DNA from: Gammaproteobacteria bacterium
GTDB taxonomy: Bacteria; Pseudomonadota; Gammaproteobacteria; Pseudomonadales; Pseudohongiellaceae
Reading direction: 5' to 3'
Length of the DNA: 64,000 nt
Assembly: GCA_030831165.1 (NCBI GenBank)
Contig: JAURLP010000024.1
Span: 1 to 64,000 of the forward strand
Below the pieces are notes generated by a model, which did not search any database, was not told the origin of the DNA, and saw nothing but the letters and a program-made list of their open reading frames with translations. The translations under genes were made by a program, and so were the position numbers. This document shows, piece after piece, positions 1-64,000 of the stretch (within the stretch, counting starts at the first letter, position 1; every line of letters begins with the position of its first letter).

Positions 1-215
1 GTCCACCGCCTGGCCCGATTGACTGTCCACCACCTGGACCGATTGACTGTCCACCGCCTGGCCCGATTGACTGTCCACCACCTGGACCGATTGACTGTCC
101 ACCGCCTGGCCCGATTGACTGTCCACCACCTGGACCGATTGACTGTCCACCACCTGGACCTATCGACTGCCCACCACCTGGTCCGATTGATAGTCCACCG
201 CCTGGACCAATTGAG
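1..215. repeat. 24-bp tandem repeat array, about nine units
   Basis: Units of 24 bp follow without gaps (boundaries near 24, 48, 72, 96, 120, 144, 168, 192) and the array continues past the left window edge. The first six units alternate between two versions (ccgcctggcc and ccacctggac cores), giving a 48-bp higher-order period that suggests recent duplication of pairs. The units nearest the gene start (144-215) are more diverged. The array encodes the GPGGGQSI octapeptides of the minus-strand gene. Confidence 0.9.
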
Positions 216-325
216 CAAGGCCCTCCAGGTCCAGTGGAGCCTACACAGCCTGAAGACTGAGCAAAAGTATTTGCTGATAAAGAAATAAAACAGAAAGCTA
301 ATATAGCTTTAATAATGTGGTGCAT
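1..325 (-). CDS. Exported glycine-rich octapeptide-repeat protein (3' end outside window)
   Basis: The gene reads leftward and runs off the window, so only its first 108 codons are seen. It starts at ATG 325-323 with an AAGGAG ribosome site six bases upstream. Residues 1 to about 22 form a signal peptide (MHHIIKAILAFCFISLSANTFA). A short linker with Cys27 and Cys37 follows. From about residue 39 the chain is a tandem octapeptide, consensus G-P-G-G-G-Q-S-I, seen about nine times. The repeat excludes the other frames as the real product: on the + strand the same DNA merely gives shadow ORFs. An exported, flexible, low-complexity protein is likely, perhaps surface or matrix related. I do not recognise a family and assign no function. 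It lies in an accessory patch next to an integrase remnant at tRNA-Leu. Confidence 0.8.
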   Translation of the reverse strand, partial: MHHIIKAILAFCFISLSANTFAQSSGCVGSTGPGGPCSIGPGGGLSIGPGGGQSIGPGGGQSIGPGGGQSIGPGGGQSIGPGGGQSIGPGGGQSIGPGGGQSIGPGGG

Positions 326-490
326 GGCATTCTCCTTGAATGAAAATTAATCTCTCCTGACCAACTTGCTCTTATTGTTACAGTAAGTCAACGATCTAAT
401 TTAGAACTATTGACCAATAACAGCCCAAACATGCTAAAGCAATCCAACCCAGCCATTTGCAATATCACCGATCTATACTACCTTTAAAGC

Positions 491-700
491 ATGCACATCC
501 TTCAATACTACGCAGCCTCCCCAGCCAATAAAGCCAAGATAATAGCCCTGGCTGAGTTGCTAGGCTGCGAATATAGGGCTGTAGAGAACATTATTGCTGT
601 GCAGGTCACTGATGATGCAACGTTGGCTAGGTTACAGTGCTATGTATTTCATTTTCCCCACATCATCCTATTCACAAAAAGCGTCTCTTATTGCATTTAG
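491..700 (+). CDS. Small hypothetical ORF, doubtful
   Basis: A 69-codon frame with ordinary-looking codon use over its first 55 codons (alanine, leucine and charged residues, for example AELLGCEY) but no Shine-Dalgarno sequence and a stop immediately upstream of its ATG. Its 3' end overlaps the convergent gene ending at 668. It may be a remnant of a longer gene in the accessory patch or pure chance. I recognise no family. Confidence 0.25.
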   Translation: MHILQYYAASPANKAKIIALAELLGCEYRAVENIIAVQVTDDATLARLQCYVFHFPHIILFTKSVSYCI

Positions 701-1066
701 ATCGCCATCATAATTTTCATGAAGCTGCCTAAATAAATCTCTATAATTCCTCTCGCCATTTATACTTATAGACAAGTACCCATAAAAATTGCCTTCTCGA
801 TCAACCATTTTTAGACCCGTCCCAAATCTACCCCAAGGGCTTTCAGAGTCAAATCTATTCCCAGCTCCAAACCTATTCCAGATTGATTCGGAATTGAATC
901 GATTCCCGTAAGTACCAAACCTGTTACATATGGAGTTGCTATCAAATCGCGAGCAGTCTAGACAGCCCCTATATTCATTACTGGAATTAAAAAGTAAAAT
1001 CTCGGCATTAGCCAAATGAGGGGCGAGTGCTAACAATAAAGAGATAAGTAGTTTTCTATAGTCCAT
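668..1066 (-). CDS. Exported SIWNRFG-repeat small protein
   Basis: This 132-residue protein has a clear signal peptide (about residues 1-21, cleavage after ANA) and then an imperfect repeat: SICNRFGTYGNRFNSESIWN, then NRFGAGNRFDSESPWGRFG. This is followed by a short domain (DREGNFYGYLSI). I recall small exported proteins with S-x-S-I-W-N-x-Y/F-G repeats as a widespread family without a known role. ATG 1066 has AAGGAT upstream. The gene follows the truncated integrase on the same strand, so it may be cargo of a former element. Its product is expected in the periplasm or outside the cell. Confidence 0.75.
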   Translation of the reverse strand: MDYRKLLISLLLALAPHLANAEILLFNSSNEYRGCLDCSRFDSNSICNRFGTYGNRFNSESIWNRFGAGNRFDSESPWGRFGTGLKMVDREGNFYGYLSISINGERNYRDLFRQLHENYDGDLNAIRDAFCE

Positions 1067-1105
1067 TATGAAGATCCTTGTTATTGATATACCTTCATGA
1101 TCTGC

Positions 1106-1495
1106 CTAATTAATTTTCTGGTCAAGTTTTGGAATGATGCTATAGGTGGGTAAATAGACTTGGATCAATACCCAACAGCAACTAGTTGATAAATAACTAT
1201 CCTGTGCTTCGGTTATTGTAGGAGCATTTGAAAAAACATTATCTGTAACAGACGTAACAAGTTTCTTACTAGCAGGAACAGAAATACTTTTTAATCTCAA
1301 TCCTAGCCAATAATCTTCTAACTTCGATGAGATATTTTTAGAAGCTATTTGTGCTTTTTGTGATGACTTGGTTCTGAGACTTATAACAATTCGATTAGTA
1401 CTGTAATAATTTCTTAAATCAAATGGGACAGCACGAGAAAAATAGAAAAAAGAATTCTTAATATAAGTGTATTGAGGATGTTTTTTGTCTACCAT
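1106..1495 (-). pseudogene. Truncated tyrosine integrase, N-terminal part only
   Basis: Starting at ATG 1495 (ribosome site GGAG six bases upstream), the product begins with Y-I-x-x-x-x-F-x-Y-F-x-R-x-V-P-x-D-L-R and ISLRTKS, the typical N-terminal arm-binding segment of phage and genomic-island tyrosine recombinases. Homology seems to fade near PTITEAQDSYL, at about residue 97. The frame then ends after another 30 or so unrelated residues, and the whole catalytic domain (R...H-x-x-R...Y) is absent. Intact integrases are about 350-420 residues. It starts 66 bp past the 3' end of tRNA-Leu, the usual place for an integrase that uses the tRNA as attachment site. It is almost certainly inactive. 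The frame is open upstream through the tRNA, which gives a false longer ORF. Confidence 0.75.
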
Positions 1496-1560
1496 TTTGT
1501 CTCCTATAACCCGAGTTTTAAGGAAAACTTCAAGGATTACAGAGACTTTAGAGAAGGTTG

Positions 1561-1645
<85 letters not shown>

Positions 1646-1656
1646 ACAGGCCGCGT

Positions 1657-1684
1657 ATTATACCCGTTAATCATGGCTAAGCAA
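1657..1684 (-). promoter_or_regulatory. Likely sigma-70 promoter of tRNA-Leu
   Basis: On the minus strand a perfect TATAAT (1662-1657) lies 11 bp before the tRNA 5' end, with TTGCTT (1684-1679) 16 bp further upstream. The discriminator is G+C-rich (GCGGCC), as is usual for stringently controlled stable-RNA promoters. Confidence 0.7.
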
Positions 1685-1696
1685 TTTATACTTGAA

Positions 1697-4243
1697 CTAA
1701 TCAGCTCGCAGCAATTGCAAGGGTTTTTGTTTTAGCACAGACATGGTTGCTGCTAATGCAGTCAGTACACTTAAGGCGGTAATAGCGATAATACTTAATG
1801 CAGTTATACTCCAGGAGAGCTGCCATATGCTGTCAAAAACGAACCAAGAAATAGCATATGAAATTAGCAAACTTAGACTGACGCCTACAAAAGCAGCAAA
1901 AAAACCGAGAATACCAAATTCAATCTGTACAATGTTTCTTACATCTTTGAAGTTAGCACCAAGTATTTTTAACAGGTTGATCTCCCAGAATCGGGATTTA
2001 ACTTCATAGCGGGCAATTGAATACAGCACAACCAAGCCAGCAAAAATAGCTAAATAAGCCATCACTTTAATGCCCCAGCTTATCTGATTGGTAATATCAA
2101 GAATGCTGGCAACAAGCTGTCCGACATTGATGATGGAAATATTGGGTAGGGTTTCTACTATTTCATTCTGAATGCCCAGATGCTGTTCTTCGGGCACATT
2201 GCTGACGGCAGCAATAAAGGTTTTTGGTGCGGGGTCCAGTACGCCGGGCTGAAATGAGATGAAAAAATTTGGTTGAAAACTGTTCCAGTCAACTGTACGT
2301 AAATTCATCACGCGACCACTGATGGGCACACTTTGTACATCAAAACTGATAACGTCACCCAGTTTGGCATTAATGCGTTCGGCGAAATCCAGTTCCAGAG
2401 AAATACCGGGTAGCTCATCAGAACCAAAAACCCATGGGCCATCCCATTCTTCACCTTCAACCAATTCTTCCGAGCTTTTTAGTTTGTCCTGGTAGGTTAA
2501 ATTAACAGAACGCCGACGCTGCATCTGTTCATCAGGTGTTTCCTCAAAGTCATCTACGATACCGGCATTGATAGATTCCATTCGAGCGCGCACCTGTGGA
2601 GAAACAAAGGCAAGGCTATGACCATAGCTGGCGAGTATGGTTTCCAATCCCTCAAGCTGGTCAGGTTGAATATCAAACATGAAAAAATCTGGAACAGAAA
2701 AATCATCGGGTTGGGATATCTCTTCCTGTAAACCTTTTTCTATTTGGGGTATTAGATTTATCAGCAATGAACCCAGACCTATTGCCATAAAACAGGAGAT
2801 AGCGCCCATGCGATTGCGATTTAAATTTCGTAGGGCAAGTTTTTGAGTCACGTTTGAATGATTAGAAAAGGAGCCGCAATATTTTAAAATGTACCAGGCA
2901 ACAAGGCCGAGAATAAAAATAGCGGCCAGAAAAGAGGCGATAAACAGACTGCCAATCAAAATGGAACTGGATTGCCAAATCGCCAGAAACCAGAACACGA
3001 TTAATATGGGCGCATAACTCATCGTATGGCGTTTCCAGTGAGGGAGTGATTTGCTGGGTTGAACCTTTTCATGAAACAGGGCAATAGGGTGCAAGTCATA
3101 AATCTTTGACAGTATAGGCAGACAGCAAATGACCGAACCAATGGTGCCCAAAAATAAAGCCAGGATAAATGAGCTCAGTTCCATTTCATTGACAAAACCG
3201 CGTGGCAGAAAATTTTCGAATAATCTGGGTAAAACCGGCATGGTAATAAAGCTGATGGCGCTGGCAATGACCGCACTGATTGAACCAAGTAGCACAATTT
3301 GCATCAGGGTCATGAGGTAGGCCTGTTTAGGCGTGCCGCCAAGGCACATCAGTATCGCCATATCTTTGAAGCGGCTGGTAAAAAAAGAACGGAACAGATA
3401 AGCGGCACCAACGCCTGCCAGGAACAGTGCAATAAGAGCAATGAGCCCGAGATAATCATTCATATAGGACAAGATGCGTCCCAGGTCTTCACTTCGCTCC
3501 TGATGGGTGGTCATACTGATACGGCGCGTATCGCCAAGTATTTCAAGCTCGGCTTGACGGAATTCGTCTTCCCAGCTATCCATATTCACATCTTCATTGA
3601 ACTTGTAGAAGCGAGAGTAATTGATGCGGCTGCCTAACTGAATTAAGCCAGTAGCCTGAATTTGCTCAAGCCCCATATAGATTGCCGGAAAATTAGACAT
3701 TACTGAAATAGTGCTGCTGGGGTCTACTTCAATCATGTCTGTGATGGTGTAATCCATAGCGCCGATCTTGATTGAGTCTCCGATATTTAAACCCAGTGTC
3801 AGCATCAGGCTTTCAGCAACCCAAATAGAATTACTGCTAAACAATTCCTGGCGCAATTCATCAGTTAAAACACCGCCTTCCCGCAAAACGAATTCGCCGT
3901 ATTGAGGATAGTTAGCATCAATCCCAATCAGCTGACTCATTCGAGAGGCGTCGTTGCCTGCGACCATGGAGAGAAAAGAAATCTGGTCAGAATATTCATA
4001 ATCAGCATTAAAAATATCATCGGCAAGCGTGAATTCGACTTCAGTCAGCGGGGCATTACCTGAAATTTGTGCGTCTGCTGTCAAGATCGCTCTGGAGTTA
4101 TTATTCAAATGGGTATCGATTGAATTTTTAAAGGAGTCCAGCGCGATAAAGCCAATCAGGCCAATAGACAGATTTACAATAAAGAAGAGACTGAAGCGGA
4201 AATTATTGCTGATTTCCTTGAAGGCAAGTTTTAGCCATAGCAT
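1697..4243 (-). CDS. ybbP: ABC transporter permease, YbbP / FtsX-like
   Basis: This 848-residue inner-membrane permease has an N-terminal membrane segment (about 13-35), a large periplasmic domain, then a first FtsX-type membrane bundle (about 262-380). Further segments lie near 405-460, a second periplasmic domain follows (about 510-715), and the C-terminal bundle is at about 722-835. That is the duplicated FtsX layout of YbbP, whose E. coli homologue is about 800 residues. The start codon overlaps the stop of ybbA by one base (TGATG), so the two are translationally coupled. The pair is thought to export or extract a lipophilic substrate, but the substrate is not established for this family. 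It is the last gene of tesA-ybbA-ybbP. Confidence 0.88.
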   Translation of the reverse strand: MLWLKLAFKEISNNFRFSLFFIVNLSIGLIGFIALDSFKNSIDTHLNNNSRAILTADAQISGNAPLTEVEFTLADDIFNADYEYSDQISFLSMVAGNDASRMSQLIGIDANYPQYGEFVLREGGVLTDELRQELFSSNSIWVAESLMLTLGLNIGDSIKIGAMDYTITDMIEVDPSSTISVMSNFPAIYMGLEQIQATGLIQLGSRINYSRFYKFNEDVNMDSWEDEFRQAELEILGDTRRISMTTHQERSEDLGRILSYMNDYLGLIALIALFLAGVGAAYLFRSFFTSRFKDMAILMCLGGTPKQAYLMTLMQIVLLGSISAVIASAISFITMPVLPRLFENFLPRGFVNEMELSSFILALFLGTIGSVICCLPILSKIYDLHPIALFHEKVQPSKSLPHWKRHTMSYAPILIVFWFLAIWQSSSILIGSLFIASFLAAIFILGLVAWYILKYCGSFSNHSNVTQKLALRNLNRNRMGAISCFMAIGLGSLLINLIPQIEKGLQEEISQPDDFSVPDFFMFDIQPDQLEGLETILASYGHSLAFVSPQVRARMESINAGIVDDFEETPDEQMQRRRSVNLTYQDKLKSSEELVEGEEWDGPWVFGSDELPGISLELDFAERINAKLGDVISFDVQSVPISGRVMNLRTVDWNSFQPNFFISFQPGVLDPAPKTFIAAVSNVPEEQHLGIQNEIVETLPNISIINVGQLVASILDITNQISWGIKVMAYLAIFAGLVVLYSIARYEVKSRFWEINLLKILGANFKDVRNIVQIEFGILGFFAAFVGVSLSLLISYAISWFVFDSIWQLSWSITALSIIAITALSVLTALAATMSVLKQKPLQLLRAD

Positions 4244-4908
4244 CAGATAAATTTGCCTCCCTGCAAACGAAGCTGGCGACCGCAGCGCAGCGCCAGTTCT
4301 TCATTATGAGTAACAAACAACAAAGTCATGTTGTGTTTGGAGACAAGATCAAAAATCATATCGCTGATAAGCTGGCCAGTAGAATTATCCAGATTTCCGG
4401 TGGGCTCGTCGGCCAACAGTATGCTGGGTCTGACAACCATGGCGCGCGCAATAGCTACACGCTGGCATTCACCGCCACTTAGCTGATGCGGAAAGTGATC
4501 TATGCGATGAGCCAAGCCAACTTGCTCCAGTGCTTCTTTGGCTTTGGCCGTAGAGTCGCTATCTTTAAATAAATCCAGAGGTAGAGAGACATTTTCCAGT
4601 GCTGTCAGGTGAGACATCAAATGAAATTGCTGAAAAATAATGCCAATATTAAGGGCTCGGAATTTTGATAGTTCTTCCTCATTCAATGCTTGCATATTCT
4701 GCTCATTGAGAAGGATTTCACCAGAGCTCGGGCTGTCTAATCCAGCCAGCAATGTAAGTAGTGTCGACTTTCCGCTACCGGATTGGCCTAAAATAGCGAC
4801 AGTTTCACCTGCTTCCATACTCATATTTAAATCTTTGAGGACTTCTACAGTTTCGGTTCCCCCTGCAGTTTCAAAGTTTTTGTAAAGGTTGCTAACTTCT
4901 AGAATCAT
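4243..4908 (-). CDS. ybbA: ABC transporter ATP-binding protein YbbA
   Basis: A 221-residue ATPase of the LolD/MacB type. The Walker A motif is GQSGSGKST (residues 41-49), followed by a Q-loop (IIFQQFHLM), the signature LSGGECQRVAIARAM, Walker B ILLADEPTGNLD and the switch histidine in FVTHN. It energises the YbbP permease encoded next. It starts 8 bp after tesA on the same strand, so tesA-ybbA-ybbP looks like one operon. In E. coli, by contrast, tesA is divergent from ybbAP. Length and motifs are complete. Confidence 0.92.
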   Translation of the reverse strand: MILEVSNLYKNFETAGGTETVEVLKDLNMSMEAGETVAILGQSGSGKSTLLTLLAGLDSPSSGEILLNEQNMQALNEEELSKFRALNIGIIFQQFHLMSHLTALENVSLPLDLFKDSDSTAKAKEALEQVGLAHRIDHFPHQLSGGECQRVAIARAMVVRPSILLADEPTGNLDNSTGQLISDMIFDLVSKHNMTLLFVTHNEELALRCGRQLRLQGGKFI

Positions 4909-4916
4909 GGATTTCC

Positions 4917-5528
4917 TTAGGGAATAAGCGGTAATAAAAAGTGATAGACATGATCGGCAACAATTCTGCTACCTTCAGGATTCGGGTGTATTCCATCAGC
5001 CTGGTTCAGTTTAGGAATGCCAGCCACGTCTTGCAATAAAAAGGGCATGAAGTCCAAATTATATTTTTCTGCTAAATCAGGGAATACCTGAGCAAAGGAG
5101 GACGTGTATTCTTCACCCATATTGGGGGGCGTGAGCATGCCCGTCAGGGCAACTTGAATATTATTACTCTGCGCAAACTCAATTGTTCTGGCTAGATTGT
5201 TTTTCATATTGTCAACATCAAGGCCTCTAAGTCCGTCATTCGCGCCCAAAGAAAGGATGACTAAATCAGGGCGACTGCGAACATACCATTGCATACGTTC
5301 TAAAGCGCTGGCAGAAGTCGAGCCGCTAATACCAGCATTAATAATAGAAATATTGTTATAGCCTTCTGCTTTAAGGCGCTCATCTACGAGATTAGGGAAG
5401 GCCTGCTCGGGCTCAAGCCCGAGTCCTTCTGTTAGTGAGTCGCCCAAAAATAAAATAGTAAAAGTCTCCTGAGCCTTCACTAAGGGGGTGAAAAGAATGA
5501 CTAGGCTGAAGATGAATAATCGAAGCAT
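4917..5528 (-). CDS. tesA: Arylesterase / acyl-CoA thioesterase I, periplasmic
   Basis: This 203-residue SGNH hydrolase carries a signal peptide (about 1-19, ending VKAQ) and all four family blocks: GDSLTEG with nucleophile Ser31, the oxyanion glycine in INAGISGST, the asparagine in GANDG, and the D-x-x-H pair in DGIHPN near the C terminus. TesA proteins hydrolyse acyl-CoA, esters and some lysophospholipids in the periplasm. Length fits the family (about 200). It is the first gene of a co-directional run with ybbA and ybbP. Confidence 0.92.
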   Translation of the reverse strand: MLRLFIFSLVILFTPLVKAQETFTILFLGDSLTEGLGLEPEQAFPNLVDERLKAEGYNNISIINAGISGSTSASALERMQWYVRSRPDLVILSLGANDGLRGLDVDNMKNNLARTIEFAQSNNIQVALTGMLTPPNMGEEYTSSFAQVFPDLAEKYNLDFMPFLLQDVAGIPKLNQADGIHPNPEGSRIVADHVYHFLLPLIP

Positions 5529-5680
5529 CAGGGCATTTTATATTAATCAGATTGTATTTATACGGTTAAATCATGGAAAAAATGTCAAAGGGCACTTAAG
5601 GAATTGTTATCAGGCAGTGGGTTAATTCAGTGTAAGTATTTTGGAGTGTCCGTTAGCAAAATGTGATTTATTCATATATT

Positions 5681-5745
5681 TTGCACTATTATAGCTTGGA
5701 ATAATATTTTTTATAGTAGTATAATTTGTACTATTGAACTAATAG
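5681..5745 (+). promoter_or_regulatory. Probable promoter and PadR operator region
   Basis: TTGGAA (5696-5701) and TATAAT (5720-5725) are spaced by 18 bp and make a plausible promoter for the padR operon. Around it lie several related palindromic pieces: TAGTA and TACTA arms flanking the -10, and CTATT-GAACT-AATAG at 5731-5745. These are reasonable sites for the PadR protein encoded 20 bp downstream, by analogy with other autoregulated PadR genes. Binding is inferred. Confidence 0.45.
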
Positions 5746-5763
5746 AGATGTTATTACGTAAAA

Positions 5764-6315
5764 ATGAACAACAAAACTTTATGTTTAGCCGTATTAAGCC
5801 TTGGCAAGGCCTCTGGCTATGATATTTGCAAGAAGCTGGAAGATCCCTTCGGCCATTTTGTTGATGTTTCTCGTAGTGGTGTGTATCCAATACTGAAAAC
5901 TTTGGAGGAAGAGGCTTTAGTTCAATATGAGAATATTGAGCAGGCCACGCTTCCAAACAAGAAAATCTATGAGCTGACTGACAAGGGCAAGAGTTTCTTA
6001 AAATCTGAACTGGAAGCATTACCGCCTACTCATAAAATTCGCTCACAGTTTTTGCTGTTACTTTTTTTAGCGGACATGCTGTCTTCTGAACGTCTGGAGA
6101 CAATAATTTCTGACCATTTACATGGTTTTGAATGCTTTTTGCGGGATTTACCTGAGTTAAGAAAGCGAGTGGCAGGAAATAAGGGGCAAGAATTTTTGCT
6201 GAAGTATGTGGAAAATAATGTAAGAAATGAAAAGAAATTTTTAGAGGAACATTCCGAGGAATTTATGGAAAGCCTGAAAAACGACGTTACGGAAGTGGAG
6301 ACAAATTATGAATAA
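5764..6315 (+). CDS. PadR-family transcriptional regulator
   Basis: A 183-residue cytoplasmic repressor. Residues 1-80 form the PadR winged helix: LAVLSLGKASGYDICKKLE, then SRSGVYPILKTLEEEALV and the wing ending YELTDKGK. A helical dimerisation segment of about 100 residues follows, as in the PadR/Vir group with a long C-terminal domain. Its 3' end overlaps the start of the membrane fusion gene by 8 bp, so it is the first gene of an efflux operon. It probably represses its own operon and is released by a pump substrate. That control is inferred from the arrangement. Confidence 0.85.
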   Translation: MNNKTLCLAVLSLGKASGYDICKKLEDPFGHFVDVSRSGVYPILKTLEEEALVQYENIEQATLPNKKIYELTDKGKSFLKSELEALPPTHKIRSQFLLLLFLADMLSSERLETIISDHLHGFECFLRDLPELRKRVAGNKGQEFLLKYVENNVRNEKKFLEEHSEEFMESLKNDVTEVETNYE

Positions 6316-7438
6316 GTCTATAGGAATTGCCTTGGGTATCTGCGTTGCATTGGTGCTGTGGATGGGTTCCGGCATGTATATGCAAAATAATTCGGACATT
6401 AACGATGAGCTCGCTAATGACAACAGTGCTCCACCGACCATAGACAATCGTGTACTGGTTGAGGTTACTGACATGCGAGCTCAAGAAATTACCAGTTATA
6501 TCATTTCTAATGGTAGTGCCACACCTGACCGAGAAGTCGTTTTACGAGCTGAAACAACTGGTCAAATAGACCGAATTTTGGTCGAAGAAGGTGCGTTTGT
6601 AGATGAAGGCAGTGTCATTATGCAGCTTAAGATGGATGATCGAGCCATTCGAGAAGAGCAAGCGACTATAAATTTACAGGAGAAGCAGCGACTATACGAA
6701 GCGACTGTTAATCTAAATAAGCAGAATTTCGCATCCTCGACCGAGGTTGATAATGCACTAACTCAGTTTAAGCTGGCTGAAGTAGAGCTTGAACGAATCA
6801 AGCTCGAAATTGAGAAGACTTTCATTCGGGCTCCTTTTAGTGGCTATATTGAAGAAAATATTCTCGATGTGGGTGAGTACGTAGGCATAGGTAATGAATT
6901 AGTAAAACTGGTCGATAATGATCCATTAGTAGTAAATGCCTATATATCACAGAATGATATTGAATATTTAGCCTTAGGGGTTGAAGCAAAGGTTGAGCTG
7001 GTCAACGGTCGACAAAGAACTGGCCAGGTCAGGTTTATTTCACCTCGTGCAAATGAACAGACTCGTACCTTTCGAGTTGAGATTGCAGTCCCAAACTCAG
7101 AAGGTCTGAGAGCAGGTAGTAGTGTAACCGCAAGAATCCCGCGCGAGCAGGTAATGGCTCACTATTTATCAGCTGGTTTATTAACGCTGAATGAAGAAGG
7201 CGATATTGGAATCAAAACAGTCAATTTAGAAGGTTTGGTTGAATTCTATCCTGCCACTATTGAGTTGTCAGATGCCAATGGCATGTGGATAAGCGGCCTG
7301 CCTGAATTCGCTCGAGTGATAACTGCTGGACAGGGTTTTGCGCAAATTGGTGAAGCAGTAAGAATTACAGTTGCTGATAGTGCTAGCGTTGATAGTGCTT
7401 CGGAAATACCGCTAATTCGATATGCTGACTTCAATTAA
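6308..7438 (+). CDS. RND efflux periplasmic adaptor (membrane fusion protein)
   Basis: A 376-residue HlyD/AcrA-type adaptor. An N-terminal membrane anchor spans about residues 4-24, with no lipobox. The lipoyl half-motif around TTGQIDRILVEEGAFVDEG (about 76-94) is followed by a short hairpin (about 118-165), the second lipoyl half (IRAPFSGYIEENILDVGEYV), then beta-barrel and membrane-proximal domains. It links the inner-membrane pump encoded next to an outer-membrane channel. ATG 6308 overlaps the padR stop. No outer-membrane factor is present, so a TolC-like protein from elsewhere must be used. Confidence 0.88.
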   Translation: MNKSIGIALGICVALVLWMGSGMYMQNNSDINDELANDNSAPPTIDNRVLVEVTDMRAQEITSYIISNGSATPDREVVLRAETTGQIDRILVEEGAFVDEGSVIMQLKMDDRAIREEQATINLQEKQRLYEATVNLNKQNFASSTEVDNALTQFKLAEVELERIKLEIEKTFIRAPFSGYIEENILDVGEYVGIGNELVKLVDNDPLVVNAYISQNDIEYLALGVEAKVELVNGRQRTGQVRFISPRANEQTRTFRVEIAVPNSEGLRAGSSVTARIPREQVMAHYLSAGLLTLNEEGDIGIKTVNLEGLVEFYPATIELSDANGMWISGLPEFARVITAGQGFAQIGEAVRITVADSASVDSASEIPLIRYADFN

Positions 7439-7488
7439 AGATTATCGTGCAAGCATTAGTCTAACAATAGATGAGATAGAACCTAAAA

Positions 7489-10400
7489 ATGAATACTCTA
7501 ATAGATGCTGCGTTTTCTCGACCAAAAGTCGTAATTTTAATGTTACTGTCAATTCTGGTTGCAGGATTTTATGCCTATGTGACCATTCCTAAAGAATCTA
7601 CACCGGACGTTCCAATCCCCTTTGTGTATGTATCTATGGTGCATGAAGGGATCTCGCCTGAAGATGCAGAACGTTTACTGGTATTGCCTATGGAAAGAGA
7701 GCTGCAGTCTTTGGAAGGCTTAAACGAAATGACGGCGACTGCATCGGAGGGGCATGCATCAGTGACTCTGGAATTTGATGCTGGCTATGATATTGATAAA
7801 GCTATTGTGGATGTCCGCGAGCAGGTCGATAGAGCACGAGTCGAGCTTCCTCCTGAAACGCTGGAACCAACTGTAAATGAAATCAACCTTTCCGAATTTC
7901 CAGTACTATCGGTCTCTCTATCTGGCAGGGTATCCGAGCGCACATTAATTACCATTGCCCGTGATTTACAGGACAGGATTGAAGCCCTGCCAAATGTGCT
8001 TGAAGTGACTATCGGTGGTGACCGTGAAGAAATGCTGGAGGTTCTGATTGATCCTTCAGTGCTGGATGCCTATCAATTATCTTTTCAGGATATCACCAAT
8101 CTGGTTACTACCAATAATCAATTAATTGCTGCAGGGGCATTGGATACAGGTTCCGGACGCATGGTTATCAAGGTGCCAGGGGTTGTTTCGGAGCTGGATG
8201 ATATCATGACGATGCCGGTTAAAGTGCTGGATGATCGTGTAGTGACCTTCCAGGATCTGGCGACAGTAAGAAGAACCTACAAGGATCCGGAAAGTTTTGC
8301 CAGAATTGGCGGCGAAAATGCAGTGGTGCTGGAAATATCCAAACGTACCGGTTCTAATATTATTGAAACAATTGAAACAGTTCGCAGCTTGATCAATGAA
8401 GCCCAAACTGTATGGCCTAGCTCTATAAATGTAACCTATTTACTCGATGGTTCAGATCAGATTCGTACAATGCTGGGTGATCTGGAAAATAATGTTATCA
8501 CCGCAATTATTTTGGTGATGATAGTCATTGTTGCCGCTCTTGGCGTCAAACCGGCGCTTCTGGTTGGTTTATCTATCCCGGGTTCCTTTCTTGCTGGCAT
8601 ATTGATTATTTATGCGATGGGGCTAACCATGAACATGATCGTGCTGTTTGCATTGATCCTAGTGGTAGGAATGCTGGTAGATGGCGCGATTATCACCATA
8701 GAGTTAGCGGAAAGACTCATATCTGAGGGCTTACCTAAAAAAGAGGCTTTTTCACTGGCAGCAAAACGCATGTCATGGCCTATCATTGCTTCTACCGCCA
8801 CCACATTATGTGTGTTTTTTCCTTTGCTTTTCTGGCCAGGGATGGTGGGTGAATTTATGAAGTACTTACCCCTTACAGTTCTGTTTACCCTAACGGCCTC
8901 ACTATTTATGGCGCTGATTTTCATCCCGGTAGTCGGAGGGACTATTGGCCGTCGAGTAAGTGCTTCAACAGTTATTCAGACCAGGGAAGTTACGCACCAA
9001 AGTGCTAAAACTGCCAGTGGCTTGACCTTGAAATACCTAAAAGTGCTTTGGAAGTTGCTTAATCATCCTGGCAAGGTTCTTGCCTTTACTGTCTTTTTTC
9101 TTGTTGGTACTTATATCGTTTATGGGCGCTTGGGCGCTGGTGTTGAGTTTTTCCCCTATCAAGAGCCTGAATTTATTCAGGTGAAGGTGCATGCGAGAGG
9201 CGATTTATCGATTTATGAAAAAGATCAAATTATGAAGGATGTGGAAAATCGTTTGCTGAGTATGGATTATCTGGATGCAGTCTACACCAGAACGTCGAAT
9301 GGTGGAGGTCAGGGTCAAGGTGGTGCTACTACAGAGGATACTATTGGAAACGTACAACTAGATTTTGTTGACTGGGATTTGCGCCCTACTGCTATTGAGT
9401 TGCAACAAGTCGTACGCCGTCGACTTGCAGATATCCCTGGTATTCAAATTGAAATTGCCGAGCAGGAGCAAGGACCAGCTTCAGGTAAGGCGATAGGCCT
9501 TGAAGTGAGCTCCACAAATCCGGCTAAACTTAATAATGCCGTAGCCACCATACTGGACGCGATGGATGAAGTGGGTGGTTTTATTAACGTGGAAGATAAC
9601 CGAACTTTACCAGGCATTGAGTGGGAGTTACTGGTAGACCGAGAGGAAGCCGCGAGATATGGCGCAAATATTTCCAGTCTTGGCAGTGCAGTACAATTAG
9701 TGACCAACGGCCTTAAATTATCGGAATACCAACCTGATGATGCTGATGAAGAACTTGATATTCGACTACGTTTTACCGATGTAAACCGCAATATGGAGCA
9801 GCTTAATCAACTTACTATCCCAACAATGAATGGCTTGATTCCCATCAGTAACTTTTTGAAATTTGAGACGTCTCAAAAAACCGGCATTATTAACCGTGTT
9901 GATGGTTCACGAACCATGACAATTCAGGCTGATGTACAAGATGGCCTGTTAGCTGCAACACAAACCAACTTATTGAGAGAGCGTTTGCTACAATTGCCTG
10001 CCGATCCCGAAATAACAGTTAAGTTTGGTGGAGAAGATGAAGATCAGGCAGAAGCTGGTGCTTTTTTGGGAAAAGCCTTCTTGGTTTCCATTGTTTTCAT
10101 GCTAATCATACTGTTGACGCAGTTTAATAATTTTTATCAATCTTTCCTTATCATTTCGGCAGTAATCTTTTCAACTGCTGGTGTGATGATATTCCTGCTT
10201 ATCACTGGGCAGCCCTTTGGTATTGTGATGTGTGGGGTTGGAGTGATTGCTCTGGCAGGTATTGTGGTCAACAACAACATTGTGTTGATCGATACCTATA
10301 ACGAAATAAGAAGAGATACTAATTTCTCTATCAAAAGAGCGGTTATAGAAACTGCAGCACAGCGTATTCGTCCAGTATTATTAACATCAACAACCACGAT

Positions 10401-10653
10401 ACTGGGCCTAGTGCCAATGGTTTTTGCGGTAAGTATCGATATCATTAAGCAGGATATAGTTGTTGGTGGACCATCCACACAAATGTGGGTTCAGCTTTCA
10501 ACAGCAATAGCGGGAGGATTATTGTTAGCGACCTTGCTTACCTTGGTCTTTACGCCATGTATGTTGGTCTTGGGTGGCAAACTGTTTGAATCAAAAAAAG
10601 CTGTCAAAGCAAGTCCTAAGCCTGCTATTGGCAATCTGGAACCAGTACAATAA
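7489..10653 (+). CDS. RND efflux pump inner-membrane permease
   Basis: A 1054-residue proton-driven RND transporter with the usual two repeats: TM1 at about 12-30 and two large periplasmic loops, with TM2-6 from about 335 and TM8-12 from about 870. Marker segments include the first loop entry IPKESTPDVPIP and TM4 GMLVDGAIITIE. TM4 carries one aspartate where AcrB-type pumps have two adjacent ones. TM10 reads GIVVNNNIVLID, without the AcrB lysine. Many RND branches share that pattern, so it does not imply inactivity. Substrate cannot be read from the sequence. The gene follows the adaptor by 50 bp in a padR-adaptor-pump operon. Confidence 0.9.
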   Translation: MNTLIDAAFSRPKVVILMLLSILVAGFYAYVTIPKESTPDVPIPFVYVSMVHEGISPEDAERLLVLPMERELQSLEGLNEMTATASEGHASVTLEFDAGYDIDKAIVDVREQVDRARVELPPETLEPTVNEINLSEFPVLSVSLSGRVSERTLITIARDLQDRIEALPNVLEVTIGGDREEMLEVLIDPSVLDAYQLSFQDITNLVTTNNQLIAAGALDTGSGRMVIKVPGVVSELDDIMTMPVKVLDDRVVTFQDLATVRRTYKDPESFARIGGENAVVLEISKRTGSNIIETIETVRSLINEAQTVWPSSINVTYLLDGSDQIRTMLGDLENNVITAIILVMIVIVAALGVKPALLVGLSIPGSFLAGILIIYAMGLTMNMIVLFALILVVGMLVDGAIITIELAERLISEGLPKKEAFSLAAKRMSWPIIASTATTLCVFFPLLFWPGMVGEFMKYLPLTVLFTLTASLFMALIFIPVVGGTIGRRVSASTVIQTREVTHQSAKTASGLTLKYLKVLWKLLNHPGKVLAFTVFFLVGTYIVYGRLGAGVEFFPYQEPEFIQVKVHARGDLSIYEKDQIMKDVENRLLSMDYLDAVYTRTSNGGGQGQGGATTEDTIGNVQLDFVDWDLRPTAIELQQVVRRRLADIPGIQIEIAEQEQGPASGKAIGLEVSSTNPAKLNNAVATILDAMDEVGGFINVEDNRTLPGIEWELLVDREEAARYGANISSLGSAVQLVTNGLKLSEYQPDDADEELDIRLRFTDVNRNMEQLNQLTIPTMNGLIPISNFLKFETSQKTGIINRVDGSRTMTIQADVQDGLLAATQTNLLRERLLQLPADPEITVKFGGEDEDQAEAGAFLGKAFLVSIVFMLIILLTQFNNFYQSFLIISAVIFSTAGVMIFLLITGQPFGIVMCGVGVIALAGIVVNNNIVLIDTYNEIRRDTNFSIKRAVIETAAQRIRPVLLTSTTTILGLVPMVFAVSIDIIKQDIVVGGPSTQMWVQLSTAIAGGLLLATLLTLVFTPCMLVLGGKLFESKKAVKASPKPAIGNLEPVQ

Positions 10654-10679
10654 AGCAATATACCCCGAGCTAAACCTCA

Positions 10680-10706
10680 CTAAGGCCCTTTTAAAAAAGG
10701 CCTTAG
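10680..10706 (+). terminator. Possible terminator of the RND operon
   Basis: CTAAGGCC and GGCCTTAG form a perfect 8-bp stem around an A/T loop, 27 bp after the pump stop. Only a short T-rich stretch follows, so termination may be partial. Confidence 0.5.
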
Positions 10707-10923
10707 CTTTATTGGCTATGAAATTATTTGGCCTATCCCGACAGAGTAAACCTGCCTAGTTTGGCATCATCATTTATAATTCTTGTGACTCAATAGCATT
10801 GCTTTATTACGCTAGGCCAAGCCATGTTAGAATGGCCTGATGAATTTCACCTTTCCCAAATTTACTAAATACTTTACTGTGCTAAAAATTAAATTAATAC
10901 TATTAGTTAAGAGGTAGTTCCTT

Positions 10924-12450
10924 ATGACGCTGATTCGCCAGCAAGATGTCATCCAGAGTGTCGCTGACGCTTTACAATACATTTCTTATTATCATCCCCT
11001 GGATTACATTCAGGCTGTGCATCGAGCTTATGAGCGTGAAGAATCGCCGGCGGCCAAAGATGCGATGGCCCAAATTTTGACCAACTCGAGAATGTGCGCT
11101 GAAGGCAAGAGACCTATTTGTCAGGATACGGGCATAGTGGCAATTTTTGTCTATGTTGGTATGGATGTGCAGTGGGAAGCTGGTATGGGATTAGAGGACA
11201 TGATTAACGAAGGTGTTCGCCGAGCCTATACTCATCCTGATAATGTATTGCGAGCATCCATAGTTAGTGACCCGGCAGGTGCGCGCATAAATACTAAGGA
11301 CAATACCCCGGCAAATATACATTACAAGATAGTGCCAGGCGATAAGGTTGAATTTAAACTCGCGGCCAAAGGGGGCGGGTCAGAGAATAAATCTAAACTG
11401 GTCATGCTTAACCCAAGTGACAGTATTGTCGACTGGGTATTGAAAACCGTGCCGACCATGGGCGGTGGCTGGTGTCCTCCTGGAATGCTAGGTATCGGTA
11501 TCGGCGGTACAGCCGAAAAGGCAGTAGTCATGGCTAAAGAAGTCTTGATGGATCATGTTGATATTGATGAACTTCGTGCGCGTGGACCAAAAAATACCAT
11601 TGAAGAGTTGCGTTTGGAGTTAATGGAAAAAGTAAACAACCTGGGTATTGGCGCTCAGGGCATAGGGGGGTTGACCACTGTCGTTGATGTAAAGATTAAA
11701 GAGTTCCCAACTCACGCAGCCTCTAAACCGGTCGCCATGATTCCCAACTGTGCAGCAACCAGACATATTCACTTCACTCTAGATGGTTCCGGGCCAGCGG
11801 AACTGGTTCCGCCTAAACTGGAAGATTGGCCTCAAGTGACCTGGCATGCATCTGCAAACGCTAAACGGGTCAATTTACAAAGAGTCACACGTGAAGATAT
11901 TGCTGAATGGAAACCAGGAGATACCTTGTTGCTGTCAGGAAAGATGCTAACAGGTCGTGACGCGGCCCATAAACGTTTGATTGAGCTATATCAGAAAGGC
12001 GAGGCCTTGCCAGAAGGGGTAGATCTTAAAGATAAGTTTATTTATTACGTGGGACCGGTTGATCCCGTCAGAGATGAGGTAGTAGGCCCCGCGGGACCAA
12101 CCACAGCGACTAGAATGGATAAATTTACAGATGCCTTATTAGAAAACTCAGATTTAATGGGTATGATTGGTAAAGCTGAAAGAGGTCCTGCGGGGCTGGA
12201 AGCGATAAAAAAACACAAATCTGTATATCTAATGGCAGTTGGCGGTGCAGCCTATTTGGTGTCTAAAGCCATTCGTAAATCACGAATAGTGGCATTCGAA
12301 GACTTGGGGATGGAAGCCATTCATGAATTTGAAGTCGAAGACATGCCGGTTACGGTAGCTGTTGATACCCATGGTACTTCCGTTCACCAAACCGGCCCGG
12401 CCGAATGGTTTAAAAAAATCAATAAGGCAGAGCCAGTGGAAGTGATTTAA
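10924..12450 (+). CDS. fumA: Fumarate hydratase, class I (iron-sulfur)
   Basis: A 508-residue class I fumarase, which interconverts fumarate and malate in the citric acid cycle using an oxygen-sensitive [4Fe-4S] cluster. The N-terminal catalytic domain includes RMCAEGKRPICQDTG, GGGSENKSKL, the glycine-rich PPGMLGIGIGG and IPNCAATRH, whose cysteines are candidate cluster ligands. The C-terminal fumarase domain follows from about 330 (GKMLTGRDAAHKR, GPAGPTTATRMD, HGTSVHQTGP). Length is as expected (about 500-550). It stands alone on this strand, with its own terminator and an upstream GAGG ribosome site. fumA is used as a class label; the fumA/fumB distinction of E. coli does not apply. Confidence 0.93.
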   Translation: MTLIRQQDVIQSVADALQYISYYHPLDYIQAVHRAYEREESPAAKDAMAQILTNSRMCAEGKRPICQDTGIVAIFVYVGMDVQWEAGMGLEDMINEGVRRAYTHPDNVLRASIVSDPAGARINTKDNTPANIHYKIVPGDKVEFKLAAKGGGSENKSKLVMLNPSDSIVDWVLKTVPTMGGGWCPPGMLGIGIGGTAEKAVVMAKEVLMDHVDIDELRARGPKNTIEELRLELMEKVNNLGIGAQGIGGLTTVVDVKIKEFPTHAASKPVAMIPNCAATRHIHFTLDGSGPAELVPPKLEDWPQVTWHASANAKRVNLQRVTREDIAEWKPGDTLLLSGKMLTGRDAAHKRLIELYQKGEALPEGVDLKDKFIYYVGPVDPVRDEVVGPAGPTTATRMDKFTDALLENSDLMGMIGKAERGPAGLEAIKKHKSVYLMAVGGAAYLVSKAIRKSRIVAFEDLGMEAIHEFEVEDMPVTVAVDTHGTSVHQTGPAEWFKKINKAEPVEVI

Positions 12451-12457
12451 AAACTTT

Positions 12458-12492
12458 ACTGCTGATAAAAACCTATGGGATTTATCAGCAGT
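12458..12492 (+). terminator. Rho-independent terminator of fumarase gene
   Basis: ACTGCTGATAAA pairs perfectly with TTTATCAGCAGT (12 bp) around an 11-base loop, followed by ATTATTTTCTTT. It lies directly after the fumarase stop codon. Confidence 0.8.
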
Positions 12493-12573
12493 ATTATTTT
12501 CTTTGGAGCTATAAATTCAATGAAAAAATGGGGCAGTAGTTATTTGATTGAGTGAGGCTCTGAGTTCGCAAAG

Positions 12574-13164
12574 TTAGCCCCAGTTGCCCATAAAGAAATT
12601 ATCTTTTAAAGCATTCCTTTTTCTTGGGGCCAGTTCTCTTTCTTTTACAGCGTCGGGAACATTCTTCTCGGCGACCTGATGGCCAATGGCTATTACCGTA
12701 ATGGGTTTATAGCGCTCAGGAATATTGAACTTCTCACTTATCATTTCTGCAGAAAAACCTGCCATCTGATGGCTGGTTAAACCCAGATCAGCAGCTTGTA
12801 AGCACATTGAAACTGAAGCTGCTCCGGTGTCATATGCAGCCCATGGATTAGGATTGTCATTCATAGAAAACAATGTGTCATTGCAGGCAGCTATTAAAAC
12901 CGGCACTTTTGCACACCAGCCTTGATTGCCTTCAGCCAGGCTGTCATATATTTTCTGCCAAGCCTCAGGGTTTTCTGTTTTGTTGCAAACAATGAAACGC
13001 CAGGGCTGATCCCCAAAACAAGAAGGAGCCCAGCGACCGGCTTCCATGATAGCCATTAATTGTTGCTGGCTAACGGGCTTTTCGGCATCAAAAGCAACAC
13101 TGCTCCATCGTGAAGCGATAACATCATTAATCGGTTCAGCAATGTCGATTTTCTTTTTAATCAT
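12574..13164 (-). CDS. Nitroreductase-family FMN oxidoreductase
   Basis: A 196-residue flavoprotein of the NADH oxidase/nitroreductase fold. RWSSVAFD near the start and the segment AGRWAPSCFGDQPWRFIV carry the FMN phosphate and ring contacts. GLTSHQMAGFS and ITVIAIGHQV form the usual second half. Length suits the short, single-domain group. The natural substrate is unknown; such enzymes reduce nitro, quinone or enal compounds with NAD(P)H in the cytoplasm. It lies 44 bp downstream of the fabY stop on the same strand, so co-transcription is possible. Confidence 0.82.
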   Translation of the reverse strand: MIKKKIDIAEPINDVIASRWSSVAFDAEKPVSQQQLMAIMEAGRWAPSCFGDQPWRFIVCNKTENPEAWQKIYDSLAEGNQGWCAKVPVLIAACNDTLFSMNDNPNPWAAYDTGAASVSMCLQAADLGLTSHQMAGFSAEMISEKFNIPERYKPITVIAIGHQVAEKNVPDAVKERELAPRKRNALKDNFFMGNWG

Positions 13165-13208
13165 GATTCTTCCTTTTAATTAAATAAATAGTTTTATTTG
13201 AGTAAACC

Positions 13209-15125
13209 CTAGTCACACATATCCTGATAAGGATTTGAAAGCTGAAGGTTAATATTTAATTTTTGACCAGTAACTTTTATATTATTTCCTTCAAATTTCA
13301 CATCATCTCCTGTGCAGACATTATGATCAAATTTGTATATTGGAGTGATTGCCTGTGAATTGCTTTTTTTCTCATAAGCCGCACTGGCTTCAATAATAAG
13401 TTCGTTTTTTGTTTGGTAGGCTGCAAAAGCCTTTGCGCCATGTTTACGTGCCAACATTTTTTTTGTGATTGTTGGGGATAAAACTGAAGCGGTTGCATTA
13501 TTTCCACCAAACCCTTTTGCGTTAAGTATGACCGCGTCAATAGAGGTCGTTTCAACTTGCCTATGAGCGAGTAAAAAATCAAGATGTTGTTTATGCACAT
13601 CATCAGCAATTGTTTGACTGCTTAAAATGCCGGGTATGAGGCCATATTTCCAGACGCCAAGGCTGCTGGTGAGCTGGTCCGCGCCGGCGCTGGCAATTGA
13701 GTGCCCTATATAGGATTTAACTGCAGTGACTGGCCAGTTTTCAATACCAAAATGAGCAGCCACGTCATTCAGTATAGCTGACTCAGTTACCCGATTTTGC
13801 GGGGTTCCGGTGCCGTGTGCTTGCACAAAGGTTTTGTGGCGTAAAGCCTCCTCTCCCAGGACGGCTTTAGTTGCTGCCGCTGCTTTAGCAACGGTTAGAT
13901 AATTGCCAATTCCAGGACTGGCGATAGATTTCTTATGGCCATCAGCATTGACGAAAACATCATTAACAGCTCCATGAATATTGGCTCCCAGTTCCAGTGC
14001 TAAAGCATCGTCAAAAAGTACGATAAATTGCGCAGATTCTGCCAGGGTAAAGCCTACATTCTCAGCGAAGGGCCGGCAGGCTCGGCGATGATTTGGGGTC
14101 GACAGTTTGTCCAGAGCACTTAGCTTTTCATCATCTGCAAGAGCACCCATAGCGCTGTAGCCTTCAAATATTTCCGGGACTAATGGCGCTTCACTATTGC
14201 CGACAATTGCAACACGATGAGTGCCGCTTTGGATATCCAGAATAGCCTGATTGAGATTGTAAAGGAATGTCGCACATGCGCCGAGGTTGCATCCGGTTTT
14301 ACCTATGTTTCCCAGCATATAGGCATTTATAAAATCTGCAGGCATTTCTGCAAACCCAAGGGGTAATTGTTTGGAGGTGACGCGTTTACCCAATAAACGG
14401 GCTTGTAACATTCCTGCATTACCATTGTAGTCTAGTTGGCTCATGCCAGAGCCGGCATAAACGGCAATTTGATCGGGATTTACATGAGACGTGATAGTTT
14501 CCCAATCGATACCCATGGAAAGGATGGCATCAGATGCGCCATATACTGTCATCTGCAAACTACGGGGATGATTACGAGAAGGGTAGAGTTCTGCCGGGTT
14601 AAATCCAGTGGGCAACTGACCGGCACTATTAACCGAACCTTTATAGCTATCGGGCAACATGGCTTCGAGATTTCCGGTTACTTCAATTTTACTTAATTTT
14701 TCATTTAAAGGAGTTACCTGCCAGTTGCCAGGAATGTTTTCAGGTAATTTACGAGTAGCTAAAGTAAAGCTTAATGTTTCACCTTCAATAGGTGATAAAA
14801 CAGCATGGTTGGTCTGGAAAAGTTTTGAATTATCGAAAAGGTTATTTTCAAGTTTTCGAATGAGAGTGCTACTAAGAATTAATTCACGGTGAAAAGTTAA
14901 AAACTCACCTAATTCAATGGCATTGCCTTGTGCGTCCAGCCATTTGTCACCAGTGCCATCAGTCTTCTTGATAAGGCCCATCAAAACGGCAAGGTTAACC
15001 AGAGTTTCATCGCCGTCTTGCTGGTTAAGATTCTCTATGACCAGGCGACGATAAGCATAGTGATTTGACGCTCTGCCTGCAGAATTAATACCGCCGAAAC
15101 CGACGATGACTGGTAAATGTGACAT
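13209..15125 (-). CDS. fabY: Beta-ketoacyl-ACP synthase FabY
   Basis: This 638-residue condensing enzyme matches the unusually long FabY type known from Pseudomonas aeruginosa, about 200 residues longer than FabB or FabF. Opening MSHLPVIVGFGGINSAGR is typical of the group. The thiolase-fold catalytic triad is visible: Cys284 in GACATFLYN, His437 in AHGTGTP and His475 in YIGHSIASAG. The glycine-rich KGFGGNNA lies near the end. In P. aeruginosa FabY starts fatty-acid synthesis by condensing acetyl-CoA with malonyl-ACP, a job done by FabH elsewhere. Initiation of fatty-acid synthesis is the inferred role here. Confidence 0.9.
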   Translation of the reverse strand: MSHLPVIVGFGGINSAGRASNHYAYRRLVIENLNQQDGDETLVNLAVLMGLIKKTDGTGDKWLDAQGNAIELGEFLTFHRELILSSTLIRKLENNLFDNSKLFQTNHAVLSPIEGETLSFTLATRKLPENIPGNWQVTPLNEKLSKIEVTGNLEAMLPDSYKGSVNSAGQLPTGFNPAELYPSRNHPRSLQMTVYGASDAILSMGIDWETITSHVNPDQIAVYAGSGMSQLDYNGNAGMLQARLLGKRVTSKQLPLGFAEMPADFINAYMLGNIGKTGCNLGACATFLYNLNQAILDIQSGTHRVAIVGNSEAPLVPEIFEGYSAMGALADDEKLSALDKLSTPNHRRACRPFAENVGFTLAESAQFIVLFDDALALELGANIHGAVNDVFVNADGHKKSIASPGIGNYLTVAKAAAATKAVLGEEALRHKTFVQAHGTGTPQNRVTESAILNDVAAHFGIENWPVTAVKSYIGHSIASAGADQLTSSLGVWKYGLIPGILSSQTIADDVHKQHLDFLLAHRQVETTSIDAVILNAKGFGGNNATASVLSPTITKKMLARKHGAKAFAAYQTKNELIIEASAAYEKKSNSQAITPIYKFDHNVCTGDDVKFEGNNIKVTGQKLNINLQLSNPYQDMCD

Positions 15126-15277
15126 TTAATCCCTTTTTATCAAGAAGCCTTAATTTCAATGACTTACAGTGTGATCATAAGGGTTTTAGGATATTATGGT
15201 TTTTATAAAATAGCCACTTAACATTATTATTTAGCCAAATTATGGAGAAGTATTAAATTTCTAAAAGGGTAATAAAA

Positions 15278-16096
15278 TTAAGACCTTTGAATTGAAATGC
15301 TTCCATCCTTAAAGGTGATTTTATTCATGCACTGATCATCTTGATTAATCGCCAAGATATTCATGCCCAAGTGTATATATTTGTAATCAAAGCTCTCCAG
15401 TAAACTTATTAGATTCTGTTTATTCGACTTAATTATCTCTATAAACAAGATTGGCTTATGCGTGCCTATTAATAGTTTTGTTCCATTCAAAACCTCTACT
15501 TCCATTCCTTCAACATCTATTTTAATCAAGTCCACACGGGCAAGGTTTAGAGAATCAAGCGTAATTAAATCAATTTCTTTATTTGCATTCAGGTAATCGA
15601 TATCTTGTCCTATATATTCATTGTTTTCTCTTTTTTTGAGTTCGAAACTACCAAATGAGGCAGGTTTTAAATAGTCAGGCTCAGGGATAGTGATTTTCCC
15701 ATTGGCAGATCCCAATGCAAGATGCTTAGCACTGGCGTTGAAGCAATTATTAAGAATAATATTTCCAGCCAGCGCATAGAAGATTTTTTCTTGAGCTTCA
15801 TAGGCATGAACCTCCCCCCAACCGGTCATCAGATTAGCCCATTCAATCGTATGGACTCCGATATTCGCACCACAATCCAAAGCAACAACGCCGTCTCCAT
15901 AAGTCGCATGTCTGAGTTTTAGCAATTCTAGAATTAGTTGCACGTCATTAAGGTCATAACAGGAACGGCTCATGAGTTGATAACCAACACCGTAGGCCCT
16001 ATTGTCAGCTGTCTTATGATAATCATTCCTATTAACAATCATGGTGCCATGTTGAGTTGACATTAAAACGAATGGTGCTGGTTTTGGAGTTGCCAT
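15278..16096 (-). CDS. FkbM-family SAM-dependent methyltransferase
   Basis: A 272-residue soluble protein. The SAM-binding motif is VVALDCGANIGVHTIEWA (about 70-87), and the FkbM signature DLIKIDVEGMEVEVLNG near 188-204 is followed by PILFIEI. Members methylate hydroxyl groups on sugars, lipids or polyketides. The acceptor cannot be deduced and no polysaccharide or secondary-metabolite genes flank it. It has an upstream 150-bp gap from fabY and a divergent neighbour (the VanY-like gene), so it is probably transcribed alone. Confidence 0.82.
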   Translation of the reverse strand: MATPKPAPFVLMSTQHGTMIVNRNDYHKTADNRAYGVGYQLMSRSCYDLNDVQLILELLKLRHATYGDGVVALDCGANIGVHTIEWANLMTGWGEVHAYEAQEKIFYALAGNIILNNCFNASAKHLALGSANGKITIPEPDYLKPASFGSFELKKRENNEYIGQDIDYLNANKEIDLITLDSLNLARVDLIKIDVEGMEVEVLNGTKLLIGTHKPILFIEIIKSNKQNLISLLESFDYKYIHLGMNILAINQDDQCMNKITFKDGSISIQRS

Positions 16097-16240
16097 CTAT
16101 TTCCCTGAGTATTCTACGAATATGAATATATAGTTTATAAATAAGTTATTGGTTTCGATTAAAATTTACATGCTATGCTTATAGTACATATAGTTAGCCT
16201 ATAAAGATAAAAAGACTAAAGCAATCATTGGGAAAAATTT

Positions 16241-16771
16241 GTGTCTAATGCATACAAAGATGCGATCGTTCAAATTCATCAAGAATTAGGTATTCCAGAA
16301 AGTTACGCTCTAGATCGGAAGCTTCCGCTACAATTTGAATGTACAGAGCTTAGCCACGCAGGGCTGGATATTTTTGATAGGGAAGTCTCCATGCACGAGA
16401 AAGCGCTTTCTGCGTGGGAGAAGATGAAATCAACAGCTTTAGCAGATGGCATAGAATTACAATTGGTATCAGCCTATCGAAGTGTTGAATATCAAAAGAA
16501 TTTATTTTTAAAAAAAATAAATGCAGGCATAAGTATTAGCGACATTCTTCAAGTCAATGCTGCGCCTGGCTATAGCGAGCACCACACTGGTCTGGCATTA
16601 GACTTAACTTGCCCTGATGCTGAATGCCTGGAAGAAGGCTTTGAAGAAACACCTGCTTTTGCCTGGTTGAAACGACATGCTGCGGATCATGCATTTAGAA
16701 TGTCTTATCCAAGAGATAATGACCACGGTTTACTTTATGAGCCTTGGCATTGGTGCCATATTGAAAAATAA
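16241..16771 (+). CDS. VanY-type D-Ala-D-Ala carboxypeptidase (M15B)
   Basis: A 176-residue zinc peptidase of family M15. It carries the SAYRS segment (78-82), the zinc motif S-x-H-x-x-G-x-A-x-D (Ser112, His114, Asp121) and E-x-x-H (Glu167, His170) at the C terminus. Such enzymes trim the terminal D-alanine from peptidoglycan stem peptides or muropeptides. No signal peptide or membrane anchor is visible, so a cytoplasmic role on recycled peptides is possible. The start used is GTG 16241; no in-frame ATG precedes the conserved region. The ribosome site is weak (GGGA). Confidence 0.85.
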   Translation: MSNAYKDAIVQIHQELGIPESYALDRKLPLQFECTELSHAGLDIFDREVSMHEKALSAWEKMKSTALADGIELQLVSAYRSVEYQKNLFLKKINAGISISDILQVNAAPGYSEHHTGLALDLTCPDAECLEEGFEETPAFAWLKRHAADHAFRMSYPRDNDHGLLYEPWHWCHIEK

Positions 16772-16963
16772 GCTATTTAAATCATATAGTTAAGATTGGT
16801 ATTTATTCCTGATCAAAAAAGACTGCAAATTTCTTTGACAGATTTATTCAGAAGAGTAATATCGTTTATAGTTCTTTTTCATTTCTCAAAGGAGTTTCTA
16901 CAAGTTATAACCTTTTCCTCTTAAGTTTAAACCCTTAATTAGTAACAAAGGAGTCTTATAATT

Positions 16964-17350
16964 ATGGTAAGTGATACTAAAGTTGTATTTCGAGGTATAG
17001 ATCATTCCCAAGCTGTTGCGGAAGCAGTTCAAAAAAGGCTAGAGAAGTTAGAACGTTTCACCGATGAAATTCAAAGTTTACGAGTCACCCTTGAATCCCC
17101 TCATAATCATCATCACAAAGGTAAAGTTTTTCACGTAGGTGTTGAAGCCGTCATACCCAATCACGACATCCTGGTTAACAATGATCAACATGATAAACAT
17201 GAGCATGAAGATATCTATATAGCGATTCGTGATGCTTTTAATGCCCTGGAACGCCAAATTAAAGGTATTTATGAAAAGAAAAGGCACCAGGATCGTGCCA
17301 TGTCAAAACCGCTGGAAACGATGGTTGTTTCGGAAGAGCCTGAATTATAA
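16964..17350 (+). CDS. Ribosome hibernation factor, HPF/RaiA family
   Basis: A 128-residue protein with the S30AE fold: an opening strand KVVFRGIDHSQAVAEAVQKR, the LRVTLESP strand and the helix IYIAIRDAFNALERQIKGIYEKK. It binds the small ribosomal subunit and holds ribosomes inactive in starved cells. It is longer than E. coli HPF (95) and lacks the separate dimerisation domain of long HPFs. The extra length is a histidine-rich insert (NHHHKG, NDQHDKHEHED) and an acidic tail. The ribosome site is AAAGGAG. The gene ends convergently, overlapping the glxA-like regulator by 6 bp. Confidence 0.82.
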   Translation: MVSDTKVVFRGIDHSQAVAEAVQKRLEKLERFTDEIQSLRVTLESPHNHHHKGKVFHVGVEAVIPNHDILVNNDQHDKHEHEDIYIAIRDAFNALERQIKGIYEKKRHQDRAMSKPLETMVVSEEPEL

Positions 17351-18367
17351 ATCTAATTTGAATATTTTTTTTCTCACTAGTCGACGATATTCGCCTGGTG
17401 AGAGAGAAACAGTCCGTTTGAATAGTACTGAAAAATAAGCACTGTCGGGGTAGCCGACATTATAAGCGACTTCAGAAATTGCTAGATTACTGGTTTTAAG
17501 TAGCTCCTTGGCTTTTTCCAGTCGGATTTGCTGCAGGTATTGTACTGGTGATAAGCCAGTTGCTTGCTTGAAACGGCGGTTCAGGGAGCGCTGACTTAAT
17601 TTAAATAGCTGACTTAGCTCTTGCATATTTACCTCGGCATTAAAATGCTTATGCATCCATTCCTGAAGGTCGATAATGACCTCATCATCATGAAAATTTT
17701 GACCAGCTATATTCAAAAAGCTGGATTCGTAGGACAATTTAAGTTCATGCGTGAAATGGCTTGATACTTGATTGGCTACCTGTTCACCATAATGTTGCTC
17801 AATAATATGAAGCATGACATCACGGACCGAATTAACACTGCCTGTACAGTAAATGTTTCCGGATTTAGTAATAAAACGTTCTCTTTTAAGTTGTACCTTG
17901 GGGTAAATATTTTCGAACTGATTAAAATAATACCAATGAGTGGTAGCAATCTTGTGGTCTAGCAGGCCAGCTTCTGCGAGGAAATATGAGCCGGTTCCAA
18001 CCGCGCAAATTAATGGTTCATCCACAGATTTTTCACGTAGCCACTGCAAAAAATCAGGGTATTTTTTTACCACGCCACGTGGGTTTCCCCACATGGCTGG
18101 TAGAATAATAATATCGGATCTGGATATATCCTTAAGTGTTTTTTTACAAAGAATCTCAATACCTGCGTTAAGTTGAATGTTTGTTTTATCCAGGCTGACG
18201 ATTTCAAGCTTTAATTTACTCACTTTAGGGTGGTTAATTCGGGCTATAAGATCAGCTGCATTCAGCATTTCCATTGGTATAGTAATGCTGGTTCCGAGGA
18301 CTTTTTTATAGCCGATCAGAGTTACATAAATCGATTCATTCTTACTGTCAGGATTTGTGGTATTCAA
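17345..18367 (-). CDS. GlxA-type AraC-family transcriptional regulator
   Basis: A 340-residue regulator. Residues about 12-190 form a DJ-1/PfpI-like amidotransferase fold (DIIILPAMWGNP, CAVGTGSYFLAEAGLLD), and residues about 230-330 carry the two AraC helix-turn-helix units (LSQLFKLSQRSLNRRFKQAT and ISEVAYNVGYPDSAYFSVLFK). Relatives such as GlxA, GbdR and CdhR sense nitrogenous metabolites. The ligand and targets here are unknown. Its 5' end overlaps the 3' end of greB by 20 bp, so it may be read through from greB. Confidence 0.85.
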   Translation of the reverse strand: MNTTNPDSKNESIYVTLIGYKKVLGTSITIPMEMLNAADLIARINHPKVSKLKLEIVSLDKTNIQLNAGIEILCKKTLKDISRSDIIILPAMWGNPRGVVKKYPDFLQWLREKSVDEPLICAVGTGSYFLAEAGLLDHKIATTHWYYFNQFENIYPKVQLKRERFITKSGNIYCTGSVNSVRDVMLHIIEQHYGEQVANQVSSHFTHELKLSYESSFLNIAGQNFHDDEVIIDLQEWMHKHFNAEVNMQELSQLFKLSQRSLNRRFKQATGLSPVQYLQQIRLEKAKELLKTSNLAISEVAYNVGYPDSAYFSVLFKRTVSLSPGEYRRLVRKKIFKLDL

Positions 18368-18851
18368 TTTTATCTATACAGTAATATTTATTGCCTGAAG
18401 GGCTCTCAAAACTGATTTCATCATCAAGCTGCTTACCTAATATTGCTTTGCCAAGCGGAGAATCGATACTAATGTAGTTTCTGCCAGAATCTATTTCATC
18501 AGGACCTACCAGGCGAATTTTTAACACTTGTTCTTGTTCATCTATTAACTCGACCCAAGCCCCAAAGTAGATTTTCGCCTGATTGGTTGGCAGTTGGTCC
18601 ACAATGATGAGATGTTCCAAGCGCTTTCTTAAAAAGCGCACTCTGCGATCAATCTCGCGTAAACGTTTTTTGCCATATATATATTCGGCATTTTCTGATC
18701 GATCACCAAGAGCAGCGGCATCTGACACTTGTTGAGTTACCAGAGGCCGTTCTTTTCGCCATAAATATTCAAGCTCTTCACTTAAGGCGCGTTCACCTTC
18801 AGGCGTGATGTAGTTGGAAACTGGAGCTGAGGGAGGGCGATATCGAGACAT
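18348..18851 (-). CDS. greB: Transcription elongation factor GreB
   Basis: A 167-residue Gre factor with the N-terminal coiled coil and the C-terminal FKBP-like domain. Landmarks are NYITPEGERALSEELEYLWR, DRSENAEYIYGKKRLREIDRRVRFL at the coiled-coil tip with its acidic residues, and IDSPLGKAILGKQLDDE. GreB stimulates transcript cleavage by backtracked RNA polymerase. It is directly followed by the GlxA-type gene and preceded by dinB after one base, all on the same strand. Confidence 0.93.
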   Translation of the reverse strand: MSRYRPPSAPVSNYITPEGERALSEELEYLWRKERPLVTQQVSDAAALGDRSENAEYIYGKKRLREIDRRVRFLRKRLEHLIIVDQLPTNQAKIYFGAWVELIDEQEQVLKIRLVGPDEIDSGRNYISIDSPLGKAILGKQLDDEISFESPSGNKYYCIDKIEYHKS

Positions 18852-18852
18852 G

Positions 18853-19941
18853 TCAGGTTAAGTAAACTTTGCTGGTAGCAACATGGTCATCAAAATCCAG
18901 AGGAAGCTGATAGAAGTTAAGGGCTTCTCTGAGTCGAATGCCGAGGCCGAGCAGGCGTACAGGTTTGTTTCTCCGTTCATAACCCGTTTGGCAAAGTTGT
19001 TCAAATACGTGTAAATTCAATTCCTGATTGACCTGTTCTACGGTAGTTGAAATGAAGTCAGTAAATTTAAGTTTAACAAATAACTTACCAATGCTGACTT
19101 GGCGGTTGGATCGATGGATCCTTTGTTCCAGCTTATCGAGTAGTACAGGTAATTCTGCAATGCAATGCTTCAGACTGGGAAGGTCATTATTGTAGGTAAG
19201 TTCAACGCTAATTGATTTTCTGGGGTGTTCTGTCACCACAGGGCGATCATCAATACCCCGGCATAAACTGTACAAGCGCTCACCAAAACTACCAAATAAA
19301 TTTAGTAATTCTGCTTGTGAATAAACCTGTAAATCCTGACAGTTTTCAATTCCAAGGTTGTACATTTTTGTTGCGGTTACCTTGCCGACACCATATATTT
19401 TTCTCACATTTAAGCTGGCTATAAAATCGCTTACCTTATCAGGGGTAATAACGAATTGACCATCGGGTTTGTTCCAGTCACTGGCAACTTTGGCCAGAAA
19501 TTTATTGGGAGCAATCCCCGCGGATAAGGTAATTTGCATTTCTTCTCTGACTCTCTGCCTGATCTCAGCAGCAATAAGAGTAGCACTGCCTTTACATTTT
19601 TTGCTGTTACTTACATCAAGAAAGGCTTCATCCAGTGATAAAGGCTCAACCAAAGATGTGTAGTCCTTAAATATACTATGCATTTGCCTAGAGGCTTCAC
19701 CGTATTTGTTCTTACTGGGAGGAATAATGATTAAATCCGGGCATAGACGGCGAGCACTGGCAGAGGCCATGGCAGAATGAACACCGTATTTTCGTGCTTC
19801 GTAATTACAGGTTGCGATAACACCACGTTTCCCCGGGTCGCCGCCAACTGCCACTGGTAAGCCTTCTAATGCAGGATCATCACGGATTTCGATAGCGGCA
19901 AAAAAACAGTCACAATCGCAATGGATTATTTTTCTATTCAT
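18853..19941 (-). CDS. dinB: DNA polymerase IV
   Basis: A 362-residue Y-family translesion polymerase. The catalytic acidic residues are in HCDCDCFFAAIE (Asp9, Asp11) and SLDEAFLDV (Asp104, Glu105). The segment APNKFLAKVASDWNKPDGQF is typical, and helix-hairpin-helix and little-finger domains follow. The usual DMDCFFA reads DCDCFFA here, a conservative change outside the metal ligands. No QLxLxF-like beta-clamp motif is seen at the extreme C terminus, though QLPLDF (residues 347-352) is very close to one. No LexA box was identified upstream. Confidence 0.93.
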   Translation of the reverse strand: MNRKIIHCDCDCFFAAIEIRDDPALEGLPVAVGGDPGKRGVIATCNYEARKYGVHSAMASASARRLCPDLIIIPPSKNKYGEASRQMHSIFKDYTSLVEPLSLDEAFLDVSNSKKCKGSATLIAAEIRQRVREEMQITLSAGIAPNKFLAKVASDWNKPDGQFVITPDKVSDFIASLNVRKIYGVGKVTATKMYNLGIENCQDLQVYSQAELLNLFGSFGERLYSLCRGIDDRPVVTEHPRKSISVELTYNNDLPSLKHCIAELPVLLDKLEQRIHRSNRQVSIGKLFVKLKFTDFISTTVEQVNQELNLHVFEQLCQTGYERRNKPVRLLGLGIRLREALNFYQLPLDFDDHVATSKVYLT

Positions 19942-20042
19942 AGAAAGGATCTTGCTTGTTGTACTTTTCTGCTTGAGGCATTATGGCTTTGAAGAGAAGC
20001 TAAAGACAAGTTGGGCTCTATCAAGGTTTAAAAAGATTGATT

Positions 20043-20750
20043 ATGGACGAAATTACAAGGCAAGAATATCTCAGTAGTATGGGAATACAATCGTATTTCC
20101 CACGTTATGTTTTACCTGCGGCTAAAAAATCAGAGGCATGCGAATGGCCTGAACAGCCAAGCGCTGAGTTGGATTCCAAGCTGGAACTTAAAAAAGCCCT
20201 GGAAAGCAAGCCAGTATCAAGTTCAAAGCTCGCCCTAGATAATATCCAAATAATGCAAATATCAACGGCATTACATAAAGATGTAATGCCGCAAAATAAA
20301 CAACATGAGTCTGTAACTGAAGAAGTAAGATTTAAGCTGGTTATAATTAATGTCAATGAAGACGCCCTGGTGTTAATTTCACAGCCCTATATGCATACCA
20401 GTAATACTCTGAGTGCTATACAAAAACAATTATTTACCAATATTTTCAATGCTTTATATAAGGATCCAATCAGGTTAAATCTGGAAATTAAAGCTTTCCG
20501 TTGGCCTTTCAGTGAAGCCTCTCACATTGAGAAAGATGGCCAGGCAGCAAAAGCGTCACTAGGAGCCTACCTGGAGCAATTAAAAGCAAAATTTCCCTTT
20601 AATAGAATAATTTTAATGGGAGAAAAAATTGCTGAATTTGTTGATGTGAGCGATAAACATGAACTGACAATCTGCAGGAGCCTGGATGAAATGTTGAAGA
20701 TGCCGAAATTTAAGCGAGAAGCCTGGCTTCAATTAAAATACAAGCAGTAG
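20043..20750 (+). CDS. HolD-position protein upstream of rimI
   Basis: A 235-residue soluble protein starting MDEITRQEYLSSMGIQSYFPRYVLPAAKKS. Proteins with this kind of opening (R-x-x-Y-L-x-x-M-G-I) sit immediately before rimI in many gammaproteobacteria, and HolD, the psi subunit of DNA polymerase III, occupies this place in E. coli. The N-terminal motif resembles the psi peptide that binds the clamp loader, but the rest is too diverged to call. I choose ATG 20043; an in-frame TTG at 20037 is the alternative. rimI starts 24 bp after the stop, so the two are probably one operon. Confidence 0.6.
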   Translation: MDEITRQEYLSSMGIQSYFPRYVLPAAKKSEACEWPEQPSAELDSKLELKKALESKPVSSSKLALDNIQIMQISTALHKDVMPQNKQHESVTEEVRFKLVIINVNEDALVLISQPYMHTSNTLSAIQKQLFTNIFNALYKDPIRLNLEIKAFRWPFSEASHIEKDGQAAKASLGAYLEQLKAKFPFNRIILMGEKIAEFVDVSDKHELTICRSLDEMLKMPKFKREAWLQLKYKQ

Positions 20751-20774
20751 TTCAGCTGCTTCACTTTCTTGACT

Positions 20775-21233
20775 ATGACTGATTATATTTGTCGATTGAT
20801 GCAGGAAGAAGACCTAAGCGAGGTTGTCGATTTAGTTAAAAGCGCCAGTGATTATCCCTGGAGTCTTCAGAATATCAGGGAGTCATTATTCTCAAACTAC
20901 GATAAGGCTTTTGTGCTTTGTTCTTTGAGTGGCCTTGAAATACTTGCCTTTGCAGTAATTCATAAGGTTCTTGATGAAAGTCATTTACAGAATATAGTGA
21001 TAAAAAAGGAAGAGCAGGGCAGAGGTTTGGGATCTTATTTCCTGGAGCAATTGATTAAATTTGTAAAAGATCAAAATCAACATACCCTGTTGTTAGAAGT
21101 TCGTGCGTCTAACGCTATAGCAATTAAGCTATACGAGAGCATTGGTTTTCAACTCGATGGCATTAGAAAGGGTTACTATCCAAAGGGCTCAGGCAGGGAA
21201 GATGCTAGGCTTTATTCGTTGTCTTTTGTTTGA
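20775..21233 (+). CDS. rimI: Ribosomal protein S18 alanine N-acetyltransferase
   Basis: A 152-residue GNAT enzyme. The acetyl-CoA loop is EEQGRGLGSYFLEQLI, followed by LLLEVRASNAIAIKLYESIGF and the C-terminal RKGYYPKGSGREDARLY typical of RimI. It acetylates the N-terminal alanine of ribosomal protein S18. ATG 20775 is preferred over TTG 20769 because conservation starts at MTDYICRLMQEED. Its last 22 bp overlap the convergent small membrane gene. Confidence 0.88.
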   Translation: MTDYICRLMQEEDLSEVVDLVKSASDYPWSLQNIRESLFSNYDKAFVLCSLSGLEILAFAVIHKVLDESHLQNIVIKKEEQGRGLGSYFLEQLIKFVKDQNQHTLLLEVRASNAIAIKLYESIGFQLDGIRKGYYPKGSGREDARLYSLSFV

Positions 21234-21496
21234 GCTATTTTAGATTGATCTGAAGGGCCAGTTTCTGGATTGATTTTATGCTTAATTACAATCAAAAGTT
21301 TTAGCACAGAGATACTTATAATCGCTAAAATCAAAATCACTAGAAAGAACAGTAAAGTTGACACTAAAAAGCTGCGAAGTTCTTCTTGAGGAATATCCAT
21401 ATAAGTACTGACAGCAAAAATAGATGCCAGCCCTACCATTAGGCCTGAGATAGTATTCCGGGTTTTTTTGCTGAACTTTGGTTTATTTTTAGCCAA
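21212..21496 (-). CDS. Small two-segment membrane protein of unknown role
   Basis: A 94-residue protein with a basic N terminus (MAKNKPKFSKKTRNT), a first hydrophobic stretch (about 17-32), a longer second one (about 43-68) and a polar tail rich in Lys, Asp and Gln. It has positive charges on the likely cytoplasmic side. I recognise no family. It lies 8 bp after the hisC stop on the same strand, so it may be the last gene of that transcript. Confidence 0.6.
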   Translation of the reverse strand: MAKNKPKFSKKTRNTISGLMVGLASIFAVSTYMDIPQEELRSFLVSTLLFFLVILILAIISISVLKLLIVIKHKINPETGPSDQSKIAQTKDNE

Positions 21497-21504
21497 GAGA
21501 ATAA

Positions 21505-22584
21505 TTAACTATTGCTTAATAATTGGTTAAGGGTTGACAACAAAAGCTTATTTCCTTCAGCTGTGCCAACCGTTATTCTTAAATAATTTTCTTGCCCTTC
21601 ATGCTTAAAGTGCCTGACAAGAATACCGCGCTCTTTAAGACTGTTGTAAAGTTTTTCAGCATTAATGACTTCGGGTACGCTTACTAACAGGAAATTACTC
21701 TGACTATCAACACAGGGTAAGCCCATGTTGGTTAAAGCTTCTTTGAGCAGGCTTCTTTGTGTTCTGACAAAGTCCCAGGATTTCTTTGCATACTCCTGGT
21801 CTTCCAGAGCTGCTTGAGCCAGTTTTTGAGCAACATAATCAGTATTGTAGCTGTCTTTAGTTTTTGATTGCATAGGATTAATTATAGACAAATCTCCAAT
21901 GCCATAAGCAATCCTCAATCCGGCTAGGGAGTAACCTTTACTGAAGGTTCTCAAGAGCAAAACATTTTTGAATTTTTTTACCAGTTCTACACAATCGTGA
22001 TTAAGATCAGGATCAATGAAATCTATATACGCCTCGTCAATCAACAGCAGCCCATTGAATTCATTTGCAATAGAAGCCAATTTATCAACACTTAGTAATG
22101 TACCTGAAGGAGCATTCGGGTTGGGCAGGAAGCATAATTTTATATTGGAACTATTTAACGACTTTACGAAATCATCAGGTAAAGACCAGTCCTTGTTGAG
22201 ATTAAATCGGATAAATTGACAACCATGTGCCTGGGCCAGTACTTCATATAAGGTATAGGTAGGTTCAGCAACAGCAATTGCTTCATCAGTTTCAACAAAG
22301 GTATTTATTGCAAGACGAAGGAGTTCATCGCCGCCATTTGTTACGATAATATTTTCTTTTCCAATACCGTGATGTGTGGCGATAGCATTTCGTAAATTCA
22401 ATGCAGTTGGTTGTGGGTAACGCCTTAAGTTTTCGATGTTAATGGATGAGAGTGCTTTATCAACCGCAGGGCTGGGTGGAAAAGGATTCTCATTGGTATT
22501 CAATTTAATGACATCACTGGATTCCGGTTGTTCACCTGGAATGTATCCGGCCATTTCGCGAATATTTTTTCGTTCAAAAGTCAT
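21505..22584 (-). CDS. hisC: Histidinol-phosphate aminotransferase
   Basis: A 359-residue fold-type I aminotransferase. KLNTNENPFPPSP near the start is the HisC signature. The PLP lysine is in LLRTFSKGYSLAGLRIAYG (near 215), with FLPNPNAPSGT and LLIDEAYIDF upstream and LRITVGT near the end. It transfers an amino group from glutamate to imidazole-acetol phosphate in histidine synthesis. No other his gene is nearby, so aromatic aminotransferase activity, known for HisC2-like enzymes, cannot be excluded. The secreted protein gene lies 8 bp upstream. Confidence 0.9.
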   Translation of the reverse strand: MTFERKNIREMAGYIPGEQPESSDVIKLNTNENPFPPSPAVDKALSSINIENLRRYPQPTALNLRNAIATHHGIGKENIIVTNGGDELLRLAINTFVETDEAIAVAEPTYTLYEVLAQAHGCQFIRFNLNKDWSLPDDFVKSLNSSNIKLCFLPNPNAPSGTLLSVDKLASIANEFNGLLLIDEAYIDFIDPDLNHDCVELVKKFKNVLLLRTFSKGYSLAGLRIAYGIGDLSIINPMQSKTKDSYNTDYVAQKLAQAALEDQEYAKKSWDFVRTQRSLLKEALTNMGLPCVDSQSNFLLVSVPEVINAEKLYNSLKERGILVRHFKHEGQENYLRITVGTAEGNKLLLSTLNQLLSNS

Positions 22585-22592
22585 ATAAGTAC

Positions 22593-23444
22593 CTACAAGT
22601 TTGCTGCTGATTGGCTGGGGAGGTAGGTATCAAGTCGCTTAAACCAGCCTGGCAGCCATTGTTCTTCGTTTCTTTGTGGCGGGGCATTGTCTACTCTCTT
22701 TTGCAGAATAGCCTTAGCTGAGCTTACAAAATCTTGTAGAATGTTTTCACTGTTTTCAGGGATGTTTGCTAAAACCTGTAATAGCCCCCAGCCTTGCCCT
22801 TCATATTGCTCATTTCTAGATATACCTTCGCCTTTAAAATTAACATAATCAATAAGTGCATACATACCATAAGGGGGATGCGCATTAGCAATTGAGTAAA
22901 ACTTCTCCTCAGTTTTGCTGTATTGTTCTTCAGTCAATAAGATTTGCATTTTACCTAATGCGGATTCAAATCTATTGATTATGAATGAGGTTTGTTGGGT
23001 AAAGGTTTCTGTTAGGAGTAAACGGAGCTCTGATAATTCTCTATTTGAAAAATCTGCAAGAAATTCATCTCTGTTTTGCCACGGCGAATCATAATCAGAC
23101 TGTATTATCCATAAGGGTATTTTAATATTTTGTTCTTCGAAATATCTTATTAGTTCAGGAAAACTTTCTTCAAAAATTTCATTCTGATTTTTCTGGTACC
23201 AAATAAAGTGCCCAATCCCAAGCGAAGGAAAATTTTCATTAGCATTCCAGGAGGTTAAACAATTAACTTGCCTGGCGCATTCATTATTAAAAATCTGCTC
23301 TCCCAGCCATTGCTCTTGTTCAGTGGTTAAATTCGGGTAATTTGCACCAAGAGCAGTATTGTTTATCATAAAGCCAAGCATAATCACCTTTAAGATTAAG
23401 GAGATATAGGATTGCAGTGATTTTACAGATTTAATTAAAGGCAT
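22593..23444 (-). CDS. Exported protein, possible lysozyme-like fold
   Basis: A 283-residue protein with a hydrophobic export signal (about 16-33, ending at NNTALGA). The mature part opens with LTTEQEQWLGEQIFNNECAR and continues to SLGIGHFIWYQ. A glutamate about 25 residues before G-I-G-H recalls the catalytic glutamate and T-I-G-x-G-H of T4-type lysozymes. That similarity is short and unproven. The rest contains PPYGMYALIDYVNFKGEG and GWGLLQVLANIP, which look conserved and structural. It may act on the cell wall. It precedes hisC by 8 bp, an odd pairing. Confidence 0.6.
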   Translation of the reverse strand: MPLIKSVKSLQSYISLILKVIMLGFMINNTALGANYPNLTTEQEQWLGEQIFNNECARQVNCLTSWNANENFPSLGIGHFIWYQKNQNEIFEESFPELIRYFEEQNIKIPLWIIQSDYDSPWQNRDEFLADFSNRELSELRLLLTETFTQQTSFIINRFESALGKMQILLTEEQYSKTEEKFYSIANAHPPYGMYALIDYVNFKGEGISRNEQYEGQGWGLLQVLANIPENSENILQDFVSSAKAILQKRVDNAPPQRNEEQWLPGWFKRLDTYLPSQSAANL

Positions 23445-23544
23445 GGCGCAGCGAGAAACTTATGCTTACAATAGAGCGTAATTCTATCATAAAGCCCCAT
23501 TAATCCGCTTTAGGAATAAGTTTAAATAATTAAAGTTATATTTT

Positions 23545-25854
23545 ATGGAAAATAATGTAATAGACACAGCAGTTGAAGAAAATCTTTCAGAAAAATCGAC
23601 TTCCTCAATGGAAGATGGCTTTGTGCGCAGTCTTGCTACTATCCATAAAAATCTTAAATACTCCAAGAATCTTAAAAAGTCCATGAAGCAGATTGAGGAG
23701 ACCATCCTTGAACTCTTTAATGCCAAACTATTTACAATTTTCCAAAGCGTCGATAATGGAAAAGAAATAGTTGCCAGCTTTATGGGCGGCATAGGCTCAG
23801 AAAAGGGTCAGGATATTGAAATCAGGGTGCCATTTACTACTACTTCTCTGGCGGGCTATGTTGCTTTAAGCCAGCGTCCAATTTTAGTAAAAGATGTTTA
23901 TGACAGTGCCACGCTGGAGGATATTCATCCCCGCCTGCAATGGGACAAGAGTTTCAGTGAGTCTCAGGGTCTAATTTTAAAATCCATGCTGGTTGTTCCA
24001 ATTAAAGATGACATTTTATTAGGGGTAATACAGCTGATTAACCTCAAGGATGATGAAGCCTTTACCAAGGCAGATCTTAAGCATGCCACTATGTTTGCTA
24101 ACCTGTTGGCAAAACAATTTAGAAACGAGTTTCAAAGCACCCAGGGGCCTTACGATTATCTAGTGCAGCAGGGCAAGATTAGTAGTAAAGATTTTGATGA
24201 TATTGAGAAAGCTGCGTCGCTTTATGGCGGCACCATTTCAAAGATATTGATGGAAGATTACAAAATAGAAGCTGATGAGATAGGTAAATCTCTGGAGCTT
24301 TATTATCGGGTTCCCTATATGAAGTTTGACCCGGATCTGACCTTGCCAACAGATCTGATGGAAAATATCGGTAAGTCTTATCTTAGAAATAATCTCTGGT
24401 TACCCATTTCAGGTAGTAAGGAAGAGGTAGTAATCTTACTGAGCAATCCAAGCGACTATCAGAAAATAATGGAAATACAGGGTATTTTGAATGCCCGGAA
24501 TTATGTCTTTCGGGTAGGATTACCGGAGCATATTCTTCAGTACCTTGGTGGAAGGGTTCAAGATGATGATACTGAAGGGTTTGATGATGTATTTAAAAAC
24601 CTTGAAGGGGGAAGCGTTGAAATTGAAGAAGATGATGATAATGATGTTGATAGTGCAGCAGAAACCTCTGGCATCATTCAACTAGTAAACCGTATTATTA
24701 TTGAGACTGACAAGCTAGGCGGCTCAGATATACATATTGAGCCTTCTAAAGATAAAAACCCTGGCATCGTCAGGGTCAGGGTAGACGGAATTTGTCGTGA
24801 GCTATTAAAAGTTCCCGGGGAACATACCGCTTCTCTTATTGCTCGAATTAAAGTTATCTCTCGTTTGGATATTTCTGAAAGACGATTGCCTCAGGACGGT
24901 AAGTGCAAACTAAAAATTCGGGGTAAGACACTTGAGTTACGTGTTGCAACAGTCCCCACAGTAAATGGTGAAAGTGCAGTTTTACGTCTTTTAGCCGCTG
25001 GTAGCGCCTTGCCTCTTGAGAAACTTAATCTTACCAAACGCAATTATGACAATACCATCGCGATGTCGAAGCATCCACATGGCCTTATTTTGGTCGTTGG
25101 GCCAACCGGTTCTGGTAAAACCACGACCTTGCATGCTGTACTGGGTTATATAAATCAGCCTGAAACCAAAATATGGACTGCAGAAGATCCTGTAGAGATT
25201 ACACAACCGGGCTTACAGCAAGTGCAAATGCAACCTAAGATCGGCTTTACTTTTGCTGCTGCCATGCGTGCATTCTTGCGTGCGGATCCGGATGTTATTC
25301 TAATTGGTGAGATGCGAGACCATGAAACTGCCGCTATCGGTATTGAAGCTTCACTGACAGGTCATCTCGTGTTATCAACCTTGCATACTAACTCGGCTCC
25401 AGAAACTATTACTCGTCTATTGGATTTGGGCCTCGACCCTGTAAACTTTTCTGATGCGCTGCTCGGCGTATTAGCTCAGCGTTTGATGAGAACCTTGTGT
25501 AGCGATTGTAAGGAGCCTTACAAGCCGGAAGAAAAGGAATTAAATCATTTGATTCAGCAATATGGTGAAGAACACTTCAAAGAGTTAGAGATCAATACAG
25601 ACGAAGTACAACTTATGCGACCAGTAGGCTGCGAAAAATGTGGAGATACGGGTTATCGTGGCCGAACCGGCGTACATGAATTGTTACTCGGGACCCATGA
25701 GTTACAGAGCATGATCTATCAAAAAGCCAGCCTGGACGATCTAAGGGAGCAGGCTATTCGTGATGGCATGCGTACCTTGAAGCAAGATGGGATAGAGAAG
25801 ATCTTTAAGGGTCTGACAGATTATGAGCAGCTACTAAGAATTATCGCAGAATAG
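23545..25854 (+). CDS. GAF-domain PilB/GspE-type secretion ATPase
   Basis: A 769-residue hexameric ATPase of the type II secretion/type IV pilus assembly family. Domains in order: a GAF domain (about 50-195), the MshEN/GspE N-terminal domain (about 205-300), an acidic linker (about 345-375), and the ATPase core. The Walker A motif is GPTGSGKTTT near 518 and the Walker B segment is DPDVILIGEMRD near 581. There is a zinc tetracysteine (CSDCKEP...CEKCGDTGYRGRTG, about 651-715). PilB and GspE themselves have no GAF domain, so this branch probably couples assembly to a ligand. It is transcribed alone, with no pilus or secretion genes beside it. Confidence 0.85.
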   Translation: MENNVIDTAVEENLSEKSTSSMEDGFVRSLATIHKNLKYSKNLKKSMKQIEETILELFNAKLFTIFQSVDNGKEIVASFMGGIGSEKGQDIEIRVPFTTTSLAGYVALSQRPILVKDVYDSATLEDIHPRLQWDKSFSESQGLILKSMLVVPIKDDILLGVIQLINLKDDEAFTKADLKHATMFANLLAKQFRNEFQSTQGPYDYLVQQGKISSKDFDDIEKAASLYGGTISKILMEDYKIEADEIGKSLELYYRVPYMKFDPDLTLPTDLMENIGKSYLRNNLWLPISGSKEEVVILLSNPSDYQKIMEIQGILNARNYVFRVGLPEHILQYLGGRVQDDDTEGFDDVFKNLEGGSVEIEEDDDNDVDSAAETSGIIQLVNRIIIETDKLGGSDIHIEPSKDKNPGIVRVRVDGICRELLKVPGEHTASLIARIKVISRLDISERRLPQDGKCKLKIRGKTLELRVATVPTVNGESAVLRLLAAGSALPLEKLNLTKRNYDNTIAMSKHPHGLILVVGPTGSGKTTTLHAVLGYINQPETKIWTAEDPVEITQPGLQQVQMQPKIGFTFAAAMRAFLRADPDVILIGEMRDHETAAIGIEASLTGHLVLSTLHTNSAPETITRLLDLGLDPVNFSDALLGVLAQRLMRTLCSDCKEPYKPEEKELNHLIQQYGEEHFKELEINTDEVQLMRPVGCEKCGDTGYRGRTGVHELLLGTHELQSMIYQKASLDDLREQAIRDGMRTLKQDGIEKIFKGLTDYEQLLRIIAE

Positions 25855-25857
25855 ACA

Positions 25858-26303
25858 CTCTCAGTAAGCGTAAAAAACCCTTTATTTGCAGCATAAAAAA
25901 CTTTGTAAAAAAAAACATTCGTTTCATCACGGTTTTTTATGCACAAATCTCAGTTAGTTTAAAAAAACCCTATAAAATCAGTCTAAAAATTATAAAATTC
26001 AATTACAAATCGTAACACATTGAAATATATGAAAAATAAATTGGTTAAAAATTAGACAATGTGGGAGAGCTTAGGCTTTTTAGCTAAAACCTAGCGCTTT
26101 AACTTAACTTATTCACAAAGTTATCCACAGAAACTGTGGAGAAAAAAATCAAACAAGAATTGTTCAATTTTTTTGTGGCACAGTAACTATTGTATTTGGG
26201 GAATTATGATAATAACTCATCGAAATCATGGAGCTTGCTAATTTTCCAATGCTATACTTACAGCTCCAGGGAGCTTGTTTTAATCCAGTGGTTACGCGGG
26301 TAG
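25858..26303. other. AT-rich intergenic region, 446 bp, with DnaA-box cluster
   Basis: No gene is visible here. The left two thirds (to about 26060) are extremely A+T-rich with many A runs. Sites matching the DnaA consensus TTATNCACA occur at 25937-25945, 26109-26117 and 26121-26129. A one-mismatch inverted copy lies at 26135-26143. The right end holds the promoter region of the following gene. The layout resembles a DnaA-binding regulatory or replication-related region, but no oriC marker gene (dnaA, dnaN, mnmG, rpmH) is near. Confidence 0.6.
26109..26143. promoter_or_regulatory. Three adjacent DnaA boxes
   Basis: TTATTCACA, three bases, TTATCCACA, then an inverted TGTGGAGAA (one mismatch to the box). 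The last two form a TCCACAG-AAA-CTGTGGA palindrome. Two exact boxes on the same strand only 3 bp apart, plus the inverted one, is the spacing seen in DnaA-binding clusters. Confidence 0.6.
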
Positions 26304-26939
26304 ATGATAGACATTAATCAAAATATTCCTTTTTTATGGCGGCTGAGTTCAGACAATGGTGATGGCTTCTGTATGGTCGCTATGGTTGTACCTTTTAATC
26401 AGGGAGAAGAGCGGCTTGAGCACGTTATTGAAACTGATATTTTTAGCTTTGCCAGTGATTTGGAAAGCGCCCAGAGTGAAGAAATTTTGGAGTGGAATGA
26501 AGAAGATATCAGTCTCTTCCTTAAACTGATCAGTAAGCAGCAAAGCGAAGGACAGTTACCACCAGGGGAAACAGTCAGAGTTGATTTAAATGACCCTGAA
26601 ACGATTGAGATTGTTCAGATCGTAGCTGCAGCGGGTTTTGGGGTTGTTCAATCCTGCGAACAAATACTGGCACAGACCAGTGGCACCGAACAGGTTTTTC
26701 CCAATCTGGAATTAGGCACTGAAGTTAGTTTGAAAACCTTGAAAGGTTATAAGCGTGGAATCATCGTAGATGCAGAAGATGATGATGTTGTTTGTGTCAT
26801 GCTGGATGAAGTGGCAATTCGGGTTGATGGTGAGTTTATAGAAATTTGCCCTCATGACCTTGTCATGGTTAAACGTTATCAAATACTTCACCCAATGTAT
26901 TCGAGTGAAGTGCCCAATGAGCTAGATGTCCTGCATTAA
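26304..26939 (+). CDS. Acidic cytoplasmic protein of unknown function
   Basis: A 211-residue acidic protein without signal peptide or membrane segments. The first half (to about 125) alternates strands and helices and is rich in Glu and Gln. The last 70 residues (GTEVSLKTLKGYKRGIIVDAEDDDVV...MLDEVAIRVDGEFIEI) read like a small all-beta domain. I recognise no family and assign no function. It begins after the DnaA-box gap and precedes prfC by 68 bp on the same strand, so shared transcription is possible. Confidence 0.65.
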   Translation: MIDINQNIPFLWRLSSDNGDGFCMVAMVVPFNQGEERLEHVIETDIFSFASDLESAQSEEILEWNEEDISLFLKLISKQQSEGQLPPGETVRVDLNDPETIEIVQIVAAAGFGVVQSCEQILAQTSGTEQVFPNLELGTEVSLKTLKGYKRGIIVDAEDDDVVCVMLDEVAIRVDGEFIEICPHDLVMVKRYQILHPMYSSEVPNELDVLH

Positions 26940-27007
26940 CGGTCATTCAACAGCTTCATTTTTTTTCTTTCACTAATTATTGCCTTTAACGATTCTCGGG
27001 ATTACTT

Positions 27008-28588
27008 ATGAATGATTTTACAGCAGCGGTAGGCAAGCGGCGTACCTTTGCAATCATTTCTCACCCTGATGCGGGTAAAACCACTATTACCGAGAAACTT
27101 TTACTATATGGCAGAATTATCCAAAAAGCCGGAACAGTTAAAAGCAGAAAATCGGATCGTCACGCCACGTCTGACTGGATGGGCATGGAAAAAGAAAGAG
27201 GTATTTCGGTTACCTCCTCGGTAATGCAATTTCCCTATAGGGATAGGATTGTCAATTTACTTGACACCCCTGGCCATGAAGATTTTTCTGAGGATACCTA
27301 TAGAACTTTGACTGCAGTCGATTCGGTCTTGATGGTTATTGATGGTGCAAAGGGGGTAGAAGACAGAACGATTAAATTAATGGAAGTTTGCCGACTGCGA
27401 GATACACCGATTTTCACGTTTATCAATAAGCTGGACCGAGATATCAAAGAGCCAATAGAACTGTTGGATGAAGTTGAAAATATTCTAAAGATAGAGTGCG
27501 CGCCAATTTACTGGCCGCTTGGCATGGGGAAAGAATTCAAGGGCATTTATAACCTCCATACAGATACTGTCCATGTCTATGAGCATGGCCAGGATAGTGA
27601 AATTAGGGATCTAAAAATTATTCAGGGTCTTGAAAGTGCTGAAGCTACTAGTTTTCTGGGTGTCTATGCAGAAGATTTTAAAGCAGAAATAGAATTAGTA
27701 CGTGGCGCCAGTCATGAATTTGATCTGCAAGCCTGCCTTGCAGGTAAACAAAGCCCTGTATTTTTTGGTTCTGCTCTTGCCAATTTTGGGGTTGAGGAGA
27801 TGCTGAATGATTTTGTTGAGTGGGCTCCAGCTCCACTGGATAGAGACACAGAATCTCGTATTGTAAAATCAATGGAGCCTGATTTTAGCGGCTTTGTGTT
27901 TAAAATTCAGGCTAATATGGATCCGAAACATCGTGATCGTATTGCTTTCTTGCGTGTGTGCTCTGGAGAATACAGTAAGGGCATGAAAATGAAACATGTG
28001 AGGATTGGTAAAGAGGTGAGAGTTAGTGATGCAGTGACTTTTCTGGCTGGGGAACGTGAACAAGCAGAGCATGCTGTTTCCGGAGATATACTAGGTCTGC
28101 ATAATCATGGCACCATCCAGATTGGAGACACCTTTACGACAGGAGAAGACCTGCAATTTACCGGCATCCCGCATTTTGCTCCAGAATTATATAAGCGCAT
28201 TCGCTTGAAAGACCCGTTAAAACTCAAGCAGCTCAAAAAGGGTTTGACGCAACTATCCGAGGAGGGGTCAACCCAGGTTTTTATGCCCATGAAGAATAAT
28301 GATTTGATAGTAGGTGCGGTAGGCGTACTTCAATTTGATGTCGTGGCATACCGCTTGAAGGATGAGTATAAAGTTGACTGTATTTATGAGCCTATCAGCA
28401 TTTACACGGCTCGCTGGATAAACTCAAGTAATAACACTAAGTTGGAAGAGTTTAAACGCAAGGCTGCTGAAAATATTGCGCTCGATGGTGGTGGTCATTT
28501 GACCTATCTGGCACCTACCAGAGTGAATCTAAGTCTAATGGAGGAGAGGTGGCCAGAGCTGGAGTTTCATGCCACCCGCGAGCATTAA
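27008..28588 (+). CDS. prfC: Peptide chain release factor 3
   Basis: A 526-residue translational GTPase. G1 is [10 protein letters not shown] (about 18-27), the switch region has [13 protein letters not shown]3 is [15 protein letters not shown], and G4 is INKLDRD. The C-terminal domains include [16 protein letters not shown], characteristic of RF3 rather than EF-G. RF3 recycles RF1 and RF2 from ribosomes after termination. Length matches the family (about 527-530). No terminator is apparent in the 178 bp that separate it from the convergent pilU pseudogene. Confidence 0.95.
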
Positions 28589-28766
28589 ATTATCCACTAC
28601 GCTGGCTAATTCGGCCTTAAAAAATAGTTCCTTATAGTCATTTGCGGGGCGTGTGAATGCTACTTTCCAACCACTTTTTCCTCAACTTAGCTTCATTGTT
28701 GAAGATAATTAGCTGCAGCGTGATTGCCCTGCCCTCAAAACGCTTTAGCAGCTTGAGCTTAGTTAC

Positions 28767-29897
28767 TTAATCGTCGAGTTTAGGAGATAAGGACAAACCA
28801 CCAGAGGCTTCTGAATCACTGACACCTTCACCTCTTTCGCTTTCAGCTAAAGAAATCTTCAAACGCAGATTATTTTCTGAATCTGCATTTTTAAGGGCCT
28901 CCTCCATTGAGATTCTGCCATTACGGTATAGCTGGAACAAAGCAGAGTCAAAGGTCCTCATACCAACGCCTTCTGATTTCTCCATGACATCCTTGATTTC
29001 TTCTACTTTCCCATTTTTAATCAAATCAGCCACACGTGGTGTCCCTAGCAAAATTTCAATAGCAGCTGCGTGTTTGCCGTCAGGTGTTTTAACCAGTCGC
29101 TGAGAAACAAAGCCTCTCAGATTAAGTGACAAATCTAAATAGAGCTATTTATGGCGTTCTTCTGGGAAGAAGTTAATAATCCTGTCAAGAGCCTGGTTAG
29201 CATTGTTGGCATGCAAAGTGGATATACACAAGTGTCCGGTTTCCGCGAAGGCCAGGGCATATTCCATCGTTTCAGTGGTTCGGATTTCACCAATAAGAAT
29301 AACATCTGGCGCCTGGCGTAAGGTGTTCTTGAGTGCTTCCTCATAAGAAAGTGTATCAACGCCGACCTCCCGCTGGTTTACAATAGATTTCTTATGTAGG
29401 TGGACAAACTCGACCGGGTCTTCAATAGTGATAATATGGCCATCAGAATTTTGATTTCTATAATCAATCAAGGAAGCCAGAGAGGTTGATTTTCCTGAAC
29501 CTGTCCCTCCGACGAACAGGATGAGTCCATTTTTGTGCATCATGAGTTCGGGCAAAATATCAGGCAGGCCCAACTTTTTGTAATCTGGTATTTCAGACAC
29601 AATGTGCCTACAAACTAAGCCCACTTCATTGCGTTGTACAAATATATTAACGCGAAAACGCCCAATGCCTTCTTCCATTAAAGCCAGATTCATTTCCAGC
29701 TTTTCCTCGAATTCTTTTCGCTGGTCTTAGGTCATGATCTGGTTGGCGATTTTTCTGGTAAAACCTTCCGGTAACACCTTATCTGTCATAGGCGTAAACT
29801 TGCCATGCGCTTTCATGCTGGGTGGTGCGCCAGTGTTCAAGAAAAGGTCAGAGCCTTCTTTGTCGATCATGATTTTTAGTAAATCTTTTAATTCCAT
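28767..29897 (-). pseudogene. pilU: pilU-like twitching ATPase interrupted by two in-frame stops
   Basis: Three frames in the same phase together give one PilU-like retraction ATPase of about 376 codons: start ATG 29897 (MELKDLLKIMIDKEGSDLFL), the Walker A motif GGTGSGKSTSLASL, Walker B DVILIGEIRTTETM, and LHANNANQALDRIINFFPEER. Reading is broken by TAA at 29729-29727 (between IANQIMT and DQRKEFEEKLE) and by TAG at 29147-29145 (between FFPEERHK and LYLDLSLNLRGF). Sequence on both sides keeps family identity without any frameshift. In relatives I recall a glutamate and a glutamine at these places, each one substitution from a stop. It is called a pseudogene; readthrough or sequence error are alternatives. 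pyrB lies just upstream. Confidence 0.85.
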
Positions 29898-29910
29898 CCG
29901 GGGCTCCTGT

Positions 29911-30933
29911 TTAAAATCTCCTATCGGTATACCAGCCGACTTTGCTGCTGGTACGTTCAATGTCTTTTTCCACTCCCAAAGTCAAGGCAAATAAGGCCAT
30001 ACGGATAAGCACACCATTATCAGTCTGCCTAAATATTGCCAGACTTGGATGTTGATTTAAATCGCTATCTAATTCATTTGCTTCGGCCCTGGAATCTCTG
30101 GGAAGTGGATGCATGATCACTGTATTAGGCTGGCAATGGGCTGTATAGATAGACTGATTCAGTCTAAATCTTCCGCGATAGATATTTGCTTCTTCCTGGC
30201 TGCTAAAGCGCTCTTCCTGGATACGAGTCAGATAAACCAGGTGTTTATCATGAAGAGCTGTTTCCATGTCTTCGGTTTCATTCACTCTGTGACCAGCGGC
30301 CAATAAATCATCAACGATTTCTTTTGGCATCTTAAGTTCGTTGGGAGAGACCAAAGTAAAGGATATATTTTTATACAACTTTAACAATTTGCATAATGAG
30401 TGCACTGTACGCCCATATTTTAGATCGCCAACCAAGGCGATATTTAGGCCATCAAAGTCGTTATTGATATTCAATTCTTTTTTAATAGTATAAAGGTCGA
30501 GTAGGGCTTGAGACGGGTGTTCAGCTGAGCCATCACCAGCATTGATAACAGGGACTCTACTGGCTTTTGAGAATTCATCAACTGAGCCATCCATTGGGTG
30601 TCGCATGGCAATAATATCGCTGTAGCCACTTATCACACGGGCGGTGTCGTAGAGCGACTCGCCTTTTGCCAGGGCTGAAGTCTTGATACCGGTTGTTTCC
30701 CTTACCTGGCCACCCAGCAGATTGAAAGCGCAGCCAAAGCTGATTCGAGTACGGGTGCTTGGCTCAAAAAACAAAGAGCCGAGGATGGCCCCTTCAAGCA
30801 CACGTGTTTTGAGTTCACGATGGGCATAGGGTTTCATTTGATCAGCAACAGAGAATAGCGCCTCGACATCCTGAGTATCAAATTGATTTATTGAAAGTAT
30901 GTGAGAGCCCAAAAAATTCATACAGTTAGGCAA
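29911..30933 (-). CDS. pyrB: Aspartate carbamoyltransferase
   Basis: A 340-residue catalytic subunit that makes carbamoyl-aspartate, the first committed step of pyrimidine synthesis. Carbamoyl phosphate binding is by FFEPSTRTRISF, with HPSQALLDLYT, ALVGDLKYGRTVHS, the aspartate loop around YLTRIQEERF and MHPLPRDSRAEA. It is about 30 residues longer than E. coli PyrB, mainly at the two ends. Met5 (start 30921) is an equally good start. No pyrI regulatory gene or pyrC-like partner follows; a broken pilU does, 13 bp downstream. Confidence 0.93.
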   Translation of the reverse strand: MPNCMNFLGSHILSINQFDTQDVEALFSVADQMKPYAHRELKTRVLEGAILGSLFFEPSTRTRISFGCAFNLLGGQVRETTGIKTSALAKGESLYDTARVISGYSDIIAMRHPMDGSVDEFSKASRVPVINAGDGSAEHPSQALLDLYTIKKELNINNDFDGLNIALVGDLKYGRTVHSLCKLLKLYKNISFTLVSPNELKMPKEIVDDLLAAGHRVNETEDMETALHDKHLVYLTRIQEERFSSQEEANIYRGRFRLNQSIYTAHCQPNTVIMHPLPRDSRAEANELDSDLNQHPSLAIFRQTDNGVLIRMALFALTLGVEKDIERTSSKVGWYTDRRF

Positions 30934-31068
30934 ATGCTTGGATCAACAGTCGATGACATATCTAGGGCAGATGTTACTACTATTGGAGGATAAAGGAAAT
31001 TAGGGATTAATATTCGGTCAAGAAAATTACGATAAAAAATTTTACATATATTTCCAGTGATATGGGAC

Positions 31069-31656
31069 TTAAGAATGGTTTAGTCCTTTTAAGTAGGTTT
31101 TAACCATGTGTTTGGCCATCACTTCAAGATCACTTGTGTTTTGTTCGATAAGGTTACGTCTCTGTGAATATATGCACATGCCGTGTAGGCTTGGAACTAT
31201 AGTTCTGGCAGCCTTAAGCGCAGTTTTTTTGGTTTTGGTATAAGGAATTAAGGCGTCTGTCAGAAGTTTAAAAAAGCGGTGAATCTTTTCTTCATAGAAT
31301 TCTGGTGCGTCGCCCTTGGTTAAATTATTTAGGGAGTGCAAAAATGACCAGAGATTAAAATGCTCTCTAGAAAATTGTATATATCTGGATATGTGATAAT
31401 TGAGTTTATTCTTGGCATTGGGCAATTTCTTGATGGTAATTTCGCGGAAGTAGTCTAGGATATGCCCGCATACATGGAATCGTAAATTTTCCATGTTGCC
31501 AAATACATAGTAAATTGTGCCTACGGTATAGCCCATACGCTTGGCTATATTTCTCGCATTGAATCCAGCTTCACCCTTTTCTTCAATCAGCGCAAAAGCA
31601 TGTTTGATAGCTAAGGCCTTGATTTCTTCTCTGCTATGGTCTGATCTGCGTGCCAA
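31069..31656 (-). CDS. TetR/AcrR-family transcriptional regulator
   Basis: A 195-residue regulator. Residues about 6-55 form the TetR helix-turn-helix (REEIKALAIKHAFALIEEKG, then FNARNIAKRMGYTVGTIYYVFGNMENL). The remaining helical domain is the ligand and dimer part, with the TetR C-terminal pattern of the AcrR-like YxxF group (FSREHFNLWSFLHSL). Targets are not evident. It is divergent from sbcB across a 171-bp gap, and pyrB lies downstream on the same strand. Confidence 0.82.
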   Translation of the reverse strand: MARRSDHSREEIKALAIKHAFALIEEKGEAGFNARNIAKRMGYTVGTIYYVFGNMENLRFHVCGHILDYFREITIKKLPNAKNKLNYHISRYIQFSREHFNLWSFLHSLNNLTKGDAPEFYEEKIHRFFKLLTDALIPYTKTKKTALKAARTIVPSLHGMCIYSQRRNLIEQNTSDLEVMAKHMVKTYLKGLNHS

Positions 31657-31827
31657 TACTATTTTCCCTATAGAATGATAGGAATTAATTTATTATTCAA
31701 ATATTTAATTTCACTGACCAGTCTACTTTATTATGGGTATTAAGGACTACAGACTCTTATGTTATTGATAGAGTAAAATGTTAACTGGGCCACAACCATG
31801 AGACTCGGAAAACCTAAGGCATAAAAT

Positions 31828-33279
31828 TTGGAAAGTAGTAATTCTATTTACTGGCATGATTATGAAACCTTTGGAAGTGATCCGCGTCAAGATCGCGCCT
31901 GTCAATTTGCTGGAGTGCGCACGGACGAAGCATTAAATATTATTGATGATCCATTAATCATTTACTGCCGACCCGCTCTTGATGTTCTGCCTGATCCAGA
32001 AGCGTGTTTGATTACCGGGATTACTCCGCAGGAGGCCATCGAAAAGGGGCTGCCAGAAGCCGAGTTTTGTTCCCAAATTATTGCAGAATTTTCTGAACCT
32101 CAAACCTGTGTTGCTGGTTTTAATAATTTACGCTTTGACGATGAAATTACTCGGCATCTCTTATACCGCAGCTTCCATGACCCTTATGAAAGAGAATGGA
32201 AACACGATAACTCTCGTTGGGATATTATTGATTTGCTCAGAATGTGCTATGCCTTAAGGCCTGAGGGTATCAATTGGCCTCAAAAAGCCGATGGTACGCC
32301 AAGTTTTAAGCTCGAAGAATTTACCAGAGCCAATAATATTGTCCATGAGGGAGCACATGATGCTCTGGCGGATGTTTATGCAACGATTGCAGTAGCCAAG
32401 TTAATCAAGGACAAGCAGCCAAAGTTGTATGACTATTATTATAATAAACGCAATAAAAACAATATATTACCTATGCTGGACTTGGCTTTGGCCCAGCCTT
32501 TGATACACATATCGTCAATGTACCCCGCCAGCAGAGCATGCATGGCGGTTGTTATGCCAATTTTGCTGGACCCCGGCAATGCTAATGGCATCATTGTTTA
32601 CGATTTGAGTATGGACCCAACAACTTGGATTGAAGAAAGTATTGATGGTATTAAGCAGCGAATATTTACCGCAAATGCTGATCTTCCTGAAGGGATTGAA
32701 AGAATAGCTCTAAAAACAGTACACATTAATAAATGTCCTGCATTAGCACCACTAAGCGTCCTTACTGAAGATATTACAGAAAAGTTTCAGATAGACCTTA
32801 AGCTCTGTGAGTTGCACAGACAACAAATACTGGGAAAAGCAGATCTGCAAGAAAAATTAAGGGCTGTTTACAAGCCAGAGTTTAAACAGGAAACTGACCC
32901 GGATTTAATGCTTTATAGCGGAGGTTTTTTTGACAGTCACGACAAAGCATTGATATCCAAAATTCGCCAACAGAACCCTCAAGAGCTAGGGCGCCAGAGT
33001 TTTGACTTTCATGACACCCGCCTGCATGAAATGCTATTTCGCTATCGATGCCGGAACTATCCAGACCAGCTAACTAACAAAGAGACTAAACAATGGCGAC
33101 AATATTGTCTGGAGAAGTTACTGGAAGAACAAGCAGATGGAGTTTCTCGTTTAAGCCAAGTTAAACAAACGATCTCCGAAAAAATGAATGATGCAAATCC
33201 ACAACAAGTGCTGTTGCTAGAACAGCTTAGTCAGTATATTAGTTCCCTTTGCGAAGTGTTGGGATTAAAACCCGAATGA
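31828..33279 (+). CDS. sbcB: Exodeoxyribonuclease I
   Basis: A 483-residue 3'-5' single-strand DNA exonuclease. The DEDD active site is visible as YWHDYETFGSDP (Asp11, Glu13), the aspartate in GFNNLRFDDE and HDALADVYATIAVAK. SH3-like and helical C-terminal domains follow. The start must lie after the in-frame stop at 31822-31824, so TTG 31828 is chosen. This is an uncommon start, with only a weak ribosome site. The stop overlaps the start of the Nramp-like gene (ATGA). Confidence 0.92.
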   Translation: MESSNSIYWHDYETFGSDPRQDRACQFAGVRTDEALNIIDDPLIIYCRPALDVLPDPEACLITGITPQEAIEKGLPEAEFCSQIIAEFSEPQTCVAGFNNLRFDDEITRHLLYRSFHDPYEREWKHDNSRWDIIDLLRMCYALRPEGINWPQKADGTPSFKLEEFTRANNIVHEGAHDALADVYATIAVAKLIKDKQPKLYDYYYNKRNKNNILPMLDLALAQPLIHISSMYPASRACMAVVMPILLDPGNANGIIVYDLSMDPTTWIEESIDGIKQRIFTANADLPEGIERIALKTVHINKCPALAPLSVLTEDITEKFQIDLKLCELHRQQILGKADLQEKLRAVYKPEFKQETDPDLMLYSGGFFDSHDKALISKIRQQNPQELGRQSFDFHDTRLHEMLFRYRCRNYPDQLTNKETKQWRQYCLEKLLEEQADGVSRLSQVKQTISEKMNDANPQQVLLLEQLSQYISSLCEVLGLKPE

Positions 33280-34508
33280 ATTTAAAAGAAATCTATCAAA
33301 AAACCGGGCCCGGTTTGATTGTAGCGGCAACTGGCTTAGGCGGAGGCGATATCGTTGCGGCCTCTGCTGCAGGAGCGAATTATGGTGTCACTCTGCTTTG
33401 GGCTGTTCTTATTGGTAGCCTCTTGAAATTCTGCCTGAATGAAGGCATTGGCCGCTGGCAACTGGTTACAGGTAGAACCTTGCTTGAAGGCTGGATAGAC
33501 GATTTGCCCAAGATTCTGACCTGGTATTTCACTGCCTATTTGCTGTTTTGGACCGTTATGGTCGCTGCAGCAATGATGTCTGCAACTGGCATAGTAGCTA
33601 ATACTATTTTTCCAATCCTCTCTGTTGAAGCCTGGAGCATTACTCATGGTTTGATCGCGCTGGTTCTGGTTTGGAATGGTGGCTATTTCTTTCTCGAACA
33701 TATAATGAAAATATTTATCGGCGTGATGTTTGTTTGTATTTTCTTCTGTGCCTTGATGCTTATGCCACCCATTACTGAAATACTTTCAAGCATTTTTTTA
33801 CCACGCTTACCGAGTGGCAGTATGGTTTTTGTCTTTGGCGTGATTGGCGGTGTTGGTGGCAGTGTAACGGTAATGAGTTATTCCTATTGGATGCAGGAAG
33901 CGGGTTGGCAAGGTAAAGAAAAAATAGGAACGATGCGCGTTGATTTAGGTATTGCTTATGGCCTTACCGGGCTTTTTGGGGTTGCTATTATTCTAGTTGC
34001 TTCTGGTGCTAATGCCGAAGTGGCGACAGGGACTGGATTAGCCCTAGAGATTGCTGAGCAATTGGTGCCGGTATTAGGTGAGCCAGGTAAATGGATTTTT
34101 TTGATTGGCTTCTGGGGCGCAGCGTTTAGTTCCATAATTGGGGTTTGGCATGGCGTCCCCTATCTTTTTGCTAACTTTTTTTATCATGTGAGAGATCAGA
34201 AAAACTTGCTGGAATCTCCTGAAAGTATTGCTAAAACTCCGGCGTACCGGGTATACCTTATTTATCTATGTTTTGTACCTATGCTGCTTTTATTAATAGG
34301 TCGGCCATTCTGGGTAATAATTATGTATTCTGTGACAGGTGCTTTCTTTATGCCACTTCTGGCAGGATTATTACTATATATGAATAGCGCCAGGCGCTGG
34401 TTGGGAGAATATGTTAACAGCTGGTATACCAAAGTTCTGCTGGTTATATGTTTAATGCTTTTCAGTTTTCTTTTGATCGTAGAAATTCAAGTACAATTTT
34501 TTTCCTAA
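33276..34508 (+). CDS. Nramp-like membrane carrier lacking canonical metal motifs
   Basis: A 410-residue, roughly 11-segment inner-membrane protein of the Nramp (SLC11) superfamily by overall layout and by GPGLIVAATGLGGGDIVAAS in TM1. True Nramp manganese/iron carriers have D-P-G-N in TM1 and M-P-H in TM6. Here TM1 reads T-G-L-G-G-G-D and TM6 reads VTVMSYSYWMQEAG, so neither metal ligand set is present. Several non-canonical Nramp branches, some magnesium-selective, are known. The substrate here is open. ATG 33276 overlaps the sbcB stop (ATGA), and upstream in-frame starts inside sbcB are unlikely. Confidence 0.75.
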   Translation: MNLKEIYQKTGPGLIVAATGLGGGDIVAASAAGANYGVTLLWAVLIGSLLKFCLNEGIGRWQLVTGRTLLEGWIDDLPKILTWYFTAYLLFWTVMVAAAMMSATGIVANTIFPILSVEAWSITHGLIALVLVWNGGYFFLEHIMKIFIGVMFVCIFFCALMLMPPITEILSSIFLPRLPSGSMVFVFGVIGGVGGSVTVMSYSYWMQEAGWQGKEKIGTMRVDLGIAYGLTGLFGVAIILVASGANAEVATGTGLALEIAEQLVPVLGEPGKWIFLIGFWGAAFSSIIGVWHGVPYLFANFFYHVRDQKNLLESPESIAKTPAYRVYLIYLCFVPMLLLLIGRPFWVIIMYSVTGAFFMPLLAGLLLYMNSARRWLGEYVNSWYTKVLLVICLMLFSFLLIVEIQVQFFS

Positions 34509-34575
34509 AAGGAAGTGTCAGGTCAGGCTTGAGGTCTAAAATTTTTCAAACCTGAAAAGCCTTTTTCCTTTTAGG
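34504..34575 (+). terminator. Large nested palindrome after the Nramp-like gene
   Basis: CCTAAAAGGAA (34504-34514, containing the stop codon) pairs perfectly with TTCCTTTTAGG (34565-34575). Within it AGGCTT (34526-34531) pairs with AAGCCT (34557-34562). The nested stems enclose further A/T-rich pairing. It may act as terminator or as an mRNA-end stabiliser; no long T run follows. Confidence 0.5.
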
Positions 34576-34634
34576 GTTGCACTACTTTAAAATGCAATGA
34601 AGCAAGATAAAAATTCATAGGCTCCTGTTAATAT

Positions 34635-35786
34635 ATGCAAGATTTCGAAGATATTAGACCTTACCTTGACCATGAAGTAAGGCATGTTGTTGACTCTTTA
34701 TTAGCTGATCCCGAATTTAGTGCTGCGATAGCAAGATATCGTTATCCCCGAAGCTATAACTGGCTGCCTGGCCTAGTCAGTAAGCTGGTACAAAAATATC
34801 TGACAAAAGAAACAGCCCATATCCATACGATTCATGATGTACAGATCATTATTGAAAAATATCTGGATAATCTAATTGAAAAAACGACTACCAGCTTGAC
34901 TCATACTGGACTGAAAAAACTCGACTCAGGGACTCCGTATTTATTCATAAGTAATCATCGGGACATCACTATGGATCCTGCCTTGGTTAACTACATGCTT
35001 TACCATCAGGGTTTTGGCACCTTGCAAATTGCAATTGGTGATAATTTATTAAAGCGGCCTTTTTTATCAGATTTAATGCGGCTGAATAAGAGCTTTATAG
35101 TGAAGCGTGGCTTACAAGGTCGAGAAAAGTTACAAGAAAGCAAGCGCTTATCAGCTTATATTCACCATTGCATTGATCAAGGCGAAAATGTCTGGTTGGC
35201 GCAACGTGAGGGCCGGGCTAAAAATGGCCTGGATAAGACGGAATCGGCAATCATAAAAATGTTACATCTTTCCAAACGAGATAAAAGCGAAAAGAATGCC
35301 CTGACTAATTCCATAAATGCATTACATATAGTGCCCGTTGCAATTTCTTATGGTCTGGATCCTTGTGATGAATATAAGGCAGAAGAGTTGTTTGCTTTGG
35401 ATGTGGAAGGCAAATTTGAAAAAAATGAAAACTCAGATATACAGAGTATATTAGCAGGCATGATAGGAGACAAAGGGGATATCCATGTAGCATTTGGAGA
35501 ACCTTTGTATTTTGAGAATGAAGTTACTGAAGAAGAAGTTGCCTCGGTAATTGATGCCGAAATAATTAAAAATTACCACCTGCATCCGAGTAACTATTTT
35601 GCATTTTTTGAACTAAAGCCCGATTTGGAATTGAATATCGATTTGGCAAAAGTTTTCAATAAGACCGAAGCTGAGATTGAACAGCTCAAAGTCGATTTTG
35701 ACACGCGTTTGACGAAAATTCCTGCAAATTTACGACCTTATTTATTAGCCATGTATGCCAATCCAGTTATATCCAAATCTGTCTAA
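34635..35786 (+). CDS. PlsC-like glycerolipid acyltransferase
   Basis: A 383-residue acyltransferase of the PlsC/GPAT superfamily. The catalytic H-x4-D box is ISNHRDITMD (His near 111). The second conserved block is the SFIVKRG segment and the third is the EGRAKNGLD substrate motif. No transmembrane segment is obvious, so it is probably membrane-associated. The N-terminal 90 residues and C-terminal 110 residues extend beyond the core domain. Substrate (lysophosphatidate or another lysolipid) is not determined. dinG follows by 27 bp on the same strand. Confidence 0.78.
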   Translation: MQDFEDIRPYLDHEVRHVVDSLLADPEFSAAIARYRYPRSYNWLPGLVSKLVQKYLTKETAHIHTIHDVQIIIEKYLDNLIEKTTTSLTHTGLKKLDSGTPYLFISNHRDITMDPALVNYMLYHQGFGTLQIAIGDNLLKRPFLSDLMRLNKSFIVKRGLQGREKLQESKRLSAYIHHCIDQGENVWLAQREGRAKNGLDKTESAIIKMLHLSKRDKSEKNALTNSINALHIVPVAISYGLDPCDEYKAEELFALDVEGKFEKNENSDIQSILAGMIGDKGDIHVAFGEPLYFENEVTEEEVASVIDAEIIKNYHLHPSNYFAFFELKPDLELNIDLAKVFNKTEAEIEQLKVDFDTRLTKIPANLRPYLLAMYANPVISKSV

Positions 35787-35813
35787 AAACCTCAGAGTCT
35801 GAAAGGGCCTTTT

Positions 35814-37943
35814 ATGATTTCAGACCAGGTAAAACAGGACATTCAGACCTATTATTCTCAATTTCTCCAGAATCGGAAGTTAAAACCACGCTATGGACAG
35901 AAACTGATGATAGCTGAGATAGCCAAGTCTCTGTCTGCTATCGAGCTAGATGAAGAGGCTAAGCGTGTTGCTGATTCACCAGCCCTGTGTGTCGTGGAGG
36001 CCGGGACAGGTACTGGCAAAACAATTGCTTATCTGATTGCTGTATTGCCAATTGCAAAAGCGTTGGGGAAACAGGTGGTCATTGCAACTGCCACTGTCGC
36101 CTTGCAAGAGCAGATTATGTTCAAGGATATTCCTGAATTACAGGCCAATACTGATCTTGAGTTTTCCGCTTTACTCGCCAAGGGCAGGGGACGATATCTA
36201 TGCCTTTCCAAATTAGAAAATGTACTAAGAGAAAATAGTAGTCAGGAGGCTATGCAAGATCTCTATGGCCTTGAGCTTGATGACTCCTCACCAATAGATA
36301 AGAAAATATATGAGGATATGATGAAGGCATTGGATGAAAAGCGTTGGCAGGGAGACAGAGACGATTGGCCTGAAACGCTGGATAATCAACAATGGCGAGG
36401 AGTATCGGTTGAGCACGGGCAATGCTCAGGTAGCCGCTGTTCAAACTATAATGCCTGCTATTTTTTTAAAAGTCGTCAGCTTTTACAGCAAACTGAATGC
36501 ATCATCGCCAATCAGGATTTGGTTTTGGCGGATTTAAGTTTGGGAGGGGGGGCAATTTTGCCACACCCCTCCGAGGTCATTTATATTTTTGATGAAGCCC
36601 ATCACCTGGCCTCAAAAGGTCTTTCGCATTTTTCTCATTTTGTACAACTAAGGTCTTCTATTAACTGGCTGGATCAAGCCAAGAGGTTAATCACTCGTTT
36701 ACAACAACAAGCAGGCTCTGAATTAAAAATACTATTCGAAAAGGCAGATGTAGCAGCTTTGGAGGCAAGACAAAAATTGAATGAGGGTTTTTTGTTGTTT
36801 GAACAATATCATTCTGAGCAAATGAAAGGAGGTTTTCAGCAGAGTCAGCATACCTTTGACAGGGGTGTTATAGATCCCGAATTACGTGAAATTTGTGGCA
36901 TTCTATATTTATGTTTTTCTCAGTTTGGCCAGGCACTGGATAAAATTCTTAATCGAATTCGACAGTGCATGGAAAACCAGGGGGGGGAAATAGATTCTGC
37001 TTTGGCTGAATCATGGTATCCCGGCTTAGGAAGCCTTCAAGCCCGATGTGAAGCGAGTCTAATGCTATGGTTTCATTATGCTAACCCCGATGCAAACAAG
37101 GATGTTCCGCAGGCTCGCTGGCTGACCTTTAGTCAGGTGCAGGACGAATTGGAAATCAGTTTATCCTGTAGCCCAATATTAGCCGCCGAGGCATTGACTG
37201 AAAAACTTTGGAATGAATGCTTTTCCGCAGTGCTGACCTCGGCAACCTTAAGTGCCCTTAATAGTTTTGATTTTTTAAGTATGCGCACTGGCTTGCCAGA
37301 GACAAGTAATTTCTGTCGGATAGGCAGTCCGTTCAATTTCGCTGAAGCTGGTGTACTTCGGATTCCTGAAAAGGGTTTTGATGCAGGTGATGGTGCAGCA
37401 CACACTCAAGCCATTATCAGCTGCCTGCCTGATTTATTGCTAGAGGATAAAGGAGGGCTTGTCCTCTTTAGTTCCAGAAGGCAAATGCAGGAAGTGCTCG
37501 AAGGTTTGGGAAATGATTTTAGAGCGAATATCCTGTCTCAGGATGATTATCCCAAGCAGCAACTTATTGCCTTGCATAAAAGCAATATAGATGGCGGTGG
37601 GAAAAGTATCATCTTTGGGCTGGCCAGCATGAGTGAGGGGATAGATTTGCCTGATACGTACTGCACACATGTGGTTATCGCAAAATTACCTTTTTCAGTG
37701 CCAGATGATCCTATTGATGTCACTCTCGGTCAATGGATGAAAGATCAGGGCTTAAATCCATTCTCTGCAATCTCTATTCCTGAGACGGCCATGAAACTGG
37801 TTCAGGCCAGTGGTCGCTTGTTGCGAAGCGAGAGTGACAGGGGAAAAATATCCATATTGGATGAGCGTCTGCTAAATCGCCGATATGGCGCGGCAATACT
37901 AGATGCATTGCCGCCATACAGGCGTGAGATATTTAGATGCTGA
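35814..37943 (+). CDS. dinG: ATP-dependent DNA helicase DinG
   Basis: A 709-residue XPD-like superfamily 2 helicase. The Walker A motif is [10 protein letters not shown] (about 61-70) and the Walker B box is IFDEAHH. An iron-sulfur cysteine group lies between them (GRYLCLS, then [16 protein letters not shown]). Motif VI is [15 protein letters not shown] near the C terminus. DinG unwinds 5' overhangs, forks and R-loops. Its 3' end overlaps convergent cysC by 11 bp. Confidence 0.92.
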
Positions 37944-38556
37944 TTATCTCGTGTTGTTCAAGGTAGTCAAACATTTGGGCAGCGCTTTGTTCTCGCGTAT
38001 TCGTGACAGGTATTATAATTTCAGCGTTATCAGGCACTTCATAAGGCGAACTGATGCCTGTAAAGTTTGGAATTTCTCCTCGTCTTGCTTTGGCATATAG
38101 TTCCTTGGGATCCCGTTCTTCACAAATAGCTAGCGGGGTGTCTATATAGATTTCTATAAAGTTTAATTCATCATCCTCATGAATTTTTCTGACCAGTTGT
38201 CTGTCTTTTCTAAAAGGCGATATAAAACTTGAAAGCACGATGAGTCCAGCATCCGCAAAAAGTTTGGATACTTCCCCAACTCGCCGGATATTCTCTTCAC
38301 GATCTGAATCTGAAAATCCCAAATTATTATTTAGGCCATGACGTATATTATCGCCATCCAGTACATAACTTTTAAATCCAGCCGCTATCAGTTTATGTTC
38401 AAGGGTGAATGCCAGTGTGCTTTTGCCGGAACCACTCAGACCGGTGAACCAGAGTGTGCAGCCATGTTGCCCAAATGTTTGATGGCGAAACGAGCGACTG
38501 ACCCTGCTTTCGTGCCAAACGATATTGGTACTGGTGTGTTCAGATTCATCACTCAC
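37933..38556 (-). CDS. cysC: Adenylylsulfate kinase
   Basis: A 207-residue APS kinase, which phosphorylates adenylylsulfate to PAPS in sulfate assimilation or sulfation. The Walker A motif is [11 protein letters not shown] (37-47). [32 protein letters not shown] and FISPFRKDR are the APS-binding blocks, and FTGISSPYE the lid. No cysD, cysN or cysH is adjacent, so it acts as a separate kinase. A promoter must lie in the 130 bp between it and the cyclophilin stop upstream at 38689. Confidence 0.93.
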
Positions 38557-38688
38557 TCAAGGGTTCCTTTTTTAGGTATTATCGGAGCTTACTAGATTCA
38601 TTGGTTGCTAGTGTTTTCTCAGGCTAATGTTACTGCGATTGCTTATTCTTTTATTTGTTCTATGGATGCTTTAACAATATTAACCTTA

Positions 38689-39552
38689 TTATGGTAACAC
38701 CCTGATTTGAATAATCTGAACATCCTGTAAAGGACGATCCTGTTCATCGACAGGAGTGGCCCCAATTTCATCGAGTACATCCATGCCCTGGCGCACTCTA
38801 CCAAACACTGTATGCTTGCCGGCCAGCCACTCAGTATCAATTAAATTAATAAAGAACTGCGAACCATTTGAATTAGGGCCAGCATTAGCCATGGCGATTA
38901 CGCCCCTGACAGGCATTCTGGAATCCAGTGTTTCCGTATATTCATAACCCTGATTTTCATATACATCTTTTATCGTCAGGCTGTTAATTCTTTCTTCTAT
39001 GATTTCATAATTATTTTCAAGATCCTCTTGCGAATTTATATTCATTTCTGCAAATAGTGGCTCAAGAATGATATTCTGAAATTGTGTTTGTGAAGCAATT
39101 CTTAGAAAAGGGTGTGGTATCCCTTCATCATCAATGGCTTGCATTCTGTCCAACCCGAGGCTTCGAGCATTAATTTCATCCTTGAAAGAATAGCCTGGAG
39201 TTCCATTGCCAATACCTGTAGGGCTCCCGCCTTGAATCATGAATCCATCTATAACTCTGTGAAATATTAGACCATCATAAAATGGACGGTTCACTAAAGC
39301 GCCAGTTTCGGGGTCTTCAAATGTTTTTTCACCTTTTGCAAGACCAATGAAATTAGCAACAGTTTTTGGTGCTTCTTTAGGAAAGAGTTCAAGAATCATA
39401 GTTCCCAATGAGGTCTGCATTTCTACCAGAGGATTGTCCGGGTCTTCACGCAAAGAAGACAAATCCTGATTATCAGCTGAATTAATTTGGGAAAAGGCTA
39501 ATTGAGAAAAGAAAATGAACGCGAAAAGAGCGTTACTAGCAATGATTTTCAT
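38689..39552 (-). CDS. Exported cyclophilin-type prolyl isomerase with insert
   Basis: A 287-residue peptidyl-prolyl cis-trans isomerase with a signal peptide (about 1-22), thus periplasmic. The cyclophilin core is seen in two parts: VEMQTSLGTMILELFPKEAP, then FHRVIDGFMIQGG (98-110), and RGVIAMANAGPNSNGSQFF (216-234) with WLAGKHTVFGRV. Between them, residues about 131-216 form an extra helical, acidic segment that ordinary 160-190 residue cyclophilins lack. Its role is unknown; it may recruit clients. The catalytic arginine (Arg99) and the phenylalanine and glutamine residues of the site are kept. Confidence 0.85.
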   Translation of the reverse strand: MKIIASNALFAFIFFSQLAFSQINSADNQDLSSLREDPDNPLVEMQTSLGTMILELFPKEAPKTVANFIGLAKGEKTFEDPETGALVNRPFYDGLIFHRVIDGFMIQGGSPTGIGNGTPGYSFKDEINARSLGLDRMQAIDDEGIPHPFLRIASQTQFQNIILEPLFAEMNINSQEDLENNYEIIEERINSLTIKDVYENQGYEYTETLDSRMPVRGVIAMANAGPNSNGSQFFINLIDTEWLAGKHTVFGRVRQGMDVLDEIGATPVDEQDRPLQDVQIIQIRVLP

Positions 39553-39629
39553 AAAAGGTCCTGCGTCTATGGGTCTTTAACAGATGCTAACATACGACAG
39601 ACGCACAACAATATTCAAGGCTTTAGGAC

Positions 39630-39917
39630 TTAATGCACTATTTTTGAATCAGAGCCTTCTTCTAATTCTTGCTGGGTAATTTCTACGACAAAACTTTTTT
39701 CTTGTAATTTTTTACTCGATTCTAGCCGTTCAGCTGCTTCTTCTTTGCGCAGCTTTTCTTCATCCTGAAATAATTCAGCATTCAGTGACATTTGCCGATT
39801 CAAGTGCTGTTTCAATCTATCCACAACATGAGTCATGACTTCTAGAGTCTGACTTAATTGCTCCAAGGTGATAAGTGTTTGCTCCGAGTTTAACTCTACA
39901 TCAGATTTATCGTTCAT
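39630..39917 (-). CDS. Small coiled-coil protein downstream of nrdB
   Basis: A 95-residue acidic, helical protein starting MNDKSDVELNSEQ. Leucine-rich heptads run over about residues 15-50 (LEQLSQTLEVMTHVVDRLKQHL) and Glu/Lys-rich segments follow. ATG 39917 has a strong ribosome site (AAGGAG), so an upstream in-frame ATG inside nrdB is not used. It follows nrdB by 34 bp on the same strand, so it probably belongs to the nrd operon. I recall small genes at this place in Pseudomonas relatives. Function unknown. Confidence 0.7.
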   Translation of the reverse strand: MNDKSDVELNSEQTLITLEQLSQTLEVMTHVVDRLKQHLNRQMSLNAELFQDEEKLRKEEAAERLESSKKLQEKSFVVEITQQELEEGSDSKIVH

Positions 39918-39951
39918 AGTTGCGCTCCTTTTTAAGAAGTAGCCAAGAATA

Positions 39952-41274
39952 TTAATCCCAGTTAAGTGCGCCACCTGTTTGATACTCGATAACGCGAGTT
40001 TCAAAAAAGTTCTTTTCCTTACGCAAGTCCATGATTTCGGACATCCAGGGGAACGGATTCTGTGCGCCAGGAAATTGTTCCTTTAAACCCAGCTGATTTA
40101 GTCGCCTGTTAGCGATGAATTTCAGATAATCCTCCATCATCGCAGCATTCATCCCGAGAATGCCGCGAGGCATAGTGTCGCGGGCGTATTCAATTTCGAG
40201 CTGAGTGGCTTCGAGGATCATCTGGGCAGCTTGTTCCTGCATGGCCTGATCCCAAAGAGATGGGTTTTCCAGTTTGATCTGGTTAATCATATCAATGCCA
40301 AAATTCAGGTGCATTGATTCATCGCGCAGAATGTACTGAAATTGCTCTGAGGTGCCAGTCATCTTGTTACGACGCCCCATTGATAGAATTTGAGTAAAGC
40401 CACAGTAGAAAAATATTCCTTCCAGACAGCAATAAAACGCTATCAGATTCTTTAACAATAACTTGTCTGTTTCTGGTGTGCCGGTATTGAATGTTGGATC
40501 GCAAATTTCTTTAGTGTACTTTAGGCCCCAGGAAGCTTTTTTCGCGACGGATGGCACTTCGTGGTACATATTAAAAATTTCGCCTTCATCCATCCCCAGT
40601 GATTCAATGCAATATTGATAAGCGTGGGTATGAATGGCTTCTTCGAAGGCCTGGCGAAGTATATATTGACGACACTCTGGATTGGTTATCAGACGATAAA
40701 TAGCCAATACCAGGTTGTTGGCAACTAGGGAGTCAGCGGTAGCAAAGAAACCCAGGTTGCGTTTAACTATCAAACGTTCATCCGGGGTTAGACTATCTGC
40801 TCGTTTCCAGAGTGCAACATCAGCATTCATGTTAATTTCTTGAGGCATCCAATGATTAGCGCAGCCATCAAGGTATTTTTGCCAAGCCCAGTCATACTTG
40901 AAAGGCACCAATTGATTTAAATCGGCGCGGCAGTTGATCATACGCTTATCATCTACTTTCACGCGTTCAGCTGAGCCTGCCAGTTCTTTTTCAGCAGCAG
41001 TAATATCTAACTCTTGTATAGCCGCTTTAGCCTGAGCCAGTACATTAAGTTGAGCGGCCCTTACTTCCCGGTTACTTGTGCTGCCAGAGTTTTCGGTTAT
41101 GGCTATAGGGGAAGCTAGATCTTCATCTGCTTTACTGTAAACACTGCCAATCATATCGGCAGTACTATCCGTATTCTCTGAAGCCGTTTCAGCAAAACGT
41201 CCCGCTGCAGCACTATTGGCGGCCTTAGATGGAGCTGCATCTTCTTGAGCATTAAACTCATCCCAGTTCAACAT
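39952..41274 (-). CDS. nrdB: Ribonucleoside-diphosphate reductase, beta subunit
   Basis: A 440-residue class I radical-generating subunit. Iron ligands are in the helices [17 protein letters not shown] and [13 protein letters not shown]; the conserved [17 protein letters not shown] is also present. The C-terminal tail [10 protein letters not shown] is the segment that docks on the large subunit. The first 80 residues are a low-complexity, Ala/Ser/Glu-rich extension that begins MLNWDEF and so repeats the tail motif. The gene lies 61 bp downstream of nrdA on the same strand, under the same NrdR-like control. Confidence 0.93.
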
Positions 41275-41335
41275 TGCTTATACCTCTTTTTATTTTCTTT
41301 ATTATCAAATTGCTTTCATACATATTCATTATTGC

Positions 41336-44197
41336 CTATTGGCAAGCTTCACAATCAGGGTCATCAATGGAGCAGGCTTGTGGCACAGCGGCAGCTGCAG
41401 ATTCAAGACCCGAGGAAACGGCATTTAGGGTGCCATTACTTACGGTTGATTTTTCTGTGCTAGTTGCTGCCATAGCGCGAAGGTAATAAGTCGTTTTTAA
41501 ACCGCGATACCAAGCCATTCTGTAGGTGACATCCAATTTCTTGCCATTTGCTTCGGCAATATAAAGATTCAGTGATTGCGCCTGATCTATCCATTTCTGG
41601 CGGCGACTTGCGGCATCAACTAACCAGCGAGGATTAATTTCAAACGCAGTTGCATAAAGTGTTTTCAATGCGGCGGGTATACGATCAATTTTTTGCACGC
41701 TACCTTCGTAATATTTCAGATCATTGATCATGACACTATCCCAAAGACCCGCCTGTTTTAGATCACTAATCAGGTAAGGATTAACGACTGTAAATTCACC
41801 TGAAAGGTTAGATTTCACATACAGGTTTTGATAGGTGGGCTCAATTGATTGAGATACGCCGGTAATATTAGCGATCGTTGCAGTTGGGGCAATCGCCATG
41901 ACATTGGAATTACGCATGCCTTTGGCTAACACTTGTTGGCGCAGGCTATCCCAGTCAAGAGTGCTGCTCATATTGACTTCGATATATTGGCTACCTCGTT
42001 CTTCTGCAAGCTTCTTGAGCGAGTCGATGGGCAATATACCCTGGCTCCATAAAGAGCCCTGATAAGTTTCGTAGGTGCCACGCTCTTCTGCAAGTAGAGT
42101 GGATGCCTCAATGGCATGATAGCTGATAACTTCCATCGCGCTGTCAGCAAAATTAACAGCGCCATCTGAACTATAAGGAATTTTTTGTATATACAGCGCA
42201 TCCTGGAATCCCATTATTCCCATGCCAACTGGGCGATGCTTCATATTGGAGTTTTTCGCCTGAGACACTGAGTAATAATTAATATCAATGACATTGTCGA
42301 GCATGCGAACAGCGGTATGGATGGTTTTTTTCAATTTGGCTCTGTCCAGACCACGTTCAGTCACATGATTTACCAGATTAATTGAGCCGAGGTTACAGAC
42401 GGCAATTTCATCCTGGCTTGTGTTGAGGGTAATTTCTGTGCACAGGTTGGATGAATGAACAGTACCAACATGCTGCTGAGGAGAGCGGATATTACAAGGG
42501 TCTTTGAAAGTCATCCAAGGATGGCCGGTCTCAAACAACATGGATAACATCTTGCGCCATAAATCTTTGGCTTTTAGTGTTTTGTGAACATACATTTTGC
42601 CTTGGCGGGCCAGTTGCTCATAGTGCTCATAACGTTCTTCAAAAGCCTTGCCATAAAGATCATGCAGGTCAGGAACTTCATTTGGCGAAAATAGTGTCCA
42701 GTCACCGTCATCGAACACGCGCTTCATAAACAGGTCAGGAATCCAGTTAGCGCTATTCATATCATGAGCGCGACGACGGTCATCTCCCGTGTTTTTCCGC
42801 AGTTCAAGAAATTCTTCAATATCAAGATGCCAGGTTTCCAGATAGGAACAGACAGCACCTTTACGTTTGCCGCCCTGATTAACGGCAACCGCAGTATCAT
42901 TGACCACTTTCAGGAAAGGAACCACGCCCTGTGATTTGCCGTTGGTGCCTTTGATATAGGCGCCCAAGGCTCGCACAGGCGTCCAGTCATTGCCTAAACC
43001 GCCGGCCCATTTGGATAGCATGGCATTATCATGAATTGCGCCATAGATACCACTCAGGTCGTCAGGTACTGTGGTTAAGAAACAGGAAGACAATTGAGGA
43101 CGTAAAGTGCCTGCATTAAATAACTGGGGTGTCGATGTCATGTAATCGAAACTGGAAATCAGGTTATAAAACTCGATGGCTTTTCCTTCACGATCTTCTT
43201 CATTTATAGCCAGACCCATGGCGACCCGCATAAAGAAAATCTGTGGCAATTCAAACCGGGTCCCTTCACTTTGTATAAAGTAGCGGTCATACAGAGTTTG
43301 CAAACCAAGATAGGTAAACTGTTCGTCACGCTCAGCAAGCAGCGCTTCGCCAAGGCGACCAAGATCAAACTCTAGCAGGACAGGTGAGAGCAGTTCGAGT
43401 TCCACTCCTTTTTGCAAATATGGTTTCAGCACGGCAGCATAACGGTTATGCATTTCGGATTGGGTAGCATTATCAGTAATATCAAGAAAACGCAGGGCCT
43501 CACTGCGCAGACTGTCCAGCAATAAACGCGCAGCTACATAAGAATAATTAGGTTCTTGTTCAACCAGCGTTCGGGCGGTCATTACCAATGAAACGCGGAC
43601 ATCATTGATATTTACACCGGAATAGAGGTTTTTCAGGGTTTCGTTATAGATAGCCTCACCAGTAACATCCTCGAGGCCTTCACACGCTTCACTGATAACA
43701 GTTTGTAAACGAACGGTATCAAGTGGCTGGCTGGAGCCATCTTCCATAGTCACGATGATATCGGAAGGTGGGGCCGAAATTACCGGATCCTGTTGGGCGC
43801 GTTTTTTAGCATGCTCAGCACGATATATAACGTAGCTTCTTGCTACTTTATGCTCGCCGGAGCGCATCAGCATCAACTCTACTTGATCCTGAATTTCTTC
43901 AATATGGATGCTGCCTCCTGAAGGCATACGTCGTTTGAAGGTTTCAGAAATCTCTTTGGTGAGCTTAACCACAGTTTCATGCACACGTGATGAAGCTGCC
44001 GCATTGCCTCCTTCTACAGCCAGATAAGCTTTGGTAATAGCAAGAGTGATTTTACTTTCATCATAGCTGACAACTGAGCCATTGCGTTTAATAACTCTGA
44101 GTTGGCCAGGCGCGGTTGCTTCTAGATTGGAATCCTGTTTGGCGTTAACAGGAACCGAAGAGGGTGTTGAAGAGTCATTAGATGTCTCAGTTTGCAT
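41336..44197 (-). CDS. nrdA: Ribonucleoside-diphosphate reductase, alpha subunit
   Basis: A 953-residue catalytic subunit that makes deoxynucleotides from ribonucleoside diphosphates. Two ATP cones are seen at the N terminus (LRVIKRNGSVVSYDESKI at about 33-50, and a second starting IIVTMEDGSSQPLDTVRLQ), the usual dATP switch plus an extra copy. The active-site cysteine and glutamate are in SNLCTEITLN. GVSQSIEPTYQNLYVKSN is typical of the family. The C-terminal redox pair is DPDCEACQ. This double-cone form is longer than E. coli NrdA (761). Confidence 0.94.
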   Translation of the reverse strand: MQTETSNDSSTPSSVPVNAKQDSNLEATAPGQLRVIKRNGSVVSYDESKITLAITKAYLAVEGGNAAASSRVHETVVKLTKEISETFKRRMPSGGSIHIEEIQDQVELMLMRSGEHKVARSYVIYRAEHAKKRAQQDPVISAPPSDIIVTMEDGSSQPLDTVRLQTVISEACEGLEDVTGEAIYNETLKNLYSGVNINDVRVSLVMTARTLVEQEPNYSYVAARLLLDSLRSEALRFLDITDNATQSEMHNRYAAVLKPYLQKGVELELLSPVLLEFDLGRLGEALLAERDEQFTYLGLQTLYDRYFIQSEGTRFELPQIFFMRVAMGLAINEEDREGKAIEFYNLISSFDYMTSTPQLFNAGTLRPQLSSCFLTTVPDDLSGIYGAIHDNAMLSKWAGGLGNDWTPVRALGAYIKGTNGKSQGVVPFLKVVNDTAVAVNQGGKRKGAVCSYLETWHLDIEEFLELRKNTGDDRRRAHDMNSANWIPDLFMKRVFDDGDWTLFSPNEVPDLHDLYGKAFEERYEHYEQLARQGKMYVHKTLKAKDLWRKMLSMLFETGHPWMTFKDPCNIRSPQQHVGTVHSSNLCTEITLNTSQDEIAVCNLGSINLVNHVTERGLDRAKLKKTIHTAVRMLDNVIDINYYSVSQAKNSNMKHRPVGMGIMGFQDALYIQKIPYSSDGAVNFADSAMEVISYHAIEASTLLAEERGTYETYQGSLWSQGILPIDSLKKLAEERGSQYIEVNMSSTLDWDSLRQQVLAKGMRNSNVMAIAPTATIANITGVSQSIEPTYQNLYVKSNLSGEFTVVNPYLISDLKQAGLWDSVMINDLKYYEGSVQKIDRIPAALKTLYATAFEINPRWLVDAASRRQKWIDQAQSLNLYIAEANGKKLDVTYRMAWYRGLKTTYYLRAMAATSTEKSTVSNGTLNAVSSGLESAAAAVPQACSIDDPDCEACQ

Positions 44198-44397
44198 TGA
44201 TGTAAAACTCCATAATTTGATGTTGTGATTTTTTTTATTTTTTTAAATTCTTGCTAGGTACTTTTAAGCCTGCTATGCCTGCCGGTGGTACCTGAAGCCT
44301 CTAAGCTATATCGGTGCACTATTTTTTGTGTATGGTTTGTGTATCTGTTTTGTGTGTCTTTGTCATGCAGACATGGGTCACACGATAAACACCATAT

Positions 44398-44413
44398 ACA
44401 CTACATATAGTGT
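44398..44413. promoter_or_regulatory. NrdR box, proximal
   Basis: ACACTACATATAGTGT is a near-perfect palindrome that fits the NrdR consensus (acaCwAtATaTwGtgt). It lies about 200 bp before the nrdA start codon. NrdR represses ribonucleotide reductase genes when dATP is high. Confidence 0.8.
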
Positions 44414-44523
44414 TTTAACCTGAGCTTAGCGTTTACCTTTAGCCCCGGATTTTAGCGTTATTAGTTGACTATGCTTGATTCACTAGGAATTTAATGCTGA
44501 TAAGAGGCCTTAAATCATTAAAA

Positions 44524-44570
44524 TCACAAGATATAGTGTATCTTCACAGACGGGTCCCACTATATCAGGG
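44524..44570. promoter_or_regulatory. Paired NrdR-like boxes
   Basis: TCACAAGATATAGTGT (44524-44539) matches 14 of 16 positions of the proximal box. A weaker palindrome, CCCACTATATCAGGG (44556-44570), has its centre about 31.5 bp away. NrdR sites usually come as pairs about 31-32 bp apart, centre to centre, which supports the pair. Confidence 0.6.
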
Positions 44571-44772
44571 ATTTTTTCGTCTTGGCAAGCAAAAATGTTG
44601 TGTATTTTGTGTGGATAACTTGTTAGTAATTAAATTTTGTTCGTATATGACTCAAAGTACTGAAGCTAAACGTTTTTAGCACAGTCCTGGCTTAAATTGT
44701 CGGTTTTAGTGCTGATTGGTCTTTATGTCGGGAAAGATACACTTTATGATGCTCACGCTCATAAAACCACCA

Positions 44773-44788
44773 ATACTACATGTAGTGT
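44773..44788. promoter_or_regulatory. NrdR-like box, distal
   Basis: ATACTACATGTAGTGT matches 14 of 16 positions of the proximal NrdR box and is almost fully palindromic, but lies nearly 600 bp from nrdA. A possible weak partner (ACACTTTATGATGCTC) lies 34 bp upstream. Confidence 0.5.
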
Positions 44789-45032
44789 TGGATTTCTTGG
44801 GGAAAACCATAAAAATACCCGAAAGCGCCACTAATTCACTCCGCAGAGTTTACTAATAAGTTGGGATAATCACTGGCTTTTAATGAAAGCGTATGGGTTT
44901 TTCTTAAAAGTAATCCAGCGCGCTAAAGAGAAAGACAAAGCAAATTCAGGCAAGCTGTTTGATGAGGGTTAGCAAGATAAAAGATATGCAAAGCCCAAAA
45001 AAAGGGTGGAGGCAGGTGGAGACCGAATGGAT

Positions 45033-45788
45033 TTATTTAGTGGTCGTGGGGATGCCCATGAAATTAGCGACAAAATCATTGGCAGGGTGCTGACGAAGGG
45101 TTTGCGGATCTCCCCATTGCTGAAGTGTTCCTTCATTCATAACGCCAATTTCATCGGCGACAGTAAAGGCTTCAGTTTGATCATGTGTAACCAGTATGGC
45201 GGTAATATTGTTTTGCTTGAGAATCCCTCTGACCTCCAGGCTTAATGATCGGCGTAATTCCGTATCCAGATTTGAGAAGGGTTCATCCATTAGCAGGATT
45301 ACAGGATTAGGAGCAAGCGCTCGTGCCAGCGCAACTCGTTGTTGTTGCCCTCCGGACAATTGATGTGGATAGTACTCGGCATAATCTTTTAATTTAATCA
45401 TGCCTAACAATTCTGTAATTTTTTCACTTCGTTCAGTCTTGTCAGTATCCTGAATGCCAAATGCAATGTTGTCTTTCACAGTAAGATGCGGGAATAGGGC
45501 GTAGTCCTGAAATACCATGCCGACTTTTCTTTTTTCAGGAACCAGAGTGTCATTTGCAGTGCTAAGGATGTGTCCCGCAAGTTCAATTTCACCACTATAA
45601 ATGGGTTCAAAGCCTGCGATTGCACGCAGGGCAGTTGTTTTTCCACAACCGCTTGGGCCAAGCAGACAGGCGATTTGCCCCTGTCTGACATTGAAGCTCA
45701 AATCGGGAATAATGACTTTATCATCATACCGACAGGATATTTGCTTTACGTTTAGTAGATTGCTCACAAATTTTTCACTGAATGTCAT
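45033..45788 (-). CDS. ABC transporter ATPase, FbpC/PotA-like, short form
   Basis: A 251-residue ATPase. The Walker A motif is LGPSGCGKTT (43-52), followed by VFQDYALFPHLTV, the signature LSGGQQQRVALARAL, Walker B ILLMDEPFSNLD and the H-loop VTHDQTEA. It ends at VANFMGIPTTTK, precisely where FbpC and PotA proteins (about 350 residues) begin their C-terminal TOBE domain. It is thus a nucleotide-binding domain alone. No permease or binding protein is adjacent. It follows argF by 6 bp; I recall an ABC ATPase beside argF in Pseudomonas too, so the arrangement is probably old. Substrate is unknown. Confidence 0.82.
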   Translation of the reverse strand: MTFSEKFVSNLLNVKQISCRYDDKVIIPDLSFNVRQGQIACLLGPSGCGKTTALRAIAGFEPIYSGEIELAGHILSTANDTLVPEKRKVGMVFQDYALFPHLTVKDNIAFGIQDTDKTERSEKITELLGMIKLKDYAEYYPHQLSGGQQQRVALARALAPNPVILLMDEPFSNLDTELRRSLSLEVRGILKQNNITAILVTHDQTEAFTVADEIGVMNEGTLQQWGDPQTLRQHPANDFVANFMGIPTTTK

Positions 45789-45794
45789 TTCTGC

Positions 45795-46700
45795 TTAAGA
45801 GCATAACAGAAATTCCAGTAATGCCTTTTGGGCATGTAGACGATTTTCGGCTTGTTCCCAGACTAGGGACTTGGGGTCATCAATTACTTTGGCGCTAACT
45901 TCTTCGCCTCTATGTGCAGGCAGGCAATGCAGAAAAATTGCATCATTATTAGCATAGCTCATGAGATCAGAGGTCACTTCAAAATTGGTAAAGTCAACAA
46001 TACGTTTTTGCTGTTCTTCTTCTTGACCCATTGAAGTCCAGACATCAGTAGTTACCAGGGAAGAACTAATGACAGCTTGTTTAGGATCTCTGACCAGATG
46101 AACTCGGTCTTTATTGGCGTCCAGCAAACTTTGCATGGGTTCATAACCCGGCGGGCAGGCAATAGATAATTCAAAGTCGAATAGTCTTGCCGCGTTAATA
46201 TAAGAGTTGCACATGTTATTGCCATCACCTATCCAACTGACTTTTTTCCCCTGGATATTGTCGCGGTTTTCAAAATACGTTTGCATATCGGCTAGTAACT
46301 GACAGGGATGGAAAGAGTCAGTTAGCCCATTAATAACTGGCACTGAAGAATGCTTAGCCAGGCTTTCTAAAGTGTCATGTGAAAAAGTTCTAACCATAAT
46401 TGCATCAACCATACGTGATAATACCCTGGCAGTATCAGCAATTGGTTCTCCTCTACCGAGTTGAGAATCAGAGGGTGAAAGAAATATAGATGAGCCTCCA
46501 AATTGGGTCATCCCCGCTTCAAAAGATACTCTGGTACGGGTAGAAGATTTTTCAAAAATCATTGCCAGAGATTTGTTTTTTAAATACTCATGCGGGACAC
46601 CTTCAGCAAGCATCTTTTTAAGCTCACTTGCGCGAGCTATGATTTGTACCAGCTCCTGTGAATTTAAATCCAAGAGGTTTCTAAAATGCCTAACGGTCAT
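45795..46700 (-). CDS. argF: Ornithine carbamoyltransferase
   Basis: A 301-residue enzyme forming citrulline from ornithine and carbamoyl phosphate. The carbamoyl phosphate loop is [11 protein letters not shown], and [33 protein letters not shown] and the ornithine-side [11 protein letters not shown] are all present. Its ATG overlaps the argD stop by 11 bp, and an ABC ATPase follows by 6 bp, so argD-argF-ABC are one operon. Confidence 0.95.
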
Positions 46701-47874
46701 GACAAAACTCCCTGATTAGCGGGCTTAGGATATCAATGATCTGCTGGGTTTCAGCCTTATTGATAATTAGAGGGGGTAATAAGCGCACAACTTTATCCAT
46801 TTGTACGGTTATTAATATACCCTTTTCTCTTGCCAGATTTACAAGTTCACTGCAGGGAACTGAGAGTTCAATTCCTATCATCAAGCCCATGCCTCTGACT
46901 TCCTTGACGGCAGTAATATCGGCAAGGTTTTTCTGTAAACTTTTGAGTAAAAACTCTCCCTGTATTGCAGCATTTTGCATTAGCTTTTCATCATGTATAG
47001 CTTGATTGACAGCAAGCCCAGCAGCACTGGCTAGTGGGCTGCCACCAAAGGTGCTGCCATGATGACCAGCATGCATTACGTCTGCAGCTCTGCCACCAGT
47101 CAAACAAGCCCCTATCGGGAAGCCATTTCCCAGACCCTTGGCAGTAGTCAGAACATCCGGTTGTATTGAACTGTGTTGAAAACTGAAATATTTGCCGGTT
47201 CGGCCATTGCCGGTTTGAACTTCATCCAATATAAGTAAAAGCTCCTGTTTGTCGCATGTGGTTTGTAAGGCTTCGAGATAACTTGCAGCGCATGGGTTTA
47301 TACCGCTCTCTCCCTGAATGGGTTCAAGCATGATGGCCACTATTCCTTCATTGTCACTTAAGCATTTTTCTATCGCAGCAATATCGTTTAAGGGGGCTCT
47401 GACAAAACCTTCGAGTAAAGGGGCAAAACCTTCCTGGTGTTTGGAGTTGTGAGTGGCACTCAATGAACCCATGCTTCTGCCGTGAAAAGCCCCCTCCATC
47501 ACAATAATTTTAGGTAGGCTGATGCCTTTATTGTGCCCGTATAATCTTGCAATTTTTATTGCTGCTTCATTCGCTTCAGTGCCTGAGTTAGCGAAAAATA
47601 CCTGTTGCATGTCAGATTCCTGGCAAAGTTTTGCGGCGAACTTTTCCTGCAAAGGAATGTTATAGAGATTCGAGGTATGTATCAGTTTTTTACTTTGTTC
47701 AATCAAGGCCTGTGTAAATGCCGTATGATTATGGCCAAGCGGGCATACCGCAATGCCACTAATGGCATCAAGGTACCTATTACCTTCAGTGTCATACAAC
47801 CAAATCCCTTGGCCGTGATCGAAAGCGACGGGATATCTATTATAGGTAGGCATTATGTGATTACTCTGTTTCAT
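46690..47874 (-). CDS. argD: Acetylornithine aminotransferase
   Basis: A 394-residue class III PLP aminotransferase that makes N-acetylornithine. [15 protein letters not shown] binds the cofactor phosphate, [14 protein letters not shown] contains the PLP aspartate, and the Schiff-base lysine is in [27 protein letters not shown] follows. It may also serve succinyldiaminopimelate in lysine synthesis, as in other bacteria. The first gene of the argD-argF operon; no ArgR site was identified. Confidence 0.93.
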
Positions 47875-48121
47875 TGCACAACATTAGCTCTTCTGGTAAA
47901 AGTGTCCTAAGTATCAGCAAGCTTGAAATAGTTCAGCTTGTTAAACGCAAAAGGGCAGCGCGAGCTACCCTAGTTAAGGAGCAATTCTAGCAGAAAATAG
48001 CCTGAGTTCCATTATTTATCATTGATTTGATCTGTATCGGGAAATTACACGCTAACTCTAGTAACTTGGGCGTCCAATAATTTCATTTGGCGAATAAAAT
48101 ATTCTGAAAGGAGGAATAGTT

Positions 48122-48325
48122 ATGATTCGTAATGTGGGTATGCAAGACCGATTGATACGGCTGACTCTGGGTATATTTCTCCTGATTACTGGTTTAAATA
48201 CCGGAATTACTACTACTTGGGGGCTAATAGTTTCTCTGGTGGGACTCGTGGCGCTGGTAACAGGTTCTATGAGTTTTTGTCCTGCATATAAAATTGCAGG
48301 TCTGAGCAGTAAAGAAGCTGAATAG
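48122..48325 (+). CDS. DUF2892 small inner-membrane protein
   Basis: A 67-residue protein opening MIRNVGMQDRLIRLTLGIFLLI, with two hydrophobic segments (about 14-30 and 33-50) and the conserved GxMSFCPAYKIAGL tail of the DUF2892 / YgaP C-terminal family. It has a strong ribosome site (GGAGG). Some relatives are fused to rhodanese; here it stands alone. Molecular role is unknown. Confidence 0.85.
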   Translation: MIRNVGMQDRLIRLTLGIFLLITGLNTGITTTWGLIVSLVGLVALVTGSMSFCPAYKIAGLSSKEAE

Positions 48326-48577
48326 GCTGAGTAGTTTGATACAAAGTTAGATCCGCTACTGGGATCAGCTGCTATAAAAAATGCGATATACTTCGGTGCC
48401 ATGGTTCAGGGCAGGTATGCTTGCATGGATATCCTTAAATACTTTGGGGCCGTTTATAACGGCTCCCAAATCTTCAAATATTCAAAACTCGAAAACCATA
48501 ACCGTATATTCTTTAGAATAATTATCTAAGGCTTGGGGTGAGCTTGTGAAAAAAGCGAATTTAAAAAGTGTGCTAGC

Positions 48578-50128
48578 TTGAAGATCAATGCCATTGAACT
48601 TAGCCTTTTTGTATCCCGCATGGAAGCCGTCTGCGATGAGATGGGTGTCGTACTGAGGCGCACTGCTTTCTCCCCAAATATAAAAGACCGGTTCGATTTT
48701 TCTTGTGCCTTATTTGATGCAGAAGGTCAACTTTGTGCTCAGGCAGCCCATATTCCAGTGCATCTAGGCAGTATGGCTTTCGCTTGCTCAGATATTGTAA
48801 ATCGTTTTGATTGGATGGAAGGGGATGTTGTCATCCTTAATGACCCGTTTCTGGGCGGCACGCATCTGCCGGATGTCACTGTAATAAGCCCTGTTTTTTT
48901 TGAAAACAACTTGGCAGGCTTTGTTGTTAATCGTGCTCATCATGCCAACATAGGATCAGACTCACCGGGCTCTATGCCAAACTCCAGCTCCCTTGAAGAA
49001 GAAGGCCTGGTTATTTCTCCTCAATACCTGTATCGAAAAGGAGAGCGGAACCAGAAACTCTTTTCCCTGCTCAAAAGCCTGCAAAAAAACACCGAAAACA
49101 ATGAAGAAATTGGTGGAGACTTTTCTGCACAACTTAGTGCTTTATATACAGGCAAACAGCGCTTATATGAATTGATTGCAAGTCTGGGGCTCAAAGGATT
49201 TCATAGAGCACTGGATGCGCTCAATACTTATGGAGAAACTTTGGCAGTCTTTGCTTTGAAAAATATACCAGCAGGAAACTATTATTTTGAGGATGTAATG
49301 GATGATGATGGCCGTGGTAGTTCCAATTTGGTCATTAAACTCAAGCTTAAGGTGAGTTCTGAGAAAATTATTGCAGATTTTCAAGGCACAGATCCTCAGG
49401 TTAAAGGCAATGTTAATTGTCCGCTATCAGTCACCGCTGCAGCTGTCTATTATGTGTTCCGTTGCTTAATGCCAGAACATACACCAGCTTGTGCCGGTAT
49501 TTTCAGACACATAATTTTACGTGCGCCTGAAGCATCTTTGGTGAATGCTTCATACCCAGCGGCTGTTGTTGCTGGAAATGTTGAAACATCCAGTCGCATT
49601 GTCGATGTCGTCCTTGGTGCTTTGGCTAAAGCACTACCAGATCATATACCAGCGGCCAGCCAGGGCAGCATGAATAATATTGCTATGGGTAATTACTCTG
49701 AAAATAGTTACTGGGACTATTATGAAACGCTGGCAGGGGGTATGGGAGCAGGGCCAAATTTTGATGGCTTGAGTGCAGTGCATACCCATATGACCAATAC
49801 ACTTAACACGCCAGTAGAGAGCCTGGAGATGCATTATCCTATACGCATTTCTTCCTATGCGATAAGAAAAAACAGTGGGGGTAAAGGCAAGCATCATGGT
49901 GGTGAGGGTTTAAGCCGAGTCTATGAATTTCTGGAAGATACTACGGTAAGCATTTTAAGCGAACGAAGAACAACAGCCCCCTGGGGTTTGGCAGGAGGAG
50001 GTGATGCCAGGTCGGGGGAGAATTATCTCGATGCAAAAATATTGCCGGGTAAATGTACATTAAAGGCTAAACAGGGACAGAAATTAACAATTAATACGCC
50101 AGGCGGAGGGGCCTGGGGAGAAAGCTAA
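48578..50128 (+). CDS. Hydantoinase B / oxoprolinase-type subunit, stand-alone
   Basis: A 516-residue protein of the HyuB family, which forms ATP-dependent N-methylhydantoinase, acetone carboxylase or oxoprolinase complexes together with HyuA. Landmarks are the opening segment MEAVCDEMGVVLRRTAFSPNIKDR, GDVVILNDPFLGGTHLPDV, RAHHANIG, and the C-terminal HYPIRI, GGEGLSRVYEF and NTPGGGAWG. HyuA is neither fused nor adjacent, which is unusual. The frame is closed upstream by TGA (48539-48541) and the only start is TTG 48578, without a good ribosome site, so the 5' end may be damaged or mis-started. Confidence 0.8.
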   Translation: MKINAIELSLFVSRMEAVCDEMGVVLRRTAFSPNIKDRFDFSCALFDAEGQLCAQAAHIPVHLGSMAFACSDIVNRFDWMEGDVVILNDPFLGGTHLPDVTVISPVFFENNLAGFVVNRAHHANIGSDSPGSMPNSSSLEEEGLVISPQYLYRKGERNQKLFSLLKSLQKNTENNEEIGGDFSAQLSALYTGKQRLYELIASLGLKGFHRALDALNTYGETLAVFALKNIPAGNYYFEDVMDDDGRGSSNLVIKLKLKVSSEKIIADFQGTDPQVKGNVNCPLSVTAAAVYYVFRCLMPEHTPACAGIFRHIILRAPEASLVNASYPAAVVAGNVETSSRIVDVVLGALAKALPDHIPAASQGSMNNIAMGNYSENSYWDYYETLAGGMGAGPNFDGLSAVHTHMTNTLNTPVESLEMHYPIRISSYAIRKNSGGKGKHHGGEGLSRVYEFLEDTTVSILSERRTTAPWGLAGGGDARSGENYLDAKILPGKCTLKAKQGQKLTINTPGGGAWGES

Positions 50129-50328
50129 TATCTTCATTGGCTGAATTCAGCTAAAATAGAAGACTGTAAATTTGATTCACTTTGTTAAGTGTCAATTCAA
50201 ATTGAATTCTACTAAAGAGGGAGGCAGTTGTGTGTGAGGCGCGAAAGCGATCCAACCACAGATTGACTTCCAGTAACCAGAATAGATTTTAGATTGTGCT
50301 ACAGCCACCTTTATTTTTAGGAAATGAC

Positions 50329-50685
50329 ATGAGTATCGAACAAAACATTGAAGAAACTATCAAAGAACAAATTAACAGCAACCCTATTATTCTTTATATG
50401 AAAGGCGATCCCAATCAGCCCCAGTGTGGGTTTTCATCACAGGCCACCCAAATCCTGATGGCTTGTGGGGAGCGTTTTGCCTATGTTGATATTTTATCTA
50501 ACCCTGAAATCAGGGCTAACCTGCCAAAAATTTCTGATTGGCCGACCTTTCCGCAACTTTTTATTGGGGGCGAACTGGTTGGCGGTTGCGACATCATGAC
50601 TGAGTTGTATCAAAGCGGTGAGCTCAAAACCCTGCTAGCAGAAGTTTCAGCTACTAAAGCGGGTGAAGAAAAAGAAGCAGAGTAA
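50329..50685 (+). CDS. grxD: Monothiol glutaredoxin (Grx4 type)
   Basis: A 118-residue CGFS glutaredoxin. The active site is PQCGFSSQ, with WPTFPQLFIGGELVGGCDI following, which binds glutathione and an [2Fe-2S] cluster. It carries and delivers iron-sulfur clusters, usually with BolA. ATG 50329 with GGA upstream is preferred over an in-frame start at 50296. The C-terminal Glu/Lys tail is short and variable. Confidence 0.93.
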   Translation: MSIEQNIEETIKEQINSNPIILYMKGDPNQPQCGFSSQATQILMACGERFAYVDILSNPEIRANLPKISDWPTFPQLFIGGELVGGCDIMTELYQSGELKTLLAEVSATKAGEEKEAE

Positions 50686-50690
50686 ACGCC

Positions 50691-50714
50691 GGGGGCTTTA
50701 AAGCTCTTTTTTAG
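50691..50714 (+). terminator. Possible terminator of grxD
   Basis: GGGCTTTAAAGCTC forms a small imperfect hairpin right after the grxD stop and is followed by six Ts. Confidence 0.5.
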
Positions 50715-50742
50715 TTATATATTCTAGCCTACAAAATGACTT

Positions 50743-51615
50743 ATGTCTGATTCACTGCGCGGCGTAATTTATATGCTGCTGGCGACTTTTGTATTCGCCT
50801 TAATGACTGTCTTTGTCAAACTTCTCCCCAATATTCCAGTGCTCGAAATTATTTTTTTTCGAGCCGTTTTTTCTATTGTTGCGTGTTTATACAGTTTGCT
50901 TAAAGCCAGAGTTCCGGTTTTTGGCAACAACAAACCCATTTTGATAATTCGTGGACTAGCTGGTGTATCGGCCTTATCCATGAATTATTACCTGATTCAG
51001 GTTGTGCCTCTGGCTGCGGCCTCTACCCTGACTTATCTGTCGCCAATTTTCACGACAATTCTGGGTGTGTTTTTTGTTAAAGAGAAGGTTAGTCCTTTGC
51101 AGTTCTTATTCTTTGCATTGAGTTTTAGTGGGATCTTGGTAATACAAGGCTTTGATAATCGAATTTCTCTTTTTCACCTAATGGTCGGTCTTACTACATC
51201 GATGGTAATGGGGCTGGCGTATAACTGTGTAAGGAAATTAAGTTCAACGGAACATCCGCTGGTAATCATGTTTTACTTCCCCTTATTATGTTTGCCCGTA
51301 ACAGGCTTATGGATGGTGTTTAACTGGACGATGCCATTCGGACGTGAATGGATCTATCTGGCAATGGTTGGTCTTACCAGTCAGGTGGCACAATATTATT
51401 TAACATGCGCTTATCAAATAGCCGAAATTGGAACTGTGTCGATAGTTAATTACACCAGTATTATTTACACAATAACGCTGGGCTTTATTATTTTTGGTGA
51501 GCGCTTTAACAGTATGACTTATCTCGGCATGGCCTTGGTATGTGCCGGTGTTATTATCAATGTCCTTTATAAAGCCCGAGTCACGCAGCAAAAAAAAATG
51601 GAAACAGTCTTATGA
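50743..51615 (+). CDS. EamA/DMT-family membrane transporter
   Basis: A 290-residue inner-membrane protein with about ten hydrophobic segments and the two EamA repeats (first FALMTVFVKLLPNIPVLEIIFFRA, second from about residue 145). Substrate unknown; the family includes amino-acid, nucleotide-sugar and vitamin exporters or importers. Its stop overlaps the start of the YkoF-like gene (ATGA), which overlaps the PnuC-like gene in turn, so the three are translationally coupled. Confidence 0.85.
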   Translation: MSDSLRGVIYMLLATFVFALMTVFVKLLPNIPVLEIIFFRAVFSIVACLYSLLKARVPVFGNNKPILIIRGLAGVSALSMNYYLIQVVPLAAASTLTYLSPIFTTILGVFFVKEKVSPLQFLFFALSFSGILVIQGFDNRISLFHLMVGLTTSMVMGLAYNCVRKLSSTEHPLVIMFYFPLLCLPVTGLWMVFNWTMPFGREWIYLAMVGLTSQVAQYYLTCAYQIAEIGTVSIVNYTSIIYTITLGFIIFGERFNSMTYLGMALVCAGVIINVLYKARVTQQKKMETVL

Positions 51616-51860
51616 ATATTATGCTAGAAATATCGATGTATCCCTTCAATGAAGATTTTAAACCCCTGATAAAAAGCTTCATTAATAAGTTCAATACATA
51701 TGCGGATTTGGAAATTTCGACCAGCGCGACTTCGACTAATATTTTCGGTGAATACCGATACGTCATGGAGGTGCTAACGGCAATGCTGGCATGGAGTCAT
51801 GAAGAGCATGGCCGTGCTGTTTTTGTGAGTAAGTTTATACCCGGTTATGTCGTTGAATGA
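51612..51860 (+). CDS. YkoF/MTH1187-type thiamine-binding protein
   Basis: An 82-residue cytoplasmic protein. ISMYPFNEDFKPLI near the start and the T-N-I-F-G-E-Y segment in the middle match the thiamine-binding YkoF/MTH1187 fold, one copy per chain. It overlaps the preceding transporter and the following PnuC-like gene by 4 bp each. Binding of thiamine or its pyrimidine part is known for the family and is inferred here. Confidence 0.75.
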   Translation: MNIMLEISMYPFNEDFKPLIKSFINKFNTYADLEISTSATSTNIFGEYRYVMEVLTAMLAWSHEEHGRAVFVSKFIPGYVVE

Positions 51861-52423
51861 GTTTCCAGGCTCTTGAAGCTTTAGGTGTTATTCTGGCCAT
51901 TGCCTATCTTGTGCTGGCCGCTAAAGAAATAATTTGGTGCTGGTTGTGTGCCTTTATCAGCTCATTTATCTATGTCTATCTGTTTTGGCAAGTCGGCCTG
52001 ATGATGGAATCCATGCTAAATGTCTTTTATGTGTTTATGGCCATTGCTGGCTGGTTGCAGTGGCAATATGGCGGCAGTGATCATCATGGTCTGGAGATAA
52101 GAAGACTTAAAGTCTGGCAACATCTCCTGGTTATAGTTCTCATTTTGCTGTTAGCCTGGTTCAATGGCTGGTTTATGCAAACTTACACGGCTGCCGCATG
52201 GCCCTACATTGATTCTTTTACCACCTGGGCCAGCGTGCTAACGACCTTTATGGTGATTTATAAGGTTCTGGAAAATTGGCTGTACTGGTTTGTCATTGAC
52301 GCAATTTCCATCTATTTATATATAGACAGAGGCTTATATTTAACGGCCTTACTATTTCTGGCCTATGTCGTCATTGTGATTTTTGGCTTTATTAACTGGC
52401 GTCGCACGATGTTGAAGTATTAA
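51857..52423 (+). CDS. PnuC-family vitamin transporter, perhaps thiamine type
   Basis: A 188-residue membrane protein with about seven segments. EIIWCWLCAFISSFIYVYLF and the paired-tryptophan segment VFMAIAGWLQWQYG are the PnuC signatures, and ENWLYWFVIDAISIYLYI lies near the end. PnuC carries nicotinamide riboside, while PnuT paralogues carry thiamine by facilitated diffusion. Coupling to a YkoF-like gene favours the thiamine type. No TPP riboswitch was seen upstream. Confidence 0.8.
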   Translation: MSFQALEALGVILAIAYLVLAAKEIIWCWLCAFISSFIYVYLFWQVGLMMESMLNVFYVFMAIAGWLQWQYGGSDHHGLEIRRLKVWQHLLVIVLILLLAWFNGWFMQTYTAAAWPYIDSFTTWASVLTTFMVIYKVLENWLYWFVIDAISIYLYIDRGLYLTALLFLAYVVIVIFGFINWRRTMLKY

Positions 52424-52599
52424 GTCGTCTCTCAGCCTGGTTTTGTCTTGTTTTAGATTTTGTCGACTTTTAAAGCGCTATACTTATTTAAATCTTGCTT
52501 CATTCTTGTTTCCTTAAAATATTCATACTCGAAACATAGACCCTCACTGAGATAGCAGGTATTCTGCGCGTTCTTTGTTAAATAGGATTGGAGAAAAAA

Positions 52600-53667
52600 A
52601 TGGTATTTTTAAATCGTATAAAGGGCTTAATGTTACCGGCAGTTGCCCTTTTAACAGCTATCTTTGGTGCTGTAGCAGCCTATGCAGAAGGCGAAGCGGG
52701 TATTATTTCATTAAGGGGGCAGGGTCATTTTTATGTGGGTGGCGAAACCTACGAAGTTGCCGGTAATCCTAATGCAGGTCCATTCGGAGCCCCGGGTCTA
52801 GCTATGAAAAATCAAATGTATGTGGGTTATCAGTTAGCTGCTGATCGACAACATCCATACCCGCTGATTTTGGTTCATGGCGGTGGTGGACAGGCCGCTG
52901 ATTGGTTTAGCACTCCGGATGGTAGGGATGGCTGGAGAGACTATTTTCTGGCAGCAGGTTTTGATGTTTATTGGATAGATCGTCCGGGTTATGGTCGGTC
53001 ACCGACTAGTGCGGATTATGGCGAATTAGGCCCTAATACTTCTTCTGGCCTGATTAAGTTCCTGGCAACGGCAGATAATTGGCCGGGAGATTTAAGTGAT
53101 GAGAATGATCAAAGCGTTCTTAACTGGCTGGCGAGTTCGCCTCCCGGCCCTTATGCGGGAAATGACATTGCCGCTGAAGATTTGTCCCTTTTACTGGATC
53201 GAATTGGTCCATCAATCATCATTACACATTCTGCAGGTGGACCTACTGGCTGGCTGGCGGCTGATGATAATCCTGACAATGTTGCTGGCATCATTGCTAT
53301 AGAAGCTGCTGGCAGCAACATGCTGGCTGATGATATGCGATCATCCATGACTTTCAGTCCAGAATTACCAGCAAATTTTTTGGCTGTTGAGACTGCTGAT
53401 GGTTGCATGATGCAAGCTCAGGGCTCTGTTAGCCAGTTGAGCAGCTTGGCTGGAAAGCCTGTTGCAATGGTTGGTTCACAGCAGGGCTTAACACAGGCCC
53501 TAGGCATGGAATGTGCAACTAATATATTAACCCAGGCTGGAGTTGACGCCAGTTTTGTTTATTTGCCTGATTTAGGGCTAGTGGGTAATGGCCATTTCAT
53601 GATGGCTGAAACCAACAGTGGCGAGATAGTTGAAGTGATTATAGATCTCGCAACTGAGATGGAATAA
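52600..53667 (+). CDS. Exported alpha/beta hydrolase
   Basis: A 355-residue protein with a signal peptide (about 1-28, ending AAYA) and an alpha/beta-hydrolase domain. The oxyanion segment is ILVHGGGGQAADWF, then YWIDRPGYGRSP. The nucleophile is in ITHSAGGPTGW, and His in GNGHFMMAE is the probable catalytic histidine. Such periplasmic hydrolases act on esters or lactones; the substrate is unknown. I prefer ATG 52600, which has GGAG upstream, to TTG 52588. Confidence 0.8.
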   Translation: MVFLNRIKGLMLPAVALLTAIFGAVAAYAEGEAGIISLRGQGHFYVGGETYEVAGNPNAGPFGAPGLAMKNQMYVGYQLAADRQHPYPLILVHGGGGQAADWFSTPDGRDGWRDYFLAAGFDVYWIDRPGYGRSPTSADYGELGPNTSSGLIKFLATADNWPGDLSDENDQSVLNWLASSPPGPYAGNDIAAEDLSLLLDRIGPSIIITHSAGGPTGWLAADDNPDNVAGIIAIEAAGSNMLADDMRSSMTFSPELPANFLAVETADGCMMQAQGSVSQLSSLAGKPVAMVGSQQGLTQALGMECATNILTQAGVDASFVYLPDLGLVGNGHFMMAETNSGEIVEVIIDLATEME

Positions 53668-53691
53668 GTAACACCGTTTTAAAGACTAAAA

Positions 53692-53742
53692 AAAACTCCC
53701 TAAAGGCATTACTAAAAGTAGTAGTGGCCTTCAGGGAGTTTT
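53692..53742. terminator. Bidirectional terminator between hydrolase and bfr
   Basis: AAAACTCCCTAAAGGC (53692-53707) pairs, with one mismatch, with GCCTTCAGGGAGTTTT (53727-53742). A runs on the left and T runs on the right serve both the rightward hydrolase gene and the leftward bfr gene. Confidence 0.85.
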
Positions 53743-53772
53743 ATTTTTGGGGATTTAAAAGCCCTTAAGCGT

Positions 53773-54243
53773 TTACTCGCCCATTTTTTCTGAAAGGTAG
53801 TTCTGTATACCCATTTTTTCGATTAGGCTGATCTGAGTTTCCAGCCAGTCTACATGTTCTTCTTCGGCATCCAGAATTTCCTGAAATAAATCTCGAGAGA
53901 CAAAGTCCTTAACACTCTCACAATAAGCAATTGCTTCGCGTAAATCAGGAATGGCTCGCATTTCCAGTGCCAGATCGCACTTCAACATTTCTTCAGTATC
54001 TTCACCGATATGAAGTTTGCCAAGGTCCTGTAAATTGGGAAGTCCTTCCAAAAACAAAATGCGCTCTATCAATTGATCAGCATGTTTCATTTCGTCAATG
54101 GATTCATGGTGAGTATAGTCCGCCAGTTCCTTTAGACCCCAGTCCTGTAGCATTTTGGCATGTAAAAAATACTGATTAATTGCTATCAGCTCGTTGCCTA
54201 GTACCTTGTTGAGATGGGCTATAACCTGTTTATCACCTTGCAT
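53773..54243 (-). CDS. bfr: Bacterioferritin
   Basis: A 156-residue, 24-mer-forming iron-storage protein. Ferroxidase ligands are at Glu18, Glu51, His54, Glu94, Glu127 and His130, and the heme-axial Met52 is in DEMKHAD. Length is standard. It stores iron as ferric mineral and is discharged through Bfd, encoded about 200 bp upstream on the same strand. Between them lies A+T-rich DNA with an AATAAG...CTTATT inverted repeat near 54343-54358, a possible regulatory site. Confidence 0.95.
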
Positions 54244-54448
54244 TATTTACCTCCGTAACTGCGTTAATGCGAAAACTGTCGATATTCTGGATAAGTACAC
54301 ACTAAAAGTCTATAGCTAAGTTATTAATATATAAGGAAATATATTGAATAAGAATGCTTATTATTACGGTTCGCAATAAGAAATAAAAATAACGACTACC
54401 CGCTTTTTAATTCAGGACTTTAAATCAATAAAGCATAAAGTAACAAAT

Positions 54449-54634
54449 TTAAGCAGGGTGGAAGGATGCTTTTTTGGTTGTTGTTTCTACGATCGACTTA
54501 GCTTGTTGCATGCACTTTCCACATTGTGTGGATACGCCAAGTGACCTGCGTACTTCAGCAAAGGAAGTAGCCCCACCATTAATGGAATCTTTGATTTGAC
54601 GGTCAGTGACAGCCTTGCAGAGACATACGTACAT
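54449..54634 (-). CDS. bfd: Bacterioferritin-associated ferredoxin
   Basis: A 61-residue [2Fe-2S] protein with four cysteines in the BFD pattern, C-x-C near the start (MYVCLCKAVTDRQI) and C-x-x-C in TQCGKCMQQAK. It reduces the bacterioferritin heme and releases stored iron under starvation. A Fur-like site lies 45 bp upstream, as expected for an iron-repressed gene. Confidence 0.93.
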   Translation of the reverse strand: MYVCLCKAVTDRQIKDSINGGATSFAEVRRSLGVSTQCGKCMQQAKSIVETTTKKASFHPA

Positions 54635-54678
54635 AGAGATTTATCTGTAGCTGGTTGTTTACAGGTGAGAATGCTAAG

Positions 54679-54697
54679 CTAAATGAGAATCATTGTC
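54679..54697 (-). promoter_or_regulatory. Fur box upstream of bfd
   Basis: CTAAATGAGAATCATTGTC matches 14 of 19 positions of the Fur consensus. It lies between the acyl-ligase stop and the bfd start, so iron-dependent repression of bfd is expected. Confidence 0.7.
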
Positions 54698-54709
54698 AAA
54701 TAAGATTTG

Positions 54710-56353
54710 TTATTTTTTGCTATATTTACTGCCAATCTCAGCTATCCGTAAAGCGTGATTTTTTGCGGTACCAAAATCCGTTTTCCCTGAACCTAATTTT
54801 GGGATTTCGTCGACATGAAAATAGGCACTAGGTAGGGAAAGCGAGGTTAAGCCATTGTCTAAAAGTTTATCTCGAAGCTCTTTCTGGTCTAGACTTAAAT
54901 TGGCCAAGACAATGATAGTTTCGCCTTTTTTGGGGTTAGGAATATTCACCGCCACCACTTCCAGTTCAATTTCTCCGATTACTTTGTGTATAGCTGCCTC
55001 AACTCGACCAAGGGCGATCATTTCACCGCCTATTTTGGCAAAGCGGGAGTAACGATCCTGAATAAACAAGAAACCATCTTCATCGAGATAGCCTTTATCT
55101 CCGCTGACGTACCAGGTTTTTCCGTCAATTTTAGGCAAGGCTTGTTTGGTTTTTTCAGGGTTATTCAGATAGCCCTGCATGACTTGACCACCATGGATTA
55201 AAATCATGCCCGATTCTCCTGTGGGCAAGCGTTCCAGCGTGTCAGGATCGACAATCATAATTTCAGTGTCAGGAATCGGCATCCCAACTGAATTGGGTTT
55301 ATGGTTAATAATAATATTGCCATCATTATCGGTTTCATCGGGCATATTAACGCTGGCAACCGGGGCCGTCTCAGTAGCGCCGTAGCCTTCGTAAATGTAC
55401 TTGTCGAACTTTGTAAAAAATTCTTCTCTGACTTCAGTTTGAAGTTTTTCTGCCCCGGCGATTACTAGGCGTAATGGTTCAAGTAATTCTTTGGTGATTT
55501 TTGGATTGCGAATATACAGACGATAAAAAGTCGAGGTTCCGAACATAATGCTGACATTGTATTTTTTTATCGCATGGGCAGTTGCCAAAGCATCAGTAGG
55601 GTCTGCGTGGCAAACGATGGCGACTCCTTCGGTCAAGGGCATAAATTCTGTGACGGTTAGCCCTAGAGCATGAAACAAAGGCAAATTTGCCAGCATCACA
55701 TCTTCTGGTCGGGCTTTTAATAACACTTTAAACTGGTCAATATTTGTAAGAATATTTCTATGGCTGAGCAATATGCCTTTAGGATCATCTTCACTGCCAC
55801 TTGAAAATAAAATGACAGCTGGCGCTTCTGTATGCACCTTGGTGAGATAATGTTTCTTGAGTTTTTTTGCTGAGTAAAGCTTACATCTAAGCAAGGTTAA
55901 GAATTGTTGAAAAAAAGAAGTCGACTCTCGAACTTTTTCCAGAATAATAACCTGAGCTGATTCTTCCAGCCAGCTAGTATCTATACCGCGAGCTTCTAAT
56001 CGCTGCAGAAACCGTGAAGAAGTATAAATAGTTTTTATGTCAGCCTGCTCAATGGATGACTTTATCGATTCCGTGCTGGCCGTGTAATTAAGATTTACCA
56101 GGGTTTTTCCCAACAACAGTATTGCCATATTGCAGAGCATGGCTCCGGCACTGGTGGGTAATAGAGTGGCAACATTCTGTTCCGGGCTTAATTTCTTAAT
56201 CTGTCGGGAAAGAACAATGCTGCCTGTCAACGCTCTGATAGGACTTAGCCTTGGCCCCAGGGTATCAATGATTAAATAGTCCTGACTAAAAGAGCTGTTC
56301 TTGACGCTGTCGATCCAGCGTTCGCCAATTGTGTCGCCCAATAATGTACTCAA
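54710..56353 (-). CDS. AMP-forming acyl-CoA/acyl-ACP ligase, Aas-like
   Basis: A 547-residue adenylating enzyme. The P-loop is ILFSSGSEDDPKGILLSH, followed by LFHALGLTVTEFMPL, YEGYGATETAPVASVN and the WYVSGDKGYLDEDGFLFIQDRYSRFAKIGGEMI hinge. C-terminal lysine is in PKLGSGKTD. It resembles the ligase half of Aas (acyl-ACP synthetase), without the acyltransferase half. It activates a fatty acid for transfer to CoA or ACP; which carrier is uncertain. It overlaps the rnt stop (ATGA) and is co-transcribed with it. Confidence 0.8.
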   Translation of the reverse strand: MSTLLGDTIGERWIDSVKNSSFSQDYLIIDTLGPRLSPIRALTGSIVLSRQIKKLSPEQNVATLLPTSAGAMLCNMAILLLGKTLVNLNYTASTESIKSSIEQADIKTIYTSSRFLQRLEARGIDTSWLEESAQVIILEKVRESTSFFQQFLTLLRCKLYSAKKLKKHYLTKVHTEAPAVILFSSGSEDDPKGILLSHRNILTNIDQFKVLLKARPEDVMLANLPLFHALGLTVTEFMPLTEGVAIVCHADPTDALATAHAIKKYNVSIMFGTSTFYRLYIRNPKITKELLEPLRLVIAGAEKLQTEVREEFFTKFDKYIYEGYGATETAPVASVNMPDETDNDGNIIINHKPNSVGMPIPDTEIMIVDPDTLERLPTGESGMILIHGGQVMQGYLNNPEKTKQALPKIDGKTWYVSGDKGYLDEDGFLFIQDRYSRFAKIGGEMIALGRVEAAIHKVIGEIELEVVAVNIPNPKKGETIIVLANLSLDQKELRDKLLDNGLTSLSLPSAYFHVDEIPKLGSGKTDFGTAKNHALRIAEIGSKYSKK

Positions 56354-56985
56354 GGCCAGCCCCCTAGATTCTTCCAGTGGTTAACAATGTAACAAAACAG
56401 ATCAGCTGTTTTTTCTGCATCATATTTTGCGGAATGAGCCTGCTCACTGTCAAAATCCAATCCCGCCGCTTCACAAGCTCTGGAAAGCACTGTCTGACCA
56501 AAACTTATGGCGGACAAAGTGGCAGTATCCAGACTGGAAAAGGGATGAAATGGATTGCGCTTTAGATTATGACGCTCGCTGGCTGCGCGAATAAAACCAT
56601 GGTCAAAATGCGCATTATGGGCAACCAGAATCGCACGACTGCAGCCTTCATCCTTCATCTTTTTGCGAATATGTTTAAACATATCCGAAAAGACATCTTT
56701 CTCGGGATGCGCTATGCGCAAAGGGTGATAAGGATTGATGCCAGTGAACTTTAAAGAAGCTTCATCCAGATTGGCACCTTCAAATGGTTGCACATGATAG
56801 GTATGGGTTGTTTCAGGGGTAAGATGGTTTCTGTCGTCCATGCCAAGAATCACGGCTGAGACTTCAAGAATTGCATCAGTTTCAGCTTTGAATCCGGCCG
56901 TTTCAATATCCAATACCACAGGCAGATAGCCGCGAAAGCGAGATGAAAGAGGGGTTTTAATTTTAGTTTTTTTCTGATCAGTCAC
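56350..56985 (-). CDS. rnt: Ribonuclease T
   Basis: A 211-residue DEDD exonuclease that trims tRNA and other stable RNA 3' ends. The first block is PVVLDIETAGF, with the TGINPYHPLR segment, LVAHNAHFDHGF and AHSAKYDAEKTADLF carrying the remaining acidic residues and the catalytic histidine. It sits between pyrC (upstream, 15 bp) and the acyl-ligase (4-bp overlap) on the same strand. Confidence 0.93.
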   Translation of the reverse strand: MTDQKKTKIKTPLSSRFRGYLPVVLDIETAGFKAETDAILEVSAVILGMDDRNHLTPETTHTYHVQPFEGANLDEASLKFTGINPYHPLRIAHPEKDVFSDMFKHIRKKMKDEGCSRAILVAHNAHFDHGFIRAASERHNLKRNPFHPFSSLDTATLSAISFGQTVLSRACEAAGLDFDSEQAHSAKYDAEKTADLFCYIVNHWKNLGGWP

Positions 56986-57000
56986 TTAATATAATTCCTA

Positions 57001-58041
57001 TTAACTGTTATTTGTAACAGTCCATAGCAACTGTTCATTGGCCCGCAAAGGCGTAATTTGCTGATCACCAAATTCGTAAAATGCCGGGGCTTGCCAGCTG
57101 GTTTTAGTCAGGCTGATATAGTCAGTGTTTCGTGGTAATCCATAAAAATCCGGACCATTAAAAGAGCTAAACGCTTCCAGTTTGTCCAGCGCATTTAATT
57201 TTTCAAACACTTCAGCATAAAGTTCTAATGCCGCGTGAGCGCTAAAGCATCCGGCACAGCCACAGGCGTTTTCCTTTGTATTGGTTGCATGGGGGGCAGA
57301 GTCTGTACCAAGAAAAAATTTCTTATTGCCACTGGCGACAATTTTCAGCAAGGCTTGCTGATGTTCATTACGTTTTAATACAGGCAGACAATAGTAGTGT
57401 GGACGAATGCCGCCAACTAGCATGTGGTTGCGGTTATAAAGTAAATGCTGGGGTGTAATAGTCGCAGCGATATTCTCAGAAGCCGTAGTTACAAACTCGA
57501 CTGCCTGTTTCGTAGTGATGTGCTCAAGAACTATTTTCAAGTCAGGGAATTGCGTACAAATCTTGCTTAAAATTGTGTCAATAAAGATTTTTTCTCTGTC
57601 ATAAATATCCACGGAATCTTGAGTAACCTCGCCGTGAATTAGCAGAGGCATGCCAAGTTCGCTCATGGTTTCAAGGCAAGGGTAAATTTTTTCTATAGCG
57701 GTAACCCCGGATTCCGAGTTTGTCGTAGCACCGGCCGGATAAAGCTTAACGCCAAATATCTGGCCACTGGCTTTAGCGCTGGTGATTTCTGAGGGGGCAG
57801 TATTATCTGTAAGATAAAGTGTCATCAGGGGTTTAAATGCAGATCCATCGGGGATATGTTCGAGAATACGTTGTTGATATGCCAGCGCGTTCTTAGTGAA
57901 TGTTACAGCCGGTGAAAGGTTTGGCATAACGATGGCTCGACCAAAATATCGGGCTGTGTGGGCGACGGTATTCTTCAGGACAGACCCATCACGTAAATGA
58001 ACATGCCAGTCATCAGGCCGGATGATTGAGAGTTGCTGCAT
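57001..58041 (-). CDS. pyrC: Dihydroorotase
   Basis: A 346-residue class II dihydroorotase closing the pyrimidine ring. Metal ligands are in [10 protein letters not shown], the carboxylated lysine is in [16 protein letters not shown], further histidines are in LLIHGEVT and VLEHITTK, and the aspartate is in GTDSAPH. Length is as for E. coli PyrC (348). First gene of pyrC-rnt-ligase, divergent from argG. Confidence 0.95.
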
Positions 58042-58185
58042 ATAAAATTACCACTCCTGTATTCGCTTGAAGTATAACAGTTTTTCCTTGGTATGGCTGG
58101 ACTGTCTAGGTACAATAGCGACCCTTTTTTAGACGAACTAAAATCAGATCAAAAACCAATAAAGCTAAAAGCGCAGGAGTAAAAG

Positions 58186-59394
58186 ATGGCGGATATCAAT
58201 AAGGTGGTTCTAGCCTATTCAGGCGGTCTGGATACCTCAGTTATTGTTAAATGGCTACAGGATACATACCAATGTGAGGTGGTTACCTATACAGCTGACC
58301 TCGGCCAGGGTAAAGAGGTTGAACCGGCCCGCGCCAAAGCTGAAGCGCTTGGGGTAAAGGAAATATTTATTGAAGATATTCGTGAAGAGTTTGTGCGTAA
58401 TTATGTGTTTCCAATGTTTCGCGCCAATACCATTTATGAAGGTGAATACTTATTAGGGACATCCATTGCGCGGCCCTTAATCGCCAAACGTCTAGTTGAA
58501 GTAGCCGCACAAACCGGTGCAGATGCAATTTCGCATGGCGCAACGGGTAAGGGTAACGATCAGGTACGCTTTGAACTGGGCGCTTATGCCCTATCACCCG
58601 GGATACAGATTATTGCACCCTGGCGTGAGTGGGATTTAACTTCACGAGAAAAACTCATGGCTTATTGTGCTGAACACAATATTGCCGTGGATCACGATAA
58701 GGGTAAAAAATCACCTTATTCCATGGATGCTAATTTGTTACATATTTCTTATGAAGGTGGCATTCTTGAAGATCCAGCTTCAGAACCTGAAGAAGATATG
58801 TGGCTATGGTCTGTCTCACCTGAAAATGCGCCAAATGAACCCACTTACGTTGAAATAGACTTTAAACAAGGTGATGCAGTAGCGGTGAATGGAGAAACTT
58901 TGTCTGCTGCGACTATTCTTGAGACCTTGAATAAACTTGGCGGAGATAATGGTATCGGCCGAGTTGATATTGTTGAAAACCGCTATGTTGGTATGAAAGC
59001 CAGAGGCTGTTATGAAACACCTGGCGGTACAATTTTATTGAAAGCCCATCGTGCAATTGAATCTATTACCCTGGATAGAGAAGCGGCTCATCTGAAAGAT
59101 GAATTAATGCCACGTTATGCGTCCTTGATATATAACGGATACTGGTGGTCACCTGAAAGAGAAGCCTTACAGGCTTTAATCGATAATACCCAGAAAACAG
59201 TTAATGGCACAGCGCGTCTTAAATTATATAAAGGCAATGTGATTGTTGTTGGAAGAGAATCCAAAGACTCATTATTTGATGAAAGCATCGCAACCTTTGA
59301 AGATGATGCTGGTGCATATAATCAGGCGGATGCCGCAGGCTTTATTAAGCTTAATGCGTTGAGACTCAGAACCTTAGCTGCTAAAAAGAAATAA
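58186..59394 (+). CDS. argG: Argininosuccinate synthase
   Basis: A 402-residue enzyme that joins citrulline and aspartate at the expense of ATP. The PP-loop is [13 protein letters not shown] (8-20), followed by [27 protein letters not shown], the [17 protein letters not shown] segment and [12 protein letters not shown]. Length is that of the bacterial type I enzyme (about 400). The ribosome site is AGGAG. It completes arginine synthesis with argD and argF elsewhere in the window. Confidence 0.96.
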
Positions 59395-59665
59395 CTGCTG
59401 TACTTAACGCTGCTTCGTTAAAAGGTAAATAGAACTTTTTGCCTGCTATTCCCTTAGCGCGTGAGCTAATTTCATGAGCGATTAAATAGTTTGTTGAAAA
59501 CTCTCCATATGCCTGCTTTGGTCCAGAAGCGGACATTGGAAAGCGATATTTTAGATGCATACTTTTGCATGTTGGAAAAAGTTACTCACTAAAAAAAGAG
59601 GATGATAAGGCATTATTTCGATTGGGGCCGTTTACCTGTTAACAGCTTTGCCTGTTACCTTGCAA

Positions 59666-60628
59666 CTAGAGTGTATAGCGAACTGAGAACATCAAACGAT
59701 TGAGTTCACCATCTTGTTTATTAAGCAACTGTCTCTGCCCATGCAAAAACTCCAGGCCGATACTCAAATCCGGTACTGGACTCCAGAATAAGTTTACCTG
59801 GGCCGAACGCGCCCGCTTCGTCATCTGCTCACTGGCGCTGCCCGAAAGACTGGATTGTGACGCACTTAACGAAAAAGTAGAGCGCCATTTTTCGCTCCAG
59901 TAGTGCTGATAGGCAGCCAGCATGCTGACGACAGGATGTGGATTCAATTCACTGAAATCTCTGGCCAAGCTGGCGTCGGCATAAGCACCAGAAGTAATGA
60001 AACGTCCAAGGCCGTTACCATAATTGGCCATGAAGCGGAGATCATCAACGACACCCAGCTTAATCCGTCCTGACAGACCTGCCCCTCCTACTGTTTTAGA
60101 CAGGCTTTGCTCATTCTGTTGCCAGCGAAGTGAACGCAGCATGCCGGATATGCTTAGCTGACCCCAGTCAGCCCACCAGGTCAGGCGAGAAGCAACATAG
60201 GGAATATGATCATCATCATAATTGCGAATGCAAGCACAGTTCGGGGCACTGATTTGGCTATCGGGCTGCTCAAGTGCCAGCGCTAACTCTAGTGCGTCAT
60301 CCCTGAAGAGTCGAGTCCAGCGAATCTGGTCGCGCTTCAGAAAAATTTGGCCCGGCGCAGAGCCAGTGTCAACATCGGGCAAAACAGCACTATCAATAAA
60401 AGTTGTAAAAGAACGCCCGAGCAGTAGTGAGCCCACCTTAAGGTAAGCATGGCGCAGGAAAAAATTATAACTGTCAGGATTCTCCGTCATGTCGTATTCA
60501 AGGTAGAAATCAAGATTCTGGCTGCGAATCGGATGCATGAGATGAAGCCATAAGCGACTATCTCGAGAGTTTAGGCGGAATTGATTACTGTTTTCGCCCT
60601 CTGCAACGACAGGTAATAGTGCTTTTTG
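59666..60628 (-). pseudogene. DcaP-like outer-membrane porin, 5' end lost
   Basis: The frame is open from 60628 to the stop at 59666 but has no usable start near its beginning; Met at 60538 is internal. The sequence reads FRLNSRDSRLWL, then LDFYLEYDM, LRHAYLKVGSLLLGRSFTTF, QIFLKRDQIRWTR and ends in a beta-strand with terminal SVRYTL, as in DcaP-type trimeric porins. The signal peptide and about 60-80 N-terminal residues of the family are missing. Therefore it is called a pseudogene. The first ORF that could start (ATG 60538, 290 residues) would not be exported. A fragment in another frame abuts it upstream. Confidence 0.7.
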
Positions 60629-60776
60629 TCAAAAGCTGCTTGTTATAGGTCGGCTCGCCTCGATGTAGAGCAAAGCCATGGATCAATAAATCTTCAGCTA
60701 CTTCATAGGCTTGCTTTGCATTGAAACTTTGAGTGTAAAGGATACAATGTTGCCAAATATGGGCTTGAATAAAAAA
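60585..60776 (-). pseudogene. Unidentified gene fragment upstream of the porin remnant
   Basis: An open stretch of 63 codons without ATG reads ...AKQAYEVAEDLLIHGFALHR and continues GEPTYNKQLLTKS to the stop at 60587-60585. Composition looks coding, but I recognise no family. It is in a different frame from the porin remnant and overlaps its beginning, which suggests a deletion or recombination joint near 60590-60630. Confidence 0.35.
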
Positions 60777-60811
60777 TCACCAGATAAAAAATATTGGATA
60801 GAGGCTTAACT

Positions 60812-62083
60812 ATGAGTGATTCAGATAATCCTGTTGATCAAATCGAGGCAGTTGCTGCCAATGGTCTGTTGCACAGAAGAGCATTTCTTAAAACAGGTAC
60901 GCTGCTTACTGCTGGGGCGACTTTTCTCACCGCTCAGGCTGCGCCTCCGGAGCTTGATGCCTGGAGCAAGGTTCCTGGCAGGCCGCCAGAAGCCTATGGC
61001 AATCGTTCTGAATATGAATCTGATGTGGTTCGCCTGCCTGGGTTTAGCCCTCCGGCTTTAGGTGCCGGCGCTTCTCGCACCCCTCATGGTAGCCTAGAAG
61101 GAATGATTACGCCGGGAGCCCTGCACTTTGAAAGACACCATAATGGCATCCCGAATATTAACCCTGACGAGCACAGATTATTAATTCACGGTTTGGTCGA
61201 TCGCCCGCTGATATTTGATCTGGAGTCCTTGAGTCGTTATCCGCTGGTTTCCAGAATCCAATTTCTGGAGTGCTCAGGTAATAGCCGTTTACTCGATGCA
61301 GATCAGCCGGTGGATGGCACTGCACAAAGCATACATGGACTGCTTTCCTGCAGTGAGTGGACAGGTGTGCCCTTATCTATTTTGTTGGATGAAGCTGGCG
61401 TTCAAACTGAAGGCATGTGGATTTTAGCTGAAGGTGCTGACTCCTCCCTAATGACCAGAAGTATTCCGATGAGTAAAGTCAGGGATGATGCCATTATTGC
61501 TATTTACCAAAATGGCGAAAGACTGCGTCCGGGCAATGGTTATCCCATGCGTTTGTTTCTGCCGGGTTGGGAAGGCAATACCTCGGTTAAATGGTTACGC
61601 CGCATTAAAGTGACTGCAGGGCCAACAATGACACGCGATGAAACATCCAAGTATTCTGACTTACGGCCTGATGGCAGCGCTCGCTTATTTTCATTTCAGA
61701 TGGGCGTGAAATCCATCATTACATCTCCATCCGGCCAGCAAACCATGAGAGGGCCTGGGCTTTATCAAATTTCAGGTTTAGCCTGGACAGGTGCCGGAAG
61801 AATTAGCCGCGTTGAAGTATCAGCCGATGGCGGCAGAACCTGGGGAGAGGCGGAACTTCCTGGCCCAGTACTTTCCAAAGCACTGACTCGATTTAGAATG
61901 CCATGGCGCTGGAACGGTGGGCCTGCCTTGATACAAAGTCGTGCCTATGATGAAACCGGCGCCATTCAACCCACTCGCACGGCGCTAATCAGTGAGCGTG
62001 GGACACAATTTAATTATCACAATCATGCCATTCAGACCTGGCTGGTGAGTGCAAATGGGGAGGTGAGCAATGCTTACTCGTAA
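60812..62083 (+). CDS. soxC: SoxC-like molybdopterin sulfite/sulfane dehydrogenase
   Basis: A 423-residue periplasmic molybdoenzyme. The twin-arginine signal (LHRRAFLKTGTLLTAGAT, about 21-38) exports it folded. The Moco domain contains the cysteine ligand in FLECSGNSR and GWEGNTSVKWLRRIK. The C-terminal dimerisation domain begins near 300 (GLAWTGAGRISRVEVSADGG). The nearest named type is SoxC, the sulfane dehydrogenase of the Sox system; no soxXYZAB genes are present, so oxidation of sulfite or another sulfur compound is possible. ATG 60812 is chosen over TTG 60794 because of GAGG upstream. The cytochrome gene overlaps its 3' end by 14 bp. Confidence 0.85.
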   Translation: MSDSDNPVDQIEAVAANGLLHRRAFLKTGTLLTAGATFLTAQAAPPELDAWSKVPGRPPEAYGNRSEYESDVVRLPGFSPPALGAGASRTPHGSLEGMITPGALHFERHHNGIPNINPDEHRLLIHGLVDRPLIFDLESLSRYPLVSRIQFLECSGNSRLLDADQPVDGTAQSIHGLLSCSEWTGVPLSILLDEAGVQTEGMWILAEGADSSLMTRSIPMSKVRDDAIIAIYQNGERLRPGNGYPMRLFLPGWEGNTSVKWLRRIKVTAGPTMTRDETSKYSDLRPDGSARLFSFQMGVKSIITSPSGQQTMRGPGLYQISGLAWTGAGRISRVEVSADGGRTWGEAELPGPVLSKALTRFRMPWRWNGGPALIQSRAYDETGAIQPTRTALISERGTQFNYHNHAIQTWLVSANGEVSNAYS

Positions 62084-62603
62084 AGTGCATGTGTGCAACT
62101 TTATCGTATTAAATCTATTGTTGTGTTCATTTGCTCTGGCTCAGGAAGGGCCTGGTCTGGGTGTGCCCGCGACGCCGGAACAAGTAGCGGGTTGGGACAT
62201 CAGTATTGATCCGGAAGGAGAGAATTTACCTGCTGGTTCAGGTACTGTTGCACAAGGCGAAGCAATTTATGACGCCCAGTGTTTTGCCTGTCATGGACAA
62301 AATGGTGAAGGTGCTACCAATGACAGATTGGCAGGAGGTCATGGTAGTTTAGCGACAGCCAATGCCACTAAAACGGTAGGCAGTTATTGGCCCTATGCAA
62401 CGACTGTCTTTGATTATGTACGACGCGCTATGCCATTTTCACAACCGGGAACTTTGTCCAATGATGAGGTTTATGCCTTGACCGCTTATCTACTAAATAT
62501 TAATGGCATAGTGGATGAAACAACGGTATTAAATGCTGAAACTCTCCCTTTAATTGAGATGCCTAACCGCGATGGATTTTTTTGGTCTGCGGAAGTCAGG
62601 TAA
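62070..62603 (+). CDS. Periplasmic c-type cytochrome, SoxD/SorB-like
   Basis: A 177-residue exported monoheme cytochrome c with a signal peptide (about 1-25, ending ALAQ), the heme site CFACHG at about residues 71-76 and a likely axial methionine in RRAMPFSQPG. It overlaps the molybdoenzyme gene by 14 bp and is the expected electron acceptor, passing electrons to the respiratory chain. It is shorter than typical SoxD (about 380, two-heme), so SorB-like or a SoxD domain is a better label. Confidence 0.85.
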   Translation: MLTRKVHVCNFIVLNLLLCSFALAQEGPGLGVPATPEQVAGWDISIDPEGENLPAGSGTVAQGEAIYDAQCFACHGQNGEGATNDRLAGGHGSLATANATKTVGSYWPYATTVFDYVRRAMPFSQPGTLSNDEVYALTAYLLNINGIVDETTVLNAETLPLIEMPNRDGFFWSAEVR

Positions 62604-62617
62604 AGCCATTTTCTTTG

Positions 62618-62654
62618 CCAATAAAAAGGCGCTTACTAGGCGCCTTTTTATTGG
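62618..62654 (+). terminator. Strong terminator after the cytochrome gene
   Basis: CCAATAAAAAGGCGC and GCGCCTTTTTATTGG form a perfect 15-bp stem around a 7-base loop, 15 bp after the stop. It works in both directions. Confidence 0.9.
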
Positions 62655-62689
62655 TGATTAAGCTTAATTGAGCTTACTTAAAAGTGTCA

Positions 62690-62821
62690 TTACCTTTTAG
62701 TGAACTTGGTAAAAGACCCACCGGCAACGGGTAAAGAATCAGGCCCTTCAGCAACAAAAACATTGCCGTCTTCATCGACCGCAACGCCTTCGCCTAAGGT
62801 GCCCTGATACACTCGACTCTC
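62690..62821 (-). pseudogene. C-terminal remnant of an NHL-type beta-propeller protein
   Basis: A 43-codon open stretch without a start, ending at TAA 62692-62690, reads RVYQGTLGEGVAVDEDGNVF and VAEGPDSLPV. This is the last blade pattern (G-V-A-V-D-x-x-G-N-V-F-V-A) of NHL/SMP-30-like six-bladed propellers. Its upstream part is cut off where nth ends. It is a leftover of a deleted gene beside the soxC-cytochrome pair. Confidence 0.55.
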
Positions 62822-63453
62822 TAATAGACTTTCTGTTTGTATTCACAAAGATCTTCTATGATACAAGAACCGCAGCGAGGTTTCCTGGCGATACAGGTAT
62901 ATCGTCCTTGTAAAATCAACCAATGGTGAGCATTCAGGAGAAATTCTTCGGGGATGAATTTAACTAGTTTTTTTTCAACTTCCAGCACATTTTTACCAGG
63001 CGCAATTCCTGTTCGGTTAGATACTCTGAATATATGCGTATCGACAGCCATGGTTGGCTGACGAAAGGCGGTATTAAGAATGACATTGGCTGTTTTTCGA
63101 CCGACACCTGGCAGGGCTTCAAGTGCTTCTCGATCTTCTGGCACTTTGGAGTCATGCTTCTCTATTAAAATTTTACAGGTTGCAATAATGTTTTTTGCCT
63201 TATTATTAAAAAGACCGATGGTTTTAATATATTTTTTTAAACCCTCGACGCCCAGTGCAAATATCTTTTCTGGTGTATTGGCGACAGGAAAGAGTTTCTC
63301 GGTTGCTTTATTAACACCTACATCAGTTGATTGGGCAGACAGTGTTACTGCGACAAGCAGCTCAAAAGCAGAAGAAAATTTTAATTCTGTCGTGGGGTTG
63401 GGGTTTTCAGAACGCAGTCTTGTAAAAATTTCTATCCGTTTTTGTTTATTCAT
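62821..63453 (-). CDS. nth: Endonuclease III
   Basis: A 210-residue DNA glycosylase/AP lyase for oxidised pyrimidines. The helix-hairpin-helix is LPGVGRKTANVIL with the catalytic lysine, and the aspartate lies in AVDTHIFRVSNR. A C-terminal [4Fe-4S] site C-x6-C-x2-C-x5-C is seen at Cys187, Cys194, Cys197 and Cys203. Length is standard (211 in E. coli). It follows rsxE on the same strand by 32 bp, the common gammaproteobacterial order. Confidence 0.95.
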   Translation of the reverse strand: MNKQKRIEIFTRLRSENPNPTTELKFSSAFELLVAVTLSAQSTDVGVNKATEKLFPVANTPEKIFALGVEGLKKYIKTIGLFNNKAKNIIATCKILIEKHDSKVPEDREALEALPGVGRKTANVILNTAFRQPTMAVDTHIFRVSNRTGIAPGKNVLEVEKKLVKFIPEEFLLNAHHWLILQGRYTCIARKPRCGSCIIEDLCEYKQKVY

Positions 63454-63485
63454 TTTTACAATTCTTCATAGGGATTATTTTTGGT

Positions 63486-64000
63486 TTAACTCATGTCTTT
63501 AGCGAAACGGGAAGCCATTTGTTGAGCATTTTGGTGTTTTGTAATGCTATCAGCTAGTTGTTTATCGATAAAATTCTTTAGCGCTAAGAGCATGCCCATA
63601 AACAAAAATGCACCTGGTGGAAGCAGAGCAAACAAGAATCCTGAATAGTTTGGCAATATCGTTATTTCCCAATTTGAGGCCATCGGTAAAAGAATATCCA
63701 TATTGGCAAAGAGCTTCCCGGTTCCAAAAAGCTCCCGCAAAGCACCTAATAAAATAAGTATTGAGCTAAATCCCAGACCCATCATTAGTCCATCGAAGGC
63801 GGAAATTAAAGGAGAATTTTTTACCGCAAAAGTAACCGCTCGACCCAATATTGCACAGTTAGTGACGATTAAGGGGATGAAGATTCCAATGCTCAGATAT
63901 AAGGAATAGGCATAGGCTTGCATCAGCAATTCAGCACAAGTGACAAAACTGGCGATAATCAAAACAAACACAGGTAACCGAATGGCGTCGGTGACCTGAT
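63486..64000 (-). CDS. rsxE: Rnf/Rsx electron transport complex subunit E (5' end outside window)
   Basis: The last 171 codons of RsxE are visible; the frame continues through the right window edge ([16 protein letters not shown] matches the interior of E. coli RsxE), so GTG 63971 is not the true start. It shows about five membrane segments, with [14 protein letters not shown] and [21 protein letters not shown], both hallmarks. RsxE is an inner-membrane subunit of the Rnf/Rsx complex, which couples ferredoxin/NADH electron transfer to ion gradients or reduces SoxR. nth follows it directly. Confidence 0.92.

Follow-up and report, generated by a model that had tools for sequence, protein, structure and literature searches.

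The window analyzed here, a stretch of 64,000 nucleotides from a gammaproteobacterial genome of the family Pseudohongiellaceae, opens with the N-terminal part of a gene for a putatively exported protein built from tandem glycine-rich octapeptides (octads). We consider it fairly probable that this gene is the cargo of a mobile element at a tRNA-Leu and that the octads form a rod of turns and short strands, with fold, export, disulfide and role all being predictions. The sequence-only reading of this DNA knew no bacterial family with such a unit; we found a wide one with this kind of unit, which carries no name.

The Octad Gene at the Contig End

The gene occupies positions 2–325 of the minus strand, where the sequence-only reading had placed it at the window edge, and it contains the signal peptide and octads described there. 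Its ATG lies at 325, 108 codons are visible and the frame is open at the contig end. As read off the DNA, a Shine-Dalgarno sequence, AAGGAG (332–337, minus strand), precedes the ATG by 6 bases. In reading order the protein consists of MHHIIKAILAFCFISLSANTFA, QSSGCVGSTGPGGPC, SIGPGGGL and then repeated SIGPGGGQ. Residues 1–22, MHHIIKAILAFCFISLSANTFA (260–325, minus strand), are a predicted signal peptide by inspection and hydropathy, with a maximum of 2.69 (11-residue mean) at residues 4–14 and a T-F-A site, and on this basis the earlier view of an exported repeat protein was upheld; the route would be Sec export. We dropped a lipoprotein reading, as judged by what we take to be the lipobox motif: SSGC in the window and ARC in the relative from genome G1078 are no lipobox, and FAGC in the relative from genome G272 is borderline. 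The head of the array carries the pair C27-x9-C37 (215–247, minus strand), a predicted disulfide cap with the same spacing in exported relatives. The array itself (1–232, minus strand) is made of GPGGPCSI, GPGGGLSI, seven complete GPGGGQSI units and one cut unit, with a DNA period of 24 bp.

The window ORF thus has a signal peptide (by inspection and hydropathy), C-x9-C before the array and tandem GPGGGxSx octads, as expected of an exported octad-repeat protein. By its signal peptide and the absence of a W-x-R-N head, the visible N-terminal part falls outside the unexported sister branch described below. Base 1 of the window is also base 1 of the contig, and the array is interrupted there (the genome has 2.3 Mb in 39 contigs). 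Searches of this genome with the protein, 78 bases of the array and a degenerate 23-mer found no second piece of the array; as only one array place was found, any further units are either unassembled or unrecognized. Promoter or terminator signals showed no excess over shuffles at window positions 200–1700, and the other reading frames are likewise open across the array.

Recent Growth of the Array

Tandem Repeats Finder reported two arrays in the 64 kb, that of the octad gene (1–214; period 24, 8.9 copies, 88% matches) with a score of 330 and a second one with a score of 55. After its first unit, the GPGGGQSI run reads A A B A B A B, where A and B differ at two sites, both synonymous. Strict alternation (A B A B A B) covers the leftmost six units, the last of which has only 16 of its bases. 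Among the seven complete GPGGGQSI units, 2.0 of 24 bases differed on average, as compared to 6.3 in random synonymous coding with the codon usage of 31 long window ORFs; none of 10,000 draws was as low. This near-identity goes beyond the constraint on the peptide and supports recent growth of the array by tandem duplication. The earlier proposal of recent slippage or unequal exchange therefore stood with respect to the 24-bp unit, but its 48-bp super-period proved weak: with the cut unit left out, three of five lag-2 pairs were identical (permutation p = 0.16). As the A/B order by itself gives this value, duplication of a 48-bp dimer is likely, though unproven.

A tRNA-Leu Insertion Site

The 3′ end of a tRNA-Leu (1561–1645, minus strand), at position 1561, forms the boundary between conserved and variable DNA, and similarity to the window begins there in the four further genomes of the genus. 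On the conserved, ABC-transporter side the window matched all four genomes (blastn, 71–90% over about 1.4–1.5 kb), and on the variable side none of the four (blastn, E ≤ 1e-3). Among the four themselves, only L039 and L040 share 110 bases on the variable side. The place of the octad gene thus presents the picture of a tRNA-Leu insertion hotspot. The ORF adjoining the 3′ end of the tRNA is an N-terminal remnant of a DUF6538-type integrase (1106–1495, minus strand; Pfam PF20172, E 6.1e-15), which we take to mark a tyrosine integrase; it ends where the catalytic part would follow. A second repeat gene (668–1066, minus strand), with a signal peptide by inspection and NRF/SES repeats, had tblastn relatives in eight plasmid records. 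Between the two repeat genes lies a short ORF on the plus strand (491–700) without a Pfam match, possibly a gene fragment. A search of the window for a duplicated att site, made with the tRNA end, returned nothing but the tRNA itself. The sequence-only reading had recognized the gene at the window edge, but the insertion site, the integrase remnant and the neighboring exported repeat gene were absent from it.

The protein encoded at 668–1066 is composed of NRFGxYGNRFxSESIW units, and its best plasmid relative is from Microvirga (41%, E 6e-22). A weak relative of this protein is annotated as 4-fold beta flower, but the region matched by Pfam is a different part of the relative.

Putatively Exported Relatives

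Relatives that combine the repeat with a signal peptide do exist. Complete exported proteins were found in Pseudomonas, Variovorax, an alphaproteobacterial MAG and the genomes G272, G512 and G1078. Of 382 stretches returned by scanning genome contigs, two were relatives, one in the alphaproteobacterial MAG (L008) and one in Pseudomonas mendocina FFL34 (L009), both complete and with signal peptides by inspection. With the Pseudomonas protein as tblastn query, one of 72,556 plasmid records matched, that of Variovorax sp. WDL1, and none of 50,697 phages; the Variovorax copy lies on a plasmid typed mobilizable. Searches by taxonomic rank returned only the window's own genome in its family (137 genomes; four matches listed, three antisense), its own genome and G272 in its class (369 genomes; four listed, false hits removed), its own genome and G512 in its phylum with a three-octad pattern (398 genomes; three listed), and its own genome and the sister-type G1342 in its order (390 genomes). 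G1078 was found among 289 genomes of another class of the window's phylum. Searches around the new members yielded only G272 in its family (38 genomes; four listed), only G512 in its order (48 genomes) and only G1078 in its family (four genomes). At these search sensitivities the exported octad gene is rare and patchy.

Several other matches were discarded. Those in G038, G039 and G043 (L005–L007) are antisense to a PPPGGTTT-repeat gene. G355 encodes a GPGGFDF-type protein, G550 a protein of more than 1,000 residues with a short PGGGKTDS stretch, and in G258, G887 (STPLRTGP repeats) and G919 octads were absent from the frames read. Judged by match identity (37–43% within a 2029-aa frame), G899 was set aside. 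At L005, L006 and L007, which belong to three genomes of the window's family, a signal peptide and PPPGGTTT repeats are followed by a long repeat region.

The C-x9-C spacing occurs in six of the seven exported proteins, window included; G512 is without cysteine, and its membership may reflect convergence. Type A comprises the window, G272 and G1078; its proteins share C[IV]Gx[ST]GPGGPC, and those of G272 and G1078, both complete, carry a GPGNxWxxVP tail. Type B comprises Pseudomonas, Variovorax and the MAG, with W[RK][DN]C..PGGC, seven octads in each of the three and an RGLxxDTxRP tail. In the exported branch as a whole the number of octads is variable, from 4 to 10 visible.

The Pseudomonas octad gene directly follows a truncated gene (PF13541 and the start of PF01078) that we presume to be comM-like, and a recombinase gene (PF07508) lies about 2.5 kb further. 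The gene before this recombinase looks relaxase-like by eye and had no match in Pfam. In a reading by eye of the ORFs listed around the octad genes of G272, G512 and the MAG, a GC-rich genome in which ORFs are called poorly, none was recognized as an integrase, transposase or phage gene. The octad gene of G1078 also adjoins a tRNA-Leu, possibly by coincidence.

An Unexported Sister Branch on Plasmids and Prophages

A sister branch without signal peptide is found on plasmids and prophages of three bacterial phyla; the absence of the signal peptide was computed for six sequences with start codons of our choice. Its proteins have tandem GPGGGxYT or GPGGGxST octads, a W-x-R-N/D head and a SNIPPW-type tail (PYxSNIPPWPxFxxEL). 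Homology of the two branches is suggested by the low-complexity repeat they share.

Sister proteins are encoded on the viral contigs L033, L034, L036 and L037; the octad genes of L036 and L037 have terminase and portal genes nearby, that of L033 a serine recombinase gene. P0001 and two further patterns found no further members in the viral contigs, and a search with L036 found only L036 itself; L035 and the viral stretches L051–L066 other than L065 were judged non-members by eye. Using octad DNA as blastn query, 18 of 5,426 E. coli genomes matched. The octad gene adjoins or follows a phage integrase in all six E. coli loci read; where the flanks are long (four loci), it is bordered by a prophage, P2-like by gene names, on one side and by rcdA/ybjJ on the other. 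The same approach matched 21 of 72,556 plasmid records, of which 16 were read, with hosts including Enterococcus, Aerococcus, Weissella, Bacillus, Acinetobacter, Clavibacter, Glutamicibacter, Arthrobacter and Vibrio. The protein of G272 and that of L036 had no match among plasmids or phages, the G1078 protein had none among plasmids, and E. coli octad DNA had none among phages. As blastn with octad DNA found matches that protein searches missed, low-complexity masking may explain part of these null results.

The most surprising result of this study is the constancy of length in this branch: of the 23 complete copies (27 loci examined), 22 have head and tail 11.5–11.75 octads apart, although the plasmid and E. 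coli copies were found with octad DNA queries, which may favor long copies. The 23 copies form 14 clusters at 90% identity, each containing a copy of the common length. Length here means head to tail; a plain octad count gives 12 in Weissella, and altered units (GPYGG, GLGGG) in A. junii and E. coli ESBL 15 are missed by the counting pattern. The exception, E. coli RM10466 with 10.6 octads, has exactly one 24-bp unit fewer than EM06-18-14. The comparison of copy number between strains proposed earlier thus revealed a single-unit difference, but in two sister-branch E. coli strains and not in the window's own gene. The other four of the 27 loci are without the head, three being E. faecium copies cut next to IS1216 and one a copy at a contig edge.

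Some of these loci showed features of their own. The Weissella cibaria plasmid pJY33 (L091, 2,365 bp) is annotated with a replication gene and the octad gene only; the annotated start of the latter (343) lies inside the octads, and MWIRN is encoded in the open frame at about 208. In Acinetobacter junii (L098) GPYGGLST or GPYGGMST replaces the GPGGG type in most octads, with an unchanged head-to-tail distance, and reverse transcriptase and DUF4062 genes lie near the octad gene. In the Enterococcus faecium plasmids L101, L103 and L104 the 5′ part of the gene is replaced at IS1216, and 8, 6 and 8 octads remain, respectively. Near an E. coli prophage octad gene, a HEC-01A/B-like pair of an AAA ATPase and a DUF4276 gene lies between repressor and integrase (L087, 5072–6805). 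The record of E. coli E300082 (L089), labeled plasmid pE300082_56, contains a prophage edge and chromosomal rcdA to gstB, and may be a misassigned piece of chromosome or a prime-type plasmid.

Purifying Selection on the Octad Peptide

Minimum codon changes, counted at each octad position across 12 loci from both branches, came to 170 synonymous and 45 non-synonymous ones, where about one third synonymous would be expected; in this test every change counts as independent, and transitions are given a weight of 2. The synonymous excess was individually significant (p < 0.05) in 10 of the 12 loci, the exceptions being G1078 and G512 (p = 0.56 and 0.24, respectively, vs 0.04 for both with a looser register). 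A wider count in that looser register scored 22 of 23 loci, three of them near-identical E. coli copies, and 20 reached p < 0.05, Weissella and A. baumannii being the exceptions; A. junii was scored for length only. In the family, the octad peptide unit is under purifying selection. The window's own units are young and therefore hold few changes, only six synonymous and one non-synonymous, so that selection on them can hardly be judged.

Predicted Structure and Known Systems

AlphaFold2 models had a mean pLDDT of 56 for the window ORF (6 sequences) and of 63 for L036 (3 sequences). Both place a short strand in nearly every octad, about every 8 residues, and the L036 model has two helices in the tail. 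Foldseek returned no match for the window model and 12 non-significant ones for L036 (best E 3.3, probability 0.05), mostly what we take, partly from their titles, to be left-handed beta-helices and ice-binding proteins. The models give a structural hint only.

The window ORF and the octad relatives tested had no credible match in Pfam, NCBIfam, PHROGs or PADLOC, the last returning zero families for the window ORF and two octad relatives; we took the only listed match of the window ORF to phrog_21776 (E 0.082, residues 4–47) as chance. Full-text searches for octad strings found no published description of an octad protein, the one paper returned being on Chlamydomonas. The closest counterparts in databases are the RefSeq hypothetical proteins of the sister branch, from E. 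coli P2-like prophages and from Enterococcus, Weissella, Acinetobacter and Bacillus plasmids, which share tandem octads and a location on mobile elements with the window protein but have no signal peptide, no cysteine pair and a different tail (helical in the L036 model). The low-confidence models hint at a possible likeness to hexapeptide left-handed beta-helices and ice-binding beta-solenoids, in which a short strand and a turn recur along a rod, although the repeat of the hexapeptide helix is 6 residues and that of the octads 8. Bacterial collagen-like G-X-Y proteins are likewise rich in Gly and Pro, but GPGGGQSI breaks the triplet and has no Gly at every third residue.

Alternative Explanations and a Proposed Mechanism

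The sequence-only reading had pointed to silk or elastic proteins, for which the GPGGX motif of flagelliform spidroin is the textbook parallel to GPGGG turns. Such a secreted protein would use its GPGGx turns to build an extensible disordered chain that forms fibers or a matrix, and the GPGGG motif, the signal peptide and a tandem array able to change its copy number speak for it, as does the likeness in secreted, tandem Pro-Gly-Gly turns. However, the spidroin unit is the pentapeptide GPGGX with neither C-x9-C nor a fixed S, and homology is unsupported; contiguous GPGGX pentapeptides are absent from the window protein, which has a period of 8 residues instead of 5, one S per unit and, in low-confidence models, short strands. 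Octad arrays are also small (4 to 12 octads counted), spidroin chains being far longer than octad proteins, and the nearly constant length of the sister branch in 22 of 23 complete copies is unlike an elastic fiber. The analogy was drawn from GPGGx, and with octads that change mostly synonymously in relatives we did not retain it; a silk-like protein appears quite unlikely. Even less probable is a meaningless low-complexity ORF held open by slippage: the DNA repeat and the open alternative frames over the array would fit, but not the Shine-Dalgarno sequence, the signal peptide, the shared cysteines and the synonymous excess in relatives.

That the gene is cargo for anti-phage defense or superinfection exclusion, acting in the envelope as the exported form or in the cytoplasm as the sister form, is an unlikely explanation on present evidence. 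It would suit the mobile setting and, by raw proximity, the defense-type genes near some sister genes, namely the HEC-01A/B-like pair in the E. coli prophage, an AbiU-like gene in G1342, the reverse transcriptase and DUF4062 genes in A. junii and HipA near the octad gene of A. baumannii. Mobile elements are rich in defense-type genes anyway; moreover, PADLOC matched neither the window ORF nor the two octad relatives tested, and apart from near-identical copies no partner gene recurred in the neighborhoods read. A short exported protein of near-identical peptide units could also be a repetitive precursor or a substrate of a modifying enzyme, yielding a peptide natural product or a cross-linked protein, but no candidate enzyme was seen by eye among the neighboring ORFs and tails and cysteines look structural, which makes this reading highly improbable.

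In the mechanism that we prefer, an element integrated at the 3′ end of the tRNA-Leu would have carried the octad gene as cargo. After signal cleavage, the C-x9-C disulfide would form in the oxidizing periplasm or outside the cell and cap the array. Each octad would supply one turn (GPGGG) and one short strand (xSx), and stacked octads might form a regular, probably beta-solenoid-like rod, as low-confidence models suggest. The rod would end in a short tail outside the repeat, which reads GPGNxWxxVP in the two closest homologues that are complete; the window copy is cut before its tail. The array has grown recently, by tandem duplication of 24 bp and probably also of 48 bp. On plasmids and prophages the unexported form, with its different C-terminal tail, keeps a nearly fixed length and would likewise be an accessory protein. 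As for function, an accessory binding or scaffold protein that serves the mobile element, here in the cell envelope, seems the likeliest. More tentatively, GPGGG octad proteins from different phyla could together make up a class of mobile-element proteins that has so far escaped description, all folding into a Gly-rich rod of octads; like a molecular ruler, the unexported rod might be kept to about 11 octads, and window-type proteins might be exported, disulfide-capped versions acting in the envelope.

Small tandem-repeat genes are readily written off as low complexity and are masked in sequence searches, which keeps such families out of view. With relatives across three phyla, a wide octad family without name or known function has now become testable. 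To it the window contributes an exported form with a recently grown array, and the sister branch a length that is nearly constant although its DNA gains or loses a unit between strains. The family poses a concrete and testable question: what ordered structure would call for some 11 GPGGG octads, and what makes unrelated mobile elements carry such a protein?
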